This document shows positions 1 through 64,000 of a stretch of DNA of 64,000 nucleotides, piece by piece. The position numbers and the translations under genes were made by a program. The stretch covers positions 1 through 64,000 of the forward strand of contig NC_027861.1 of assembly GCF_000187245.1 (NCBI RefSeq), written 5' to 3'. The DNA comes from Ogataea parapolymorpha DL-1. Its lineage: Eukaryota > Ascomycota > Pichiomycetes > Pichiales > Pichiaceae. Position 1 is the stretch's first letter; each line of letters starts with the position of its first letter. Under the pieces are notes generated by a model. It saw nothing but the letters and a program-made list of their open reading frames with translations, searched no databases and had not been told where the DNA came from.

Positions 1-560
1 TCTGACCCGCCACTAGGATACCACCTTTTTGCTGACCCGCCAGTAAATACCACCTTCTTGCTGCTTGTGCCCCACTAACCTAATATTTCTGTCTGCTCTA
101 TCTACTCCACTCCACATGCTCTACAGACATGTCTCTGCATCCACTTTCAGTGCCCTGCTTGTCGAGATATGACACCCGCCATGCAAACCCGCCACTAGGA
201 CACCACCTTTTTGGGGACTGACCCGCCACTAGGACACCACGTTTTCGCTGTCTGACCCGCCACTGGGGCACCAGCTTTTTTTCATGTAAACACCACCGCC
301 GAACAATAGAAACCCGCCATGTAAACACCACCACCTTTTTGTATGGGCCCACACGCCGGCCGACCCGCCGGTCTGCGACACCCGCTATACCCGCCGGTCG
401 TACTCCCAGCAAAACCACCCGCCGTTTGTATGGGGCGCACACGCCAGGGGACCCGCCAGGCACAGGCCCGCCGCGCAGACCCGCCGCGAAACACACCCGC
501 ATATCACTCCGCGTTTTGTCGCCCGGTGGAAACACCAACCCCGCCGGCACCAACCCGCCC
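1..560. repeat. subtelomeric degenerate C-rich repeat tract
   Basis: The heptamer ACCCGCC occurs exactly 13 times here (starts 5, 35, 174, 187, 221, 255, 312, 363, 389, 417, 451, 479, 553), usually 26-34 bases apart and often followed by a CACCACC-like block and a T run. At 538-545 there is one ACCCCGCC, which is a permutation of CGCCACCC, the C-strand of the telomeric octamer GGGTGGCG known from Hansenula. The C-rich strand reads 5' to 3' inward from the left edge, as expected at a left chromosome end. No credible gene lies here; the open frames are Pro/Arg-rich products of the repeat. Inference: subtelomeric decay product or telomere-adjacent repeat. Confidence 0.7.
187..288. repeat. 34-bp tandem repeat, three units
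   Basis: Three consecutive units begin at 187, 221 and 255, exactly 34 bases apart. Each starts ACCCGCCACT, continues through a CACCA-type block and ends with a T-rich run and a TG dinucleotide. The third unit is diverged (GGGG for AGGA). A related 30-base unit sits at 5-34. Confidence 0.75.
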
Positions 561-776
561 GGGTGGGCAGGGGGTTACCATAATTCTTATCACGTGGCCC
601 GCTCTTACGACTTCATGTCTCAAGCCATGTTTGTAAAATTATGCTTAATCCTATACACGGCAGGGGTCGGTGTAGTTAGCCTGGGGTCCCAATGACATGT
701 AGTTCTGGTTAAAGTTTGCAATTAGATAAATTGATTATTAATTCCATAATCCAAAGACACTATTTACGTAATGCAT
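561..776. other. intergenic, subtelomere to PHO89 3' end
   Basis: No gene is visible. The segment holds one E-box core, ATCACGTG at 589-596, which fits the Cbf1-type RTCACRTG consensus, and then AT-rich sequence running into the 3' end of the phosphate transporter. Any role of the E-box so far from a start codon is speculative. Confidence 0.4.
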
Positions 777-2483
777 TCAGCTCCATCGAGGAGCATTCAA
801 AATAATTCCGTTGATGAGTCCCGCAATGAGACCTGCAACGGGTAGCGTGACAAACCACCCAAGATAGCACCATAGAACCATTTTCCAATTGCAACCACGA
901 ACATCCATGTTGCACAAACCCACAAAGATCGTTCCACCAACTGCGCACTGGGTGGTGGAAACAGGGATTCCAAGTCTTGTAGCCATCACAACAGTGCAGG
1001 CGGCTCCCAACTCAATTGCAAAACCTCTTGCCGGAGATTGCAAGATCATCTTATTTCCTAGATTTGACATCAGCTTGTACGCAAACATCCAGCATCCAAG
1101 GACAAGCGATCCAGCAGTGAAACAAAGAACCCAAATTGGCACCTCGCTCTTGCTGCCAACCGTGTTCGTCTTCCAAATGTTATAGACAGATGACAAGGGG
1201 CCCGCAGCATTGGAAATATCATTGGACCCGTGTGCAAAAGACATTGTGCATGCGGTAAAGGCCTGCAACAAAGAAAACACATGCTCCGTCTTTGTGTCGT
1301 AAAACTTCGACTTGCTGTACATATCTTGAACTCCGTGTCCAAGAACTCCGCCCGCATTTGCCTGGTTGCTGATAACATCTTGTCTCCAGCCGTGAGTCAC
1401 TAATAACCACAAGAGTTTGATCCAGTGCTTAGGCTTGAGAATCATGCTTCGCCAAAGCTTTCTTTCTGCTGGTGTCACATAGTCGAAATATCCAATGTCA
1501 TCTGGGGATTGTGGAGAGGTATCAATGTTGCTAGACTGAGACTCAACTAGTGGAGAGCTCTCGCCGGCATGTTTTTCATCGTCCGATAAGGTAACTGGGG
1601 TTTCGTTCCTTCTTCCACGGTAATAGTCAATCACAAGTTCCACGTTGTCAGGCTTCGGTGGAATATTCTTCGTTGATTTGAAGTAGTATGTTGGTCCAGC
1701 AAGAACATGATAGAACTTGAGCGTCCAGTCTTCGTGAACCAACTTCCTAGTGAAATATGGGTGGAAGAAAAGAAGGTAAAGGAGCGTCGCAACTGCACCG
1801 ACTCCAAAAATCGAGCCGACGGTTGCACCAGTTGAAAGGTCGTTCAGCTTCAGGTTTGGTGCTCCCTTCCACACAACAAGCATTGTCAAGATGGAAAAGC
1901 AGATGAACACAATCACGGGAGCAAAAAACAATGCTTTTGCAATACTGTTTTTCCTTTCGAGGATACAGTATTTAGTGATCAGGAAGATAGTTGCAGAAAG
2001 AGCGCCGGTGATAGCAGGAGCAATGAACCACGAGGCAACAATTTGAGAGAATCCATCCCAGCCCCATTCGACATGGTCGCTACCGTTAGCAGCAATTCCT
2101 GCTCCAATCACTGCTCCCACAATGGAATGGGTAGTCGAAACAGGCATACCGATAGATGTTGCAATTGACAACCAAATCGAGGAGCCAACTAGCGCGCATG
2201 CCATGGTAAGCATCAGCACCGACGGGTCGTTTTCAAACGACTGCACATCAATGATTTTGCTTCTGATCGTGTCTGAGACCCTTGATCCTGCCAAAACAGC
2301 TCCCAGGAACTCCATAATAGCGGCAAGGATCATTGCTTGCCAGTATGTTAGGGCACGTGAGGACACAGATGACGAGAAGGAGTTGGCAACATCGTTTGCA
2401 CCGATGTTGAAAGCATCCAAGAATGCAAACAGCACAGCGATTGCAAATATGTAGTTGAACTCAGGTAAGGCAGCGTCTGTCAT
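777..2483 (-). CDS. PHO89: Na+/phosphate symporter, PiT family
   Basis: This 568-residue polytopic membrane protein imports inorganic phosphate with sodium at the plasma membrane. Both PiT signature halves are visible: GANDVANS near the N-terminus and GSNDISNAAGPL in the C-terminal half, each followed by a hydrophobic bundle. A long hydrophilic central loop (roughly residues 275-365, rich in Ser, Asp and Glu) separates the two halves, as in Pho89 of Saccharomyces (574 residues). The ATG at 2483 is the first in frame and gives a normal length. A CACGTT lies 72 bases upstream, a weak form of the Pho4 site. The gene is the first one inward from the chromosome end. Confidence 0.93.
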   Translation of the reverse strand: MTDAALPEFNYIFAIAVLFAFLDAFNIGANDVANSFSSSVSSRALTYWQAMILAAIMEFLGAVLAGSRVSDTIRSKIIDVQSFENDPSVLMLTMACALVGSSIWLSIATSIGMPVSTTHSIVGAVIGAGIAANGSDHVEWGWDGFSQIVASWFIAPAITGALSATIFLITKYCILERKNSIAKALFFAPVIVFICFSILTMLVVWKGAPNLKLNDLSTGATVGSIFGVGAVATLLYLLFFHPYFTRKLVHEDWTLKFYHVLAGPTYYFKSTKNIPPKPDNVELVIDYYRGRRNETPVTLSDDEKHAGESSPLVESQSSNIDTSPQSPDDIGYFDYVTPAERKLWRSMILKPKHWIKLLWLLVTHGWRQDVISNQANAGGVLGHGVQDMYSKSKFYDTKTEHVFSLLQAFTACTMSFAHGSNDISNAAGPLSSVYNIWKTNTVGSKSEVPIWVLCFTAGSLVLGCWMFAYKLMSNLGNKMILQSPARGFAIELGAACTVVMATRLGIPVSTTQCAVGGTIFVGLCNMDVRGCNWKMVLWCYLGWFVTLPVAGLIAGLINGIILNAPRWS

Positions 2484-2881
2484 GAAGATCTACTGAACGA
2501 TTTGACGGTAATTTATACTTAGCGATTATCGGCTGAGCTGACTTCTTGGCAGCCCACGTTCCTAATTAACTTTTATTAACTACCGAGGACATTCGGTTAA
2601 GATATGTCGTTTTGATCAAAGAAATATAGTTTAAAGCTGGTTAAAAAGAGCAGTTTCACAGCTTGGCAGAATCATACTTCTCGCTTTGGTACATCTTGCT
2701 AGTTCAATATTAGCGTAGAGGGCAAAATACAATCGAGAATTGTAGAGACCATGTGCTCTATTACTGCTTTCTTGGCAAACTTTGTGGCTGAAGATGCCAA
2801 GAAATTAAAACAGAAAAAAAGTTTTTGTGTGCCAACAAAAATTGGGTAAAAATGGTACTATTTCATTACTCGTGAAAAGTA
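2484..2881. promoter_or_regulatory. PHO89 promoter with CACGTT
   Basis: This 398-base gap holds the promoter of the phosphate symporter and the 3' end of the neighbouring aldo-keto reductase. One CACGTT, a lower-affinity Pho4-type E-box, is at 2555-2560. AT-rich stretches follow. I see no other gene. Pho4 control of phosphate transporters is established in yeasts; its use here is inferred from one hexamer. Confidence 0.4.
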
Positions 2882-3814
2882 TTACCAATCCTCCTTACCG
2901 AACTCCAAATCAACATCAAAATTAATGTTGTTAAACTTGTGGGGCTTTTCTCTGCCAATGTCTATGAGCTTCTCCAGGTCATCCTTCTGGAGGTAGACAA
3001 TCTTCCCATTCAACTTGATTCTGTGCGGCTTAAACGATTTGGGAACAACAGACACGCCCAAGTTGACGTGGTAGCTCAATAAAATTGTACTCGAACTGAC
3101 TGAGTACTTTTTAGCAATTTCTGCAATAGCCTCATTTTTCAAAATTGGAGCCCCATCACCGCCAAAAGGAAAGTACGAGGTCATGACTATACCTTTGGAA
3201 GTGCAGAAATCGCAAAGATCGCGACGTGGAAGAAGTGGATGAAGTTCGCATTGGTTCACTGCTGGGACGTATTTGCACTCTTTCAGCAAGCTTTCCAGTT
3301 TCGGAATCGAGTAGTTTGAAACTCCAATAGCTTTAGCTTTACCATTCTCCAAGCACTTCTCCAATTGTTGATACATCGTGATGTGGTCGCTGGACGTATC
3401 CCTCGGGATATAGCCGTCCTCATTTGTTGGCCGGAAGGGCTTTCCATCGTCACTGTCGCACTTAATAGGAATTGGCCAATGCACCAGCACCAAGTCGAAA
3501 TAATCCAGGCCCGAGACCTTGAGCGACAAATCCAAGCCATGTTCCATGTGTTTATGAAACGTAGGCCAGACTTTTGTCGTGATGAACAATTCCTCACGGG
3601 TCACTTTTCCCGTGGCAATGGCATTTCTGACCGCCTCTCCAACCTGATCTTCGCATCCATACAGGTAGGCCGTGTCGATGTGTCTGTAGCCGGCTTCCAG
3701 GATAGCGTATTCGACGCATTCGCGAATTTGAGTTCTATCGTTAGGCGACCAAGTACCGAGCCCGATGGCTGGCATCAGGGCTCCCGTGTTCAAAGTCAAT
3801 AGTACGGAGGTCAT
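2882..3814 (-). CDS. aldo-keto reductase, Gcy1/Ypr1-like
   Basis: A 310-residue NADPH-dependent carbonyl reductase of the AKR superfamily. Visible are the N-terminal MPAIGLGTW strand, DTAYLYG carrying the catalytic Asp and Tyr, TTKVW with the catalytic Lys, and LVHWP with the catalytic His. GVSNYS and the later VPKSF (cofactor phosphate loop) complete the family pattern. The frame stays open 10 codons further up to a TTG, but the first ATG at 3814 gives a normal AKR N-terminus. It lies downstream of the permease on the same strand with 126 bases between, at the edge of a putative catabolic cluster. The substrate cannot be told; an aldehyde made by the nearby oxidase is a guess. Confidence 0.88.
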   Translation of the reverse strand: MTSVLLTLNTGALMPAIGLGTWSPNDRTQIRECVEYAILEAGYRHIDTAYLYGCEDQVGEAVRNAIATGKVTREELFITTKVWPTFHKHMEHGLDLSLKVSGLDYFDLVLVHWPIPIKCDSDDGKPFRPTNEDGYIPRDTSSDHITMYQQLEKCLENGKAKAIGVSNYSIPKLESLLKECKYVPAVNQCELHPLLPRRDLCDFCTSKGIVMTSYFPFGGDGAPILKNEAIAEIAKKYSVSSSTILLSYHVNLGVSVVPKSFKPHRIKLNGKIVYLQKDDLEKLIDIGREKPHKFNNINFDVDLEFGKEDW

Positions 3815-3940
3815 GAAAATTAAGATAAGAGAAGTACTCCTCAACTGTTTAAATTAAAATAATAATAGTAGTGAACCGGACCTAACTATTTTGCGGTACA
3901 AATTTACAATTTCGGTCGGATAGGCTAACGGGTTCCAAGA

Positions 3941-5506
3941 TTAGTAAACAAATCTGAAGTGCTTGTTTTCCAGATCTGTCTTATCCTTGAGACCGGCGAT
4001 TTCTCCTTGAAGCTGCAGGTCTTCATCCTCGGCGGGGTTTCCGTAGAGTTTGTTCCTTCTCCTATTTTCATAGAAGATGTAAACTCCGAGAACTGCTCCG
4101 ATCGCAATACAGGCTGCAAAGGTACCAATGATAGTAGCCAGAGCGTGTGTGTATCTTGGAGCGTCACTAGCTTTGAATGCAAACGGACCGACAATATTAC
4201 CCAAAGCGAAAGTAATCAGGACCAGCGCGTTAGTAAAGGATTGCTTGGTGTGGCCACTAATAAGTTGTCCCGTCAGGGTCATTGCAAATGGATAAGTTGC
4301 TGAACAAGAGTTAATCATCCAGTAAGCAAACACTCTTCCCCACTTATTTGCTCCACCATCCTCGGTCGCGTACACGATGGACAATCCGGTGATTGCAATG
4401 CACATCGGAATGATCAGACCGGCAATTCTTAGGTTCTTGAACTTGCGACCGATTAAAACCCACACCCACATCTGACCAGCAGAGAAACACGACCATGGGA
4501 GGTTCACTAGAAGCGTGGTGTACTTGTCGAAATCAAAAGATTCCAACACGAGTGTGTTGAAGTTGGTAAGACCACCGTTAGGGATCATGGAAAAGAACAT
4601 ATACAGGGTCAGCAGATATGTCTTTGGATCCTTTAAGGCATGAAGAATTTGGTAATTTCTCCAGACAACAGTCTTGATTCCTGTCATGTTCTTTGAGACT
4701 CTTTTGGCGGCGACCATTTTCTCGTGCTCATTCAAGAATTTTGCATTCTGGGGCAAAGCTGGTAAGAAAAACCAAACTAGTCCTCCCAAACTGAAGGAAA
4801 CAAATGCCAGAACAATGTAGATATACTTCCATGGTGACAAGTTTCCACCAGCGTGTCCCAGACCATAGGAGACAAGACTGAAAACAATGTACAACCCACC
4901 TTGTCCAGAGTTAAAACATAAGTACCTCATTGGCTGTTCTGACTTTTTCCACCAGCATCCCACATACTTGATCATTGCGGCCGACACTGGAGTCTCACTG
5001 ATTCCCAGTAAGAATCTGATAACTAAAATTCCAGCGTAGTTTTTCGCTCCGATATGAGCCAGCATCAAAATACCCCAGGAGACACAAACTCCTGTAAGAA
5101 TTTTGGGAACAGAAAATTTGTGGACGAGGATATTGGCTGGGTACTCAGCTCCCAGGTATCCAAAGTAGAAAATGGAAGACACCCATGAATACTCATTTCC
5201 TTTCAGCTTAGTGTCCTCCCTGAAATTCAACATGACTGCCCAAGAAAGGGATGCCTTGTCCACATAGTTAAGACCATAGATAAGGGTCAGCAATGGAAGG
5301 AATCTCCAGTCAAGTTTACGTCTCACAGCTCTATCTTCCTCGGCATCCAGTTCCTCATCGATGTTATCTTTGAGAAGCTCGAAAGCTTGATCTTTGATTT
5401 CCTGGTCGTCCTGAGGAGATAGTACCGATTGGACGTGGATGTCGTGAGTAGAAACGCCCTTGGAGTCGTCGTATTCTTTTTCAGCTTCTGGTGCCTTTTC
5501 AAACAT
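3941..5506 (-). CDS. MFS permease, Dal5/allantoate anion:cation symporter family
   Basis: A 521-residue major-facilitator transporter with about 12 membrane segments between residues 80 and 480 and hydrophilic ends. The first segment region (LTLIYGLNYVDKASLSWAV) and the FLLGISETPVSAA loop are typical of the anion:cation symporters to which Dal5, Tna1 and Vht1 belong; these carry carboxylates such as allantoate, ureidosuccinate, nicotinate and biotin. It is divergent from the FAD oxidoreductase across 178 bases that hold two GATAAG sites, so nitrogen-catabolite control is likely. The ATG at 5506 is well placed. The substrate is unknown; context suggests an organic nitrogen compound. Confidence 0.88.
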   Translation of the reverse strand: MFEKAPEAEKEYDDSKGVSTHDIHVQSVLSPQDDQEIKDQAFELLKDNIDEELDAEEDRAVRRKLDWRFLPLLTLIYGLNYVDKASLSWAVMLNFREDTKLKGNEYSWVSSIFYFGYLGAEYPANILVHKFSVPKILTGVCVSWGILMLAHIGAKNYAGILVIRFLLGISETPVSAAMIKYVGCWWKKSEQPMRYLCFNSGQGGLYIVFSLVSYGLGHAGGNLSPWKYIYIVLAFVSFSLGGLVWFFLPALPQNAKFLNEHEKMVAAKRVSKNMTGIKTVVWRNYQILHALKDPKTYLLTLYMFFSMIPNGGLTNFNTLVLESFDFDKYTTLLVNLPWSCFSAGQMWVWVLIGRKFKNLRIAGLIIPMCIAITGLSIVYATEDGGANKWGRVFAYWMINSCSATYPFAMTLTGQLISGHTKQSFTNALVLITFALGNIVGPFAFKASDAPRYTHALATIIGTFAACIAIGAVLGVYIFYENRRRNKLYGNPAEDEDLQLQGEIAGLKDKTDLENKHFRFVY

Positions 5507-5565
5507 GAGACCACTTTCCTTCTGATCCAGGGTAATATATAGGTTGGCGGAAATCTTAATCAGGC

Positions 5566-5646
5566 CTTATCAATTTTTTGCCGCCATGCACCTCTATAAT
5601 CAGGACGCACAAGATTATGCATTGGTCGGGCAATGAATTAGATAAG
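5566..5646. promoter_or_regulatory. divergent promoter with paired GATAAG sites
   Basis: The 178-base gap between the Dal5-type permease and the FAD oxidoreductase contains CTTATC at 5566-5571 and GATAAG at 5641-5646, one on each strand. GATAAG is the established site of yeast GATA factors (Gln3, Gat1) that switch on genes for poor nitrogen sources. Co-regulation of the two divergent genes is inferred. Confidence 0.5.
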
Positions 5647-5684
5647 AAAAGAAGAAATTACACTTTTAATTTTCTTCGTTCACT

Positions 5685-7019
5685 ATGACTGACTACCTCC
5701 CCGTTCCCAACCCTACAAAGTCGTTTTGGCTAACAGCTGAAGTTGACTTTCATGACCACAGGTCAACTGCAGAGCTACCGGCCGAAGCAGACATCGTGAT
5801 TGTTGGTTCTGGTTATGCAGGTACTACAACCGCACACTTTTTGATGGAAGAGGGCTTTGATGGCACGATTGTCATGCTAGAAGCCCGTGATGTCTGTAGC
5901 GGAGCTACCGCACGTAATGGTGGTCACCTGAAACCCAGCCTCTACTATTCGCAAAAGTCCTGGACTAAGAAGTTTGGAGAAAAAGGAGCGGCAGAGATCG
6001 CTAATTTTGAGTTTGCTCACTTGGCTGCAATGAAAGAACTCATAGAGAGGGAAAAAATTGACTGTGACTTTGTTTTTGGTCGGTCCTGTGATGTTCATTT
6101 GACTTCCTCTGCTGTTAATGCTGCTCTGGAAAATTACCAGCAGTTTACAAAAAATCCTTACATTACCTGCAAACACGATGTTCAATTACACGTTGGAGAA
6201 AATGCAAAAACTATTAGTCACGTGCTGGACTCTGAGGTTTGCGTCACATTCACTGCTGGTCAACTTTGGCCATATAAGCTTGTGACCTCATTGCTCAGAA
6301 AGTGTATGCAGAAAGGGCTCAATCTGCAGACTAATACACCAGTCCTGGGAAGTGAAAAGTTCGAGGATAAATGGCTGGTGAAGACAGCCAGAGGAACCAT
6401 TTTGGCTAAAAAGCTGGTCATTGCCACTAACGCATACACCGCCTCGGTGGAACCGAGATTTCTGAACAAAATCGTTCCTATCAAGGGCATTTGCAGCCAC
6501 ATCACTCCAAAGGTCCGTCCTTCCCATCTGTCTCATACATATGGTATTAGGTATGATGGTGCAGATCAGGACTACTTAATCAACCGTGCCGATGGGACTG
6601 TTGTTGTTGGTGGTGCTAAAAAGCACATATTCCCTTTCAAGAACGTCTTCTACAACGTTGTCGATGATAGTACTCTAATCCCCGGAACCAAAGAGTATTT
6701 TGACGACTATATGAAACATTTCCACGACTGGAAGTTTACGGAAACGGAGACCGATCACGTCTGGAGTGGTATCCTTGGTTATACTGACGATTCTTTCCCA
6801 TATGTTGGTGAGATGCCGCACGAATCCAACAAATTCATTATTGCGGGGTTCCACGGACATGGGATGCCGCGGGTCTTGTTATCGGCTAAAGCTTTAGCCA
6901 GTAATATCATGGGAAAGGAATTAGAAGTCCCTGCGGCTTTCAAGATCTCTCAAGAAAGAATGACTAAGACCAGAAACGAAATTCTGGCCTCTCTGGGCAC
7001 TCCAGTGGCTAGACTCTAA
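5685..7019 (+). CDS. FAD-dependent amine/amino-acid oxidase-like enzyme, putative PTS1
   Basis: A 444-residue member of the DAO (glycine/D-amino-acid oxidase) fold. The FAD-binding dinucleotide motif GSGYAG is at residues 41-46, preceded by the ADIVIV strand, followed by LEARDVCSGATARNGG, and the C-terminal FAD contact GFHGHGMPR is present. Family members oxidise a C-N bond of amines or amino acids to an imine, releasing ammonia and H2O2. The last three residues are ARL, which matches the peroxisomal targeting pattern [SAC][KRH][LM]. The start at 5685 gives the usual short fungal leader before the Rossmann fold. It is divergent from the permease and followed by a dehalogenase-like gene. The exact substrate is unknown. 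Confidence 0.85.
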   Translation: MTDYLPVPNPTKSFWLTAEVDFHDHRSTAELPAEADIVIVGSGYAGTTTAHFLMEEGFDGTIVMLEARDVCSGATARNGGHLKPSLYYSQKSWTKKFGEKGAAEIANFEFAHLAAMKELIEREKIDCDFVFGRSCDVHLTSSAVNAALENYQQFTKNPYITCKHDVQLHVGENAKTISHVLDSEVCVTFTAGQLWPYKLVTSLLRKCMQKGLNLQTNTPVLGSEKFEDKWLVKTARGTILAKKLVIATNAYTASVEPRFLNKIVPIKGICSHITPKVRPSHLSHTYGIRYDGADQDYLINRADGTVVVGGAKKHIFPFKNVFYNVVDDSTLIPGTKEYFDDYMKHFHDWKFTETETDHVWSGILGYTDDSFPYVGEMPHESNKFIIAGFHGHGMPRVLLSAKALASNIMGKELEVPAAFKISQERMTKTRNEILASLGTPVARL

Positions 7020-7159
7020 GTATTATCTTATTGGCGACCTTGTCGCGAAAATCAAAAATGATTTTTTCTCCGACACTAATTTCTCGTAGTCCTGTTTTCA
7101 AAGGCGTCTTATCTTGCGGTATAAAGCTCATGGAATTTCCGTGCTTTACAAACCAAAAA

Positions 7160-7882
7160 ATGCCAGACATAATCTTCGATATTGTGGGAACGTGTATCTC
7201 GTATGAGAAAGTCATCGAGGGTATCGAAACCCGTATGGGTGAGCGGTTCAAAAAATCGGGAATCGATCCCCGGTTGTTTTTCTTTTTCTGGCTAGCAGGT
7301 TGCGAAAGAGATTACTCGTACCTTTCTCAGTGCGGGCAATACCAACCATTCCAAAAAGTGTTTAAGAGCACTTTCTATAGATCATTGTTTTTTGCTGGTG
7401 TGAAGGATCCAAGGTCTTATGCTACAGATGACGATCTAGAGTTCATCTACGGTGAATGGTTCAAGTTGGAAGGACGTCCAGAACTCAAGCAAATGTTCCA
7501 GATGCTTAGAGATAATGGGTTCACTATCTGGTGTCTGACCGATGCCTCTCACGAGAGAGTGGCTGGATATTTCAAGCGCTCCGGAGTTGAGATGCCGTCG
7601 GAGAATTTGATCTCTTGCGACTCGATCGGTGCGGGAAAGCCTGAAAAGGAAGTCTACGAGTTTATTGCCAAGAAAATTCCTTCGAGTGCAGAGAATGCGT
7701 TTTTTGCCGCCGCACATATGTGGGATTCGTGCGCCGCAAAACAGGCTGGCTTTATCACAGCATGGAGCAGTGTCCATGAGTACGATCCTTGTACAGAAAT
7801 CTTCGGTACTCCGGACATCCTGGCCACGGGTCTTGTTGATCTGGCAGAAAAAGTCATTGCTAAATACAAGAGCTTGAAATAG
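7160..7882 (+). CDS. HAD hydrolase, L-2-haloacid dehalogenase-like
   Basis: A 240-residue protein of the haloacid dehalogenase superfamily. The nucleophile Asp7 sits in FDIVGT, motif II is CLTDAS near residue 127, the motif III lysine is in GAGKPEKEVY near residue 159, and motif IV is AAHMWDSCAAKQAG near 183-196, the pattern of type II haloacid dehalogenases rather than of phosphatases. The frame stays open upstream (ATG at 7058, non-ATG before it), but the ATG at 7160 lies in an AAAAAATG context and begins directly with the first beta strand. It follows the FAD enzyme by 140 bases on the same strand and converges on the Zn2Cys6 gene 15 bases away. True dehalogenase activity is not proven. 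Confidence 0.82.
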   Translation: MPDIIFDIVGTCISYEKVIEGIETRMGERFKKSGIDPRLFFFFWLAGCERDYSYLSQCGQYQPFQKVFKSTFYRSLFFAGVKDPRSYATDDDLEFIYGEWFKLEGRPELKQMFQMLRDNGFTIWCLTDASHERVAGYFKRSGVEMPSENLISCDSIGAGKPEKEVYEFIAKKIPSSAENAFFAAAHMWDSCAAKQAGFITAWSSVHEYDPCTEIFGTPDILATGLVDLAEKVIAKYKSLK

Positions 7883-7897
7883 ATTAATTAATTATAA

Positions 7898-9568
7898 TTA
7901 GGCTAATGATAAGTACCATCCCATACTTTCAGAAATGTCGAACCAGTTAACACAGTGTGCGCCGTCCTCGTTGAGTTCCCATGCCTTGCGGATCAGAATC
8001 AAAACGAGCTCAAAATTTTTAACGGGAAATTTGGAACAAAATGATCGTAATCTGGCTTCCATTTGGTCACGATCCACTGGATCGACGCACGACATTCCAG
8101 CCACCATGAGCGCGAAACATAAGCCAGATTGGACATTCGTATCCATTATCACGTCCATGCAGAGCGTGAGCTCTTGGAGCATTAGCTGGATTTCTGGCAC
8201 TGCTGGAGGGGTCTTCCGTACCATGTAGCGAAGATAGATCCTCAAACTTAATTTGTAGGTCTCGAACAACGTAAGATGGTCTTCGAGCTCTTTGTCATCC
8301 TTCAGTAGTAGCAACGAGGGAGTGTGTGGATTAGTATTTTTGATTCGAGTTTCCAGCTCTTCGAAGTCCATCTCCAGCGCTGTTAAGAACTCGAATTTTT
8401 TCTGTTTATAGGAGTCACGATCCTCAATAGCATTCAAATCCTCCTGCATCTTGTCCAACTTGTTCTTGGTATTGATTATCTGGCCAAGCAAAACGTACAT
8501 TGGACGGACGCATCCTTGCAATGGATCACAGACGGTACCCGAGTCCATCAATTGCGTGGTGCCTGGAATTATGTCCAATGCCTCGCAGTACTGATCAATA
8601 GGGAACAAAGTGCCTTCCTCGTGGCTAGAACTGCTGAGGACATCATGGTAGAGAAAATTGGACAGCAACCATTTGGCCCCCTCTGTATCACCCAGTAGTC
8701 CCAATAGGGTCTTTAAATTGCCGTTGCACTCGTCCAAAATGAATTTGTGCAGCCTGCCAAAGATATCGTACCAGTTCTTAACATCGCCGACACAAATTTC
8801 TGCAGCACAAAGGATGAAAAACACACACACAAGTTCCAACTTGTCGGATATTGTCAACTCGTCTGACTTGAGGGTTTTGTCGCAAAGATCCACAGCGTTT
8901 TGGATATATTTCATCGGAGTTTCCTCCGACTTGGTGCCTGCCAAGAAAAGCCCAGACCAACCAATAAGTCCGCTCATAATGGCTTTGTTGTGAACTGCTA
9001 GAGGAATGTAAAGACTCAAAAGATAATTTGTTTCCTGAGGCAGAAGAGAAAGGGTCGATGAGACATAGTTGATGTAATAATCTAGATACCGGCTCTCTGT
9101 TTCACTAAGATGACGAATAAAGGGCAGCGAGAAAACGTTCATTTGTGGTTCATAGTCGAACGAAGTTTGAAGATTTGTCCTAAGTGTGTCAATAAGGGTA
9201 TGAGTGGTCGATACTCCAGATGTTTCCTCGACAGAACTTAACCGAACCTTGATGGCCTGGGACTGGCGTCGTTTCGCATTCTTGCGCTCTGTACCAGGTT
9301 GACGCCATACACACTCAATACCCAGTCTCTTGCACAGTCTGCAGACTGGCTTGGTTTCATCACAGCGTTTTCTGTGGTTAGTTGGTCGAAAAATTACTAC
9401 TTACTTGCGTCTGCGACATTCTCCGCATCCACTTCGCGAACGGATCGGACGTCCCGTGGAGTTGGTGTCGTTCAGAAGAGTCTGGAACTCGGCCAGGGTC
9501 TTGCCAGCAGAGTTTGCTGGCTTTTGGTCCACAAGAGCGAGGTCGTTAACAGTGAAGGCGTTGAACAT
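7898..9568 (-). CDS. Zn2Cys6 transcription factor, Uga3-like, with one intron
   Basis: Exons on the minus strand are 9568-9405 and 9371-7898, giving 545 residues. Splicing a 33-nt intron restores a perfect zinc cluster, cysteines 48, 51, 57, 64, 67 and 74 (C-x2-C-x6-C-x6-C-x2-C-x6-C), with Lys55 split by the intron. The body from about residue 130 onward resembles the fungal-specific transcription factor domain 2 found in Uga3-type regulators of nitrogen catabolism. Without splicing the zinc cluster is cut by a TAA. It is convergent with the dehalogenase-like gene and lies inside the putative catabolic cluster, so it is a candidate pathway regulator. The Uga3 likeness is family level, not orthology. 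Confidence 0.85.
9372..9404 (-). other. 33-nt intron in Zn2Cys6 gene
   Basis: The donor is GTAAGT, the branch CTAAC, and the acceptor CACAG follows at once. The intron is phase 2 and a multiple of three, but its second to fourth bases complete an in-frame TAA, so splicing is required. Joining the exons gives the uninterrupted GCGECRRRKRCDETKP zinc-cluster core. Confidence 0.88.
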
Positions 9569-10031
9569 AAAGATTTCGCTAAAGCCGAAGGTTCGTTTAT
9601 GAATTTAATTTTTTCTGATAAGATCCCAACATTTACTTAAGTAGGGCTAAATCTTCCGACCTTATTGATAGGCCAGACTCCTTCCAAAAAGAGAACATCC
9701 GACAAAAAATCCGCACGTGATAACAAAACTAGGTGTGGCAGTAGCGAACTCGGAGAAGAATCTGGTGCGAGGTGTAAATAATCTGTAATATGCTAGGATC
9801 TGATGCCAAACTCTGGGATAGCGCTGGTTAAGAAGGACCATAGACGGGTCCCCAGGTCAACTAGCTAAAACCTGGTCACTAAGGCAGGTTACTTCGACCA
9901 TTTAAATGACTCAGATGACATGAATAATATACTCTCCTTGGGAAACACGTGTTATATCATTTGTAGAAGCCATACTTTCAAGCCAAGGTTAAAAATGGAA
10001 ATCCTACTTCCTACACTTCAATCTCCATACT
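9569..10031. promoter_or_regulatory. divergent promoter with TGACTCA and CACGTG
   Basis: This 463-base gap separates the Zn2Cys6 gene from the second aldo-keto reductase. On the reductase side it holds TGACTCA at 9907-9913, the exact Gcn4 site, and CACGTG at 9946-9951, an E-box of the Pho4/Cbf1 type, 81 bases before the start codon. Nothing else gene-like is visible. Use of these sites is inferred. Confidence 0.45.
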
Positions 10032-11108
10032 ATGTCTTTCCTAGAGAAGTCCTTTAAATGGGAGCATGCGCCATTCCAGCTCTACACCAATCTGGGAGAC
10101 TCTGGTCTCAAGATTTCCAGAGTGATTCTTGGGTGCATGTCTTTCGGCAAAAAGAGCTGGTCTGATTTCATCGTTGAAGATGAAGATCAGGTGTTTGAAA
10201 TCATGAAAAAAGCCTACGACAGTGGCATCAGAACCTTTGACACTGCAGGAAACTACTCCAATGGCTATTCTGAGATCTTGGTTGGCAAATTCTTGAAGAA
10301 GTACAACATTGACAGAAGAACTATTGTGATTTTCACCAAGTGCTACTTCCCGGTGAGCGAGGAGCCTGGTGCCAATCCTACAAATGGTTCAGAAGAGGGT
10401 GTCAACTATATCAACCGTGTCGGACTCTCGAGAAAGGCAATTTTTGATGCCGTTGACAAGAGCATTGAAAGACTTGGAACCTATGTCGACTTGCTGCAAA
10501 TTCACAGGTACGACAGAACTACTCCAGCCAAAGAGACCATGGAGGCTTTGCACGATGTTGTCAAGTCTGGCAAGGCTTTATACATTGGTGCCTCGTCCAT
10601 GAGAGCATACCAATTTATCCGGCTCCAAAATATTGCTGAGAAGTACGGCTGGACAAAATTTGTCTCGATGCAGAGCTACTATTCTCTTCTCTACAGGGAC
10701 GAGGAGGACGAGCTGATTGCTTATTGCAATGAAACAGGTGTTGGTCTCATCCCTTGGTCCCCGCTGGCGGGGGGTGTTTTAGCCAGGCCCGCTGCCAAGG
10801 CGCATGATACTACAGTTCGCTCCTCGAACTCTCGGTTTCTTTCCTTTATTGGTCTTGGTGAACTGACCGAAAATGATAAGGAAGTTATCAACAGAGTGGA
10901 AGCTCTTGCTGCTAGGCACAAAGTTTCCATGGCTACCGTTGCGACAGCATGGATCCTGGCTAAAGGACAACACCCAATATTGGGAATTAACAAGCCTGAG
11001 AGACTGGACGATGCATTGGCTGCTATTAGCCTCAAACTTTCTGAGGAAGAGGTTCGATACCTAGAGGAAGCCTACGGCGTGAGAAAACTGCCAGCTTTGT
11101 ACCACTAG
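10032..11108 (+). CDS. aldo-keto reductase, aryl-alcohol dehydrogenase-like
   Basis: A 358-residue AKR of the long aryl-alcohol-dehydrogenase-like class (Ypl088w group of Saccharomyces). The sequence begins with the N-terminal LGDSGLKISRVILGCMSFG, then DTAGNYSNGYSE carries the catalytic Asp and Tyr, FTKCYF the catalytic Lys, and LQIHRYDRTTP the catalytic His. SPLAGGVLARP and the C-terminal LGINKPERLDDAL are family features of the NADP(H) site. The ATG at 10032 is the first in frame. Its promoter has a Gcn4-type and an E-box site. It is divergent from the Zn2Cys6 regulator, which makes it a plausible target. The physiological carbonyl substrate is unknown. Confidence 0.88.
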   Translation: MSFLEKSFKWEHAPFQLYTNLGDSGLKISRVILGCMSFGKKSWSDFIVEDEDQVFEIMKKAYDSGIRTFDTAGNYSNGYSEILVGKFLKKYNIDRRTIVIFTKCYFPVSEEPGANPTNGSEEGVNYINRVGLSRKAIFDAVDKSIERLGTYVDLLQIHRYDRTTPAKETMEALHDVVKSGKALYIGASSMRAYQFIRLQNIAEKYGWTKFVSMQSYYSLLYRDEEDELIAYCNETGVGLIPWSPLAGGVLARPAAKAHDTTVRSSNSRFLSFIGLGELTENDKEVINRVEALAARHKVSMATVATAWILAKGQHPILGINKPERLDDALAAISLKLSEEEVRYLEEAYGVRKLPALYH

Positions 11109-11257
11109 GTAGCAAAAACTTGGGATTGTCTTAAGATTTCGGTGATGTAGCAATCATACAAGTTGGGCCAAGGAACGTGCGTACTCAATCTTGAATGAAA
11201 TACTGAATGAATTTCAAGTAGATCAATTTTCTCAGTTTTGAGATTCTGCCTCGGAAG

Positions 11258-11263
11258 CACGTG
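11258..11263. promoter_or_regulatory. CACGTG (Pho4-type) upstream of acid phosphatase
   Basis: A perfect CACGTG lies 47 bases before the ATG of the histidine acid phosphatase gene, followed by an ATAAATAG element at about 11279-11286. In yeasts Pho4 binds CACGTG to induce secreted phosphatases under phosphate limitation. The assignment rests on the hexamer and the gene product. Confidence 0.5.
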
Positions 11264-11309
11264 TTTACTTCCAGTCGCATAAATAGCACACAAAAACTTG
11301 TTGTCTCAT

Positions 11310-12704
11310 ATGCTTTTATTTGCAGCCCTAGCAGCGGTTGACTTTGCTCAAATAGTTCACCATGCGCCTATCCAAAACGAATTCTCGGATTTGGACCAAG
11401 TTTTCAACTCCTCAAGAGGCACTAACCACGGAATATACAATTCATCTTTTGTCCCAAGTAGCAGGTACGGAGAGTATAATTTTTGCAACATGCCTCACGT
11501 AAGGAAGGATACCTATTCACAGGTGGACCAGTCGGAGTACAAGTTGCAGTTTGTCGAGGTTATCCATCGCCATCACAAAAGAACGCCCTACGCACAGAAT
11601 TGCTTCCCTGTAGAAACTCTGGTGCTCCATTGTGATGACGCTGTGAACAACTATTACTCCGAATTCAAAACTCCAGCTCAGATCAACAACACGATGAAGA
11701 TCTCCTGGGCCAACTACCAAAATCGGTATAACCCTTTTAATTTTATCCACAACGGCTACAATGGCACTTGCCAATTTCCTGAGATCTCTTCTGCTGGTTT
11801 AGAGGACTCATACCAGCACGGGCTTGACCTTTATGGGGTATACGGCGAATTACTAGAATTTCTTCCAGCACGATATGACCCCAAGCAAGTAAGATTTCGT
11901 GTGACTAATAATGTCATTACCTCCCACGTTGTTAGTGCAGTGGTTAAGGCCATGTATCCTCACGAAAAGGGGATTGAAGTGAAGGTGGAAGCTGATGGCT
12001 TTGACGCACTCGAGCCAACTTATTCGTGCGAAATTGCGGATGCCATAGCATCAGAGATCACCTCCTCGAGTGAATGGCAGAGACATCTGGCTAAGGCCGC
12101 AGACCTATACGATGAGTTAGACGACATATCTGGTGTTGATCCAAATTCAAAGGATTGGCATCAATCTTTTGATCATTATTTTGACAATACTGCATTCAGA
12201 TTGTGTCATGGGTACGATCTTGCTTGTAACTCCGGGAATTCTTCGCTCTGTATGACACAGCACCAAGCCGAACAGATATTTCGTCTAGGAGATTTTGAGT
12301 ACAACTACAAGTTTCGGATTCATGAGAACTCGACTCTATATGCGGCAACCAGCTACGGAGCATACTTCAATGAGCTAAAGCACCGTCTTCTTGAAAAAGC
12401 CAACGGGAGATCGAGTCTCAAGTACTCTCACAACGTAGCCCATGATGGTTCCATTGCACGAATCCTTGGATTTCTCCAAGTTGATTATCTCAGATGGCCA
12501 GGAATGGGATCGGAGGTTGTGTTTGAGCTCTACGAAGGACTAAATGATGGTGAATGGTATCTCAGAGCTCTTTACATGGGAAGAATACTGACAACCACAG
12601 GTCCTCTCGTGGAAACCGACATGATTCCACTCCGTGACTTTGTCGGCTATATTGAATCAATGATTGGAAAAGACGCAGAAGTGTTAGTGAATTACTGCGG
12701 CTAA
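11310..12704 (+). CDS. histidine acid phosphatase-like protein, secreted
   Basis: A 464-residue branch-2 histidine phosphatase. The catalytic RHxxRxP motif is present as RHHKRTP at residues 87-93, with His where most acid phosphatases have Gly, and the C-terminal HD dyad appears in VAHDGS. The N-terminus is short and hydrophobic (MLLFAALAAVDFAQ), fitting a signal peptide though without the usual basic residue. Several NxS/T sites suggest glycosylation. The frame extends four codons up to a TTG, but the ATG at 11310 is the real candidate. Related proteins hydrolyse phosphomonoesters outside the cell. Together with PHO89 it makes a second phosphate-scavenging gene in this arm. Confidence 0.82.
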   Translation: MLLFAALAAVDFAQIVHHAPIQNEFSDLDQVFNSSRGTNHGIYNSSFVPSSRYGEYNFCNMPHVRKDTYSQVDQSEYKLQFVEVIHRHHKRTPYAQNCFPVETLVLHCDDAVNNYYSEFKTPAQINNTMKISWANYQNRYNPFNFIHNGYNGTCQFPEISSAGLEDSYQHGLDLYGVYGELLEFLPARYDPKQVRFRVTNNVITSHVVSAVVKAMYPHEKGIEVKVEADGFDALEPTYSCEIADAIASEITSSSEWQRHLAKAADLYDELDDISGVDPNSKDWHQSFDHYFDNTAFRLCHGYDLACNSGNSSLCMTQHQAEQIFRLGDFEYNYKFRIHENSTLYAATSYGAYFNELKHRLLEKANGRSSLKYSHNVAHDGSIARILGFLQVDYLRWPGMGSEVVFELYEGLNDGEWYLRALYMGRILTTTGPLVETDMIPLRDFVGYIESMIGKDAEVLVNYCG

Positions 12705-12749
12705 AAAATATGTATCTTTAGAATTTCCTGATTTGGCTTTAACGAATTT

Positions 12750-14408
12750 TCAATCGTCCGTCTCGTCGACACTCAGGATATACTCATAATAAAATACAAT
12801 CAAGTGCAGATGAGAGTCCATTGGAATATACTCATTGATTCCATGCTCCTTAGAGTAGACACCCGGCAACAAACCTGGCCTGTATCTGTAGATATGTTTT
12901 GTGAGGTTCCAGTAATACTTAGTGTCAGTGTTTCCAGAACCTATACCCGGAGCAACAATGAGGCCCGTTGAGTCCGGAGCCACAAGATCTTCATAGACGT
13001 GGTGGATCGTTCCGGAAAATATGTCCCAATGGTTGCCCTGAGTGGGCGTCAGCGGAGCAGGAGGAAATGCCTGAACTACCTTAAGGAGACAGTTTCCGGC
13101 TGGCCTGCTAGGCTTGAGTTCCTGACGCCCATTAAAATCAGATGCAAGGCCAAGATGATATTTGTCAACAACTGGCTCAATTGTAGCTATAATTCTATCA
13201 ACCACAGTGTCTACAGTCTCCTCCATGGCAATCCGCACGTTCATAGTGAGTTCCACATATTCAGGAAGAGCGTTTGCCTTGACTCCTCCGGTTATGATGT
13301 CAATGGCCCTTGTTGACTTGACGACAAATCCCTTGCCGAGGTCCACATCTATGTAATTTCTTGCAATCTCGTTGGCCTTCTGATCGTGACCCGCACTCAG
13401 AATACTTTTCTTAACGGATGAAGGCATCTCGGGCGAGTGCTCTGCAACGCAGACATATTCCCAGAACGCAGGATTATGTTTGGTGAAATACGTTGGAAAC
13501 TCCGATTTTTCCAGCTCCACAATCATTTCGCCCATAATCCCAATTGAAGTATGTCTAGGCGGAATTGACGAATGCCCTCCTGGGGTTTCTAGGATGATTT
13601 TCAAGTCCATATAGCCTTTCTCTGCCGTTCCTGGAACAGACATTTTGACTCCTTGAATGGTGTCTAGATTAACTCCTCCTTCATCCAGAACCGCATACAT
13701 GGAGTCTTTGCCAAATTTCTGTTCGAGCCATTCGGCATTTTTGTTTCTCGGGCCTCCAACTTCTTCATCAAATCCAAAGGAATAGATAATGGTCCTTCTT
13801 GGCGAGAACTCGTTACTGATCAGCTCTTCTGCAGCTTCTAATAATCCAATAAGTTGGTCTTTGCAGTCTGCAATGCCCCTACCGTAAACGTTTTCTCCAT
13901 CGTAGTCACCACTAAAAGGATCGTGTTTCCATTGGCTGAGAGTCAAATTAGAGACGGGCACTGTATCCTGGTGAGCCATTAAAACCAGAGGCTTCAAGGA
14001 CGAGTCACTGCCCTCCCAAATATACACCAAGCCATGGTAATTGACCTTGTGAAGGGATGTTTTGCTGTAAAATAGAGGAAATGTGGATTTGAGCAGTTGT
14101 TCAAACTTTTCGAATTTTGACCAGTACGTAAAATCATCCTCAACAAGTATGGGATCGTCATCATAAACCTCAGTCCTTGTTCTGATGGCAGCCTGCAATT
14201 TTTCAACAGAAGCATTTCTAAAGTCTTCGCTGTGCAATATTTTGGAAAGAGTTGCTTTGTGCGAATGATAAGTGGACGGCCGATGCGGTTTTGTTGCAGG
14301 GCATTCGACTACAGCCTTGGACTCCTCAGAAAAACTCCAAACTAGCGAGAGGACTATGAAAAGACCGACGACTATGAAGCCAACTATCCTTGTCTCAAAG
14401 TACTGCAT
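12750..14408 (-). CDS. CPS1: vacuolar carboxypeptidase S, M20 metallopeptidase
   Basis: A 552-residue Zn-dependent carboxypeptidase that trims C-terminal residues from peptides in the vacuole. One N-terminal membrane anchor (about residues 8-27) gives the type II topology typical of Cps1. M20 metal ligands are recognisable in LMAHQDTVPV, YGRGIADCKDQ and DEEVGGPR; the dimerisation domain follows with PGGHSSIPPRHTSIG, and the C-terminal half ends with the HLHL ligand region. Length is close to the 576 residues of the Saccharomyces enzyme. The gene is convergent with the acid phosphatase (45 bases between stops). In Saccharomyces the gene responds to nitrogen quality, in keeping with its neighbours here. 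Confidence 0.9.
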   Translation of the reverse strand: MQYFETRIVGFIVVGLFIVLSLVWSFSEESKAVVECPATKPHRPSTYHSHKATLSKILHSEDFRNASVEKLQAAIRTRTEVYDDDPILVEDDFTYWSKFEKFEQLLKSTFPLFYSKTSLHKVNYHGLVYIWEGSDSSLKPLVLMAHQDTVPVSNLTLSQWKHDPFSGDYDGENVYGRGIADCKDQLIGLLEAAEELISNEFSPRRTIIYSFGFDEEVGGPRNKNAEWLEQKFGKDSMYAVLDEGGVNLDTIQGVKMSVPGTAEKGYMDLKIILETPGGHSSIPPRHTSIGIMGEMIVELEKSEFPTYFTKHNPAFWEYVCVAEHSPEMPSSVKKSILSAGHDQKANEIARNYIDVDLGKGFVVKSTRAIDIITGGVKANALPEYVELTMNVRIAMEETVDTVVDRIIATIEPVVDKYHLGLASDFNGRQELKPSRPAGNCLLKVVQAFPPAPLTPTQGNHWDIFSGTIHHVYEDLVAPDSTGLIVAPGIGSGNTDTKYYWNLTKHIYRYRPGLLPGVYSKEHGINEYIPMDSHLHLIVFYYEYILSVDETDD

Positions 14409-15218
14409 GATATCTTTTGGGATAGTTATTGTTATCTAATTTACATCTGCACACCAATTTCATTTATCGCGCTTCAGCTTTTTTCGGTAACTCTGCAGAA
14501 TGAGCAATTTGTAATGAAGTGGTAGCAGGCAAACGCACTGAATCCCGGTACACGGCACAAAGTGAGCAGGCTTTTCATTCATTCAATTGCCTCTGTATTT
14601 CGACAAGTACTTTACCGCTTATTGCTCCGACATGGAATAATAAATGAGTGTGATCCGCACGGAGAACAAATCCGAAAGATGAATGGTCACACTACTAATC
14701 TTGCAATCGAGCTCACCTCGTAAGGTCTGCTCAAATCAAGCACAGCAAGTCTCTGATATTCATGTCATGAACTTAACATGCAAAACTATTTTAGGAATTC
14801 TTAATTTATAATATTGGAAATCGGACATCTTGCAAAAATTGTTGTATCGCTCCACACGAGAGCAAATTTGACAGTAGTCTTAATTAATTGATATTAGCTG
14901 ATTAAGAGAACCTGATATTCTTTCTTCAATGTAACCATCGTAGAATAAAAATGAGGAGGAGCATCGGGCATACAGCCTACTCACTTAAGAGAATCAAACG
15001 TGAGCTACTTAGATTACAATTCACAGTGAAATAGCTACAGCCCCATCACTGAACCCCGCGCAGCCCAAAGCCATGACAATAATATCTAGTGCACTAGATA
15101 GTACCGCGTGCATTTCCCGCATTTTCTAGCCATCACGTGCCGGATATCAGCTGACGTGTTGTTTATGAGAGCTAAAAAGAAATATCGAAAATTAAGAATC
15201 GCGTCTTAGTCACCTCTC
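14409..15218. other. 810-base divergent intergenic region
   Basis: No open frame or RNA gene stands out between CPS1 and the Gcr1/Hot1-like gene. It is AT-rich in the middle (about 14760-14960). A CACGTG sits at 15134-15139, 80 bases before the start of the rightward gene, next to a GACGTG at about 15153. I found no tRNA signature or transposon end. Confidence 0.4.
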
Positions 15219-16091
15219 ATGGACGTTAGGGCTGATATCGAGGAACAGTTGAGGAGCAATCCGCAGCATATGCTTTTCGGAAACCTTTCCGATCCTTCTT
15301 CACTAGACTCTGATCTCAAAAGCGTTTTTGATCAGATTTTGTCGAAGGCATTCGAAGGTGTTTCGGCCCGCAATACTGTCGATGAGTTACTAAAACAGAT
15401 CGACGAGGTAGAGAATTCCCAAAGACAATTGGAAGATGTTGTCTACCAGAAGATCGAGGCGTCTTTGAGCGAGAACATCAAACGGGTGCAAAGGGAATTG
15501 GACTGTTTACTACAAAAAGAAAACGGTCATTCAACAGAAGAAAATGCAGCAGCATTCATAAACGAAATTAACAATCCTCGGGCTCTGATTGATCACTCTT
15601 TGACCAATAGAGATCCAAGATACCACCAAGATGGAAACAATCATGCGCTAGTGCATAATGGACTGCAGCCTGCATCACCGAAAAGCCTGCCTCGCGAAAT
15701 AATAAACTACCGTTTGCCAAGAGGACCCAGGTCGAACAAAAGTCTTACAGTGCGCGAGCTCTATGAAGTCTGGTATGTTGGAGACCCCGACAAAGGAAAG
15801 CCTTCAGTATGCGATATACTTGAGAGATATCCGACTTGGAAATCCACCGAAACTACCTATTATAATCGACTGAAGCGTGTTGCAAATTTAATTGAGGAAG
15901 TTTCACGTGACCTAGACGGCGGTCCGATTGCAGCGCGCAGGCTTGAGGCAGTAAGAACAATAGAGATTTTCATGGAAAAAAACAAAATTGGAGGAGTCAG
16001 TGCATTGTCTGATCTTTGTTCGAACCAAAAAGGCGCACCCGGGTTCCAGACGGTCAAGTCAAGGGTGCTAGAAAATTTCGCAGACTTATAA
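15219..16091 (+). CDS. Gcr1/Hot1/Msn1-type DNA-binding protein
   Basis: This 290-residue protein has an N-terminal helical part rich in Glu, Gln and Leu (about residues 50-105, probable coiled coil) and a GCR1_C-like domain at about residues 170-235: INYRLPRG, then SLTVRELYEVWYVG, a proline-containing linker, and YPTWKSTETTYYNRLKRV. In the family this domain binds short CTTCC-like or degenerate sites and is found in Gcr1, Msn1 and Hot1, regulators of glycolysis and osmostress genes. The protein is much shorter than those three and lacks their long activation regions. The ATG at 15219 is the first in frame. I cannot assign orthology. Confidence 0.65.
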   Translation: MDVRADIEEQLRSNPQHMLFGNLSDPSSLDSDLKSVFDQILSKAFEGVSARNTVDELLKQIDEVENSQRQLEDVVYQKIEASLSENIKRVQRELDCLLQKENGHSTEENAAAFINEINNPRALIDHSLTNRDPRYHQDGNNHALVHNGLQPASPKSLPREIINYRLPRGPRSNKSLTVRELYEVWYVGDPDKGKPSVCDILERYPTWKSTETTYYNRLKRVANLIEEVSRDLDGGPIAARRLEAVRTIEIFMEKNKIGGVSALSDLCSNQKGAPGFQTVKSRVLENFADL

Positions 16092-16236
16092 TAGAATTTT
16101 CTGCTTCTTATTCATCACGATGCAATGCAAACCATGTTTTATCGGACAAGCTGTATTATTGGCCTCTCGGCTCTTAAGATCGGGTCTAAGCGTCGGCTAT
16201 AAGAAAAAGTTAAAAAAACTTTTACTTTTTGGGAGC

Positions 16237-16260
16237 AGATAAATAGCTGTGACATTATCT
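16237..16260. promoter_or_regulatory. divergent AGATAA pair before siderophore transporter
   Basis: AGATAA at 16237-16242 and its reverse complement TTATCT at 16255-16260 lie 23-46 bases upstream of the transporter ATG. Fungal iron repressors of the Fep1/Sfu1 GATA type bind WGATAA, usually in pairs, in siderophore uptake promoters. The function here is inferred from position and product; the pair is close to the start codon and may instead be incidental. Confidence 0.4.
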
Positions 16261-16282
16261 CTGAAATCAATAAAAACGAATT

Positions 16283-18052
16283 ATGTCACAGGATTTCAAA
16301 GAGCCTTCTCTTGACTCCCACACTTTTGAGCATGACACCGAGGAACAGAAGCCTCGTGGTGTGGCCAGAATTGAGGCCGTCAAGCAGACTCTAGATAAGA
16401 GATACATCTTGGTGCTGATCCTGTCCCTGTACCTGTGTTCCTGGACCTATGCGCTAGATAGTTCCACCACGTACAGTTACCAGCCATATGCCACCTCTCA
16501 GTTTAACCGTCACTCGATGCTTTCCACTTTGAGTATCGCCAACTCCATCATCGGAGCTGTTTGTAAGCCATTTATTGCCAAGATTTCCGATATGACTTCC
16601 AGGGCCGTCGCCTACATGTTTATTCTGGTCTTGTATGTCATCGGATTTGTCATTGCTGCATGCTCTCCTACGATCTCTGCATACGTCATTGGCTCCGTCT
16701 TCATTGCCATTGGACAATCGGGTATTGATCTGCTTAACAGCATCTTGGTCGCCGACATGACTCCTCTCAAGTGGAGGGCCACAGTCAATGGTCTTCTATC
16801 CACTCCGTATTTGTGCACCACCTGGGTGGCAGGTTACATCGTCCAAAACATCACCACTACTAACTGGAGATGGGGTTACGGTATGTTCGCTATTATTACC
16901 CCTGCTGCATTGATTCCGGCAATTGGTATGATTTTCTGGATGGACCACAAGATCAACTATGGAACTTTCAAGTTCAATGTCAAGCTCCCTCAAATAACTG
17001 TTCTGAAAAGCAAAGACACTTTGTCCAAGATAAAGCACGCTCTTATCGAGATTGACGCTCTGGGGCTCATCCTTCTCGGTTTCGCTTTCTCTCTCCTGCT
17101 TCTTCCTTGCTCGCTTTATTCTTACGCCAAGGGCGGATGGCACAACCCTTCAATGATTGCCATGGAAGTGGTCGGAGGAATTTTCCTGATCATGTACACT
17201 ATCCACGAGATCTGGATTGCACCATACCCAATGCTTCCTAAGCGCGTTCTTTTGAACAGAACCTTCATCTGCTGCGTCATCATCGATTTCTGCTATCAAA
17301 TGGGTGGTTACTTCTGGCTGCTTTACTTTAGCTCTTACGACTTGGTCGTTCTGAATCTTTCCTACAGAGACTGGACTTATCTGAACAACACCGAGACCAT
17401 GGGTTTGTGCTCTTTTGGTGTCATCTACGGCCTTTTATTCAGATACTTCCGTCGGTACAAGGTGTTCCAAGTGTTCGGCTCTAGTATCCGATTGATTGGT
17501 CTTGGACTGATGGTGCATTCCACCAAGATGGAAAGTGGCCCTTCTCTCGGTGTCATTGTGGCCGCCTTGGTTCTTACCTCCATCGGTGACTGTGGTGATG
17601 CTATGGGTACCCAATTGGCTGCTCAAGCTTGCGTTCCGCACGTTGACCTGGCTTCCACCATTTCTGTTCTTTCTCTGTACACCAGCATTGGTGCTGGTGT
17701 CGGACAGGCTATTGTCGCTGCCGTGTGGGCTTCGAACCTTCCTAAACGTCTTACCGAGCATGTTGGTGATGCCACCAGGGCCCTTTCATATTTCGAGTCC
17801 GTTACCGTTATCTATGCTCTCCCATGGGGCTCTGATGACAGAATCGCATGTATCAAAGCTTACCAGGATGTTTGCTACCTGCTCTTCTGCGGTGCTCTCG
17901 GTATCAGTTGTGTCTGCTGGATTGTTACCTTGTTCCAAACCAACTTCTACCTGGGTGACGGATTGAACGCTGTTGAAGGAGAACAGAAGGAGGACTACAA
18001 CAAAAAATGGTACAACTACGTCTTCGACTTTGTTAAACATCCTCTTAGATAG
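16283..18052 (+). CDS. siderophore-iron transporter, ARN/SIT family MFS
   Basis: A 589-residue proton symporter for ferri-siderophores with about 14 membrane segments. Diagnostic are the first segment region (ILVLILSLYLCSWTYALDSSTTYSYQPYATSQF), the SVFIAIGQSGIDLLNSILVADMTPLKWRA loop and the large last extracellular loop near SYFESVTVIYALPWG, all family features of Sit1 and Arn1-4. These proteins take up Fe(III) hydroxamates such as ferrichrome and ferrioxamine at the plasma membrane or in endosomes. Length is about normal (Sit1 is 628). Codon choice is biased toward highly expressed codons compared with nearby regulators. Which siderophore it carries is not visible. Confidence 0.88.
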   Translation: MSQDFKEPSLDSHTFEHDTEEQKPRGVARIEAVKQTLDKRYILVLILSLYLCSWTYALDSSTTYSYQPYATSQFNRHSMLSTLSIANSIIGAVCKPFIAKISDMTSRAVAYMFILVLYVIGFVIAACSPTISAYVIGSVFIAIGQSGIDLLNSILVADMTPLKWRATVNGLLSTPYLCTTWVAGYIVQNITTTNWRWGYGMFAIITPAALIPAIGMIFWMDHKINYGTFKFNVKLPQITVLKSKDTLSKIKHALIEIDALGLILLGFAFSLLLLPCSLYSYAKGGWHNPSMIAMEVVGGIFLIMYTIHEIWIAPYPMLPKRVLLNRTFICCVIIDFCYQMGGYFWLLYFSSYDLVVLNLSYRDWTYLNNTETMGLCSFGVIYGLLFRYFRRYKVFQVFGSSIRLIGLGLMVHSTKMESGPSLGVIVAALVLTSIGDCGDAMGTQLAAQACVPHVDLASTISVLSLYTSIGAGVGQAIVAAVWASNLPKRLTEHVGDATRALSYFESVTVIYALPWGSDDRIACIKAYQDVCYLLFCGALGISCVCWIVTLFQTNFYLGDGLNAVEGEQKEDYNKKWYNYVFDFVKHPLR

Positions 18053-18093
18053 GTCACGGGACTTAATTAATTAATTACTTATGCACTGCTTTA

Positions 18094-19548
18094 TCATTTA
18101 ACAACCTTTTTCACAATCTCTTCCACTTCATCCCAGTCATCGGTCGGCAATCTGGTCATCTCGATTCCGCCAAAATATTGTCTGATAGCCTCCAGGTCCT
18201 GATAAGACTTCTTGTCGTGAATCAAGGAAATCGACACACCAGTACGGCCGAAACGGCCGGTTCTTCCAATTCTATGCAGGTAAGTGGACGGATCTGGCTT
18301 TCCTGATTTGTCTAGAGGAATATCGTAGTTCACCACCATGGAAACCGAAGGGATATCGATGCCTCTCGCTAGAACGTTGGTGGTGATCAAAACCTTCGAT
18401 CTGCCTTCTCTGAAGTCGTCGATCAAACGGTCTCTTTCAGCTGGCTGTAAATCACCATGCAGGATCGAAACTGCATGGCCTTCCTGCTTCATTCTGGCAT
18501 ATAACTTCGAGGCGGTGTCCTTCGTTTGGACAAATATGATGGAAGATGCAATGGTCAACAAACCGTACAGTTCACAAAGAACTTCAAACTTGTGCTGATC
18601 CGAGTCGCAGTCCATGTACAATTGTTTGATGGCATCCACATTAAGCTCCTCGTGCTTCAACTCTAACGAATTTGCGTTCGGAACAAACTTTTCAGCGTAT
18701 CTGCGAACTTCCTCGGGGAAAGTAGCCGAGAAAAGAACCAGCTGAGTTGATTGTGGAATGTTTTTCTTAACCCGGAGACACTGATCGGCAAGTCCCTGTT
18801 TATCCAGCATGTTGTCTGCCTCATCTAGAACGAAAATCTTCAGATGGCTGAAGTTGATCTTACGTCTCCTCAAAAGATCTAAGATCACACCCGGGGTAGC
18901 AATCACCACCTGCCCATTGACTGCCTCGTCTCTTTCCAAAGAACCAGGAACCACAAGCTTGACTTTGATATTTGTGTACTTGCACATCTGGGAAACCACT
19001 TCTTCCGTTTGTCTGGCCAGCTCTCTGGCAGGAGACAAACATAGCGCCTGGACCATAGGATCCTTCTCATCCACCCTGGTGAGCATGGCAAGAGAGAATG
19101 CGGCTGTTTTACCTGTACCCGACTGCGATTGGCCAATCATGTTACGTGGAGGATTCTGGATGAGCAAGGGCAGCGCCTTTTCTTGAATCTTGGAAGGCTT
19201 GGAGAACTTCATCGCATATAGTCCTTTGAGAAGCTCTTCGCGCAATCCCAGCTCCTCAAACGACTTCACAGAGTACAATGGCGAGTTTGGATCAGCCTGC
19301 AGGTCCGCAAGCTTCACCTTCACCTCGTAGGTCGAGTCCACGAGAGAACTTTGAGGTTTCTCTGCGTTATCTTTCTTGCCTGGCTTGTCCTCCTTGACCT
19401 CCTCTGTAAGACTCTTTGCCTTTTCGGTTTCAGTTTTGGTATCTTCCTTCACTTCATCCACTTTCTCAATCTTCTGGTCCTTAGATTCATCTTTATTGAG
19501 GTTCAATTTCGAGATCAATGAAGCTGCGTCCATCTTGTCTGACGACAT
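18094..19548 (-). CDS. DBP5: DEAD-box RNA helicase Dbp5, mRNA export
   Basis: A 484-residue ATP-dependent RNA helicase that remodels mRNPs at the cytoplasmic face of the nuclear pore with Gle1 and InsP6. Motif I (GQSQSGTGKT) ends near residue 148, the DEAD box is in LDEADNML near residue 240, SAT is in LFSATFPEE, and the C-terminal RecA lobe ends with HRIGRTGRFGR. The low-complexity Lys/Glu-rich N-terminus is typical. Length matches the 482 residues of yeast Dbp5. The frame extends 56 codons upstream, but that part overlaps the GCN2 start on the other strand; the ATG at 19548 is chosen. It is divergent from GCN2 across only 63 bases. Confidence 0.93.
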   Translation of the reverse strand: MSSDKMDAASLISKLNLNKDESKDQKIEKVDEVKEDTKTETEKAKSLTEEVKEDKPGKKDNAEKPQSSLVDSTYEVKVKLADLQADPNSPLYSVKSFEELGLREELLKGLYAMKFSKPSKIQEKALPLLIQNPPRNMIGQSQSGTGKTAAFSLAMLTRVDEKDPMVQALCLSPARELARQTEEVVSQMCKYTNIKVKLVVPGSLERDEAVNGQVVIATPGVILDLLRRRKINFSHLKIFVLDEADNMLDKQGLADQCLRVKKNIPQSTQLVLFSATFPEEVRRYAEKFVPNANSLELKHEELNVDAIKQLYMDCDSDQHKFEVLCELYGLLTIASSIIFVQTKDTASKLYARMKQEGHAVSILHGDLQPAERDRLIDDFREGRSKVLITTNVLARGIDIPSVSMVVNYDIPLDKSGKPDPSTYLHRIGRTGRFGRTGVSISLIHDKKSYQDLEAIRQYFGGIEMTRLPTDDWDEVEEIVKKVVK

Positions 19549-19554
19549 ATTTAG

Positions 19555-24507
<4,953 letters not shown>

Positions 24508-24509
24508 AC

Positions 24510-24923
24510 TCAGAAATCATACTCATCTGGCTCCTCTTTGAAACCCACAATAAAGAGCACGATGCTGAGATATATGATGAAACCTCCCGCGACACTTAAA
24601 ATTAGACTCCAGTGCGTGATCAGATGGCAATGGAAGAGGATAATGGGGAAAATGATACCGCTGATGACAAGAAATCCCGTCATGAATTTGAAGAACTCCT
24701 TGATTGGCATCTCCTCGTGGGAATCCGATAGGAAATCAGCCTCGTATGCGCTTGACAGGGACTGTGCTAAAGCGTTGGGCAGCGGAGCGACAAGGAAAAT
24801 GGCAACATCGATAAGGGGAAGCCAATTATCATACAATGCGCAGCTGAGCACAATATTGAGAAACCCTATTGCTATGAGAATGCTTAGAAATATCAACTTG
24901 CTCAAGGGGTTCAGTTTAAACAT
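24510..24923 (-). CDS. VPS55: Vps55 late-endosome sorting protein
   Basis: A 137-residue four-segment membrane protein of the Vps55/OB-RGRP family, which works with Vps68 in endosome-to-vacuole traffic. The family block LNIVLSCALYDNWLPL followed by PLPNALA is clear, and the length equals that of yeast Vps55 (140). It is convergent with GCN2 and the two stop codons are only 2 bases apart. Confidence 0.9.
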   Translation of the reverse strand: MFKLNPLSKLIFLSILIAIGFLNIVLSCALYDNWLPLIDVAIFLVAPLPNALAQSLSSAYEADFLSDSHEEMPIKEFFKFMTGFLVISGIIFPIILFHCHLITHWSLILSVAGGFIIYLSIVLFIVGFKEEPDEYDF

Positions 24924-25011
24924 TATAGAAGTTACTATATTTATTTATTTATTTTCATACAATATTCTTTACTAACTCCCGTATATACAAATTAGTCAAC
25001 TATAAACAACT

Positions 25012-26988
25012 TTATTTTTGCTCACCAGAAGACTCGGAGCTCGAAGCGTTACCGTCCTTGTACAGTTTCTCAAACAGTTTCAATGAGTCAGCTTGCAACT
25101 CTTCGTACTTGGTCTTGATTTCGTCGGCCTCAACAGTCTCACCACCGTTGACCTTCACGATGATCTCTCTCAACTCAGCGATCTTCTTGTTGATGTTCTC
25201 GACCTCGGTAGCGTCCAGCTTCTCCTTGAACTCCTCAAGAGACTTCTCAGTGTCGGCACAGAGTTGGTCGGCTCTGTTGACTTGCTCAATTGCCTCCTTT
25301 CTAGCTCTGTCCTGCTCCTTGAACTTCTCGGCGTCGTTAACCATCTTCTCGATCTCAGCGTCAGATAATCCGGAGGAGCCAGCAACAGTGATGGAGTTGT
25401 CCTTACCAGATGCCTTGTCCTTGGCAGAAACATTGATAATTCCGTCAGCGTCAATGTCAAAAGTGACTTCAATTTGTGGAACACCCTTTGGAGCTGGTGG
25501 AATACCTGAAAGAGTGAAGTTGCCAATCAGTTTGTTGTCCCTGACGAGTTCTCTCTCACCTTGGAACACTCTGATCTCAACGGAGGTTTGACCAGAAGCA
25601 GCAGTGGAGAAAATCTGGGACTTCTTGGTTGGAACAGTAGTGTTTCTTGGGATCAATCTAGTGAAGACACCACCCAGAGTCTCAATACCAAGAGACAATG
25701 GAGTAACGTCCAAAAGCAAGACATCCTTGACCTCACCGGATAACACAGCACCTTGGATAGCGGCACCAATGGCAACAGCTTCATCTGGGTTAACAGCCTT
25801 AGATGGCTCCTTACCAAACAGAGACTTGACGGTCTCGACAACCTTTGGCATTCTGGTCATACCACCAACAAGGATAACCTCGGAGATTTGAGAGGTAGAA
25901 AGACCAGCATCCTTAAGAGCCTTCTTGACTGGCTCGACAGTCTTCTTGATCAATGGCTCAACCAGTTGCTCAAGTTGAGATCTGGACATCTTCAAGTTGA
26001 TGTGCTTTGGACCGGAAGCGTCAGCAGTGATGAAAGGAAGGTTGATCTCGGTAGAAAGAGTAGAGGACAGCTCAATCTTGGCCTTCTCAGCGGCTTCTCT
26101 GATTCTTTGAATGGCCATTCTGTCGTTTTGAAGGTCGATACCGGACTCCTTCTTGAAAGCGTCGACGATGTATCTAACCAAAGCAATGTCAAAGTCCTCA
26201 CCACCCAAGTGAGTGTCACCATTGGTGGACTTGACCTCAAAGACACCGTTGTCAATGTCCAAGATAGAGATATCGAAGGTACCTCCACCCAAGTCGAACA
26301 CGGCGACGACGTTAGTGTCAGTCTTCTCCAAACCGTAAGCCAAGGCAGCGGCAGTAGGTTCATTGACAACTCTGGCAACGTTCAAACCAACAATAGCACC
26401 TGCATCTTTGGTGGCTTGTCTTTGAGCGTCGTTGAAGTATGCTGGAACAGTAACGACAGCGTTCTTGACAGGCTTACCGAGGTATGCCTCGGCAGTCTCT
26501 TTCATCTTGTTAAGAATGAAACCTCCAATTTGGGCTGGGGAGTATTTCTGGCCTCTGGCCTCAACCCAAGCGTCACCATTGGTGTGCTTGACGATCTTGT
26601 ATGGAACTTGCTTCAAATCTCTTTGCACCTCTTGATCCTCAAACCTTCTACCAATCAGTCTCTTTGTAGCAAACAAGGTGTTCTCTGGGTTGACCACAGC
26701 TTGTCTCTTGGCTGGAATACCGACCAATCTCTCACCGTCCTTGGTGAAGGCAACGACAGATGGAGTAGTTCTGGAACCCTCGGCGTTCTCAATGATTCTT
26801 GGAGTCTTTCCCTCCATCACGGCGACAGCAGAGTTCGTGGTTCCCAAATCGATACCGATCACGGAACCGGTCACCTTGGTGGAGTTGTATCTCAGCTGTC
26901 TGAGAGAAGACTGAGAAGTTAGCGGGCAAACGGTAACTCTATGTTCAATACTCACACTTCTCACGTTTCTAGCAATGTTTGCCAACAT
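25012..26988 (-). CDS. SSC1: mitochondrial Hsp70, with presequence intron
   Basis: Exons on the minus strand are 26988-26956 and 26910-25012, giving 643 residues (yeast Ssc1 is 654). This matrix chaperone is the import motor of the PAM complex on Tim44 and also folds proteins. The presequence [11 protein letters not shown] joins [11 protein letters not shown] after splicing; then come [26 protein letters not shown], the linker [12 protein letters not shown], the substrate domain and a C-terminal EEL-type helical lid. The 45-nt intron is in frame and stopless, so the frame reads through it; consensus signals favour splicing. The open frame begins at a GTG six codons upstream; the ATG at 26988 is chosen. 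TIM44, its partner, is also in this window. Confidence 0.93.
26911..26955 (-). other. 45-nt in-frame intron in SSC1 presequence
   Basis: Donor GTGAGT, branch GCTAAC and acceptor TTCTCAG are all present, phase 0, and there is no stop in frame. Reading through would insert 15 residues ([15 protein letters not shown]) into the targeting peptide. The signals match the other short introns of this window, so I call it an intron, with retention as an alternative. Confidence 0.75.
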
Positions 26989-27213
26989 CTTTTCAATTAC
27001 TAGCACTTGCTACCCACTTATTGAATTGTCCTGGTTTTCAAAATCCACAGGGGCAAAACAAAGATATATAAATTAATTTTCCAGTTTTTTTTCATTCTTT
27101 CGCCGTCATTTTTTTTTCCGGTAGTGCCTTGCTCACTACACCAGCAGAAATTTCCAGAAGAACAATAGAGACCCTTGAGTTATGGTGCAAGGATGCATAA
27201 AGAATCCGAGTCG

Positions 27214-28050
27214 TTATTCAACTAGTTCAGCTTGGTAGCTGCTCAACTTGGCGAGATCTTCGTTCCTGTTCAGCTTTGGGATTTTAAGAACTTGGGTCTC
27301 ACCAATGACTGTCAGGCGCAGTCCGAGTTTTTCGGCCAGCTGATGCAATACTTTGCGCACATCACTTTCGGAAACCGGTAGTGTCATGGAGTCTCTGACT
27401 AGCTGTTGAAGACGAGTGACGCTCAAACTGACAGTTTTGGAATTATCAAATTTAGGTGATTGTTCATAGATCACATTGTAGATTGGGACCATCTTGGAGT
27501 CAAGTGCATCCTGTTTATTATCGCGGAGTATGTTTACCTTTTTTGAAGCCTGCTTCAATTTAATGCGCTCTAAAAGTGGCAGGTCAGATAGAAGATGCTT
27601 TTCATGGAATTCGTACTTGGTGCGTGAGTTCTTGGGCTTGGCAATTTTGCCAATTTTCTTAGGCGATGTTTGATGCTTTTGCTCTGACTCTAGCTTGAAT
27701 GTAATGGGGCACCCTTTCGCGTTCCACTCCTCGAGCTTGGATCTGAAGATTTGCTGGCGCTTTTCAATCTTTTGGATGAGTTGGACGCGTTCTTCGGATC
27801 TGTGTGCAGAGTCGTTACAGAAAACATCAATTGTGATATCGTCTCCTGTTCTAGCAATGTCATAGGACTCGGGATATATTGACTTGATCGTGCAAAGTAC
27901 CTCCTGATTGAGGTTCAATACCTTCTTCGATACCGTTGAAAAGCGCACTAGTGATGAAAGGTAGTTGGTACTGTAATGAAGCGCGACCAAAGTGTCCAAA
28001 GATCGAAATAATCGAACCAGAAAAGGGGTAGTATAATCAGAAGATGTCAT
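27214..28050 (-). CDS. replication licensing factor Cdt1-like
   Basis: A 278-residue protein whose second half fits the Cdt1 C-terminal winged helix that loads MCM2-7: LLERIKLKQASKK, then MVPIYNVIYEQSP, SLSVTRLQQLVRDS and SESDVRKVLHQLAEKLG. The N-terminal part (about residues 1-100) is consistent with a reduced middle winged helix. It is much shorter than Tah11 of Saccharomyces (604), so the disordered N-terminus seems to be missing. The next gene upstream is RFC4 on the same strand, 55 bases away, and the gap holds ACGCGAAA, an MBF/SBF-like G1/S element. Identification rests on the pattern of the C-terminal domain. Confidence 0.68.
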   Translation of the reverse strand: MTSSDYTTPFLVRLFRSLDTLVALHYSTNYLSSLVRFSTVSKKVLNLNQEVLCTIKSIYPESYDIARTGDDITIDVFCNDSAHRSEERVQLIQKIEKRQQIFRSKLEEWNAKGCPITFKLESEQKHQTSPKKIGKIAKPKNSRTKYEFHEKHLLSDLPLLERIKLKQASKKVNILRDNKQDALDSKMVPIYNVIYEQSPKFDNSKTVSLSVTRLQQLVRDSMTLPVSESDVRKVLHQLAEKLGLRLTVIGETQVLKIPKLNRNEDLAKLSSYQAELVE

Positions 28051-28051
28051 G

Positions 28052-28059
28052 ACGCGAAA
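28052..28059 (+). promoter_or_regulatory. ACGCGAAA, G1/S element at CDT1 start
   Basis: ACGCGAAA ends or begins directly at the start codon region of the Cdt1-like gene. ACGCG is the MBF core and CGCGAAA fits the SBF pattern CRCGAAA. Both control G1/S genes in yeasts. It lies inside the expected 5' leader, which weakens the case. Confidence 0.35.
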
Positions 28060-28105
28060 AAAAAATTAAAGGGAAATAAAAAACACCAATCTTTAAATTC
28101 ATTCT

Positions 28106-29128
28106 TTACGTATCTATTTTCAGTTCCTTGTTTAGCTCCAAAATTTTGGCCAGCATGCAACTCAACTGTAGGTAGGTAGAAACTCCTTCCAGAACACGCA
28201 TGTGGGTAAAACCAACGATGCGAATCACTTCCAGCCGTTTATCCTCTTCAATGTCGTACATGGACTTGAGAACTTTAAAACTAGTGCTGACAATATCGAT
28301 CGCAGAATACCCTTTTGCCCACAGCGACCGTAGAATGTCGAGACTGCCTTCGAAATCGCCCCGAATACAACTCCTGAGCATTTTGGAGATCACTAGGGGA
28401 TGTGGAGAGTCGACAATTCGGTAAACATTTTCCGAGTTCACGAAATTGAAGCCGTAGAATGTACTCTGTAGATTATTGATTGCCTGTCTCATATCACCTT
28501 CGGCCGTAAATATTAGTGCTTCCAGGCCGTCATTGGTGTATTCAATCTTTTCCTGCTTTATTATGTGCAGTAGATTTCTTAATATCTCCTCATCTTCGAG
28601 CTTATTGTAACGTAAAATGGCACATCTACTTTGCAATGGCTCGATGATCTTGCTTGATTGGTTGCAAGCAAATGCGAAACGGGTGGTGTTGGAGTAAATT
28701 TCCATGGTGCGCCGGAGAGCTTGCTGTGCTCCAGGAGTCATTGAGTCTGCCTCGTCCAGAATTACGATTTTGTGTCTTCCTGGTGGAAGTTGGACTTTTT
28801 TCTGAGCGAACTGTTTAATTTTATTGCGGACCACCTCAATACCACGGTCATCAGACGCGTTCAATTCCAGTACAGCGTCGCGAAACTGATCTCCAAGAAG
28901 CTCATGTGCAAGGCACAACACAGAGGTAGTCTTTCCGATACCAGGCAGACCCGATATGATTAGATGAGGCATGTTTCCCTCCTCTGCAATCCTCTTCAGC
29001 GATTCAACAGTTTCCTTATTGCCCACCACATCGTCCAATTTAGTAGGCCTGTATTTTTCCACCCTGGATGTTAGATTGTGTCTTGTCAGTACTTACCAAG
29101 GAAGTTCCAAATCCAAAGGATAGTTCAT
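28106..29128 (-). CDS. RFC4: replication factor C subunit 4, with one intron
   Basis: Exons on the minus strand are 29128-29097 and 29063-28106, giving 329 residues (yeast Rfc4 has 323). It is a small AAA+ subunit of the PCNA clamp loader. Splicing restores the universal start LPWVEKYRP; Walker A is GLPGIGKTT, Walker B is ILDEADSM, the arginine-finger SRC motif is in IEPLQSRC, and the subunit-specific run [17 protein letters not shown] and SSKIIEPLQ fit Rfc4 rather than Rfc2 or Rfc3. An ACGCGT MBF site lies 37 bases before the ATG, typical of replication genes. The gene is followed by the Cdt1-like gene on the same strand. Confidence 0.95.
29064..29096 (-). other. 33-nt intron in RFC4
   Basis: Donor GTAAGT, branch TCTAAC and acceptor ATCCAG are present. 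It is phase 2 and has an in-frame TAA right after the exon, so it must be removed to give LPWVEKYRP. The signal layout and the length are the same as in the Zn2Cys6 gene. Confidence 0.93.
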
Positions 29129-29164
29129 GGTGTAGAAAAAATCAATCAGATCAGCATTTTCCAT

Positions 29165-29170
29165 ACGCGT
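29165..29170. promoter_or_regulatory. ACGCGT (MCB) in RFC4 promoter
   Basis: A perfect MluI cell-cycle box lies 37 bases upstream of the RFC4 ATG in the 264-base gap shared with SPF1. MCB elements bind MBF and drive G1/S expression of replication genes in yeasts. Confidence 0.55.
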
Positions 29171-29392
29171 CTTGCACAGCCGCAAATATATACGACCGAC
29201 TGGTGGTGAGCTGGTGAGCAAATGACAGCCACATCTTCATGGTGGGCAGATCGTACAGGGTTTCACCATGCCGCAAGAACTACGGACAGTCGGTTAATGA
29301 AACCTAACCGTTAGTGTAAAGCTCTTCCATCTCTCGCCTCGTCTTTACCCGGCCGCACTATCTGAAAATTTCCACCTTTTTTATCTTACACC

Positions 29393-32300
29393 ATGACCCA
29401 AGACCTGATCAACAGTGACACTATCGAGTCGTCACAGCTGCTCAAGCGCAAGCCATTGGTACTCAAACCATATGTGCTTCCTTTCTTGGCAATCTATCCA
29501 GTGTATTATAATCTCTACGCCAACCACTACGATAAGTACTTTGTTGGCAGAGAGTGGACATTTGTCTACACATTGACTTTGGTGTCGATCCATGCGTTGG
29601 TTTGGCTGCTTCCTAGATGGAACTTGGACTTGAATGTCAATTTCAAGTATATTAGAGTTGATTCTCTGGACGAGGCGTCGCATATTTTTATAAGGGCAAA
29701 ACCAAGCTTTGGTATCAGTGAGATTTCTGAAATTAAGTTTGACCCTAAGACACAGCTGCTCTCCTTCCTTTACCAGAAGAGGAAGTACTTTTGGAACAGC
29801 GAGCTTTCGAAATTTTCACCTCCAATCTTTGCCATCGACGATGAGAAGCTCACCATACGTCGCCTAAAGCAATCCAGGGGCCTCAAGAGCGATCAACTAA
29901 CTGGCCTTCGAAATCTGTACGGCCAGAACAAGTTCGACATCCCGATCCCGACGTTCATCGAGCTGTTCATCGAACACGCGCTGGCTCCGTTTTTCGTGTT
30001 TCAGCTATTTTCTATCGCCTTGTGGCTGATGGATGATATGTGGTACTTGTCATTGTTCTCCTTATTCATGCTCGTCAGTTTTGAGAGCACGAGTGTTTAC
30101 CAAAGAAAGAGTACCATGACCGAGTTTCAGAGCATGGGAATCAAACCGTACGACATCTACTGCTATAGAGATGAGAAATGGTCCAAGATCTCCACTGAGG
30201 ACTTGCTTCCTGGTGATATTGTCTCCGTGACAAGAACCCCTCACGAAGATCTTTCCATTCCTTGTGACTTGGTGCTTCTTGACGGATCCTGCATCGTTAA
30301 TGAGGCTATGCTTTCTGGAGAATCAACTCCGCTTTTGAAGGAGTCCATCAAGCTTAGAGAGGAGACTGATTTGTACCAGCCTGATGGATTGGACAAGAAC
30401 GCCCAGTTGCATGGCGGAACATCTTGCTTGCAAGTGACTCCTCCAGAAAAGCCTTTGATTAAACTGGCTCCTGACAACGGTGCTTTGGCTTTGGTTGCAA
30501 AGACCGGATTTGAGACCACCCAGGGTTCTCTTGTCAGAGTTATGATTTTCTCCAGCGAGAGAATGTCTGTGGCAAACAAGGAGGCATTCTTCTTCATTCT
30601 TTTCTTGCTCGTGTTCGCAGTCATTGCCTCGTGGTACGTGTGGGTTGAGGGAACCAAGATGGGAAGAATCCAGTCTAAGCTGATTCTCGACTGTATCATT
30701 GTGCTGACATCTGTTGTTCCTCCAGAACTTCCTATGGAGCTGACCATGGCCGTTAACCAATCTCTGGCTGCTCTTGGAAAGTTCTACATTTACTGCACTG
30801 AGCCATTTAGAATTCCCCTGGCCGGCAGAATCGATGTTTGTTGTTTTGACAAGACTGGTACCTTGACCGGAGAAGACCTCAACTTTGAGGGATTGGCTGG
30901 ATTTGATTCATCAAACATTAGAAGACTATTCAAGCCAGAAGACCCTGGCGTTCCATCTGTGACTCTGGATGTTCTTGGCTCTGCTCACGCTTTGGTCAAG
31001 CTCGATGACGGAGAAATCGTTGGTGATCCGATGGAAAAAGAGACACTCAAGGCCGCCAATTGGAAACTCTCTTCGAAAACCAAGAATACCATCGAGGGCC
31101 ACAAGAGAGTCATCAAGATTTTGAGAAGGTTCCAGTTCTCTTCTGCACTCAAGAGGTCGTCTTCCATCTCGAAGGTTGGTAATCAGGTACTTGTCAGCTG
31201 TAAAGGTGCTCCTGAGACAATCAAGGAAATGCTTGTGGATGCTCCTTCTAATTACGAAGAAGTGTACAAATCGTTCACCCGTTCCGGATCCAGAGTTTTG
31301 GCATTGGCCTACAAATACCTCAGCTCTGACAAAAACATTGACGGTCTCGAGAGACATTCTGTTGAAAGTGGATTGAAGTTTGCTGGCTTTATCGTTTTCC
31401 ACTGTCCTCTGAAAGATGATGCTATCTCGACGATTCAGATGCTCAATGAGTCCAGTCATAGATGTGTCATGATCACTGGTGACAACCCATTGACTGCGTG
31501 CCATGTTGCCAAGGAGGTGGCTATTGTGACAAAAGATGTGCTTATTCTGGACATTCCTGAAACTCATTATCCTGGAGACTCAGAGCTGGCATGGAGAAAT
31601 GTTGACGAGACCAGAATTATTCCTTTCAACCCAACCCAGGAGTTTGATGTCAAGTTCTTGCAAAAGAACGACATCTGTATCACAGGATATGCACTGTCTA
31701 AGCTGATGGAGCACCCTCAACTTGAAAAGCTGATCAGGTATACCTGGGTCTACTCTAGAGTCTCGCCATCGCAAAAGGAGTTTATTTTGAATTCCTACAA
31801 GAACTTGGGTTACAAGACACTCATGTGCGGTGACGGTACGAACGACGTTGGTGCATTGAAACAGGCCCATGTTGGTGTTGCTTTATTAAACGGTACTGAA
31901 GAAGGACTGAAGAAGATTCAAGAAAACAAGAAGATCGAGAGTTTGCAGAAAGTTTACGAGAAACAGTGCGACATCATGAAAAGATGGGGAAACCCACCTC
32001 CAAAAGTTCCTGCCCCAATTGCCCATCTGTATCCTCCAGGGCCATTGAATCCTCATTACCTGGCCACAATGGAGAAACAAGGACACACCATCACTCCGGA
32101 AATGAGGCAAGCGGTTGAGATTGCGAACAAGCAGCCTATTCCATCAGGTGCGAATGCAAATGGCTCTGCGACACAGAAGTCGAACTTTGCAGAGCAGTTG
32201 CTGGCAGGCCTAAAAGAGGAAGAGGACGAAAATGAGGCTCCAGTTCTAAAGCTCGGAGATGCTTCGGTTGCTGCACCATTTACATCCAAACTTGCAAACG

Positions 32301-33043
32301 TTTCTGCCGTTGTTCATATCATTAGACAGGGAAGATGTGCATTGGTGTCTACAATTCAAATGTACAAGATCTTGGCTTTGAATTGTTTAGTTTCTGCCTA
32401 TTCGCTTTCCGTGCTATATCTTGCTGGTATCAAGTTTGGAGATGGACAAGCTACTGTTTCTGGATTGCTGTTGAGTGTGTGCTTTTTGTCGATTTCTAGA
32501 GGAAAGTCCCTTGATAAGCTGTCCAAAGAGAGACCACAACCGGGAATTTTCAATATTTACATCATGGGATCCATTCTTGGCCAGTTTGCAATCCACTTGA
32601 TTTCTCTGATCTATATCACCAAAGAAGTTTACATCCTTGAGCCAAGAGAGCCACAGGTGGACCTGGAGAAAGAGTTCAGCCCTTCTCTGCTCAACACTGC
32701 CATGTTCTTGATCCAGCTCTCGCAGCAGGTTGCCACCTTCACGATCAACTACCAGGGACCACCGTTCAGACAATCCATCAGGGACAACAGAGGCATGTAC
32801 TACGGTCTTTTGGGAGTTACATTCTTGTGTTTTGCTGGAAGTACCGAGTTCATGCCGGAGCTCAACGAAGCAATGCAGTTCGTCAAGATGAGCAGCCTCT
32901 TCAAATTTAAATTGACTATTGCTATGTTGCTGGACTTTGGAATCAGTTGGATCATCGAGTTGGTGCTGAAGCACTATTTCATGGACTTCAAGGCTGCCGA
33001 CATTGCCATCCGGGAGGACGAAGAAGAGAAGAAAACCAGATAG
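29393..33043 (+). CDS. SPF1: P5A-type ATPase Spf1, ER transmembrane-helix dislocase
   Basis: A 1216-residue ER P-type ATPase (yeast Spf1 is 1215) that extracts mistargeted tail-anchored or wrongly oriented helices from the ER membrane. The phosphorylation site DKTGT is near residue 486, the P5A signature PPELPMEL is in membrane segment 4, the actuator loop has LSGESTPLLK, and the hinge motif is GDGTNDVGALK. A charged cytosolic insert (about residues 840-950) follows the P domain as usual in P5A pumps, and the C-terminus is a Lys/Glu-rich tail. The ATG at 29393 is the first in frame. Confidence 0.95.
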   Translation: MTQDLINSDTIESSQLLKRKPLVLKPYVLPFLAIYPVYYNLYANHYDKYFVGREWTFVYTLTLVSIHALVWLLPRWNLDLNVNFKYIRVDSLDEASHIFIRAKPSFGISEISEIKFDPKTQLLSFLYQKRKYFWNSELSKFSPPIFAIDDEKLTIRRLKQSRGLKSDQLTGLRNLYGQNKFDIPIPTFIELFIEHALAPFFVFQLFSIALWLMDDMWYLSLFSLFMLVSFESTSVYQRKSTMTEFQSMGIKPYDIYCYRDEKWSKISTEDLLPGDIVSVTRTPHEDLSIPCDLVLLDGSCIVNEAMLSGESTPLLKESIKLREETDLYQPDGLDKNAQLHGGTSCLQVTPPEKPLIKLAPDNGALALVAKTGFETTQGSLVRVMIFSSERMSVANKEAFFFILFLLVFAVIASWYVWVEGTKMGRIQSKLILDCIIVLTSVVPPELPMELTMAVNQSLAALGKFYIYCTEPFRIPLAGRIDVCCFDKTGTLTGEDLNFEGLAGFDSSNIRRLFKPEDPGVPSVTLDVLGSAHALVKLDDGEIVGDPMEKETLKAANWKLSSKTKNTIEGHKRVIKILRRFQFSSALKRSSSISKVGNQVLVSCKGAPETIKEMLVDAPSNYEEVYKSFTRSGSRVLALAYKYLSSDKNIDGLERHSVESGLKFAGFIVFHCPLKDDAISTIQMLNESSHRCVMITGDNPLTACHVAKEVAIVTKDVLILDIPETHYPGDSELAWRNVDETRIIPFNPTQEFDVKFLQKNDICITGYALSKLMEHPQLEKLIRYTWVYSRVSPSQKEFILNSYKNLGYKTLMCGDGTNDVGALKQAHVGVALLNGTEEGLKKIQENKKIESLQKVYEKQCDIMKRWGNPPPKVPAPIAHLYPPGPLNPHYLATMEKQGHTITPEMRQAVEIANKQPIPSGANANGSATQKSNFAEQLLAGLKEEEDENEAPVLKLGDASVAAPFTSKLANVSAVVHIIRQGRCALVSTIQMYKILALNCLVSAYSLSVLYLAGIKFGDGQATVSGLLLSVCFLSISRGKSLDKLSKERPQPGIFNIYIMGSILGQFAIHLISLIYITKEVYILEPREPQVDLEKEFSPSLLNTAMFLIQLSQQVATFTINYQGPPFRQSIRDNRGMYYGLLGVTFLCFAGSTEFMPELNEAMQFVKMSSLFKFKLTIAMLLDFGISWIIELVLKHYFMDFKAADIAIREDEEEKKTR

Positions 33044-33054
33044 AGTGTTATAAT

Positions 33055-33708
33055 TCACGTTTCGTGTGTCTCTGCTTCTGTATTGTACAGCTCATCGTCC
33101 GGGGGTTTGTTGCCTTCAACAAAGTCGCCGTCTGCAATTTTGTAGTCTATCTTGCCTCGGACAACTTTGATGACGCCGAATATGTCGTCGTAGCATTCGT
33201 CATTTCGAAGAAAGTCGGGATTCTTCTTCGACTTGTTCTTATTTTCGAGGCCGTTTGTGATCCAGGAGCACTTTATGCCTAGCCGCTTGCACTCAGTGCA
33301 CACCGGCTTAGTCTCACAACACTTACGCTTGCGGAACCTACACGTTAAACAACCCTTTCTCGATCGTTTGGACACCTTCTGTGGCTTCCTGATCTTCTCC
33401 TTTCCGTCGTCTGGCAGACTGCGTGGGACGCGGGCCGGGGCGATTGGGCCCACCTGCGAAGAAATTCTCTCCGCTGTCCCTCGGAGATCAATCGGATTCG
33501 GTATGGTCTTGGCGTCTAAGGAATGGTGCGAGGGTAATGAAGGAACCCGGGCAGCATAATTAGTGGAGGTCAAGCTTGGCTTGTAGGGCGGAGGTACCGG
33601 TGTCGTGAATGGGGACAGGATGGGCGGTAGCAATATTGAATTTGATGCTAAAGATGCTGGTTTTGTATGATGCCTCTGGTTGACAGGCTGCGAACTGGCT
33701 TCATCCAT
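33055..33708 (-). CDS. short Zn2Cys6 protein, DNA-binding domain only
   Basis: A 217-residue protein with a Pro/Ser-rich N-terminal half and one zinc cluster at residues 120-147 (GCLTCRFRKRKC, then C137, C140 and C147), preceded by a basic KRSRK run. After it only about 70 residues remain, with the block DDIFGVIKVVRGKIDYKI and an acidic tail. There is no fungal-specific transcription factor middle domain, so it cannot be a typical Gal4-type activator. The frame opens at a TTG; the ATG at 33708 is chosen. An ACGCGT lies 30 bases before the start. It is convergent with SPF1, with 11 bases between the stops. Function unknown; a repressor or adaptor is possible. Confidence 0.78.
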   Translation of the reverse strand: MDEASSQPVNQRHHTKPASLASNSILLPPILSPFTTPVPPPYKPSLTSTNYAARVPSLPSHHSLDAKTIPNPIDLRGTAERISSQVGPIAPARVPRSLPDDGKEKIRKPQKVSKRSRKGCLTCRFRKRKCCETKPVCTECKRLGIKCSWITNGLENKNKSKKNPDFLRNDECYDDIFGVIKVVRGKIDYKIADGDFVEGNKPPDDELYNTEAETHET

Positions 33709-34122
33709 TTGGGACAAGATCTTCGTTTAACCAAGTAACGCGTATGGAATTTTCTTTATATTCTTTCCCCTTCTGGTCGTATCCTTTTGAAGCTAGCGGT
33801 CACAGATTAAACAACATACATTGTTTCCGCATGGACGAGCGCAAAGCTGCAGTCTGGAAATTTTCAACTTGGAGACTGTGGGGTCTGACGTCATAGTGCG
33901 GGGGAAAATGTTGCGCTCCCGCTGAGCTCGGAGAACTGGAAATCCTAATCCAGTGCATTGCTTGGAGCTATTATGCTTCCGGGGGGCTTCGTGGTTTCAG
34001 GGCACGTCAAACCACAGCCGTATGCCTCGGTACATATTTCTGGTGTACTGATTATAGATACTAATTTTCGCGAAATCTGCTTTCGAAAAAAAATATCAGT
34101 CCAATCTATCTATCGCTTAGAC
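33709..34122. promoter_or_regulatory. divergent promoter with ACGCGT and TGACGTCA
   Basis: This 414-base gap lies between the short Zn2Cys6 gene and COG3. It has an MCB box ACGCGT at 33738-33743 near the former and a perfect CRE, TGACGTCA, at 33886-33893. CRE sites bind ATF/CREB-type bZIP factors such as Sko1. An open frame runs from a TTG at 33958 into COG3 but looks non-coding in this stretch. Confidence 0.45.
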
Positions 34123-35961
34123 ATGCTTCCAGCCGAGAGTGTTGCAAGCACCCCGCAGCTGACACGCAAGATTTCCAGGAGGTCGATCTCTAAGCATTCG
34201 CAGCCTTTTAAGGATGACCCGGATGCGCTGGAGTGGCTTCGACGCAAATTGAACCCGGAATGGGAGATCGATGTTCGCGGAGAGCTCGACGACGGCGACG
34301 ATGGAATTGAGGAACTTTTAAAAGGATTGCGGGCCAGTAAGGGAATAAACACTTTACAGGAATATCGGTTTCTTAGTACATTGAATCCGCAGCTCGAAAA
34401 GTTTGATTACCAAGTCAATTATGAGAAGTTTGCTAACTTTCAGTCGGAAATAAAAAACACCAGAACATATCTCAAGCCTTTATTCGACTACCTCCAGAAT
34501 TTTGAGCGCAACATCAACAAGCTATCGCAGGAAATGGAATTTCTCCAAAAACGATCTGACGTGCTTAACTCGCAGATAAAAAGCAAGCAGGAGCTAGACA
34601 CAAGGTTAACTCCGGTCATTAACGATCTAATTATCCCTCCCTCCATAATAAACTCCATAATAGACGACAAGATAGACGAAAAGTGGATTGAAAACATAAC
34701 GTTCCTAACGGAGAAGAGGGAAATCTACTCCAAGTACTCTTCCGAAAATCAGCCAAAGTGTCTTCCAGAGCTCGTACAACTGTTGGATCTTATGGAGCTG
34801 AAAGTTGTGGAACGAATTAGAGACTACCTCATCAAGCAAATCAAGACCCTGAGAAAACAAACAGTTTCATCGCAGGTGGTTCAGAGCGAGATGCTCGAGG
34901 TGAAGGAGATATTCACCTTTCTGCAGGAAAAGAATCTCAAATTGAGTAACGATCTTTGTCAGGCATACTGTCATACTATGCGTTGGTACTACTATCAAAA
35001 TTTTGTCAAATACACTTCGTCATTGGAAAGACTGAGAATACACAGGGTTGAAAAGAACATCTTGCTTGGGTCCCTCGATGAGGAGGGAGGCCCTTCTGGG
35101 GCCGGATCATTTTTTGGATACTCTAACCAAAAACACGAAATCACTCCTAGCGAGTATTTGATTGCTTTGACAAAAAGACTTGAGTCTTTGGGCAAGTTTG
35201 ATGAAACGGTCATGCCCGCTCAGATAGCCGAGACTAACAACGCAAAATACTGGCTTGAAACTGCGTTCAGAAATTTCAATGTTGCACTTTTAGACAACGT
35301 CTGTGTTGAGTACCTATTTATGAACGAATTCTTCAATCTGACCAAGAGTGAGCAATTAGATGAGATCTTCAAGACGATATTCAACCCGGTGTATCAAATC
35401 GGACACAGTTTCACCAAACATCTTATTTCTAACACCTACGACTACTTTGGGGTGCTCATAGCTATTCGTCTTACTCAACAGCTGGAATACGAATTGCAGC
35501 ATCGGCGCATACCAGTGATGGAAGACTACCTGAACTATCAGCTGATTATTCTATGGCCAAGATTCCAAAATCTGATGGATCAAAACTGTATGAATATCAA
35601 GAAAAGCGTATCGTCCACTGTGATACTCAAGAGCATCAATAAGAATACCATGATTCCGCTAGGCCTAACGCAGAACTTTGGGCGTGTACTGCTCAACTTG
35701 CTTAGCCTTTCTCAAAATCTGATAGAGCAGGAGACGTCGGAACCGCTAACAAACTCCATTGTCCGACTTCGAAACGAGTTCGAAAGCACATTAATGAAGA
35801 TGAGCTCTACACTAGATCCGAAAAAGAGAGAATTATTTCTCTACAGCAACTTCTCGCTTGTCTTCACTATTCTGAGCGAATTGGAAGAATCCAATAAACC
35901 TGGAATGGACGAAGTGGCGCACTTTCAAAATCTGGTAGACGCGTACGCAAATAGGGAATAA
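34123..35961 (+). CDS. COG3: conserved oligomeric Golgi complex subunit 3
   Basis: A 612-residue subunit of the COG tether, which works in retrograde intra-Golgi vesicle traffic. The N-terminal part holds the Sec34-family block with LKPLFDYLQNFERNINKLSQEM (coiled coil) and the following PPSIINSIID and LPELVQLLDLMELKV region; the rest is helical as in CATCHR proteins. The frame is open from a TTG at 33958, but the ATG at 34123 gives the natural Ser/Arg-rich start. Yeast Cog3 is 801 residues, so this one is on the short side. Tandem with ATG12, 39 bases away. Confidence 0.82.
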   Translation: MLPAESVASTPQLTRKISRRSISKHSQPFKDDPDALEWLRRKLNPEWEIDVRGELDDGDDGIEELLKGLRASKGINTLQEYRFLSTLNPQLEKFDYQVNYEKFANFQSEIKNTRTYLKPLFDYLQNFERNINKLSQEMEFLQKRSDVLNSQIKSKQELDTRLTPVINDLIIPPSIINSIIDDKIDEKWIENITFLTEKREIYSKYSSENQPKCLPELVQLLDLMELKVVERIRDYLIKQIKTLRKQTVSSQVVQSEMLEVKEIFTFLQEKNLKLSNDLCQAYCHTMRWYYYQNFVKYTSSLERLRIHRVEKNILLGSLDEEGGPSGAGSFFGYSNQKHEITPSEYLIALTKRLESLGKFDETVMPAQIAETNNAKYWLETAFRNFNVALLDNVCVEYLFMNEFFNLTKSEQLDEIFKTIFNPVYQIGHSFTKHLISNTYDYFGVLIAIRLTQQLEYELQHRRIPVMEDYLNYQLIILWPRFQNLMDQNCMNIKKSVSSTVILKSINKNTMIPLGLTQNFGRVLLNLLSLSQNLIEQETSEPLTNSIVRLRNEFESTLMKMSSTLDPKKRELFLYSNFSLVFTILSELEESNKPGMDEVAHFQNLVDAYANRE

Positions 35962-36000
35962 TCTATAATTTTAATAATCTGGAGTAATTAATTATTATTT

Positions 36001-36504
36001 ATGAGCGACAAAGATCTTGCGAGCTCCTTGATGGAGCTCAATATAAAAGTAGGGACGACAGACATACCTCAGACCATTGCTGAAGAACAGAATCAGGCAA
36101 CAGATAGTAAGGAAGAGGTGCTTGATGACGAAACCACGATCAAGAATGACCCGCAAAAGACAAAAATTACCCTCAACCAGAGTATGATGCTCTCTAAACT
36201 GCCAGCGAAAACCACTTCTGCTGTGCTCTCGGTGTCCAAACCGACCGAATCCAAAATACAAATCCGCTTCAAATCAATAGGGTCTGTGGACCAAGTCAGC
36301 CCTGCCGTTTTCAAGATCAGCAAAAGCTCCAAATTCTCTTCCATCTTGCGATTTCTTGAACTCAAACTAGGCAAAAAAGTGTACTGCTACCTCAATAACT
36401 CGGTCAGTCCCAATCCCGACGAGGAACTCGAAAATCTGTATAATATTTTCCGCGTGGGTGACGAGCTCATCGTCAGTTACTGCAACATCGTCGCATTCGG
36501 TTAA
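36001..36504 (+). CDS. ATG12: ubiquitin-like autophagy protein Atg12
   Basis: A 167-residue protein with a variable acidic N-terminus and a C-terminal ubiquitin fold (about residues 82-167): KIQIRFKSIGS, then FSSILRFLELKLG, and the final VSYCNIVAFG. The last residue is the glycine that Atg7 and Atg10 use to conjugate Atg12 to Atg5. The conjugate is the E3 for Atg8 lipidation. As usual for Atg12, the glycine is already terminal and needs no processing. Autophagy of peroxisomes is prominent in methylotrophic yeasts. Confidence 0.93.
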   Translation: MSDKDLASSLMELNIKVGTTDIPQTIAEEQNQATDSKEEVLDDETTIKNDPQKTKITLNQSMMLSKLPAKTTSAVLSVSKPTESKIQIRFKSIGSVDQVSPAVFKISKSSKFSSILRFLELKLGKKVYCYLNNSVSPNPDEELENLYNIFRVGDELIVSYCNIVAFG

Positions 36505-36568
36505 TAAAGTTAAGTGTATTCAATACCTATTCACAACGCCTATCCTAAAAGTGGTATAATTAAGCAAT

Positions 36569-37447
36569 TCATTTCTCATTATCCCAAAACCAGCCTGATT
36601 TCTTCTGGTTTGGAAGTTTCTGACAGTTCTCATCAATGGTCTTGCGCTCACCAGCACTGTTGAGAATCTCTTTTGTTTCTTTGATGGTGCTGGATCCGTC
36701 GCTGAAGAACTGTTTCATGACAGTAACCTTTTCCACGTCGCCATCATCCAACGTGCGGATGGTAGTGGATGTACTTGACCCTGTAAAATTAGGGCTGTCT
36801 CCCCACTTCTTATCGTCTTTGTAAAAGTCCCATTTGGACTTCTGCTCTTCTTTGAACTTCTCCCATTCTTCCTTGCGCTTCTTGTTGGCCAATTCCGTCA
36901 TCTTAACCTTGAAGCCGAGATAATCAGTGTATTGCTGGAAAAACAAACCCTTTTGGTGAGACGAGTCGTTCTCCACGTCTTCCCTTGCCAATGCCGAACC
37001 GAAGTCGTCCGGGATGCTGGCCCTTGGGAACAAACATCTCCATGCCCCGTTAGCATCCCACACAGACAAGCCGTTCATCTCCTGGCATCTTGCGTATAAC
37101 TTGGCAGACGGAATCGGATAGGCCCAGAGACCGTAAGGGGTCTCCTGATTCTTGAACCGGCGACCGAACGACCCAAAAGGAGACTCGTTAAATAGCGGGA
37201 ACATGTCGAACACTTGGTCCACGGCGTTGACGAGGTTGTCGTGGAAGTCGTGGCCCGAATCGCCCAAATACTTGCTAGACCAATCAAGGAGATTGGAGAC
37301 AGAAGAAGAGGTCAAATTGTTCGCAGAAGATAGCAATGACTCCAAAGAGTCATTGATGGTACTCAATGCAGAGGTATTCAACGGTTTCTCTTCTTTGGTC
37401 GCCAAAGACTCGATGTTATTTGAGTCCGAAGGATTGTAAATACCCAT
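36569..37447 (-). CDS. Mpm1-like mitochondrial membrane protein
   Basis: A 292-residue hydrophilic protein. The recognisable block is YGLWAYPIPSAKLYARC followed by GLSVWDANGAWRCLFP (about residues 100-145), which I associate with Mpm1 (mitochondrial peculiar membrane protein 1) of Saccharomyces. Then comes a Lys/Glu-rich helix (about 185-215) and a C-terminal stretch ending WFWDNEK. No obvious membrane segment or presequence is seen; the molecular role of the family is unknown. The ATG at 37447 is the first in frame. The family name is from memory of the motif and should be treated as probable. Confidence 0.58.
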   Translation of the reverse strand: MGIYNPSDSNNIESLATKEEKPLNTSALSTINDSLESLLSSANNLTSSSVSNLLDWSSKYLGDSGHDFHDNLVNAVDQVFDMFPLFNESPFGSFGRRFKNQETPYGLWAYPIPSAKLYARCQEMNGLSVWDANGAWRCLFPRASIPDDFGSALAREDVENDSSHQKGLFFQQYTDYLGFKVKMTELANKKRKEEWEKFKEEQKSKWDFYKDDKKWGDSPNFTGSSTSTTIRTLDDGDVEKVTVMKQFFSDGSSTIKETKEILNSAGERKTIDENCQKLPNQKKSGWFWDNEK

Positions 37448-37758
37448 GATGAAACAAAATTAATTTGCCTTCAATTTCTAGAATTATTAATTAAATTGGG
37501 CCTGATCTGGGGCAAAACATTTGCAACCCAAACTTTATGCTGTCAAGGGAAAATTGAAACATTTATTTGAACGCTTGTGCGTGTCAACTTTTGTGGCTAT
37601 GGAATGAAATACCTTCGTCACGACGAAGCGAAACTGTATGCTTGCTTCGAACTGGTTTGCCTGCATGAACGTGGCAAAGTATTCATAATCATATTATCAC
37701 ATGCTGACCAGTGTGGGGAACCCTAAATATAAAAGGGTTCCTGGAACAGCATTTACTT

Positions 37759-38133
37759 ATGTCGAAATCTACGAAATCACTTACAAAACTATCGGAGGCT
37801 CTTGAGTCAAACGAGTCCTTGAGAAAGGAGGCGTTGAAGTCGTTGAACTCGCTGGTATCATTTGAGATCAATGACAAAAAGACGGGCGAGACTCAATATT
37901 GGGTTTTGGATGCCAAGTCAGAAGGAACGTTGAAGAAGACAGACAAAGTGGCAGACGATGCCGAGATAAAGATCAAGATAGGTGATGTACAACTTCGCAA
38001 ACTTATAGACGGGAAGGCAAGCGCTCAAAAGTTGTTCATGACAGGAAAGCTCAAAATCAAGGGTAACGTCATGAAGGCCGCTAATGTAGAGAAGCTACTC
38101 AAGTTCGTTGGTCCAGAAAAGGCAAAGCTCTAA
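37759..38133 (+). CDS. peroxisomal SCP-2 domain protein, PTS1 AKL
   Basis: A 124-residue single SCP-2 sterol/lipid-carrier domain: WVLDAKSEG, DAEIKIKIGDVQLRKLIDG, ASAQKLFMTGKLKIKGNVMKA. The C-terminus is AKL, a classic PTS1. Size and ending match Pox18/PXP-18 of peroxisome-rich Candida, which carries or protects acyl-CoA and oxidase in the matrix. The ATG at 37759 is chosen; the open frame begins 16 codons earlier in a non-coding stretch. Expected to be peroxisomal. Confidence 0.87.
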   Translation: MSKSTKSLTKLSEALESNESLRKEALKSLNSLVSFEINDKKTGETQYWVLDAKSEGTLKKTDKVADDAEIKIKIGDVQLRKLIDGKASAQKLFMTGKLKIKGNVMKAANVEKLLKFVGPEKAKL

Positions 38134-39144
38134 TCAGCAACCGCCACGATCAACAGGCCTCCAATGACGCAGAGTCCATAATGTCATGGAATATGTAGTG
38201 AGAAAACGAGAGGTAAATATGATCAAAAAATAAACTTCACTTTTGCATCGATAGACTCACCCGGTAATCATTGATTATGGGCGGAGCCGCGAAAAAGTCA
38301 CCGAGATGGATTTAAACAAACTCAGAGAATCCTTGAAAGACGGACCGAGCCTGACGCAAAGACTTGGACGTGTTGACTCCAGGCCTGAACCGGAGACACA
38401 GCACACCCGACACCATCGGGAAGCCGAGTAAAATTTAACCAGTTGTACTGGATAGGGCGATTTTTTCCGGTAAGTGTGCATTGCAGATGAGCCAGAGAAA
38501 ACTCGGTTATGCTTCTAAGTCAATGATTGGTGCGATAATAGAGGCTAGCAATCCGGTATTCAGCGAGCCTTTGGAACATAGCAGAGCGTTGCCATCAAGC
38601 GCGCCGGACTAAACGCGTATCCGTCATGTAGATTTCCTGTTTTGCCTGCTTCTGCAGCTGGGATCCGAGACGTATTGTAGGACTCGAGGTCGCGAAAATG
38701 ATGTACTGAGTCATCATCCCCTGGAAAATTTTTCATAGAACAAGTGGGATTACCAGATTTATTGCTACCGGTGTTGGTGAACAATAGCCTTCATGTAGGA
38801 AAACATAGCCGGCGTCTCTTGCCGGCATGAGCGCCGCGAAGCTGGTGTAAAAAATTGCACTTGTCCTGAACGATATTTCCGCATTGTTCTGCTGGCACGA
38901 AAAGCAACTACGGTGTGCGGCAAGGCCCGCGGGGCGTGGAATTGGTGTGTGGTGCGAGTGGAAAAAGTAACTTGGCGCTCTGCTGTGATTGGCTATAGAT
39001 AATATTTAGTCCATTGATAATTTTTCACAAAGATCTCCGTCAACGGAAATCTTTGGATGCGGCTTCGAGAAACACCCAGCTAGTCAGTGGTAATATAAAT
39101 ACGGGTTCCGCCGCAATTCCTGCCCCTTCCCCATAGTATACACA
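38134..39144. promoter_or_regulatory. 1-kb region upstream of GDH with Gcn4 site
   Basis: The longest gene-free stretch of the window leads into the glutamate dehydrogenase gene. TGAGTCA, the Gcn4/AP-1 site, is at 38707-38713 within a 20-base inverted repeat (ATGATG...CATCAT) at 38698-38717. An ACGCGT lies at 38613-38618 and a GC-rich block (GCCGGC repeats) at about 38809-38825. Short open frames here have no recognisable content. Gcn4 control of NADP-GDH is established in yeast; its use here is inferred. Confidence 0.5.
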
Positions 39145-40524
39145 ATGGTCCAACCACAAGAGCCAGAATTCGAGCAAGCCTACAACGAATTGTACTCCAC
39201 CCTCAAGGAGTCTACTCTGTTCCAGAAGCACCCAGAGTACGAGAAGGTGATTCCGGTTGTCTCTGTTCCAGAGAGAATCATCCAGTTCAGAGTCACCTGG
39301 GAGGACGACCAGGGCAATGTCCAGGTCAACAGAGGTTACAGAGTCCAGTTCAACTCTGCTCTGGGTCCATACAAGGGAGGTCTGAGATTGCACCCAAGTG
39401 TTAACCTTTCGATCCTCAAGTTCCTTGGATACGAGCAAATTTTCAAGAACGCCTTGACCGGTCTCTCCATGGGAGGTGGTAAGGGTGGATCTGACTTCGA
39501 CCCTAAGGGAAAGAGCGACAACGAGATCAGAAGATTCTGCACTGCCTTCATCAGACAGCTTGCCAGACACATTGGCCAGTTCACCGATGTTCCAGCTGGT
39601 GACATTGGTACCACCGGACGTGAGATCGGATTCATGTTCGGTGCCTACAAGCAGATGCAGAACCAGTTCGAGGGTGTGCTGACCGGTAAGGGATTGACCT
39701 GGGGTGGTTCTTTGATCAGACCAGAGGCCACCGGTTACGGTCTGGTCTACTACGTCGAGAAGATGATCGAGAAGGCCACCAACGGAAAGGAGTCTTTTGC
39801 TGGCAAAAGAGTTGCTATCTCGGGATCCGGTAACGTTGCTCAGTACGCCGCTTTGAAGGTCATCGAACTTGGAGGAACCGTTGTTTCTCTTTCCGACTCG
39901 AAGGGCTGCATCATCTGCCAATCTGGTATCACCAAGGAGCACATCGAGGCCATCATCGAGGCCAAGGTCAAGTTCTTGTCTTTGAAGGACATCATTGGTG
40001 AGTACTCCGCTTTCGAAACCACCCCTGTCCAATACATCGACGGTGCCAGACCATGGGTTCACGCCGGTAAGGTCGATGTCGCTCTGCCATGTGCTACCCA
40101 AAACGAGGTCTCTGGCGAGGAAGCCAAGGCTTTGGTTGCTGTTGGCTGCAAGTACCTTGCTGAGGGATCCAACATGGGCTCCACCCAGGAGGCCATTGAC
40201 GTTTTCGAGGCCGAGAGAAAGAGCGCTTCTTCCGTTGGCGACAGTATCTGGTACGCTCCAGGTAAGGCTGCTAACTGTGGTGGTGTTGCTGTTTCAGGTC
40301 TGGAGATGGCACAGAATTCTCAGAGAGTCCAATGGACTGCTGAGGAGGTCGACAAGAAGCTCAAGGACATCATGGTCAACTGCTTCAATACCTGCTACGA
40401 AACTGCTGTTTCCTACAGCGCCGAGACCAACAAGGACACCTTGCCATCGCTCGTCATGGGTGCCAACGTTGCCGGTTTCGTTAAGGTTGCTGAGGCCATG
40501 AAGGCTCAAGGTGACTGGTGGTAA
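39145..40524 (+). CDS. GDH1: NADP+-dependent glutamate dehydrogenase
   Basis: A 459-residue enzyme (yeast Gdh1 is 454) that makes glutamate from 2-oxoglutarate and ammonium, the main ammonium assimilation step in the cytosol. Visible are [14 protein letters not shown], the catalytic lysine region [13 protein letters not shown] and the NADP Rossmann motif [11 protein letters not shown]. Codon choice is extremely biased, as expected for very high expression, and this creates a 353-codon open frame on the opposite strand that I reject. Two CTG codons at 39361 and 39382 fall on invariant leucines of the GPYKGGLR block, so CTG is read as Leu. Confidence 0.96.
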
Positions 40525-40691
40525 ATGTGACGCCCACTGGATGTACTGTACGTAGAACAGAATGAAATAATTTTCTTTAGCGAAACGGATTTAGTTTATC
40601 GTGCCAGGCCATGAAAAAGCATGGTCTGTGGCTGTGTATTTATTTAGGTGGACAAAAATATTTAGACGCAATTTATACGACCTCAGCCTCC

Positions 40692-41954
40692 ATGTCGTCC
40701 ACTTCTGCTTCTTGGACCTCTTTTATCAAGAGTTTGGCATCCTACAACGGAGACTTGTCGTCGCTGACTGCGCCGCCATTTATCCTTTCGCCTACGTCCT
40801 TGGTGGAGTATTCCCAGTACTGGTCCGAACATGTTGATCTGTTTCTGGCCCCTAACTTCATCCAACAGGAACCCAATGACATTGACTCTGTTGAGCTCAA
40901 GCACATGGTTGCCGTTCTCCGCTGGTTCATCTCCACCCTGAAAAGCCAGTACTGTTCTCGAGCTGAGACGCTTGGTGGCGAGAAGAAACCTCTGAACCCA
41001 TTCTTAGGCGAATTGTTTGTTGGCAAGTGGACTGATGAGTCGCCCTCCAAAAAGTTCGGAGAAACACTGCTGGTGAGCGAACAGGTCAGCCACCACCCCC
41101 CTATCACTGCCTACGCAATCCAAAATAAAACTAATAAGACCACCCTCCAGGGCTACAACGGAGTTAGAGCTTCCATGTCTGCAACCGCATTGAACGTGAG
41201 ACAATACGGCCATGCATTGCTAAGCTATGAGAATCTCAACGAGAAGTACCTAATTACCCTACCACCTCTCCACATCGAAGGTATATTGATGGCCGCTCCG
41301 TTCGTTGAACTAGAACAGAAGTCTTACATCCAGTCATCGGCAGGATACGTTGCGGTCATCGAATACTCCGGCAAGGGCTATTTTTCTGGTAAGAGCAACA
41401 GTTTCAAAGCCAGAATCTACAAGAACATTAGCGAGGCTGAGGACAAGACGAAGGCTCTATACACCGTCAGCGGCCAGTGGTCGGGCGTCTCGTCCATATC
41501 AAGAGGTAACACCGTTGCTTCCGATGCACAAGTGTTCTTCGATGCCAAGAACTCCAAACCTCAACATCTGACGGTCAAGCCTATTGAAGAGCAAAGTCCG
41601 CTGGAAAGCAGAAGAGCCTGGCAGAAAGTTGCCGAGGCGATCAGGGCTAATAATTACAATTTGATCCACGAAGAAAAAACAAAGATCGAAAATGAACAAC
41701 GCGAGCTGCGCAAGAAAGAAGCTGCTGATGATACTCCTTGGAAACAGAAATTCTTTGAGGAAATTGATTATACAACTCTGACGGAAGAAGATGACGAAAC
41801 GGGATATGTCAAGCTTGCCAACATGGCAAACTTGTCGCTGAAAAACGTTCCCTCCGGTACCAGAAAGGGCTCGTCTAAAGACAATGAAACCGAAGCAGGG
41901 TCTCACTGGAGATTCTGTCCCGAAAGATTAGATACCACAGATATCGTTTTCTAA
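40692..41954 (+). CDS. KES1: oxysterol-binding protein homologue Osh4/Kes1
   Basis: A 420-residue single-domain ORP (yeast Osh4 is 434) that swaps sterol for PI4P between membranes and antagonises Sec14. The N-terminal lid is SWTSFIKSLASYNGDLSSL, the fingerprint EQVSHHPP is near residue 130, and LNPFLGELFVGKW and SFKARIYKN are conserved. The open frame begins 27 codons upstream, but the ATG at 40692 gives the canonical lid. Its TAA (41952-41954) abuts the SSK2 stop on the other strand with no base between. Confidence 0.95.
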   Translation: MSSTSASWTSFIKSLASYNGDLSSLTAPPFILSPTSLVEYSQYWSEHVDLFLAPNFIQQEPNDIDSVELKHMVAVLRWFISTLKSQYCSRAETLGGEKKPLNPFLGELFVGKWTDESPSKKFGETLLVSEQVSHHPPITAYAIQNKTNKTTLQGYNGVRASMSATALNVRQYGHALLSYENLNEKYLITLPPLHIEGILMAAPFVELEQKSYIQSSAGYVAVIEYSGKGYFSGKSNSFKARIYKNISEAEDKTKALYTVSGQWSGVSSISRGNTVASDAQVFFDAKNSKPQHLTVKPIEEQSPLESRRAWQKVAEAIRANNYNLIHEEKTKIENEQRELRKKEAADDTPWKQKFFEEIDYTTLTEEDDETGYVKLANMANLSLKNVPSGTRKGSSKDNETEAGSHWRFCPERLDTTDIVF

Positions 41955-44900
41955 TTATACTGGAGTGTGCTCTCCTGCGAGCTCCGTAGTCGAGCTGTTG
42001 CTCGAGTCACTGAACGCTTCATTCCGGATAGCTTGAATCCATGGATCTTGTAGAAGCTCCACCGCAGTAAGACGCTTTGTTGGATCAATATCCAGACACT
42101 TCGCCAGGAAGTGCTGTCCTTGAATGCTTAATTGGTCGTTGGTTGGGAATTGAGGAAGATGTCCTGCAGCAATATGATACATCACGGCAAATTCATTGTC
42201 CAGATTAGCCCATGGTCGTCTTCCAGTAGCCATTTCCAATAAACAGCATCCCAATGACCAGATATCAATGGCACCAAACTTGCCAATCGTTTCGCCCCTG
42301 ATTGTTTCCGGCGACATGTACATCGGCGTACCAGTCAACGCCTGTGTTTTGCGGCCGGAATGGAGGATCGAATTCAAAGTGGCAGTCCCGGAACCGCTGC
42401 CGTTGCCCCCGCTGCTGGATGAGCCACCTGTTGTATTCGAGGTGTTGCCGTGAGCAGCCATTGCGATCACTTTAGCAGAACCGAAGTCAACAAATTTAAT
42501 GACTCCCATGTGGTCCAGAAGTATGTTTTCTGGTTTGATGTCTCTATGCACAATACCAAACTGATGGAGGTATGCAAGACCTTCAAGCATTTGAAGTGTA
42601 TAGAGTTGAATCACTGACTCGTCTTCAATACGACCATACTCTAACAAACTTGCCAAAGATCCACCACTGCAGTACTCCATGAAAATGTAAACTCGGTCGC
42701 GATGAACTTCAACACCGAAAAATTGAACAATATTAGGATGCGACAACATTTCTAACACAGTCATCTCACCTTTAATGGCCGGCACAATGGATTTGATAGA
42801 CTGTCTGTCTTGGAACCGGATTTCTTTCACCGCTAAAGCTCCTCCAGTGTCCAGATTAATTGATGCATAGACTGAACCAAATGTTCCCCCACCCAGGAAT
42901 TTACCTTTCTGCCATCTGATGGAGACAGATGAGAAGGACGAGGCGAGGTAGGTCAGGAATTGGTTATCGGTATCCGTATCATCCAGGACACGGCCAACAG
43001 ATTGTTGCTCGACTTGTAGCAATCTTCTCTCTTCTTCTAGGCGGCCAATTTGATACATGATATGCTCTCTCAATGAACTTAGGCTTTCATCATCAAGCGT
43101 GAATAAGTCTTTCTCTGAGATAGAATGGTAATTGAGCATTCTCTTTTTTTGCATTTCCTTGGTTCTTGCCCCCATGATATCGAAATGAGAAATTAATAGA
43201 GACATGCACCCTGCAACTTTGTCCTTCAATCTGTAGAACTTTTCGCTGTCTAAGGTTAGAATATTGAATCCAGTCGTTATATCCATCGCAAACTCCAAAG
43301 CAGAGACACACCATCTGAATGTTTTAGGGTCTGTGGGTATACAGTCATCCACAATAAAACTCAACCATTCGATAGCAAACTGTAACAGCTTCAAAATGAG
43401 TACAGATTTTCGTGCGTTGTCAAACGTCCTCAAGAAATCACGACCTGAATCTCGAATGTATGTGAACACGGTATTTGCTAGCTCTTGCGTATCTGCTATT
43501 CCACGACATTGATTTCTCACAGAAGGCACGGCATCGATGACAAAGCACGACATTCTGAAAAATTGCTTCGAGATGACTTGGAGTTCTCTTTGCACTTTTG
43601 GCAAGGAGCATCTCTTGCCAACAGCGGAGCCTATAGTGTTTCCCACACATTCTTTGAACCAATTGGCACAATCATCAACCTTGGAGGAAGAGCCACCCTT
43701 GGAAATCAGCAAGACTTTTCCTTTGTCGAGGTTGCCAATAGGTAAGGAGGTGAGATCCAGTGGCAAAACGATACCATCCCACATCATCGCCTTGGCGGGA
43801 TAAACCACCAAAACGTAATCATAGCTCTCATCGAACTCATTTTGGTTCTCACCAAAGTGTTCAGCTTCAGCATAAATAGGTTCAGCATAGTAAGTGTAAT
43901 TTTCTGCTGCTTCCATATGTCTCTTAGGTATTTTGCTGAAATCCACACCGAGATGCGAACTTTTTAAGATTCGGGAAACTTCATATGGCTTACTAGCAAT
44001 GGACTCCGATGCAAAAACGTAAACACCTTCCTCCGCCAACTGCGCGTTGTGATAGAGTACATGATTACTTTCTTTCAGCATATCCAAAAACTTCTTCATG
44101 CGCGCACCGTTCAAATTGTACAATATGGAGTTTTGGAAATAGAAGTTGAGAATAGCATGGAAACGGAAGAACTTCCTTTTCAATTGACCGAAATTCTCCA
44201 TCATGGACGTGTACCATCTAACCATTTTATGCTTGTCCAACGGAGTGCCATCGTAAGGAGGTCCCTGGAACTGATGTTGCATGTATTGATGTAGCCTAGC
44301 AACAAGCTTAGATGTTAATATGCTAAATTGAGTCGCAACCTCTGCAGAGCCGCCTTCAATATAGAACCCAAGGTTTTGAAGGAAGGACCATTCGCGTTCC
44401 AGTTCTTCCGGCTCTTTGAATGTTCTAAACGATTTTGATGACTTCGGAGAATCCAATAGCTTTCTGTTCAACAATAATAAATAATGATGAACACATTCCA
44501 AAATAGCGTTGTCAAAGTCTGCATCTTGATAGTCCAACGACGATATCCAGCCTTCACGAGGAGAACAATATTCCAGGAATGATGTGCGAATCTCTAGCGC
44601 GAGAGTGATGTACAGTTTGAAATCTTCAAGGACTTGGTCAATCATCATCATCGTTGGATTTCTCAGTTTTTTGGCGTATGATAGTCTGGTGTTCACTAAT
44701 TCTTTCATCAACTTCGAGGGGAACATCGCGAGAACCAAGAGGGAGTCAACATAAGACGGTAGATTCAGTTTCTCAAAATACTGCTGATACTCAAGGTACG
44801 ACTCCTTTGCTTTGAAAGTCCAATGTGCACAACTAGCAAATAGTCTTTTGTTGAATAGATCTTCAATATCCTTCTCTTTCATGATTCTTTCCACAAAAGA

Positions 44901-46448
44901 CCGATCTTCCTTGAATATGTTTCCATTCTTGTTCCTGCTAGAGCTAGTCTCACTGTCCGAGTGGTCTTGGTCATCTTGGGACTCTAGTTCAGGGAGTTCG
45001 CTATTTGCAGACGAAGGGCCAGGAGATCTTAGAATATCGAGATCGTCGTTGCCAACCCATTTCCTCAGAACGTCAGATTCTCGCTGGATAGCACACGTAA
45101 TCGAGGTCCATGCAATAAGAGCGTGCAAGCGGGACGTAAACTCAGGTGTTCCACACAAAGGTTTCTCATTTTCCATCTCCTTCTGAGTTCTCCAAAGTTC
45201 TTGACAACGTTCATACCTATTAAGTAAATCATTGACTTTGTCAAATCCAAACTTGACTTGTGTGATATAAGGCGAATTTTGTATGTCTTCCGGCATTTCA
45301 AGTCTGAAATTCATGATTTCATCAAGAATTTCATCAACAAGACCCCTATGATATTGCACGAGTCTTTTCTGATCCTCCTCAGTTCTACCAAAAAGTTTGG
45401 ACCGTATCCCTATCCAAAGATCCTCTTTGTACGAGGCACGCAAGTAGCTTTCGCCTTCCACTTCATTCAGTGGCTTTATCAACTTTGTCTTCTCTCCCGT
45501 CAACACGTCACCAGTGAGAACAGATTGCAAAAGAGACTGCCATTCAAGACGCTCCAAAATGGCAGCATTGTCATCGGTGTGCTTCAACTGAATATCGTCG
45601 CTTTGATTCAATATGTCGAGAAGAACTGTGGAGTCCAATCTGTACTCTGATGGTTTCTCCCACTCATTACTGGTCATGCCCACCTGTTGACTCAAAGCTT
45701 TCAACGCCTTGAATTCCTTACTATCATCTTGACTCAAGTCCTCTTGGAACTCCTCCAACTTGTCCTGTATTTTTAAAGCCTCTGGATCCTCATCGACAGT
45801 GACTTCCGCTGGGTCGTCGTCATCCTCGATGTCCACCGATTTGTTATAATAATCGTCGTTCACCTTATACCTGTTCTTGAACTTGTTGATACCGTTCAGA
45901 TACAGCATTTCCTGTTGCTGGTACTGTTGCGAGTATTTCGTGTTCAAGTTTGAACGCAAAATGGATGAATGGGGACGCACGCCTTCGATGGTCGCAGACA
46001 TAGGCCCCGAGGAGCCATTGCTCTGATTTGAGAAAAGGGTTCGTAACTTTTGGTAGTTGTTGCTTCCTCGACTAGACCTAGAGCTGATTGGACCGGTGCC
46101 ATTGGTGATATAATGGAAGCTTGGCGTTTTGAGCAATGGCGTCCTTTGGGGCTGCTCATCGGGACTCGATTTGACACTTTTCTTAGTCGGCAGTTGTTCG
46201 GGAGCTGTATCCAACTTTCCAATAGCTTCAACGGGCACGCCATTGTTCAAATCGGTCTGAATTTTCAGCATCTGGTCGGCAGTGTACGTGCCAGTGTTAT
46301 GCGGAGACGAAAGAGGTGTTCCTCGTGGTGAAAGCAAAACGCCTTGAGAGGGTATTTGCAACTTTAACTTTGACAGCGATCGTAGCGTTTCGGAGTCTTC
46401 TTGGTGAGTCTCCTCATCACTCGGCTTATCCTTGCTCGTGGGCGACAT
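41955..46448 (-). CDS. SSK2: MAPKKK Ssk2/Ssk22, HOG pathway
   Basis: A 1497-residue MAP kinase kinase kinase that activates Pbs2 in the Sln1 branch of osmostress signalling. A Ser-rich N-terminus is followed by a long helical regulatory region and a C-terminal kinase domain from about residue 1180: GGGTFGSVYAS, VHRDIKPENILLD near 1301 and VDFGSAK, then APE-type motif as MSPETI. Between DFG and TPMYMSPE is a low-complexity Gly/Ser/Asn/Thr insert of about 45 residues in the activation segment; inserts at this place are also known in Saccharomyces Ssk2/22. It has a single fused copy here where Saccharomyces has two paralogues. Confidence 0.93.
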   Translation of the reverse strand: MSPTSKDKPSDEETHQEDSETLRSLSKLKLQIPSQGVLLSPRGTPLSSPHNTGTYTADQMLKIQTDLNNGVPVEAIGKLDTAPEQLPTKKSVKSSPDEQPQRTPLLKTPSFHYITNGTGPISSRSSRGSNNYQKLRTLFSNQSNGSSGPMSATIEGVRPHSSILRSNLNTKYSQQYQQQEMLYLNGINKFKNRYKVNDDYYNKSVDIEDDDDPAEVTVDEDPEALKIQDKLEEFQEDLSQDDSKEFKALKALSQQVGMTSNEWEKPSEYRLDSTVLLDILNQSDDIQLKHTDDNAAILERLEWQSLLQSVLTGDVLTGEKTKLIKPLNEVEGESYLRASYKEDLWIGIRSKLFGRTEEDQKRLVQYHRGLVDEILDEIMNFRLEMPEDIQNSPYITQVKFGFDKVNDLLNRYERCQELWRTQKEMENEKPLCGTPEFTSRLHALIAWTSITCAIQRESDVLRKWVGNDDLDILRSPGPSSANSELPELESQDDQDHSDSETSSSRNKNGNIFKEDRSFVERIMKEKDIEDLFNKRLFASCAHWTFKAKESYLEYQQYFEKLNLPSYVDSLLVLAMFPSKLMKELVNTRLSYAKKLRNPTMMMIDQVLEDFKLYITLALEIRTSFLEYCSPREGWISSLDYQDADFDNAILECVHHYLLLLNRKLLDSPKSSKSFRTFKEPEELEREWSFLQNLGFYIEGGSAEVATQFSILTSKLVARLHQYMQHQFQGPPYDGTPLDKHKMVRWYTSMMENFGQLKRKFFRFHAILNFYFQNSILYNLNGARMKKFLDMLKESNHVLYHNAQLAEEGVYVFASESIASKPYEVSRILKSSHLGVDFSKIPKRHMEAAENYTYYAEPIYAEAEHFGENQNEFDESYDYVLVVYPAKAMMWDGIVLPLDLTSLPIGNLDKGKVLLISKGGSSSKVDDCANWFKECVGNTIGSAVGKRCSLPKVQRELQVISKQFFRMSCFVIDAVPSVRNQCRGIADTQELANTVFTYIRDSGRDFLRTFDNARKSVLILKLLQFAIEWLSFIVDDCIPTDPKTFRWCVSALEFAMDITTGFNILTLDSEKFYRLKDKVAGCMSLLISHFDIMGARTKEMQKKRMLNYHSISEKDLFTLDDESLSSLREHIMYQIGRLEEERRLLQVEQQSVGRVLDDTDTDNQFLTYLASSFSSVSIRWQKGKFLGGGTFGSVYASINLDTGGALAVKEIRFQDRQSIKSIVPAIKGEMTVLEMLSHPNIVQFFGVEVHRDRVYIFMEYCSGGSLASLLEYGRIEDESVIQLYTLQMLEGLAYLHQFGIVHRDIKPENILLDHMGVIKFVDFGSAKVIAMAAHGNTSNTTGGSSSSGGNGSGSGTATLNSILHSGRKTQALTGTPMYMSPETIRGETIGKFGAIDIWSLGCCLLEMATGRRPWANLDNEFAVMYHIAAGHLPQFPTNDQLSIQGQHFLAKCLDIDPTKRLTAVELLQDPWIQAIRNEAFSDSSNSSTTELAGEHTPV

Positions 46449-46557
46449 GCTTTGTTGAGTAAATACAGTTGAAGCTTAGAAGTAGTAGAACACCTTATCA
46501 CTTGTTTTGTTTCGCCTTTAGCAAAAAAAAATTGTTTTTCGCACTTCATCGTCACAA

Positions 46558-47616
46558 ATGGCTGGGTGTAAGTATTATGGCATGACCGAGCGTGCTAATC
46601 AACCAGTTTCCATTGATCTAGACCATTGCCTGGAGAAGCTTTATCGGGGAGAGCTTTTGTCCGAGCCGGTTATAGACCAACTGTGTTTCAAGCTGAAGGA
46701 ACTGCTGGTGAAGGAATCAAACATAGTACACGTCCAGTCGCCAGTCACGCTAGTGGGAGACATACATGGACAGTTTTACGACTTATTAGAGATCTTCAAG
46801 ATTGGTGGATACCCTCCGGACACAAACTACCTCTTTCTTGGCGATTATGTTGACCGAGGGTTCCATTCTGTCGAGACAATCAGCTTACTCATAGTATTGA
46901 AATTAAAATACCCCCAGAGGGTGAATCTCATCAGAGGAAACCACGAATCGCGCCAGATCACGACAAACTATGGCTTTTACACTGAGTGTTTAACCAAGTA
47001 CGGCAACCAGTCCCAGATATGGTCTATTTTCACAGATATATTCGACTACCTAATTCTCGCCGCCATTATCGACAGCAATCTATTCTGTGTCCATGGAGGA
47101 CTATCCCCAAATGTCCAAACAATAGATTCAATACTGGTCATTGATCGGTTCAAGGAGATCCCTCATGACGGGCCCATGGCGGACCTTGTCTGGAGTGACC
47201 CAGATCTAGAGCTTCTCAATTTCCGCATATCTTCGCGAGGAGCAGGCTACCAGTTTGGAATCAACGTCGTGAACAAATTTTTGCAGGTCAACAAGTTTGA
47301 AAGCATATATCGAGCCCATCAACTGTGCCAGGAAGGATACCAGGTGTTCTGGAAGGGAAAGGTCAACACCGTGTGGTCTGCTCCTAATTATTGCTATAGA
47401 TGTGGGAACAAAGCCAGTATCCTGGAAATCTTCGACAGCTATCGAGAGCCAGACAGTTTTCGGTTCAATGTGTTTGATGCGTCTCCTGAAAGCCAGAAAG
47501 AGTTTCTCAAGGTTGTCAATTTGGGCGAGATGGACGAGTCTGCGCAAGATGACTTCTTGGCCCTTCCCGAAAACAAAATCGCAAAAAAGGCTCCCTACGT
47601 GGAGTATTTCATGTAA
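46558..47616 (+). CDS. PPG1: PP2A-type phosphatase Ppg1, with 39-nt intron
   Basis: Exons are 46558-46567 and 46607-47616, giving 339 residues. It is a Ser/Thr phosphatase catalytic subunit: GDIHGQ, GDYVDRG and GNHE metal-binding motifs, and the Ppg1-like run CFKLKELLVKESN. Ppg1 in yeast acts in the Far complex and in glycogen metabolism. Spliced, it starts MAGFSIDLDHCLEKLY, like PP4/PP6 enzymes; unspliced it would carry 13 extra residues. The C-terminus is YFM, not the usual YFL of the methylated PP2A tail. Divergent from SSK2 across 109 bases. Confidence 0.9.
   Translation: MAGCKYYGMTERANQPVSIDLDHCLEKLYRGELLSEPVIDQLCFKLKELLVKESNIVHVQSPVTLVGDIHGQFYDLLEIFKIGGYPPDTNYLFLGDYVDRGFHSVETISLLIVLKLKYPQRVNLIRGNHESRQITTNYGFYTECLTKYGNQSQIWSIFTDIFDYLILAAIIDSNLFCVHGGLSPNVQTIDSILVIDRFKEIPHDGPMADLVWSDPDLELLNFRISSRGAGYQFGINVVNKFLQVNKFESIYRAHQLCQEGYQVFWKGKVNTVWSAPNYCYRCGNKASILEIFDSYREPDSFRFNVFDASPESQKEFLKVVNLGEMDESAQDDFLALPENKIAKKAPYVEYFM
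46568..46606 (+). other. 39-nt in-frame intron in PPG1
   Basis: Donor GTAAGTA, branch GCTAAT (one base off CTAAC) and acceptor CCAG are present. It begins after 10 coding bases, is a multiple of three and has no stop in frame. Its removal gives a PP2A-family N-terminus of usual length, which is the main argument for splicing. Confidence 0.7.
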
Positions 47617-47639
47617 TATTAAGCTTGCATCTGTTATGA

Positions 47640-47861
47640 TTATGAATAGTATAATTCTAGGTTCATTCCGTCGTGGATCTCGTAGTCGTCTAGCGAAATA
47701 TGGTCTTTGAAAATCATGTACCCTTTCTTGAGAACGATTTTGTTGGGGTCTGTGCCAATTTGGAGGCCTAAGAGCTTTTTGAAGTCTCCTATGGTGTCAG
47801 TCGGCAGACACTTAACCCTGATTTTTTTCCCGAGCCGGTCATTGCATACAACTTCAATCAT
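47640..47861 (-). CDS. HUB1: ubiquitin-like modifier Hub1/UBL5
   Basis: A 73-residue ubiquitin fold without a C-terminal glycine pair; it ends in LELYYS with the family tyrosine pair. [17 protein letters not shown] and [19 protein letters not shown] are highly conserved. Hub1 binds Snu66 non-covalently and helps the spliceosome use weak 5' splice sites. Convergent with PPG1 (23 bases) and divergent from the ZRG17-like gene with only 43 bases between start codons. Confidence 0.95.
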
Positions 47862-47904
47862 TAGAGGTTATTTTAAAATCTTTTTTAGTTTTATTTATCG
47901 ATTA

Positions 47905-49407
47905 ATGCCTGCTCCTCTGGGGAATATCCCCGATCTGAAAATTGATGAGACAGCAGAGGCGGCTGTTGAGGAGCCTGTGTCTGAACTATACTCACACCCT
48001 AATGGCTCAAACTCGTCGTTCACACACTCAAATGCGTATCGCTACTCCCGATCGCGCTCTCCCAAACGTGTCTCGTCACCAATAAGAAAAGGGTCTCCAA
48101 CGCGTCAGCAACCCTTCAGATTTGGATCCATCACAATGAATAACTCCAGCGAAAACCTTTCTTTGAAGCCCGGAAGTACAGTCCCCATGAACGGCCCAAG
48201 AGCTTCATATCGACGTGGTCACAGATACAAGCATTCCTCCGTGTCGATGAACATGTTTCAAGAGCCGCCCAAACGTACGTCGGTGCCAATTCCTCAGCAA
48301 TACCCTCTTCCAACTTACAAAGAAGTGGTCGCAACCCTGAGCTTACAAGATAAACTTAAGCTTGCATACTGTGGTTTCCTAATTTTGCTCAGCCTGGCAA
48401 CCTATTTAATAGGCTTCAGGTTCGGTAATCTTTGTCTGTCAACGCTTTCGCATCTCGTCTTTTATCACTCCATTGGCAACTTGATTACTGTGATCGTGCA
48501 GGTCATGACCAACTTCCCAATATGGAACGACTCGTCGCTGAAGTATCCATTTGGACTGGGCAGAATAGAGGTGCTGGCCGGATTTGGGCTGTCAGTGTCT
48601 CTTCTCTTTGTGGGTGTTGATCTTTTTTCCCATATCTTTGAGAACGTGATGTTCACTCTCGCTCTTGGAGACCTCGATGAGGCCGCCCATGCTCACCATG
48701 TTCACGGCGAAAAAGGACATCTCAACCTGGTGTTCTACGAGTGCTACCTGTTAACGATCTGTTTTGTGACATTACTGTCACCTCGTATCATTTCAAGAAC
48801 GAAGAAACCGGCTGAGCCAGTCATTTTGCGCCCCAAAAGAGTAAATTCCATCACTTTACAAGAAGAGCCGGTGGTCAATATTAAGTCGCAGATTAAAAAG
48901 ACCCAAAACCAACTCTCCAATTATACAAGCATTCTGTCAATTGGCTACGCAGTCTACGCCATGATGTACCCCTTTGTTGCGCATATAGAGCTGGTGACGG
49001 CTGTAAACGAAATGTCGAGCCTGATCTTGGCCTTCACGGTGCTATTTCTGGCATGGAGGCTAATATCTCGCCTCTCGGGAATTCTTTTGCTGCGCAACCC
49101 CCGCACCGACATTGAGCCTCGCATTGTCCAGAACATACAGTCATTGGAAGTGTACAAATCATCATACAAAATCGGACGGCTAAAGATTTCCAAGGTTAAC
49201 CACAAAATATATGTGGTTATTCTCAGCATGCGCATGGCTGGGGCCTCGGACGACGACGAGTCAAAAATGAGATTTTACGCTTCTCGTATTATCCGCAGCA
49301 TTATGTGCCAAGATGAGGCAGCAGAGGTCGATCTGGACGCTGAGTTCGACTACATGGACCAATCTGGCGAGCAATTCGAAATCACCATCGATATCCAACG
49401 GGTGTAG
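47905..49407 (+). CDS. ZRG17: cation diffusion facilitator, Zrg17-like
   Basis: A 500-residue CDF-family protein with a long Ser/Arg-rich cytosolic N-terminus (SPKRVSSPIRKGSP, then RRGHRYKHSSVSMN) and about six membrane segments from residue 155 on. Zrg17 pairs with Msc2 to bring zinc into the ER. LKYPFGLGRIEVLAGF matches the family loop. The zinc-binding HxxxD pairs of active CDF subunits are not obvious in the membrane part, as known for Zrg17, the structural partner. The open frame starts 66 codons upstream inside HUB1 antisense; the ATG at 47905 is chosen. Confidence 0.75.
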   Translation: MPAPLGNIPDLKIDETAEAAVEEPVSELYSHPNGSNSSFTHSNAYRYSRSRSPKRVSSPIRKGSPTRQQPFRFGSITMNNSSENLSLKPGSTVPMNGPRASYRRGHRYKHSSVSMNMFQEPPKRTSVPIPQQYPLPTYKEVVATLSLQDKLKLAYCGFLILLSLATYLIGFRFGNLCLSTLSHLVFYHSIGNLITVIVQVMTNFPIWNDSSLKYPFGLGRIEVLAGFGLSVSLLFVGVDLFSHIFENVMFTLALGDLDEAAHAHHVHGEKGHLNLVFYECYLLTICFVTLLSPRIISRTKKPAEPVILRPKRVNSITLQEEPVVNIKSQIKKTQNQLSNYTSILSIGYAVYAMMYPFVAHIELVTAVNEMSSLILAFTVLFLAWRLISRLSGILLLRNPRTDIEPRIVQNIQSLEVYKSSYKIGRLKISKVNHKIYVVILSMRMAGASDDDESKMRFYASRIIRSIMCQDEAAEVDLDAEFDYMDQSGEQFEITIDIQRV

Positions 49408-49491
49408 TTACCACACCCGTACACCGCATCCCCATTTTGTGGACGTATCACTAATCCCCACGAACTTAACTAGTTACATAAACGTTATAAT

Positions 49492-50253
49492 ATGGACGAT
49501 TCAGACACTTCCACTTCTATCAACTCACTGGCATCCGATTTGTCGCCTGGGAAAGACAAAAGAAAATGGAGGGTCGCTCCACATAAGAGCGTGGACGAGG
49601 TGATCGATTTTTTCCAAAAACCGGTGCAACCATTCTCCCACGAAGAGAAAAACGACACGCAGCCGGAGCCGGAACCCTCCATTTCCCTCAACTTTATCCA
49701 GCTGTTCAACGACGTGCTCCTTCTGGTAACGAGGCTGATCGACGTGCTCGTTCCACAGAACAGCACGTACCGGAGTCTGATCTTTCTGTAAGTGCTCATA
49801 ACCCCATAAAAGAGGGATCTCTAACACTCTAGGAATACCCTCAATTTTCTTGAACAAGTTAGGAATAACGTATCTGGCTGGTGGAAACAGGTGCTTCTAT
49901 TCTACAAATCTAATTCGTATTTGGTCAACATCTCAGTGACCATCTTTGTGCTCAGCATCATCCCCCCGGTTCTAATATTCATTCTGCTAATGGCCGTCTA
50001 CACCTCATTTATTGGCTTTTTATTCACCACCGGGTTCACCATTCTTGCAATTGCGGCAGGAATTGGTTTCCTGCCCGTTTTCATCATCAGCTTGTCCGTC
50101 ATTGTGTCTGTGACCGCGGCTGTCAGCCTTGCATATATGGCAGTCGGTGCTGCCATTACTTTGTTCTCCAATACGCTACCAACGCGAGAATGGTTGAGTG
50201 CCATCGCCGACACCCTCCCTCCATCGGTTGGCATTGCTGAAAAGAAAACTTGA
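49492..50253 (+). CDS. promethin/LDAF1-like lipid-droplet protein, two exons
   Basis: Exons 49492-49787 and 49833-50253 give 238 residues. Residues about 1-90 are hydrophilic; VDEVIDFFQKP and SISLNFIQLFNDVLLLVTRL precede an amphipathic stretch. About residues 128-215 are almost continuously hydrophobic with paired membrane hairpins (VLSIIPPVLIFILLM, then small-residue-rich AIAAGIGFLP and AVSLAYMAVGAAITL), the layout of promethin, the seipin partner. In Saccharomyces the related Ldo45 is also made by splicing two exons. C-terminal tail IAEKKT. I infer membership from layout, not from a search. Confidence 0.62.
49788..49832 (+). other. 45-nt intron in promethin-like gene
   Basis: Donor GTAAGT, branch TCTAAC and acceptor ACTCTAG are present. 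It is phase 2; reading on gives an immediate TAA after exon 1. Joining gives YRSLIFLNTLNFLEQV, an uninterrupted amphipathic run leading to the membrane domain. Confidence 0.88.
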
Positions 50254-50255
50254 AA

Positions 50256-50987
50256 CTAGCGGCCCTTGAGTTCAGCCAACGCGCGTCTCATCTCCACATA
50301 GGCCAAATGCATTTTACCCACAAAATGGTCCGCAAGTCGGCGATCGTTATCGAGGCGAGAGAGATAGGCACCGCACTGCTCACAAACCTGCAATTTCTGC
50401 TGTGCCGATTGGTTGATGTTCTCCACCATTTCGGTGTATTGCGTGGCAACAGCATCTCGATTTCGTATCACTTTTTCTAGCTCTTTATTCCAATCCAAAG
50501 CCATTTCCAATTCTCCCTTTTCCACCAGTAACGTTATCTCCTGGAGCATCAGGCTCACCTGTTCGTCTAGTTTATCCAGCTCCTGTGTCACGCTCGAAAT
50601 TTTCTCCCTTTCCTCTACAGAGAGCTCCAGTCTCTTTTCTGCAATTCTAATTTTTCTATTACACTCATTGATCACTCCTTCGAGATCGCGCATGTAATCC
50701 AGTTTGTAATTGTCGTTGGGCATTCGCACCCCATTTTTCACACAGGTCTCGTATAATATTTTGAGTTTTTCCTGGTGTATTTTTGGGCACTTGCCACGGT
50801 CCTCCTTGGTGCCTTGGAACAAGTCGTACGGGCATTTTCCTACAAGGAAGCTCTTGCACACTTTTGGAGAGTCCAGCACAGAAGGATCTGTTGATTGAAC
50901 TCTTCGCACGTCGTAATCTCGTGGTAGTTTCACTAGAGCATCTCGACCCATGAGCTGCTCAAGCAGCTTTCGCTGTTCGTACGCCAT
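50256..50987 (-). CDS. LUC7: U1 snRNP protein Luc7
   Basis: A 243-residue U1 snRNP component that stabilises the U1 snRNA / 5' splice site helix. The first zinc finger is in VCKSFLVGKCPYDLFQGTKEDRGKCPKIH (CCCH), a coiled coil fills about residues 105-190, and the second finger is VCEQCGAYLSRLDNDRRLADHFVGKMHLAY (CCHH). Length is near the 261 residues of yeast Luc7. It lacks the RS tail of metazoan LUC7L, as in yeasts. Stops of LUC7 and its convergent neighbour are 2 bases apart; its start is only 35 bases from that of IMP1. Confidence 0.95.
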   Translation of the reverse strand: MAYEQRKLLEQLMGRDALVKLPRDYDVRRVQSTDPSVLDSPKVCKSFLVGKCPYDLFQGTKEDRGKCPKIHQEKLKILYETCVKNGVRMPNDNYKLDYMRDLEGVINECNRKIRIAEKRLELSVEEREKISSVTQELDKLDEQVSLMLQEITLLVEKGELEMALDWNKELEKVIRNRDAVATQYTEMVENINQSAQQKLQVCEQCGAYLSRLDNDRRLADHFVGKMHLAYVEMRRALAELKGR

Positions 50988-51022
50988 TAATTTAATATAT
51001 AAAAAAATAATTTATTGCATTG

Positions 51023-51589
51023 ATGAATAATCTGTACTCAGCAGGCAGAGTCCTGTCCTACACTATAAGGACAGTCGCCCTGTTGCACATATTCTCTTCG
51101 AATGTTTTCGAAGTAAGTGATACTACGGGTGAGAGCATGTTGCCGACGCTGGCTGTTGTCAATGATAGTGCTGTGGTAGACAAGCGATACAAATACGGCA
51201 GAAATGTAAAAATGGGGGACCTGATCGTGGCACGCAAGCCCACGGAGCCTTCAAGTTTGGTGACGAAACGAATAACTGGGATGCCAGGAGATATTATCCT
51301 CATTGACCCGTCCAAAAATTCGCTCCAAAGATTAAACCAGGAGAACCTTGACATGCAGGAGATAACTCCTCTGGACAACAGCAGCTATGACAACTACGTG
51401 ATTGTTCCCAAAGGCCATGTCTGGGTGACAGGTGACAACCTTAACGCTTCTCTGGATTCAAGAACCTACTCCGTTGTTCCGCTCGCTATGATTGAAGGGA
51501 AACTGGTCTACGCTTGGTATTTAACGGGGATGCTCTCTATGTTTACCAATTCACCTAGAAAACTGGCCAATACTTTTGTGGAGGAGTGA
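51023..51589 (+). CDS. IMP1: mitochondrial inner-membrane protease subunit 1
   Basis: A 188-residue S26 signal peptidase of the intermembrane space that clips sorting signals from proteins such as Cox2 and cytochrome b2. The catalytic serine is Ser38 in GESMLPTL and the lysine is Lys82 in VTKRITGMPGD; VPKGHVWVTGDN and NASLDSRTY are the other family boxes. A single N-terminal membrane segment precedes the serine. The frame opens at a TTG one codon earlier; the ATG at 51023 is chosen. Length matches yeast Imp1 (190). Confidence 0.93.
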   Translation: MNNLYSAGRVLSYTIRTVALLHIFSSNVFEVSDTTGESMLPTLAVVNDSAVVDKRYKYGRNVKMGDLIVARKPTEPSSLVTKRITGMPGDIILIDPSKNSLQRLNQENLDMQEITPLDNSSYDNYVIVPKGHVWVTGDNLNASLDSRTYSVVPLAMIEGKLVYAWYLTGMLSMFTNSPRKLANTFVEE

Positions 51590-51602
51590 TGGCAGCATTC
51601 AA

Positions 51603-52379
51603 TCATCTTTTGCCTGCTTGGCGAAGCTGATGCAGCTCTCTCAGGACTTTGGAACCAACATAGACACCCACAGGAGCCACTATCAAAGTTCTGTAGATGG
51701 TAGTAAAAATTGATGCGCTTAAGAAGTAGTGGATGAAGATGTTTTCAAGCAATGCCAAACACACGAAAAACTGGATAGTGTATCCGCAAGGCAGTTTGCC
51801 AATGTTGTCAAAATTCACCGCATCAAGCCGGTTCCATGTGATGAACAGCGCCGCCAGCAAAGCAACGACACCACCGATGAAAAATATAGAGATGATTGGG
51901 TTGACGTATTTTTGAGGGCTCTTGAACTGGTGTATTATTTCTGGTTTTCTGCCAAAGCGCTCAGGCTTGGAACTCGAGCGTAGATTCGAGTGTATTTGTC
52001 CAACTTTACGGAATAGATTATATTCCTTAACGTTATCTCCAATCAAAACGCTAACATCGATTTGGGGACTTTGTTTAATATACTTGGACAGTTTGCTCAC
52101 TGGGATATCCAGCTTAGCCTGGGAATCTTTGATTTTTGGGTAGTAGTATGAGTCAACATCACCAGCTGTCAATAGGATGCTCACTTGCTGGGGAGGGCTT
52201 TTCAGCTTCTCACCCTTGTCTAGAATATCAAACTGAATTTCGATGGATTTACTAGTAGATTCTAAGCCAATTGGGAAACCATCAAATGAGACGGCCGCAC
52301 CATCAATACTGAGGAAGCCATTTGCAAGATCCAAGGTCCAGACAGGGACACATAATAACAAAAACGCTAAGGACAGCAT
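51603..52379 (-). CDS. SWP1: oligosaccharyltransferase subunit Swp1 (ribophorin II)
   Basis: A 258-residue ER membrane protein: cleavable signal peptide (MLSLAFLLLCVPVWTLDLANG), a beta-sandwich lumenal part to about residue 150, and three C-terminal membrane segments (ISIFFIGGVVALLAALFITWNRL and two more). It is a non-catalytic subunit of the OST complex with Wbp1 and Ost1 for N-glycosylation. The FKSPQKYVNPIIS linker before the first segment is family typical. Length is near yeast Swp1 (286). Confidence 0.9.
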   Translation of the reverse strand: MLSLAFLLLCVPVWTLDLANGFLSIDGAAVSFDGFPIGLESTSKSIEIQFDILDKGEKLKSPPQQVSILLTAGDVDSYYYPKIKDSQAKLDIPVSKLSKYIKQSPQIDVSVLIGDNVKEYNLFRKVGQIHSNLRSSSKPERFGRKPEIIHQFKSPQKYVNPIISIFFIGGVVALLAALFITWNRLDAVNFDNIGKLPCGYTIQFFVCLALLENIFIHYFLSASIFTTIYRTLIVAPVGVYVGSKVLRELHQLRQAGKR

Positions 52380-52481
52380 GCTAATAATGAGAATGTTTTT
52401 CAGCTCGTAAGTTCAAAGAGCGTGCACGACAAGGCATTCACACTGTCCATATGCGATATTCTTGTCGCTTAGGACAGTATC

Positions 52482-52554
52482 GCCCGAGTAGCGTAATGGT
52501 TAACGCGTTTGACTTCTAATCAAAAGATTCCGGGTTCGACTCCCGGCTTGGGTG
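52482..52554 (+). tRNA. tRNA-Arg (anticodon UCU)
   Basis: A 73-nt intronless cloverleaf: 7-bp acceptor (two G-U pairs), 4-bp D stem GCGT/ACGC, 5-bp anticodon stem TTTGA/TCAAA around loop CTTCTAA (anticodon TCT), 5-bp T stem CCGGG/CCCGG, discriminator G. The A box TAGCGTAATGG is at 52489-52499 and the B box GGTTCGACTCC at 52533-52543. It reads AGA, the favoured arginine codon of the highly expressed genes here. CCA is not encoded. Confidence 0.96.
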
Positions 52555-52559
52555 CTAAA

Positions 52560-52573
52560 TTTTTAGTTTTTTT
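52560..52573 (+). terminator. Pol III terminator of tRNA-Arg
   Basis: A T5 run starts 6 bases after the tRNA, and a second T7 run follows at 52567-52573. Such T runs end Pol III transcription in yeasts. Confidence 0.75.
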
Positions 52574-52641
52574 GCAATATAGCTAGCTCACTTTGAGGTG
52601 TACTTTATTAACGTATGCTATTTCTTAGGTTTTACCAAATG

Positions 52642-54906
52642 CTATTTCCCTTTTCTCGCCCTTTGCGTGTGGTAGGTTCTTCCAGCAAACTTGATCGAGG
52701 TCTTAGGGTTAGAAACAAAAACAGCTCGATCCTCATCAGGGTCGGAGGCTTTACCAATAGTTACTGGCTCCTCAGAGGTCTCTGCAACCGTCACCCCGGA
52801 CTGATGGTCCAGGCCTGTCCGTTTTCCCTTCCTGTCCCTTCGTTTTTCCTCAGAAAACTCAATCACCTCCTTCACAGACCCATTGTCCTCCAAAATCATG
52901 GACACCTTCTGGTCCTGTAATTTATCGCTAGACTTGGTGCAGGATGTAACACTATTTTCATTTTTCGGTTGTTTGCTCGGCGAATCGTCCACCTCTTCGT
53001 CTTGAATCTCGGTGACTGGGGAGGATTGCGGTGACTGAGTTTTAGTCTCTGCTTCTGGGTCCTCAGACGACAACGATATATTTCGTTGCTGAGATGACTC
53101 CACCCACGCAGACTGCTGCTCTGTATCGGGAGCCATTTCATTCGAAATTTCATCAACTATCATGACCTCGTCATCTGGAAGTTCATCGGCACTATGCTCT
53201 TCGGCCCCTGCCGAAGGTTCCCTGATCCCTTTGGCTCGTAGTGTTCCGTAGGTTTCGGTACCAATGGCAGAGCTGTCGCCACCATTGGCTTCGACTTGCT
53301 CTTTGAGTAGCTTAAGCAGAACCTCGCGTAGCTGCATCCTAATAACTTTGCGTTCCTCATCATCAAAAAGCTTGGTGGAAAGTGAAGTAGTGGACTTTTT
53401 GCGGCGGTGCTCTGTAAGGATCTTAGCCTTGAACTCCTCTGGGCTGTCAAAGAATTTCTTGCAATTATAGATAACATGCAGTCCACAGTCATTGAAATTC
53501 TTTTGCTGCGGAATATTGCAACTGTACTTGCGAATCTGCCCTATCGGGATATCTAAATGGTACTTGTCTTTGGCATACTCCACCAAAAAACTTTTTATTG
53601 GTACTGCGATGTTGGGATGCGCTTTCTGGAGAGAGTCCAGAACAAAAATGCTTGCTAACGGTTTTTTCTTATTGATCAACAGCCCATCCATAGGCTCTGG
53701 CTCATTGGTTTCGTTGTATCTGCGAAGACGCGGTAGGTTTGTAATGACAACAAAAAACCAGTGCAAATCTGTCATTATTGGAATCACAATGTAATCATTA
53801 TCAAACAAACTGTCATTTGACTTGAACCACGTCCTGACGTTTGAGTAGTAGTCGTTATCGGGACTGCACATTGTCAATTTGGTATAGAAAAAAGAGTTGA
53901 ACAGCTCGACTCGCGCACTGCCCAGGGAGCCTGCTTCTCGTGCCTGCTGCAAATTGTACTGTAGGAAAAAATCCACAATCGAGTCATTCACCCAATTGCC
54001 GTTGTATAGCGAGTTGAAGTCTTTGTTAGACACGATGATAGACTTCTTGGACGCAAACCTGTATTTTAGGGGTGGATCAAACACAATCTGCTCGTCGCGC
54101 GAGATGTCTTCGTCCTGGATTTCGGCATGATACTCGAACGGATCTTCTATGCTGTCTGTCAGGGATAAACGCAATGAACGTGTACGAGTCGTGTTGATGA
54201 TATTTCCTGGCTCCAGGTCAGAACTGAAAGTTTTCGCTGGTCCGTAAAAGTTCGCGGGAGGAGTCACCGGAAGCTGTGTTTGATGGTTGCTGCCAATTTT
54301 GGATTCTCGACCTGACTCGCTTTTCAAATAGTAATTGTTCATGTCCGATGCTGTGAGATAGTTGCATACCAGCTGATCCTCAAAATTTCGCACGAGCTTG
54401 TTGTACGGCTCCTCGTCGCTCAGACTGAGGAACACCCATAATTTGTCTATCCGTACGCTCTCGTTACGAAGCGTTCCTGTGATGCTTGATTTGAGGGTCA
54501 CGACAAAATGGTATGAGCTGTCTGGGTTCGAGCATATATCCACAAACCTGATATCCGGAAACGGCACGGATACATACACATCATTGGTGTGTTGCAGACT
54601 GTATATAGTCAGACGGTGATTTTGGCAGTTTAGCCAGATGTGCTCGGACACAGTGCTGGGTGATTTTGCGGCAGATTTGAAAAGCTTCACGCGTCGCACT
54701 GCCAGATGCACTCCCTCATCTTCCTTTTCTGGCACAGGCTGTTCCCCAGTGTCTATATCTATGCTGCGTGGTATGGCGATCTTTGTAGCGGGCTGTTTCT
54801 GCAGATTGTCCGAGGGCCTGAGCTGTCTGAGCTTTTTGCTTCTAAATCGCAGATTGTTCAGAGATGCAAATGCCTTCCGCTTGTACGGAGGGTCCTTATT
54901 AAACAT
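52642..54906 (-). CDS. ULP2: SUMO protease Ulp2
   Basis: A 754-residue cysteine protease of the Ulp2/SENP6-7 branch that trims poly-SUMO chains in the nucleus. The catalytic His is in DLHWFFVVI near residue 382, Asp in FVLDSL near 423, Gln in IPQQKNFNDCG and Cys near 474. The N-terminal 270 residues are basic and Ser-rich; the C-terminal 270 residues are disordered and acidic with SUMO-interacting-type runs such as VMIVDE. The open frame extends to 55008, but the ATG at 54906 is the first ATG. Divergent from TIM44. Confidence 0.93.
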   Translation of the reverse strand: MFNKDPPYKRKAFASLNNLRFRSKKLRQLRPSDNLQKQPATKIAIPRSIDIDTGEQPVPEKEDEGVHLAVRRVKLFKSAAKSPSTVSEHIWLNCQNHRLTIYSLQHTNDVYVSVPFPDIRFVDICSNPDSSYHFVVTLKSSITGTLRNESVRIDKLWVFLSLSDEEPYNKLVRNFEDQLVCNYLTASDMNNYYLKSESGRESKIGSNHQTQLPVTPPANFYGPAKTFSSDLEPGNIINTTRTRSLRLSLTDSIEDPFEYHAEIQDEDISRDEQIVFDPPLKYRFASKKSIIVSNKDFNSLYNGNWVNDSIVDFFLQYNLQQAREAGSLGSARVELFNSFFYTKLTMCSPDNDYYSNVRTWFKSNDSLFDNDYIVIPIMTDLHWFFVVITNLPRLRRYNETNEPEPMDGLLINKKKPLASIFVLDSLQKAHPNIAVPIKSFLVEYAKDKYHLDIPIGQIRKYSCNIPQQKNFNDCGLHVIYNCKKFFDSPEEFKAKILTEHRRKKSTTSLSTKLFDDEERKVIRMQLREVLLKLLKEQVEANGGDSSAIGTETYGTLRAKGIREPSAGAEEHSADELPDDEVMIVDEISNEMAPDTEQQSAWVESSQQRNISLSSEDPEAETKTQSPQSSPVTEIQDEEVDDSPSKQPKNENSVTSCTKSSDKLQDQKVSMILEDNGSVKEVIEFSEEKRRDRKGKRTGLDHQSGVTVAETSEEPVTIGKASDPDEDRAVFVSNPKTSIKFAGRTYHTQRARKGK

Positions 54907-54968
54907 CGACAGCAAAATTGCAATATTTGTGCTTTGGTCCCTTCCTTGTAATTTATTTACACTAGTAA

Positions 54969-56255
54969 ATGACAGAAGTGAAAATATCAAAAAATTTTCA
55001 GAACCCAAGGACCGTCATGTTGGCTGGACATATTGTGCAGAAGCGCGTGGCTTTGCAAGCTACAGGCCTGGGAGTCAGGGCATTTTCGATTTCTGGAGCT
55101 CGTTTATCCGGCCAGAAGTCGCCTATCCAAGTGTTCGTGGACACATTCCGCAGCGAGCTGAAAAAGAGCACCGAGCTCACTGACCAAATCAAACAGCTTA
55201 AGAGCGCTACCGACGAGATGGGAGAAAGTGAGGCTTTTAAGAAAGCCAAAGAGGCATACAACGCCGCGCAGAAATCGTCGGGAGCGTTGGCAAAGGGAGT
55301 GCACAAGACAGCCGAGGTCGTGGGAGATGTGGCACAGAAGGCATGGGAGTCGCCTGTGGGAAAGGGGGTGCGGACTACCGTTGAGAAAACCGCCGAGACT
55401 GTCGATCAAGTGATCGAGCCGATCCGGAAAACCAAGACTTACCAGGAGGTGACCAAGAGTCTCGACGAAGGCGCTTCCAAATATGGATTGTACGAGAGCA
55501 AGGAGCAGAGACGGCTTCGTCGTCTGCGCGAGCTGGAGAACAAACCAAAGGCCATTAAAAGAGACGAGGAGGCCGGCACTGCCATAGTTGCCACCAATAT
55601 CAAGTCTGAGAGCAGCATCAAAGACAAGATCAAGATCAAGCCCAACTCTGCCATTGGAAGACTGCTGGTGGTGCTGAGAGAAAAATGGGAGGAGGCAGAA
55701 AACCCACTGTTGGTGCTGATCCGGACCGTCATCGACAAGATCGGCAGCTTTTTTGCCGAAACCGAGGGTGCCAGAGTCATCAAGGCTTTCAGAGAGCTGG
55801 ACCCTAACTTTAACACAGAAAGTCTGACTAAACAGCTCAGAGAGTACATTGTGCCTGAGGTTTTAGAGGCATACATTACCGGAGAGGAGAAGGTCCTGAA
55901 AACGTGGCTCTCGGAGGCTCCGTTCAACATCATAGCTGCACAGCAGAAACAACTCAGAGATCAGGGTCTGATCTCGGATGGCCGTATTTTGGACGTGAGA
56001 GACGTCCAGATCGTGTCGTCACGTATGTTGGAGCCTAACCAGATCCCTGTTTTCGTTGTTAGCGCTAGAGTTCAGGAAGTTAATCTCTACAGAAAGGCCA
56101 AGACTGGCGAAGTGGTGGCAGGTACTGAGGAGGATATTCTGTTGTCTGCCTACGCCTTGGTGATAACGCGTGTCCCAGAGGAGATAGACAACCCAGAGAC
56201 AGAGGGATGGAAGATTCTGGAGTTTGTGAGAGGTGGATCTCGGAAATTTACCTGA
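54969..56255 (+). CDS. TIM44: mitochondrial import motor subunit Tim44
   Basis: A peripheral inner-membrane protein that anchors Ssc1 (mtHsp70) to the TIM23 channel. Visible are the basic presequence region, the helical Hsp70/channel-binding part with KAWESPVGKGVRT and QVIEPIRKTKTYQEV, DEEAGTAIVATNI, and the C-terminal Tim44 domain (AETEGARVIKAFRELDP, LREYIVPEVLEAYITG) ending EFVRGGSRKFT. The first ATG gives 428 residues; the ATG at 55017 (412 residues, MLAGHIVQKRVALQ) gives a cleaner amphipathic presequence and may be the one used. Yeast Tim44 is 431. Its partner SSC1 is at 25 kb. Confidence 0.95.
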   Translation: MTEVKISKNFQNPRTVMLAGHIVQKRVALQATGLGVRAFSISGARLSGQKSPIQVFVDTFRSELKKSTELTDQIKQLKSATDEMGESEAFKKAKEAYNAAQKSSGALAKGVHKTAEVVGDVAQKAWESPVGKGVRTTVEKTAETVDQVIEPIRKTKTYQEVTKSLDEGASKYGLYESKEQRRLRRLRELENKPKAIKRDEEAGTAIVATNIKSESSIKDKIKIKPNSAIGRLLVVLREKWEEAENPLLVLIRTVIDKIGSFFAETEGARVIKAFRELDPNFNTESLTKQLREYIVPEVLEAYITGEEKVLKTWLSEAPFNIIAAQQKQLRDQGLISDGRILDVRDVQIVSSRMLEPNQIPVFVVSARVQEVNLYRKAKTGEVVAGTEEDILLSAYALVITRVPEEIDNPETEGWKILEFVRGGSRKFT

Positions 56256-56314
56256 TGATGTACATAGAAATGCCGCGCGTTATACCGTTGGTAGCTGAAA
56301 AATATAATAATGTA

Positions 56315-56789
56315 CTAACTATGCTGGTTCTTCGGTTTCCTTCTTTTGAACGTGGGTTTAGGCTTGGGCTCTTTGAGTTCTGTGTCTGAGCCGCTGGAGA
56401 GCTCCTCGTCAATCGGTTTTTCGTTGAATCCCCACTCTTTAAGCTCTTTTTCGGACTTGGCGATCTTTTTTTCTCGGACCCCTGTAGGCACCGAGTATGT
56501 TGGCCTTTCTGGCTCATGGAGATGTTCATTCACTAATGGTGCAGCTACTGGGCTTTGTGCTCGTGTCGGGGATTTTTCTCTCGCTCTGTTGAGCTCTTTC
56601 TCGGCCTGTCGTGTAAGTTTCTCTTGCTGCTGTTGTCGTTCTCGAAACCCTTTCAACAAACGGTTCATCGCAGCCCTATGACCTGCGCTGGCCTCATGGC
56701 TTGCCCTCAAGTTCTCATCAACAAACTGCGTTAGTAGTTGCAACTGATTAACATACTTTAGAGCATGTCTTACACCAGTATCTAGCCAT
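56315..56789 (-). CDS. U1-type zinc-finger protein, predicted splicing factor, one intron
   Basis: Exons on the minus strand are 56789-56757 and 56725-56315, giving 147 residues. The first exon codes only 11 residues, MARYWCKTCSK; joined to FVDENLRASHEASAGH it forms a CX2CX11HX5H finger (C6, C9, H21, H27) of the U1-C/matrin type. After it come a Gln/Arg/Glu helix, a Ser/Pro stretch and a basic tail (KPTFKRRKPKNQ). The layout of a single N-terminal U1-type finger followed by a helical charged body is known from WBP4-like and Saf-type splicing proteins. No simple frame contains the finger, so a one-exon caller misses it. Exact orthologue unknown. Confidence 0.78.
56726..56756 (-). other. 31-nt intron in U1-type zinc-finger gene
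   Basis: Donor GTATGT, perfect branch TACTAAC and acceptor GCAG immediately after. It is phase 0 and not a multiple of three. Joining the exons completes the zinc finger. The branch A is about 5 bases from the AG, and this is the shortest intron of the window. Confidence 0.85.
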
Positions 56790-56867
56790 AGAAATATGAA
56801 AATTTAATAGCGACTCTGCAGATAGTGATACTTCTGATTCCTTTTACATAAATAATTTCTATAATGT

Positions 56868-58082
56868 CTACTTTTCTTCCGGTTTCTTCTCATCCTCTTC
56901 CGGTTTCTTGTCTTCATCGTCCAAACTCAGCTTGTCCTTGACAATAACCTTCTGGTCCTTTTCCTCCACATTCTCGCTCTCAATCAAATGCTCCTGCTCT
57001 TTCAGCACATTCATACGTTGCTCAAAAGTGGCCTTCTCATCATCAACATGCAACTCCTGCTCGTGGTAGAACTCTTCAGGCAGCGAGTTTAGAACATTTT
57101 TCAGTGCTTCGTAATGAGAGTAGTTCTCAGTGTTGCCGTACGAATATGCGTTAGCAAGGATCATTAGGGTGGACGGGATTTTCTCACGTAATCGCATATC
57201 AAGCCAGATCTGCAGCAGCTCGCGCAATCTCTCAGGGGGAGTATCTGCAGTACGAATTCCACGAGAGCCACAAGCAACTAGAAGTTCTGCCGGAGATAGG
57301 GACTTGACACCCTCGTAGTCAATTAGCTTGTCGTCCTTCTTGATCTTGAGCATCTTGTGCCGGATACGGTACCGCAAAATTTGGTCGGTGCCAAACGGGC
57401 GTAGATTGATGTACTTTGCCATGGCAATTAAAATACCTCTCGAAACATTATCCAGAATTAAGTCGTCTTTAAAGAGCTTAGCCACACGCAGTAGCTGCTC
57501 TTTGCTGATCTCATGAGAGCGGCCGCTTTTTAATTTCAAATAGAAATCCTTGTAGTCCGCACGCTGTTCCTCGGTAATGGTGGAAGGAAGTTTTATATGT
57601 TTGGCCTGGGTCCTCAGGATTTCACTCACCTTAGTTCTCGTAGTCCGCAACTTCTTGAGATTCTTCTCTTTGTCGGTCTTGGATTCATAAGTGGAAGGTA
57701 GCAGATTTGGGAATAGTTTGAGGGCAACGGGTAAAAGCAGTTCGGCAAACGGAATCAGCACAAACATGGCAAACGGGAACAATCGAAGAACATCCGAGGT
57801 GGTTCTCTGTAGCTGTCTGTATTCTCTTCTTGTGAGCTCGTAACCAGAAGCCGCTTTGAGCACCAATTTGGACGAGATTTTGATTTCCATGCCCAACAGC
57901 TTGGTACCTGCCCAGTAGTGTTGGGCCTCATGCTTTACTTTCTGCCAGATGGTGGATTTTGGGGCCGAAGAATTGAAGCGTAAGCCCAGAGCATAGTTCA
58001 GAGACACCGGCCGGCCAGCACACAGTCTGCCACCCAAAAGCACGGTCCTCGTGACTAGTCTTGGATCGTGGATTCGTAGCAT
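56868..58082 (-). CDS. MDM38: LETM1 family inner-membrane protein Mdm38
   Basis: A 404-residue mitochondrial protein of the LETM1 family for K+/H+ balance, ribosome attachment and export of inner-membrane proteins. The basic N-terminus fits a presequence; YELTRREYRQLQRTTSDVLRLFPFAMFVLIPFAELLLP is the family signature with the single membrane segment (about residues 122-147); the ribosome-binding LETM domain runs to about residue 345, and the tail is Lys/Glu/Asp-rich. The frame opens at a TTG 21 codons earlier; the ATG at 58082 is chosen. Mdm38 or its paralogue Ylh47 cannot be told apart; one copy is seen. Confidence 0.88.
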   Translation of the reverse strand: MLRIHDPRLVTRTVLLGGRLCAGRPVSLNYALGLRFNSSAPKSTIWQKVKHEAQHYWAGTKLLGMEIKISSKLVLKAASGYELTRREYRQLQRTTSDVLRLFPFAMFVLIPFAELLLPVALKLFPNLLPSTYESKTDKEKNLKKLRTTRTKVSEILRTQAKHIKLPSTITEEQRADYKDFYLKLKSGRSHEISKEQLLRVAKLFKDDLILDNVSRGILIAMAKYINLRPFGTDQILRYRIRHKMLKIKKDDKLIDYEGVKSLSPAELLVACGSRGIRTADTPPERLRELLQIWLDMRLREKIPSTLMILANAYSYGNTENYSHYEALKNVLNSLPEEFYHEQELHVDDEKATFEQRMNVLKEQEHLIESENVEEKDQKVIVKDKLSLDDEDKKPEEDEKKPEEK

Positions 58083-58342
58083 AACTTGGGCAAAATAATA
58101 ATTAAGGACACAAATTTCCTCGTCTACACCTGAGACCGGAGGCAACCGGTATCGGACTAGGTTCGGACCTCATCCTTGGGGTATGAAGGGCAGGCAGAAA
58201 CATTGGGATATGTTCCCAGACGTCCCTGGTGTCTTGGATACCACTCGAAGCAGCAATAAGGAGCACAACGTAGCAGATTGTGACGGTCCTCGGTTGAGTT
58301 ATGTGCTTTACACTACTCTAAAATTTTTACCAAATCTTCCTT

Positions 58343-61300
58343 ATGGTTAAAAGAGACAGAGAGCCAGAATCGGGCGTCAATGACACTGAGCAGGGTCCTG
58401 CGGCCGTCGAGGTGAACCATAGACCTCACAAGAAAGCCCAGTTGACCTCACAGGATGTTCAGATCGCCCGAGAAACGGCTGAACTGTTTAAGTCCAACAT
58501 CTTCAAGCTTCAGATCGACGAGCTTGTGAAGGAACTGCGTCTCAAGGACTCGCACTGTAAGTTGATTGAGCGTGTTCTTCACCGACTCTACGAGATTATT
58601 CAGGACATCCCCGCCTCAGAGGCATATTCTCTAGAGGAGGCTGAGAGTTACTTTGAAAAGTCGAAAAACGAGGTTGCAATACCATTCCCTGATCCCAAGC
58701 CTACCTCCATTAACTACAAACTGCAATACGAGTCCCCAACAGACGTTTCATTGGTTGGATCATTCGGTTTGAAAACTGGCATCCAACAGCCAGATGGCAT
58801 GGCAGTCGACGTTTCTCTCACCATGTCTAAGTCCATGTTCCAGCCAAAAGATTATTTAAACTACAAAGCTCTCTACAAAAGAGCTTTTTATATCGCTTAC
58901 CTTGCAGACCAGCTGATCACGCTAACGGCGAAAAATCACCTGCCAGTGAGAATTTCCTACGAGTACGTGAATGGCGATAGATTGTGTCCAAGCATCAGGA
59001 TAGACAGTGTCACGCCAGATAAAGTTCATGACAACGATCTAGTATTTGAAGACACAAACTTCAGAATCAGACTTCTGGTCGGATTCGAATACGGGTTGTT
59101 CGAAAGCAAAAAACTTCTTCCTGATAGGAACTGCGTTCGCATTCAAACCGACGACGAGCTACCTCCAACGCCTCTGTACAACTCCTCCATCTTGTCCTCC
59201 ACAACCTACAAATATTATCTCAAGTACCTATACGCCACAAAGAAGACCACAGACTCCTTTAGAGATGCGACAGTGCTAGGAAAGCTCTGGCTCAGACAAC
59301 GTGGGTTTGGCTCCCATTTTAATAAAGGCGGTTTTGGACATTTTGAGTTTGCCGTGCTGATGGCTGCACTTTTGGCGGGCGGTGGTGAGAACGGGAACAA
59401 GGTGTTGCTCCATGGTTACTCTAGTTACCAGCTATTTAAAGGGACGATCAAGTACTTGGCCACGCAAGACCTCGTCGATGACGGATATCTCTCATTCAGC
59501 TCCATTGTTGGCGATAATGGCTCAGTTTACAAGAAGGGCGGATTCAACATTCCAACTCTGTTCGACAAGACCACCAAGATCAACATTTTGTGGAAAATGA
59601 CGGCTTCTTCCTACCAAGTGCTGAAAAAGCAGGCAGCTGAGACACTGGACCTCTTGAACGATGTTGTCCAGGACCGCTTTAAACAGACATTTATCTACAA
59701 AAACACACAAAAGTACTTACAATATGACATGTTTGTGTCAGTTCCATTGAAGGATTTGAACCAACAAGACAAATTTGGTCCTATAGAGAAAATCACTTTC
59801 CTGACATACGAGAATTTTGTATGCAGCAAAGTCCACAGGCTGGTTTCACGTGCATTGGCTGAAAGAGCTTCTCATGTTGTCGTTAGACTTTCCAATACTG
59901 AGGACAAATGGGGCATTCAAAAGAGGCGTCCTGACACCCAGGATAAACAAGTCGAGATCGGGCTGTATTTGAATGCGACCGAGTGTGAAAAGAAAATCAC
60001 CAAAGGCCCTCTTCATAATGATGAGGAAAACGCTATCCGATTTCGCTCCTTTTGGGGCGCAAAAGCTCAAGTCAGAAAGTACAAAGATGGAAATATACAG
60101 TACAGTTGTCTGTGGCCTGCCAACGAACTCACGGTGGTGTCTATTCTGAAATACATATTTGAGCTTCATATCAGTTCCAGCGCAAGACTCGAATTCAATA
60201 CAGACAGATTTTGGAAGATGCTGCCTGTGCCGCTGACGTCCAACTTGATGCAACTAATTCCGTCCAATTTCCAGCAGCTGAAAAACTCGTACTCCGAGTT
60301 ATGCAAAGTTCTAAATAAAATAGACCTCCCGCTGAGTGTCAAGTCCGTTTTGCCGGCCTCGCCAGCTTTGCGAAACACCTCCCTAATACTGCCCGTCCCT
60401 TATGCCGTGTCGAACCCAGACTTTTTCAACGAGTCGATTCTCCAATTTGAGTCGTCGACAAAATGGCCGGACGAGCTGCTTGCTCTCGAGCAAACAAAAA
60501 CTGCATTCCTCCTAAAGATCAACGATTACCTCGCCAAAAACACAAACTACAAGTCCTACTTGGAGGAAGATCGCACTTCTGTTCCTTACAACACCAAAAT
60601 CAAAGTTCTACGCGTGCTCTCGCCAGATGGCTACGGATTCAGCTTCCGAGTTTTGACCGAGCGTGACGAAGTACTATACCTTCGTGCTATCGAGAACGCT
60701 CCCGAAAAGCAACGCAAGACCGTCGCAGACATTTATTTGGCATTTAATCAGAAGTATATGGGCTCCGTCAAGCATCACCGGGCCATTGCTTCTCTAAGCA
60801 CTTATTTCCCATTTTATTCTGCCACCGTGCGTCTTTTTAAGCGCTGGCTTGACGCTCAGCTTCTTCTGTCCCATTTCAATGACGAGCTTGTGGAGCTTCT
60901 GGTGATGAAGGTGTTTGTGGACCCTGCTCCATACTCTGTTCCTGCCAGCGTCGAGGCTGGCTTCCTTCGCACCTTACAATTCTTGAGCCAATGGAATTGG
61001 AAGGAGGATCCACTTGTTCTTGATCTTGCAAAAGACCTTGAGAAAAGTGGAAACTACATTGATCTCGTCTCAGAAAAATTGACTGTCCAGACTTATCAGT
61101 CAATTACCGGAAACTTCAGCAAACTGCGCAAGGAGGATCCACAGGCTATCAAGACACAGCTATTTGTTGCATCTAAAGAGGACCCATCTGGAAAATTGTG
61201 GTCGTTTGGGCTTTCTCTACCTATTGCGACAAGACTGACTGCTCTCAGTAAGGCTGCCGTGGCCGCTGTTAGCAAGACGCTTAACCAGAAAACTTTGAAA

Positions 61301-61747
61301 CTAATATTCACTCCGGCGTTGAAAGATTATGATATCGTGCTAAAGATCAGAACGCCTGCTGAGCTTGCCTCAAAGTCTGGTATCTTGCCAGAAAACAAAT
61401 TCAAAAATCTGGTGGCCACGTCGTTGGTGGCCTCCGATGACGTTTCTTCCGAACAGGACCCTGTTCCTGCGTTCTGTGACGAGTTGAGGGCTCGTTTCAG
61501 TAACGTGATGCTCATCTCGTGCGGGAAGTACACCGGACTCGGGAAAGAAGGCCGTTGCAACGTTATCGCGGGGATACTGAACCCAGTGATAGGCAACTCC
61601 AAGAAGAAGTTCCGGGTCAACGTTGGCTACGATGTCGAGCCTACCGATGATGAGCAGCTCAAGCTTAATAAACATTCTCTGCTCAGTCAAATTGCGCTCT
61701 TGGGTGGTGATTTGATTGAGTCTGTAGACTTAAATAGGTGGGAATAA
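58343..61747 (+). CDS. UTP22: U3 processome component Utp22 (Nrap)
   Basis: A 1134-residue nucleolar protein of the Nrap family with degenerate nucleotidyltransferase/PAP-OAS1-like repeats. It is part of the UTP-C/small-subunit processome and links to Rrp7 and CK2 in 18S rRNA maturation. Family blocks include LVGSFGLKTGIQ near residue 137, LGKLWLRQRGF, GHFEFAVLMAALLAGGG and the C-terminal LFVDPAPYS-like VFVDPAPYSVP. Length is close to yeast Utp22 (1237). The ATG at 58343 is the first in frame. Confidence 0.93.
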   Translation: MVKRDREPESGVNDTEQGPAAVEVNHRPHKKAQLTSQDVQIARETAELFKSNIFKLQIDELVKELRLKDSHCKLIERVLHRLYEIIQDIPASEAYSLEEAESYFEKSKNEVAIPFPDPKPTSINYKLQYESPTDVSLVGSFGLKTGIQQPDGMAVDVSLTMSKSMFQPKDYLNYKALYKRAFYIAYLADQLITLTAKNHLPVRISYEYVNGDRLCPSIRIDSVTPDKVHDNDLVFEDTNFRIRLLVGFEYGLFESKKLLPDRNCVRIQTDDELPPTPLYNSSILSSTTYKYYLKYLYATKKTTDSFRDATVLGKLWLRQRGFGSHFNKGGFGHFEFAVLMAALLAGGGENGNKVLLHGYSSYQLFKGTIKYLATQDLVDDGYLSFSSIVGDNGSVYKKGGFNIPTLFDKTTKINILWKMTASSYQVLKKQAAETLDLLNDVVQDRFKQTFIYKNTQKYLQYDMFVSVPLKDLNQQDKFGPIEKITFLTYENFVCSKVHRLVSRALAERASHVVVRLSNTEDKWGIQKRRPDTQDKQVEIGLYLNATECEKKITKGPLHNDEENAIRFRSFWGAKAQVRKYKDGNIQYSCLWPANELTVVSILKYIFELHISSSARLEFNTDRFWKMLPVPLTSNLMQLIPSNFQQLKNSYSELCKVLNKIDLPLSVKSVLPASPALRNTSLILPVPYAVSNPDFFNESILQFESSTKWPDELLALEQTKTAFLLKINDYLAKNTNYKSYLEEDRTSVPYNTKIKVLRVLSPDGYGFSFRVLTERDEVLYLRAIENAPEKQRKTVADIYLAFNQKYMGSVKHHRAIASLSTYFPFYSATVRLFKRWLDAQLLLSHFNDELVELLVMKVFVDPAPYSVPASVEAGFLRTLQFLSQWNWKEDPLVLDLAKDLEKSGNYIDLVSEKLTVQTYQSITGNFSKLRKEDPQAIKTQLFVASKEDPSGKLWSFGLSLPIATRLTALSKAAVAAVSKTLNQKTLKLIFTPALKDYDIVLKIRTPAELASKSGILPENKFKNLVATSLVASDDVSSEQDPVPAFCDELRARFSNVMLISCGKYTGLGKEGRCNVIAGILNPVIGNSKKKFRVNVGYDVEPTDDEQLKLNKHSLLSQIALLGGDLIESVDLNRWE

Positions 61748-61976
61748 TATAGAGTAATTTATCAGAATGAATATACACAGAGCATGAATCTTTAAGACTA
61801 ATGAAATACTCGCAAGTGAAACCTTCGAACTAATTGGCCTACACAAACTGTATGGGCTCAAGCCTCCCAGTGAAAGTATTCACTAGTTTGTTTAACGATA
61901 AGTAGATAAAGAATAATTTGATTACCTAACACTAAGTCTTCAATTATTTTTTTAACCTGACTCCTTTTGCCTATTT

Positions 61977-62609
61977 ATGAAAATACGAGCGGAACTGGAA
62001 AGACAACTTTCGATGAACGATGAACGGGTCATAAAAGCAAGGAAAATAGAACACAGGAAGAATCTTACCACAAGGCTCGACGTCTCATGCTATCTGGCGC
62101 TCATAATACTCTATCTTGCTGATGAGAACCTCATACTACTCTTGTTGCGAGGCTTCCAGCAGTTCATGCTTGGCCATCCACCAAACAGCATAGAAGCGTC
62201 AGCAGTGCTTACGCCAGCGATTCAGCGGATATTGGCACAGAAAGTGTTGTCATTGGGGCTGGCCTTCAACGTGTTAGGCCTGATAGTCCATATTGCATTT
62301 TCAGCGCGCGGAGGTTTGGGCCAAGGCATATCGTACGGTGCATACATTATAAACATTATGGGGGAGAACAGGTTCGAAGGATGGTTTCACAAGCTGCTGT
62401 ACCTGCTGTTGTGGGACTTTGTGCTGGTGGCATTGCAATTCTCGCTCTACAGCATGAACTTTGTCAAGCAGGATTTGAACAGTGCAGAGGACAGCGATGT
62501 CGTCGCGTCGATCGACGTCGTGAAGGTAGTCCAGTACGTGAATCTTATAGAACGCGCGCAAGCACCAACACCGTCATTGAGCGAGATGATGCCGCGACTG
62601 GGGGTCTGA
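61977..62609 (+). CDS. DUF1746/Dsc4-like membrane protein
   Basis: A 210-residue protein with a basic helical N-terminus and about four membrane segments (near residues 37-60, 90-112 and two between 115 and 160). The pattern of LYLADENLILLLLRGFQQ, then YGAYIINIMGEN and LLLWDFVLVALQFSLY recalls the fungal DUF1746 family, which includes Dsc4 of the Golgi Dsc E3 ligase for SREBP cleavage and membrane protein quality control. The similarity is judged by eye. Convergent with RPC40, 19 bases between stops. Confidence 0.5.
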   Translation: MKIRAELERQLSMNDERVIKARKIEHRKNLTTRLDVSCYLALIILYLADENLILLLLRGFQQFMLGHPPNSIEASAVLTPAIQRILAQKVLSLGLAFNVLGLIVHIAFSARGGLGQGISYGAYIINIMGENRFEGWFHKLLYLLLWDFVLVALQFSLYSMNFVKQDLNSAEDSDVVASIDVVKVVQYVNLIERAQAPTPSLSEMMPRLGV

Positions 62610-62628
62610 GTGGAATTCTATTAGTAAA

Positions 62629-63636
62629 TTACATATTTCCAATAGGACAGTTACGCAAGTACTCGGCCTTTGTCTTGAGAACTCTGATAGATTTGTAGAA
62701 GATCTCTTCTGGAGGCATGGCGCCTGTTGACTCAACGTTGAATATGAAATGATCTCTTTTCCGGCCCAGCTTCACCTTTCCTTCAAACTCCTTGTGTCTC
62801 AAAACTTCCCTCGAAACGGTATCTTTTCTAGCGTCGGCAACGTATGCTGCACCGTTGGAGTCAATGCCAATAACACCGGAAGGGAAGCATTTCTGGAACT
62901 TCACCGCGTCGTCACCCGTTATTGGCTCGAGTATGTCAATCGTTGGAAGCAATCTATAGGATGCAGTGCTGACTGGAGAGAATTTGGCGTGATCAGCTCC
63001 AATGCCCAGAACACAGTGAACTCTGAGTGAAATCTCCTGGTTGGGACGCAGTTTGGCAATCAAGATGTCTGGATCGCAAGGAACAACAGGGCAGTTAGCG
63101 AACTGGGTGACCTGGCGTCCGTTTGGCTCAAATTTCAGATCCCTGGCATAAACGTTGGAATTTCTGTATAGATTCTCTGGGTCGTTGTTTCCAGGGACGG
63201 CATTCGGGTTTTTCGTGCATGCCACATCCAGCGATAGGACGATCGTGTTTTCGTCTGTGAACTTATCTTCCTCCTCGGCATTTGGGTCGATCCAGGTCAG
63301 CATGTCGGGATCGACCTTCAAAGGCACCAGACCGATTCTATGAGCGAGAACTTCGTCCTGGATGACCGACGTGTTATTAAAGATGTACACATACTCTGCT
63401 GCAACGGAAGGCACCTCAGCAATCATGATACGACGGAAAGCATTGGCAATAGATGTGTCAAGCCCCACCAAGTCAAAGTTTGCAGTTCTCTGAGTGAGGT
63501 AGGAGATATTGAGCTGGAAGTTCTTCTTGAAATTTTCCAGATCCCAAGCATACTCTCCGTTCGCAGAGTATCCTGGGAAGTCGGTCGCCGTGGTATTACT
63601 AACCCGATCGTGCTCGATGTTAATGATATTGGACAT
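62629..63636 (-). CDS. RPC40: RNA polymerase I and III subunit AC40
   Basis: A 335-residue alpha-like subunit (the same length as yeast Rpc40) that pairs with AC19 to nucleate Pol I and Pol III. The alpha motif NAFRRIMIAEVPSVAAEYVYIFNNTS, then VLAHRIGLVPLKVDP is clear; the insert domain and C-terminal FNVESTGAMPPEEIFYKSIRVLK follow. The ATG at 63636 is the first in frame. Confidence 0.95.
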   Translation of the reverse strand: MSNIINIEHDRVSNTTATDFPGYSANGEYAWDLENFKKNFQLNISYLTQRTANFDLVGLDTSIANAFRRIMIAEVPSVAAEYVYIFNNTSVIQDEVLAHRIGLVPLKVDPDMLTWIDPNAEEEDKFTDENTIVLSLDVACTKNPNAVPGNNDPENLYRNSNVYARDLKFEPNGRQVTQFANCPVVPCDPDILIAKLRPNQEISLRVHCVLGIGADHAKFSPVSTASYRLLPTIDILEPITGDDAVKFQKCFPSGVIGIDSNGAAYVADARKDTVSREVLRHKEFEGKVKLGRKRDHFIFNVESTGAMPPEEIFYKSIRVLKTKAEYLRNCPIGNM

Positions 63637-64000
63637 AGAAAATATTTCAAAAAAAAAATAAAAAAATTTATGTGCATATGGAATAACGTGCGTAAAAAGA
63701 GCTAGTCTGCTTTCCTAATGATACCTACGTAGAGAGAAACCTAGTTAACTGTTGAGCAGCAGATCACGATTTTTGTAATCATCATAGACTTGGTGTATAA
63801 TATTCACAATATTAACAAAGTTCCCTTCACTTAGCCGATGTCTGTGATCGTTAATCAACAATCAACCGCGACCAGCAATCGCTTTTGCTTGACCAGATCT
63901 TCATCGCTCAACTGGGCTATTTTCGGCTCTGAGTGCCTTTTATCGAGGTCACTCCACTGAGCTGTCTCAATCACCTTACTCTATAGCTCATCTCTACACC
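63637..64000. other. RPC40 upstream region, window end
   Basis: This 364-base stretch holds the RPC40 promoter. An A/T-rich run (63647-63671) is next to the start codon. I see no gene or RNA in it; it may reach the promoter of a further gene outside the window. Confidence 0.4.

What the first reader, a model, noticed from the sequence alone, without database searches (positions are those of the whole stretch)
2882..11108. Uncharacterised subtelomeric catabolic gene cluster
Seen: six adjacent genes of matching logic: AKR, Dal5-type permease, FAD amine/amino-acid oxidase-like enzyme with ARL end, haloacid-dehalogenase-like hydrolase, Uga3-like Zn2Cys6 regulator and a second AKR. Transporter and oxidase share a divergent promoter. 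Known: subtelomeres of yeasts host regulated nutrient clusters. Inference: import of an organic nitrogen compound, oxidation in the peroxisome, then reduction or hydrolysis of the product, under one regulator.
Basis: partly seen in the sequence, partly recalled or inferred. Interest (0 to 1): 0.75.

Follow-up and report, generated by a model that had tools for sequence, protein, structure and literature searches.

The report
Yeast nitrogen cluster with paired enzymes
Near a chromosome end of a methanol-using yeast sits a group of genes that looks built to import and break down an unidentified nitrogen-containing compound, using an oxidase and a hydrolase that several other fungi keep side by side or have fused into one protein.

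Summary
The six genes are real, with two boundaries corrected: the HAD (haloacid-dehalogenase-like) gene starts at 7160, and the regulator spans 7898-9568 with a 33-nt intron inside its zinc motif. The window is the left end of contig C6 of an Ogataea polymorpha-complex genome.

The strongest result is the coupling of the FAD oxidase (DAO) with the HAD hydrolase. They are neighbours again on C3, in Pichia californica and in Talaromyces marneffei, and 21 of 35 hits in one search carry both domains in one protein, 15 of the 21 with a peroxisomal-type C-terminus. The carrier-DAO pair recurs on C4. GATAAG (nitrogen-response) motifs are concentrated in the cluster's non-coding DNA: 4 in 805 bp against 2 in 6,250 bp of other gaps in the window.

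The HAD has the C-X hydrolase fold of L-2-haloacid dehalogenases and no phosphatase aspartate. It lacks the halide-binding arginine and is remote from azetidine-2-carboxylate hydrolase. DAO relatives oxidise amino or N-substituted amino acids.

Best reading: a nitrogen-regulated cluster that imports an unusual amino or imino acid, oxidises its amine and cleaves a bond next to its carboxylate. Carrier, DAO, HAD and probably the regulator belong; the two AKRs are unproven. The substrate is unknown. A new variant of a known kind.

The parts
2882..3814 (-). AKR1, aldo-keto reductase (Gcy1/Ypr1-type, recalled); membership of the cluster uncertain
   Evidence: PF00248 E 2.2e-37; catalytic D/Y/K/H motifs present by pattern; best own-genome paralogue 46% at C7:423244, not near a chromosome end
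3824..3829 (+). GATAAG motif upstream of AKR1
3941..5506 (-). MFS carrier of the Dal5/allantoate-permease type (type recalled)
   Evidence: PF07690 E 2.4e-26; best own-genome paralogue 50% at C4:32747-34216, beside a DAO paralogue; next best 33%
5507..5684 (.). divergent promoter MFS/DAO with two GATAAG motifs (5566-5571 on -, 5641-5646 on +)
5685..7019 (+). FAD-dependent amine/amino-acid oxidase (DAO family), 444 aa, PTS1-like end ARL
   Evidence: PF01266 E 2.9e-43; PDB profile hits sarcosine oxidase/L-proline dehydrogenase, glycine oxidase, dimethylglycine dehydrogenase; Foldseek best 4ysh glycine oxidase E 1.5e-26
7108..7113 (-). GATAAG motif upstream of the HAD gene
7160..7882 (+). HAD type II C-X hydrolase (L-2-haloacid dehalogenase fold), 240 aa
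7898..9568 (-). Zn2Cys6 + Fungal_trans_2 regulator, 545 aa, intron 9372-9404
   Evidence: no close own-genome paralogue (best 31%)
9617..9622 (+). GATAAG motif between the regulator and AKR2
10032..11108 (+). AKR2, aldo-keto reductase; membership uncertain
   Evidence: PF00248 E 2.2e-67; 67% paralogue at C1:13310, in another subtelomeric carrier/FAD-oxidase/regulator group

Best explanation
A nitrogen-catabolic cluster. Step 1 (inferred): the MFS carrier imports an unusual, carboxylate-bearing amino or imino acid. Step 2 (fold shown by model, reaction inferred): the DAO, sent to the peroxisome by its PTS1-like end (inferred), oxidises the C-N bond of the substrate or of its ring-opened product with O2, releasing H2O2 and an imine that hydrolyses to a carbonyl plus an amine or ammonia. 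Step 3 (fold and catalytic residues shown, reaction inferred): the HAD hydrolyses a C-X bond next to a carboxylate through an Asp7 ester, X being more likely an amine or oxygen leaving group than a halide. Step 4 (speculative): an AKR reduces the carbonyl product. The Zn2Cys6 regulator senses the compound, and GATA factors hold the genes off while good nitrogen is present (both inferred). The order of steps 2 and 3 is open. The DAO-HAD pair is the conserved core.
For: DAO-HAD linkage: own-genome paralogues side by side on C3, DAO 47% and HAD 56% identical. Adjacent locus tags in 3 of the 4 species whose visible tags can be compared (O. polymorpha, P. californica, T. marneffei; not Zasmidium). 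21 of 35 hits to a fused HAD carry both domains; HAD-then-DAO order checked in 15 of the 21. These 15 fall into three parallel groups in both the HAD and the DAO tree. Carrier: MFS-DAO pair duplicated on C4; an amino-acid permease beside the HAD on C3 and in one gene model with it in two filamentous fungi. Nitrogen control: GATAAG 4 in 805 bp against 2 in 6,250 bp, Poisson p 1.5e-4; 6 in 1,551 bp at the C3 group. Of 8 subtelomeric DAO genes, 4 have both a related MFS and a Fungal_trans_2 gene within 5 kb (mean 0.73, p 0.0033); within 2 kb, 2 of 8 (mean 0.24, p 0.021). Chemistry: D7, T11, K160 and Y166 in 57 of 57 HADs, position 9 V or I, no Arg at position 45; DAO neighbours act on amino or N-substituted amino acids.
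Against: No expression, growth or enzyme data. The substrate is unknown. C4 and C7 carry DAO genes without HAD (one search found only the C3 HAD paralogue), so the DAO does not always need it. The C4 pair has no GATAAG motif in 323 bp. Neither Ogataea HAD has a PTS1-like end and the C3, C4 and C7 DAOs lack one by my pattern, so HAD and DAO may be in different compartments here. AKR proximity is not above chance (p 0.16) and MFS proximity alone is not either (p 0.087 at 5 kb, 0.19 at 2 kb). The distance limits were my choice, three of the eight DAO genes sit on one arm of C4, and two of the four counted share their partner genes. Zasmidium keeps DAO and HAD apart.
Confidence: 0.6

Rival explanations
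1. Subtelomeric mosaic: only the DAO-HAD and MFS-DAO pairs are functional units. Regulator and AKRs are unrelated neighbours brought together by subtelomeric shuffling.
For: Subtelomeres of this species are rich in MFS genes (40 of 115) and oxidoreductases (PMC3866509, passages). AKR proximity to DAO genes is not above chance, p 0.16. Arrangement differs between C6 (divergent) and C4 (tandem).
Against: The carrier/oxidase/Fungal_trans_2 combination recurs above chance within subtelomeres. GATAAG motifs also lie upstream of AKR1 and between regulator and AKR2.
Confidence: 0.2
2. Azetidine-2-carboxylate (AZC) detoxification and use, as by A. nidulans AzhA: the HAD opens the ring to 4-amino-2-hydroxybutyrate, and the DAO oxidises its amine.
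Against: The family profile matches AZC hydrolase 3smv only at E 0.022, against 9.5e-16 for a haloacid dehalogenase; AzhA is 44.5% identical to the Pseudomonas AZC hydrolase and is reported absent from Saccharomycotina (PMC8016842). In the parts of that paper I read, AzhA alone sufficed when expressed in S. cerevisiae; no partner oxidase is mentioned.
Confidence: 0.1
3. True dehalogenation: the HAD removes a halide from a natural 2-halo acid or halogenated amino acid, and the DAO deaminates it.
For: Closest solved structures are L-2-haloacid dehalogenases. Invariant His186 resembles the water-activating His of marine enzymes (PMC8490876, passages and a reference title).
Against: No Arg at the column aligned with the halide-binding Arg in 57 HADs (the role of that Arg is recalled). 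Score below the HAD_type_II cut-off: 82.7 of 125.4 bits.
Confidence: 0.1

Closest known systems
L-2-haloacid dehalogenases (HAD type II; ZgHAD 7arp, 1jud)
   Different: About 20% identical; no Arg at the halide-site column; motif-4 Ser/Asn replaced by Ala184/His186; close relatives found only in fungi; linked or fused to an FAD oxidase.
L-azetidine-2-carboxylate hydrolase (3smv, 8yvw; A. nidulans AzhA)
   Same: HAD C-X hydrolase used to open an amino-acid ring for nitrogen.
   Different: Only E 0.022 to the profile; lower structural Z (21.0); AzhA reported as a stand-alone gene, no partner oxidase mentioned in the parts read.
cis-Epoxysuccinate hydrolase of HAD type (8wbk)
   Different: About 20% identical; bacterial; epoxide substrate.
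Glycine/sarcosine oxidase, dimethylglycine and L-proline dehydrogenase, L-pipecolate oxidase AmaA, aminophosphonate oxidoreductase TIGR03329
   Same: DAO fold and FAD motif; best profile and fold hits.
   Different: 13-21% identical in the 50 fold hits shown; scores far under curated cut-offs (92-96 of 600-633 bits).
Known yeast nutrient clusters (DAL, nitrate, MAL; recalled)
   Same: Carrier, enzymes and regulator side by side.
   Different: Different enzymes; no matching cluster turned up in searches.

Membership tests
L-2-haloacid dehalogenase (HAD type II) | Score above the curated TIGR01428 cut-off | tested here: not met
   82.7 bits against 125.4; C3 paralogue 91.7
L-2-haloacid dehalogenase (HAD type II) | Nucleophile Asp, Lys and Tyr retained; no phosphatase Asp at +2 | tested here: met
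   D7, K160, Y166 in 57 of 57; position 9 V 54, I 3
L-2-haloacid dehalogenase (HAD type II) | Halide-binding Arg (Arg41 of L-DEX, recalled) | tested here: not met
   aligned column 45 has no Arg in 57 HADs, one of them a gap
L-2-haloacid dehalogenase (HAD type II) | Halide release | not testable with these tools
   needs enzyme assay
L-azetidine-2-carboxylate hydrolase | Close sequence relation to 3smv/AzhA | tested here: not met
   E 0.022 by profile; the AzhA sequence itself was not available
L-azetidine-2-carboxylate hydrolase | Ring opening of AZC | not testable with these tools
   needs enzyme or growth assay
Phosphonatase (PhnX) pathway | HAD matches a phosphonatase model | tested here: not met
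   no phosphonatase family among the five NCBIfam hits at E 1e-3
FAD amine/amino-acid oxidase (DAO superfamily) | PF01266 above cut-off and GxGxxG FAD motif | tested here: met
   149 bits, cut-off 27.9; G41, G43 invariant, G46 nearly invariant in 33 sequences
Peroxisomal protein (PTS1) | PTS1-like C-terminus kept in relatives | tested here: met
   DAO ends ARL; 75 of 120 listed hits and 15 of 21 fusions PTS1-like, but not the C3, C4 and C7 paralogues; import not tested
Nitrogen-regulated catabolic cluster | GATA-factor motifs enriched in promoters | tested here: met
   4 in 805 bp against 2 in 6,250 bp; binding not tested
Nitrogen-regulated catabolic cluster | Co-induction by the substrate | not testable with these tools
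   no expression data held
Uga3 regulator | Orthology to Uga3 | not tested
   no Uga3 sequence was compared; only Zn_clus + PF11951 architecture

The most novel reading that the evidence does not exclude
The DAO-HAD pair (and its fusion enzymes) is an undescribed fungal pathway for plant azetidine-ring aminopolycarboxylates such as nicotianamine or mugineic acids: the HAD opens the azetidine ring and the DAO cleaves the secondary amine, so that plant metal chelators serve as a nitrogen source.
Probability: 0.07. Interest if true: 0.85.

Novelty: new variant of a known kind. Interest (0 to 1): 0.52.

Why it matters
An oxidase and a hydrolase that are neighbours in yeasts and fused in three groups of filamentous fungi very probably act on one compound, yet no pathway for them turned up in the papers searched. 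Finding the substrate would name an enzyme pair found in several ascomycete classes and put a use to a fungal HAD branch now annotated as 'haloacid dehalogenase'. The yeast is a genetically tractable laboratory species, so the question can be answered by growth tests of deletion strains.

Tried and rejected
Phosphonate catabolism: suggested by the DAO hit to TIGR03329 and the flanking phosphate genes. Dropped because the HAD has no phosphonatase match and is closest to dehalogenases.

Bacterial origin or bacterial parallel cluster: the single genome-contig scan, which used two short patterns, gave 4 loci at 22-28% identity. ORFs of one (L007, Rhodococcus) were read and no DAO was noted beside the HAD by eye, without a profile search. 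The other three were not examined.

AzhA orthology: at first taken as likely; rejected after the PDB comparison.

Uga3-type operator (SGCGGNWTTT, recalled): no match in the seven cluster and flanking intergenic stretches scanned.

Nicotianamine catabolism in print: no paper with nicotianamine, degradation, azetidine and fungi; three papers whose listed titles do not concern it. Papers on a DAO/HAD/permease cluster: one listed (PMC5371717), whose passages tabulate A. nidulans genes. Dal5 + subtelomeric + FAD + yeast + peroxisom: none. These searches cover open-licence papers only.

A first permutation test left out some MFS and regulator loci and used estimated contig lengths. It was rerun with the 34 MFS loci (one locus was listed there in two pieces), all 25 PF11951 loci, all 16 AKR loci and true lengths; only the rerun is used.

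Full report
WHERE IT IS. The window is C6:1-64000 of an 8,874,589-bp, 7-contig genome. The DAO is 96% identical over its full length to an Ogataea polymorpha protein. Size and contig number fit O. parapolymorpha DL-1 (recalled). The finding lies within 12 kb of a contig end.

THE SIX GENES. All six are present. Two limits change. The HAD protein starts at 7160, as in its 240-aa orthologue P0121. The regulator runs from 9568 to 7898 with a 33-nt intron (9404-9372) that splits CGECRRRKKRCDETKPVCRLCKRLGIEC; spliced it has 545 residues. MFS and DAO diverge from a 178-bp promoter. Both AKRs keep D, Y, K and H motifs by pattern. Flanks are a PHO4-family phosphate transporter (777-2483) and a histidine-phosphatase-family gene (11310-12704).

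THE CORE IS OXIDASE PLUS HYDROLASE. The search found three paralogues of the DAO in the genome, at C4:31295 (55%), C3:1262612 (47%) and C7:1510153 (38%), all within 33 kb of contig ends. It found one paralogue of the HAD, 56% identical, at C3:1264289, 321 bp downstream of the C3 DAO. Outside this genome, positional locus tags visible in the two hit lists (120 of 1,670 DAO hits, 83 HAD hits) can be compared in four species. DAO and HAD are neighbours in three: O. polymorpha KL905_005388/005387, Pichia californica C6P40_001460/001461 and Talaromyces marneffei EYB26_003789/003788. They are apart in Zasmidium cellare. P. californica also has a second DAO (C6P40_004795) with no listed HAD beside it.

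FUSIONS. A search with the HAD part of the fusion protein P0081 gave 35 proteins; 21 carry both PF00702 and PF01266, 12 of them from Aspergillus species. In the 15 examined, HAD comes first and DAO second. Of the 21, 15 end in a PTS1-like tripeptide. The other 14 lack PF01266. Of these, seven were scanned: amino-acid permease in Cudoniella and T. verruculosus, multicopper oxidase in A. ambiguus, and no other above-cut-off domain in two Colletotrichum and two Fusarium proteins. Some may be merged gene models. In a tree of 57 HADs (34 of 83 stand-alone hits, 15 of 21 fusions, 6 others, 2 own) and a tree of 53 DAOs (34 of 120 listed hits, 15 fusions, 4 own), the fusions form the same three groups among stand-alone relatives. 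That means repeated fusion, or one old fusion repeatedly split; either points to a shared pathway.

CARRIER AND REGULATOR. The nearest own-genome relative of the MFS carrier (50%; the next is 33%) sits beside the C4 DAO, and the C4 DAO lies in the same yeast clade as the C6 DAO (support 99/95), so carrier and oxidase appear to have been duplicated together. The C3 pair is followed by an amino-acid permease (PF00324), and the C7 DAO also neighbours one. Of 14 PF01266 loci found (a lower bound; 38 candidates, 14 scored), 8 lie within 50 kb of a contig end. Of those 8, 4 have both a related MFS and a Fungal_trans_2 gene within 5 kb; random placement inside subtelomeres gives 0.73 (p 0.0033). Within 2 kb it is 2 of 8 against 0.24 (p 0.021). 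Fungal_trans_2 alone: 4 of 8 (p 0.017). MFS alone: 5 of 8 (p 0.087). AKR alone: 2 of 8 (p 0.16). All three: 1 of 8 (p 0.15). Limits: distances were chosen by me, three of the eight DAO genes lie on one arm of C4, and the two C4 cases counted share their partner genes.

NITROGEN CONTROL. GATAAG occurs 27 times in the 64 kb, both strands. In gaps between ORFs of 100 aa or more, the cluster has 4 in 805 bp and the other 27 gaps (first 600 bp left out) have 2 in 6,250 bp (Poisson p 1.5e-4). Counting the HAD promoter, which a longer false ORF masked, there are 5. The two flanking gaps, 2484-2881 and 11109-11309, have none. The C3 group has 6 in 1,551 bp, the C7 DAO-permease gap 2 in 1,432 bp, and the C4 pair none in 323 bp. 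GATA factors reading this motif in nitrogen repression is recalled knowledge.

CHEMISTRY OF THE DAO. The model has pLDDT 90.9. Profile neighbours in the PDB are sarcosine oxidase (1y56, titled L-proline dehydrogenase), glycine oxidase and dimethylglycine dehydrogenase. Foldseek adds L-amino acid deaminase, N-methyltryptophan oxidase and iminodiacetate oxidase. NCBIfam's best hits, L-pipecolate oxidase and aminophosphonate oxidoreductase, are far below cut-off. Most point to amino acids or N-substituted amino acids; the aminophosphonate model is the exception.

RELATION TO AZC. Biratsi et al. (PMC8016842; abstract, introduction, results up to heterologous expression, the phylogeny section and the first of two parts of the discussion read) show that A. 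nidulans AzhA, a HAD hydrolase, lets the fungus use azetidine-2-carboxylate, and report no AzhA homologue in Saccharomycotina. A survey of gut HADs also puts azetidine hydrolysis in a separate similarity cluster from the 2-haloacid dehalogenases (PMC12184663, passages). The window HAD is a different branch from AZC hydrolase and does not contradict that paper. The principle that a fungus can use a HAD C-X hydrolase to gain nitrogen from an odd amino acid is the best precedent for the reading given here.

VERDICT. Observation confirmed; interpretation partly supported. The carrier-oxidase-hydrolase-regulator reading is favoured at 0.6. AKR membership, order of steps and substrate remain open.

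Noticed in passing
L011 (G000:C1:5001-15000): A parallel subtelomeric group: MFS 451-1983, FAD DAO-family oxidase 2169-3458, Fungal_trans_2 gene 3467-4957, PhyH-like 5524-6531, second MFS 6563-8056, AKR 8295-9377 (67% to window AKR2).
   Followed up: partly
G000:C2:5695-5940, C4:24294-24557, C5:1328460-1328675: Three ORFs each carry two Zn2Cys6 motifs in tandem; all three lie within 25 kb of contig ends (lengths).
   Followed up: no
P0125 (Lachancea fermentati): HAD 75% identical to the Ogataea one although the genera are distant (recalled); horizontal transfer is possible.
   Followed up: no
P0225-P0233 (Fusarium): Nine HAD proteins of 582-770 aa; in the two examined the HAD starts after about 518-535 residues that have no above-cut-off Pfam match.
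   Followed up: partly
P0107 (Gonapodya prolifera): The DAO of an early-branching fungus groups with the DAO halves of the Thozetella and Periconia fusions.
   Followed up: no
window 1-560: Short diverged repeats with ACCACCTTTTT and GACCCGCCA at the contig end, seen by eye; GGGTGGCGG was not found in the window.
   Followed up: no
G000:C7:1511536-1511583: A close GATAAG pair in the C7 DAO-permease gap, one of 63 genome-wide matches of the paired pattern against 32 for the reversed control.
   Followed up: no
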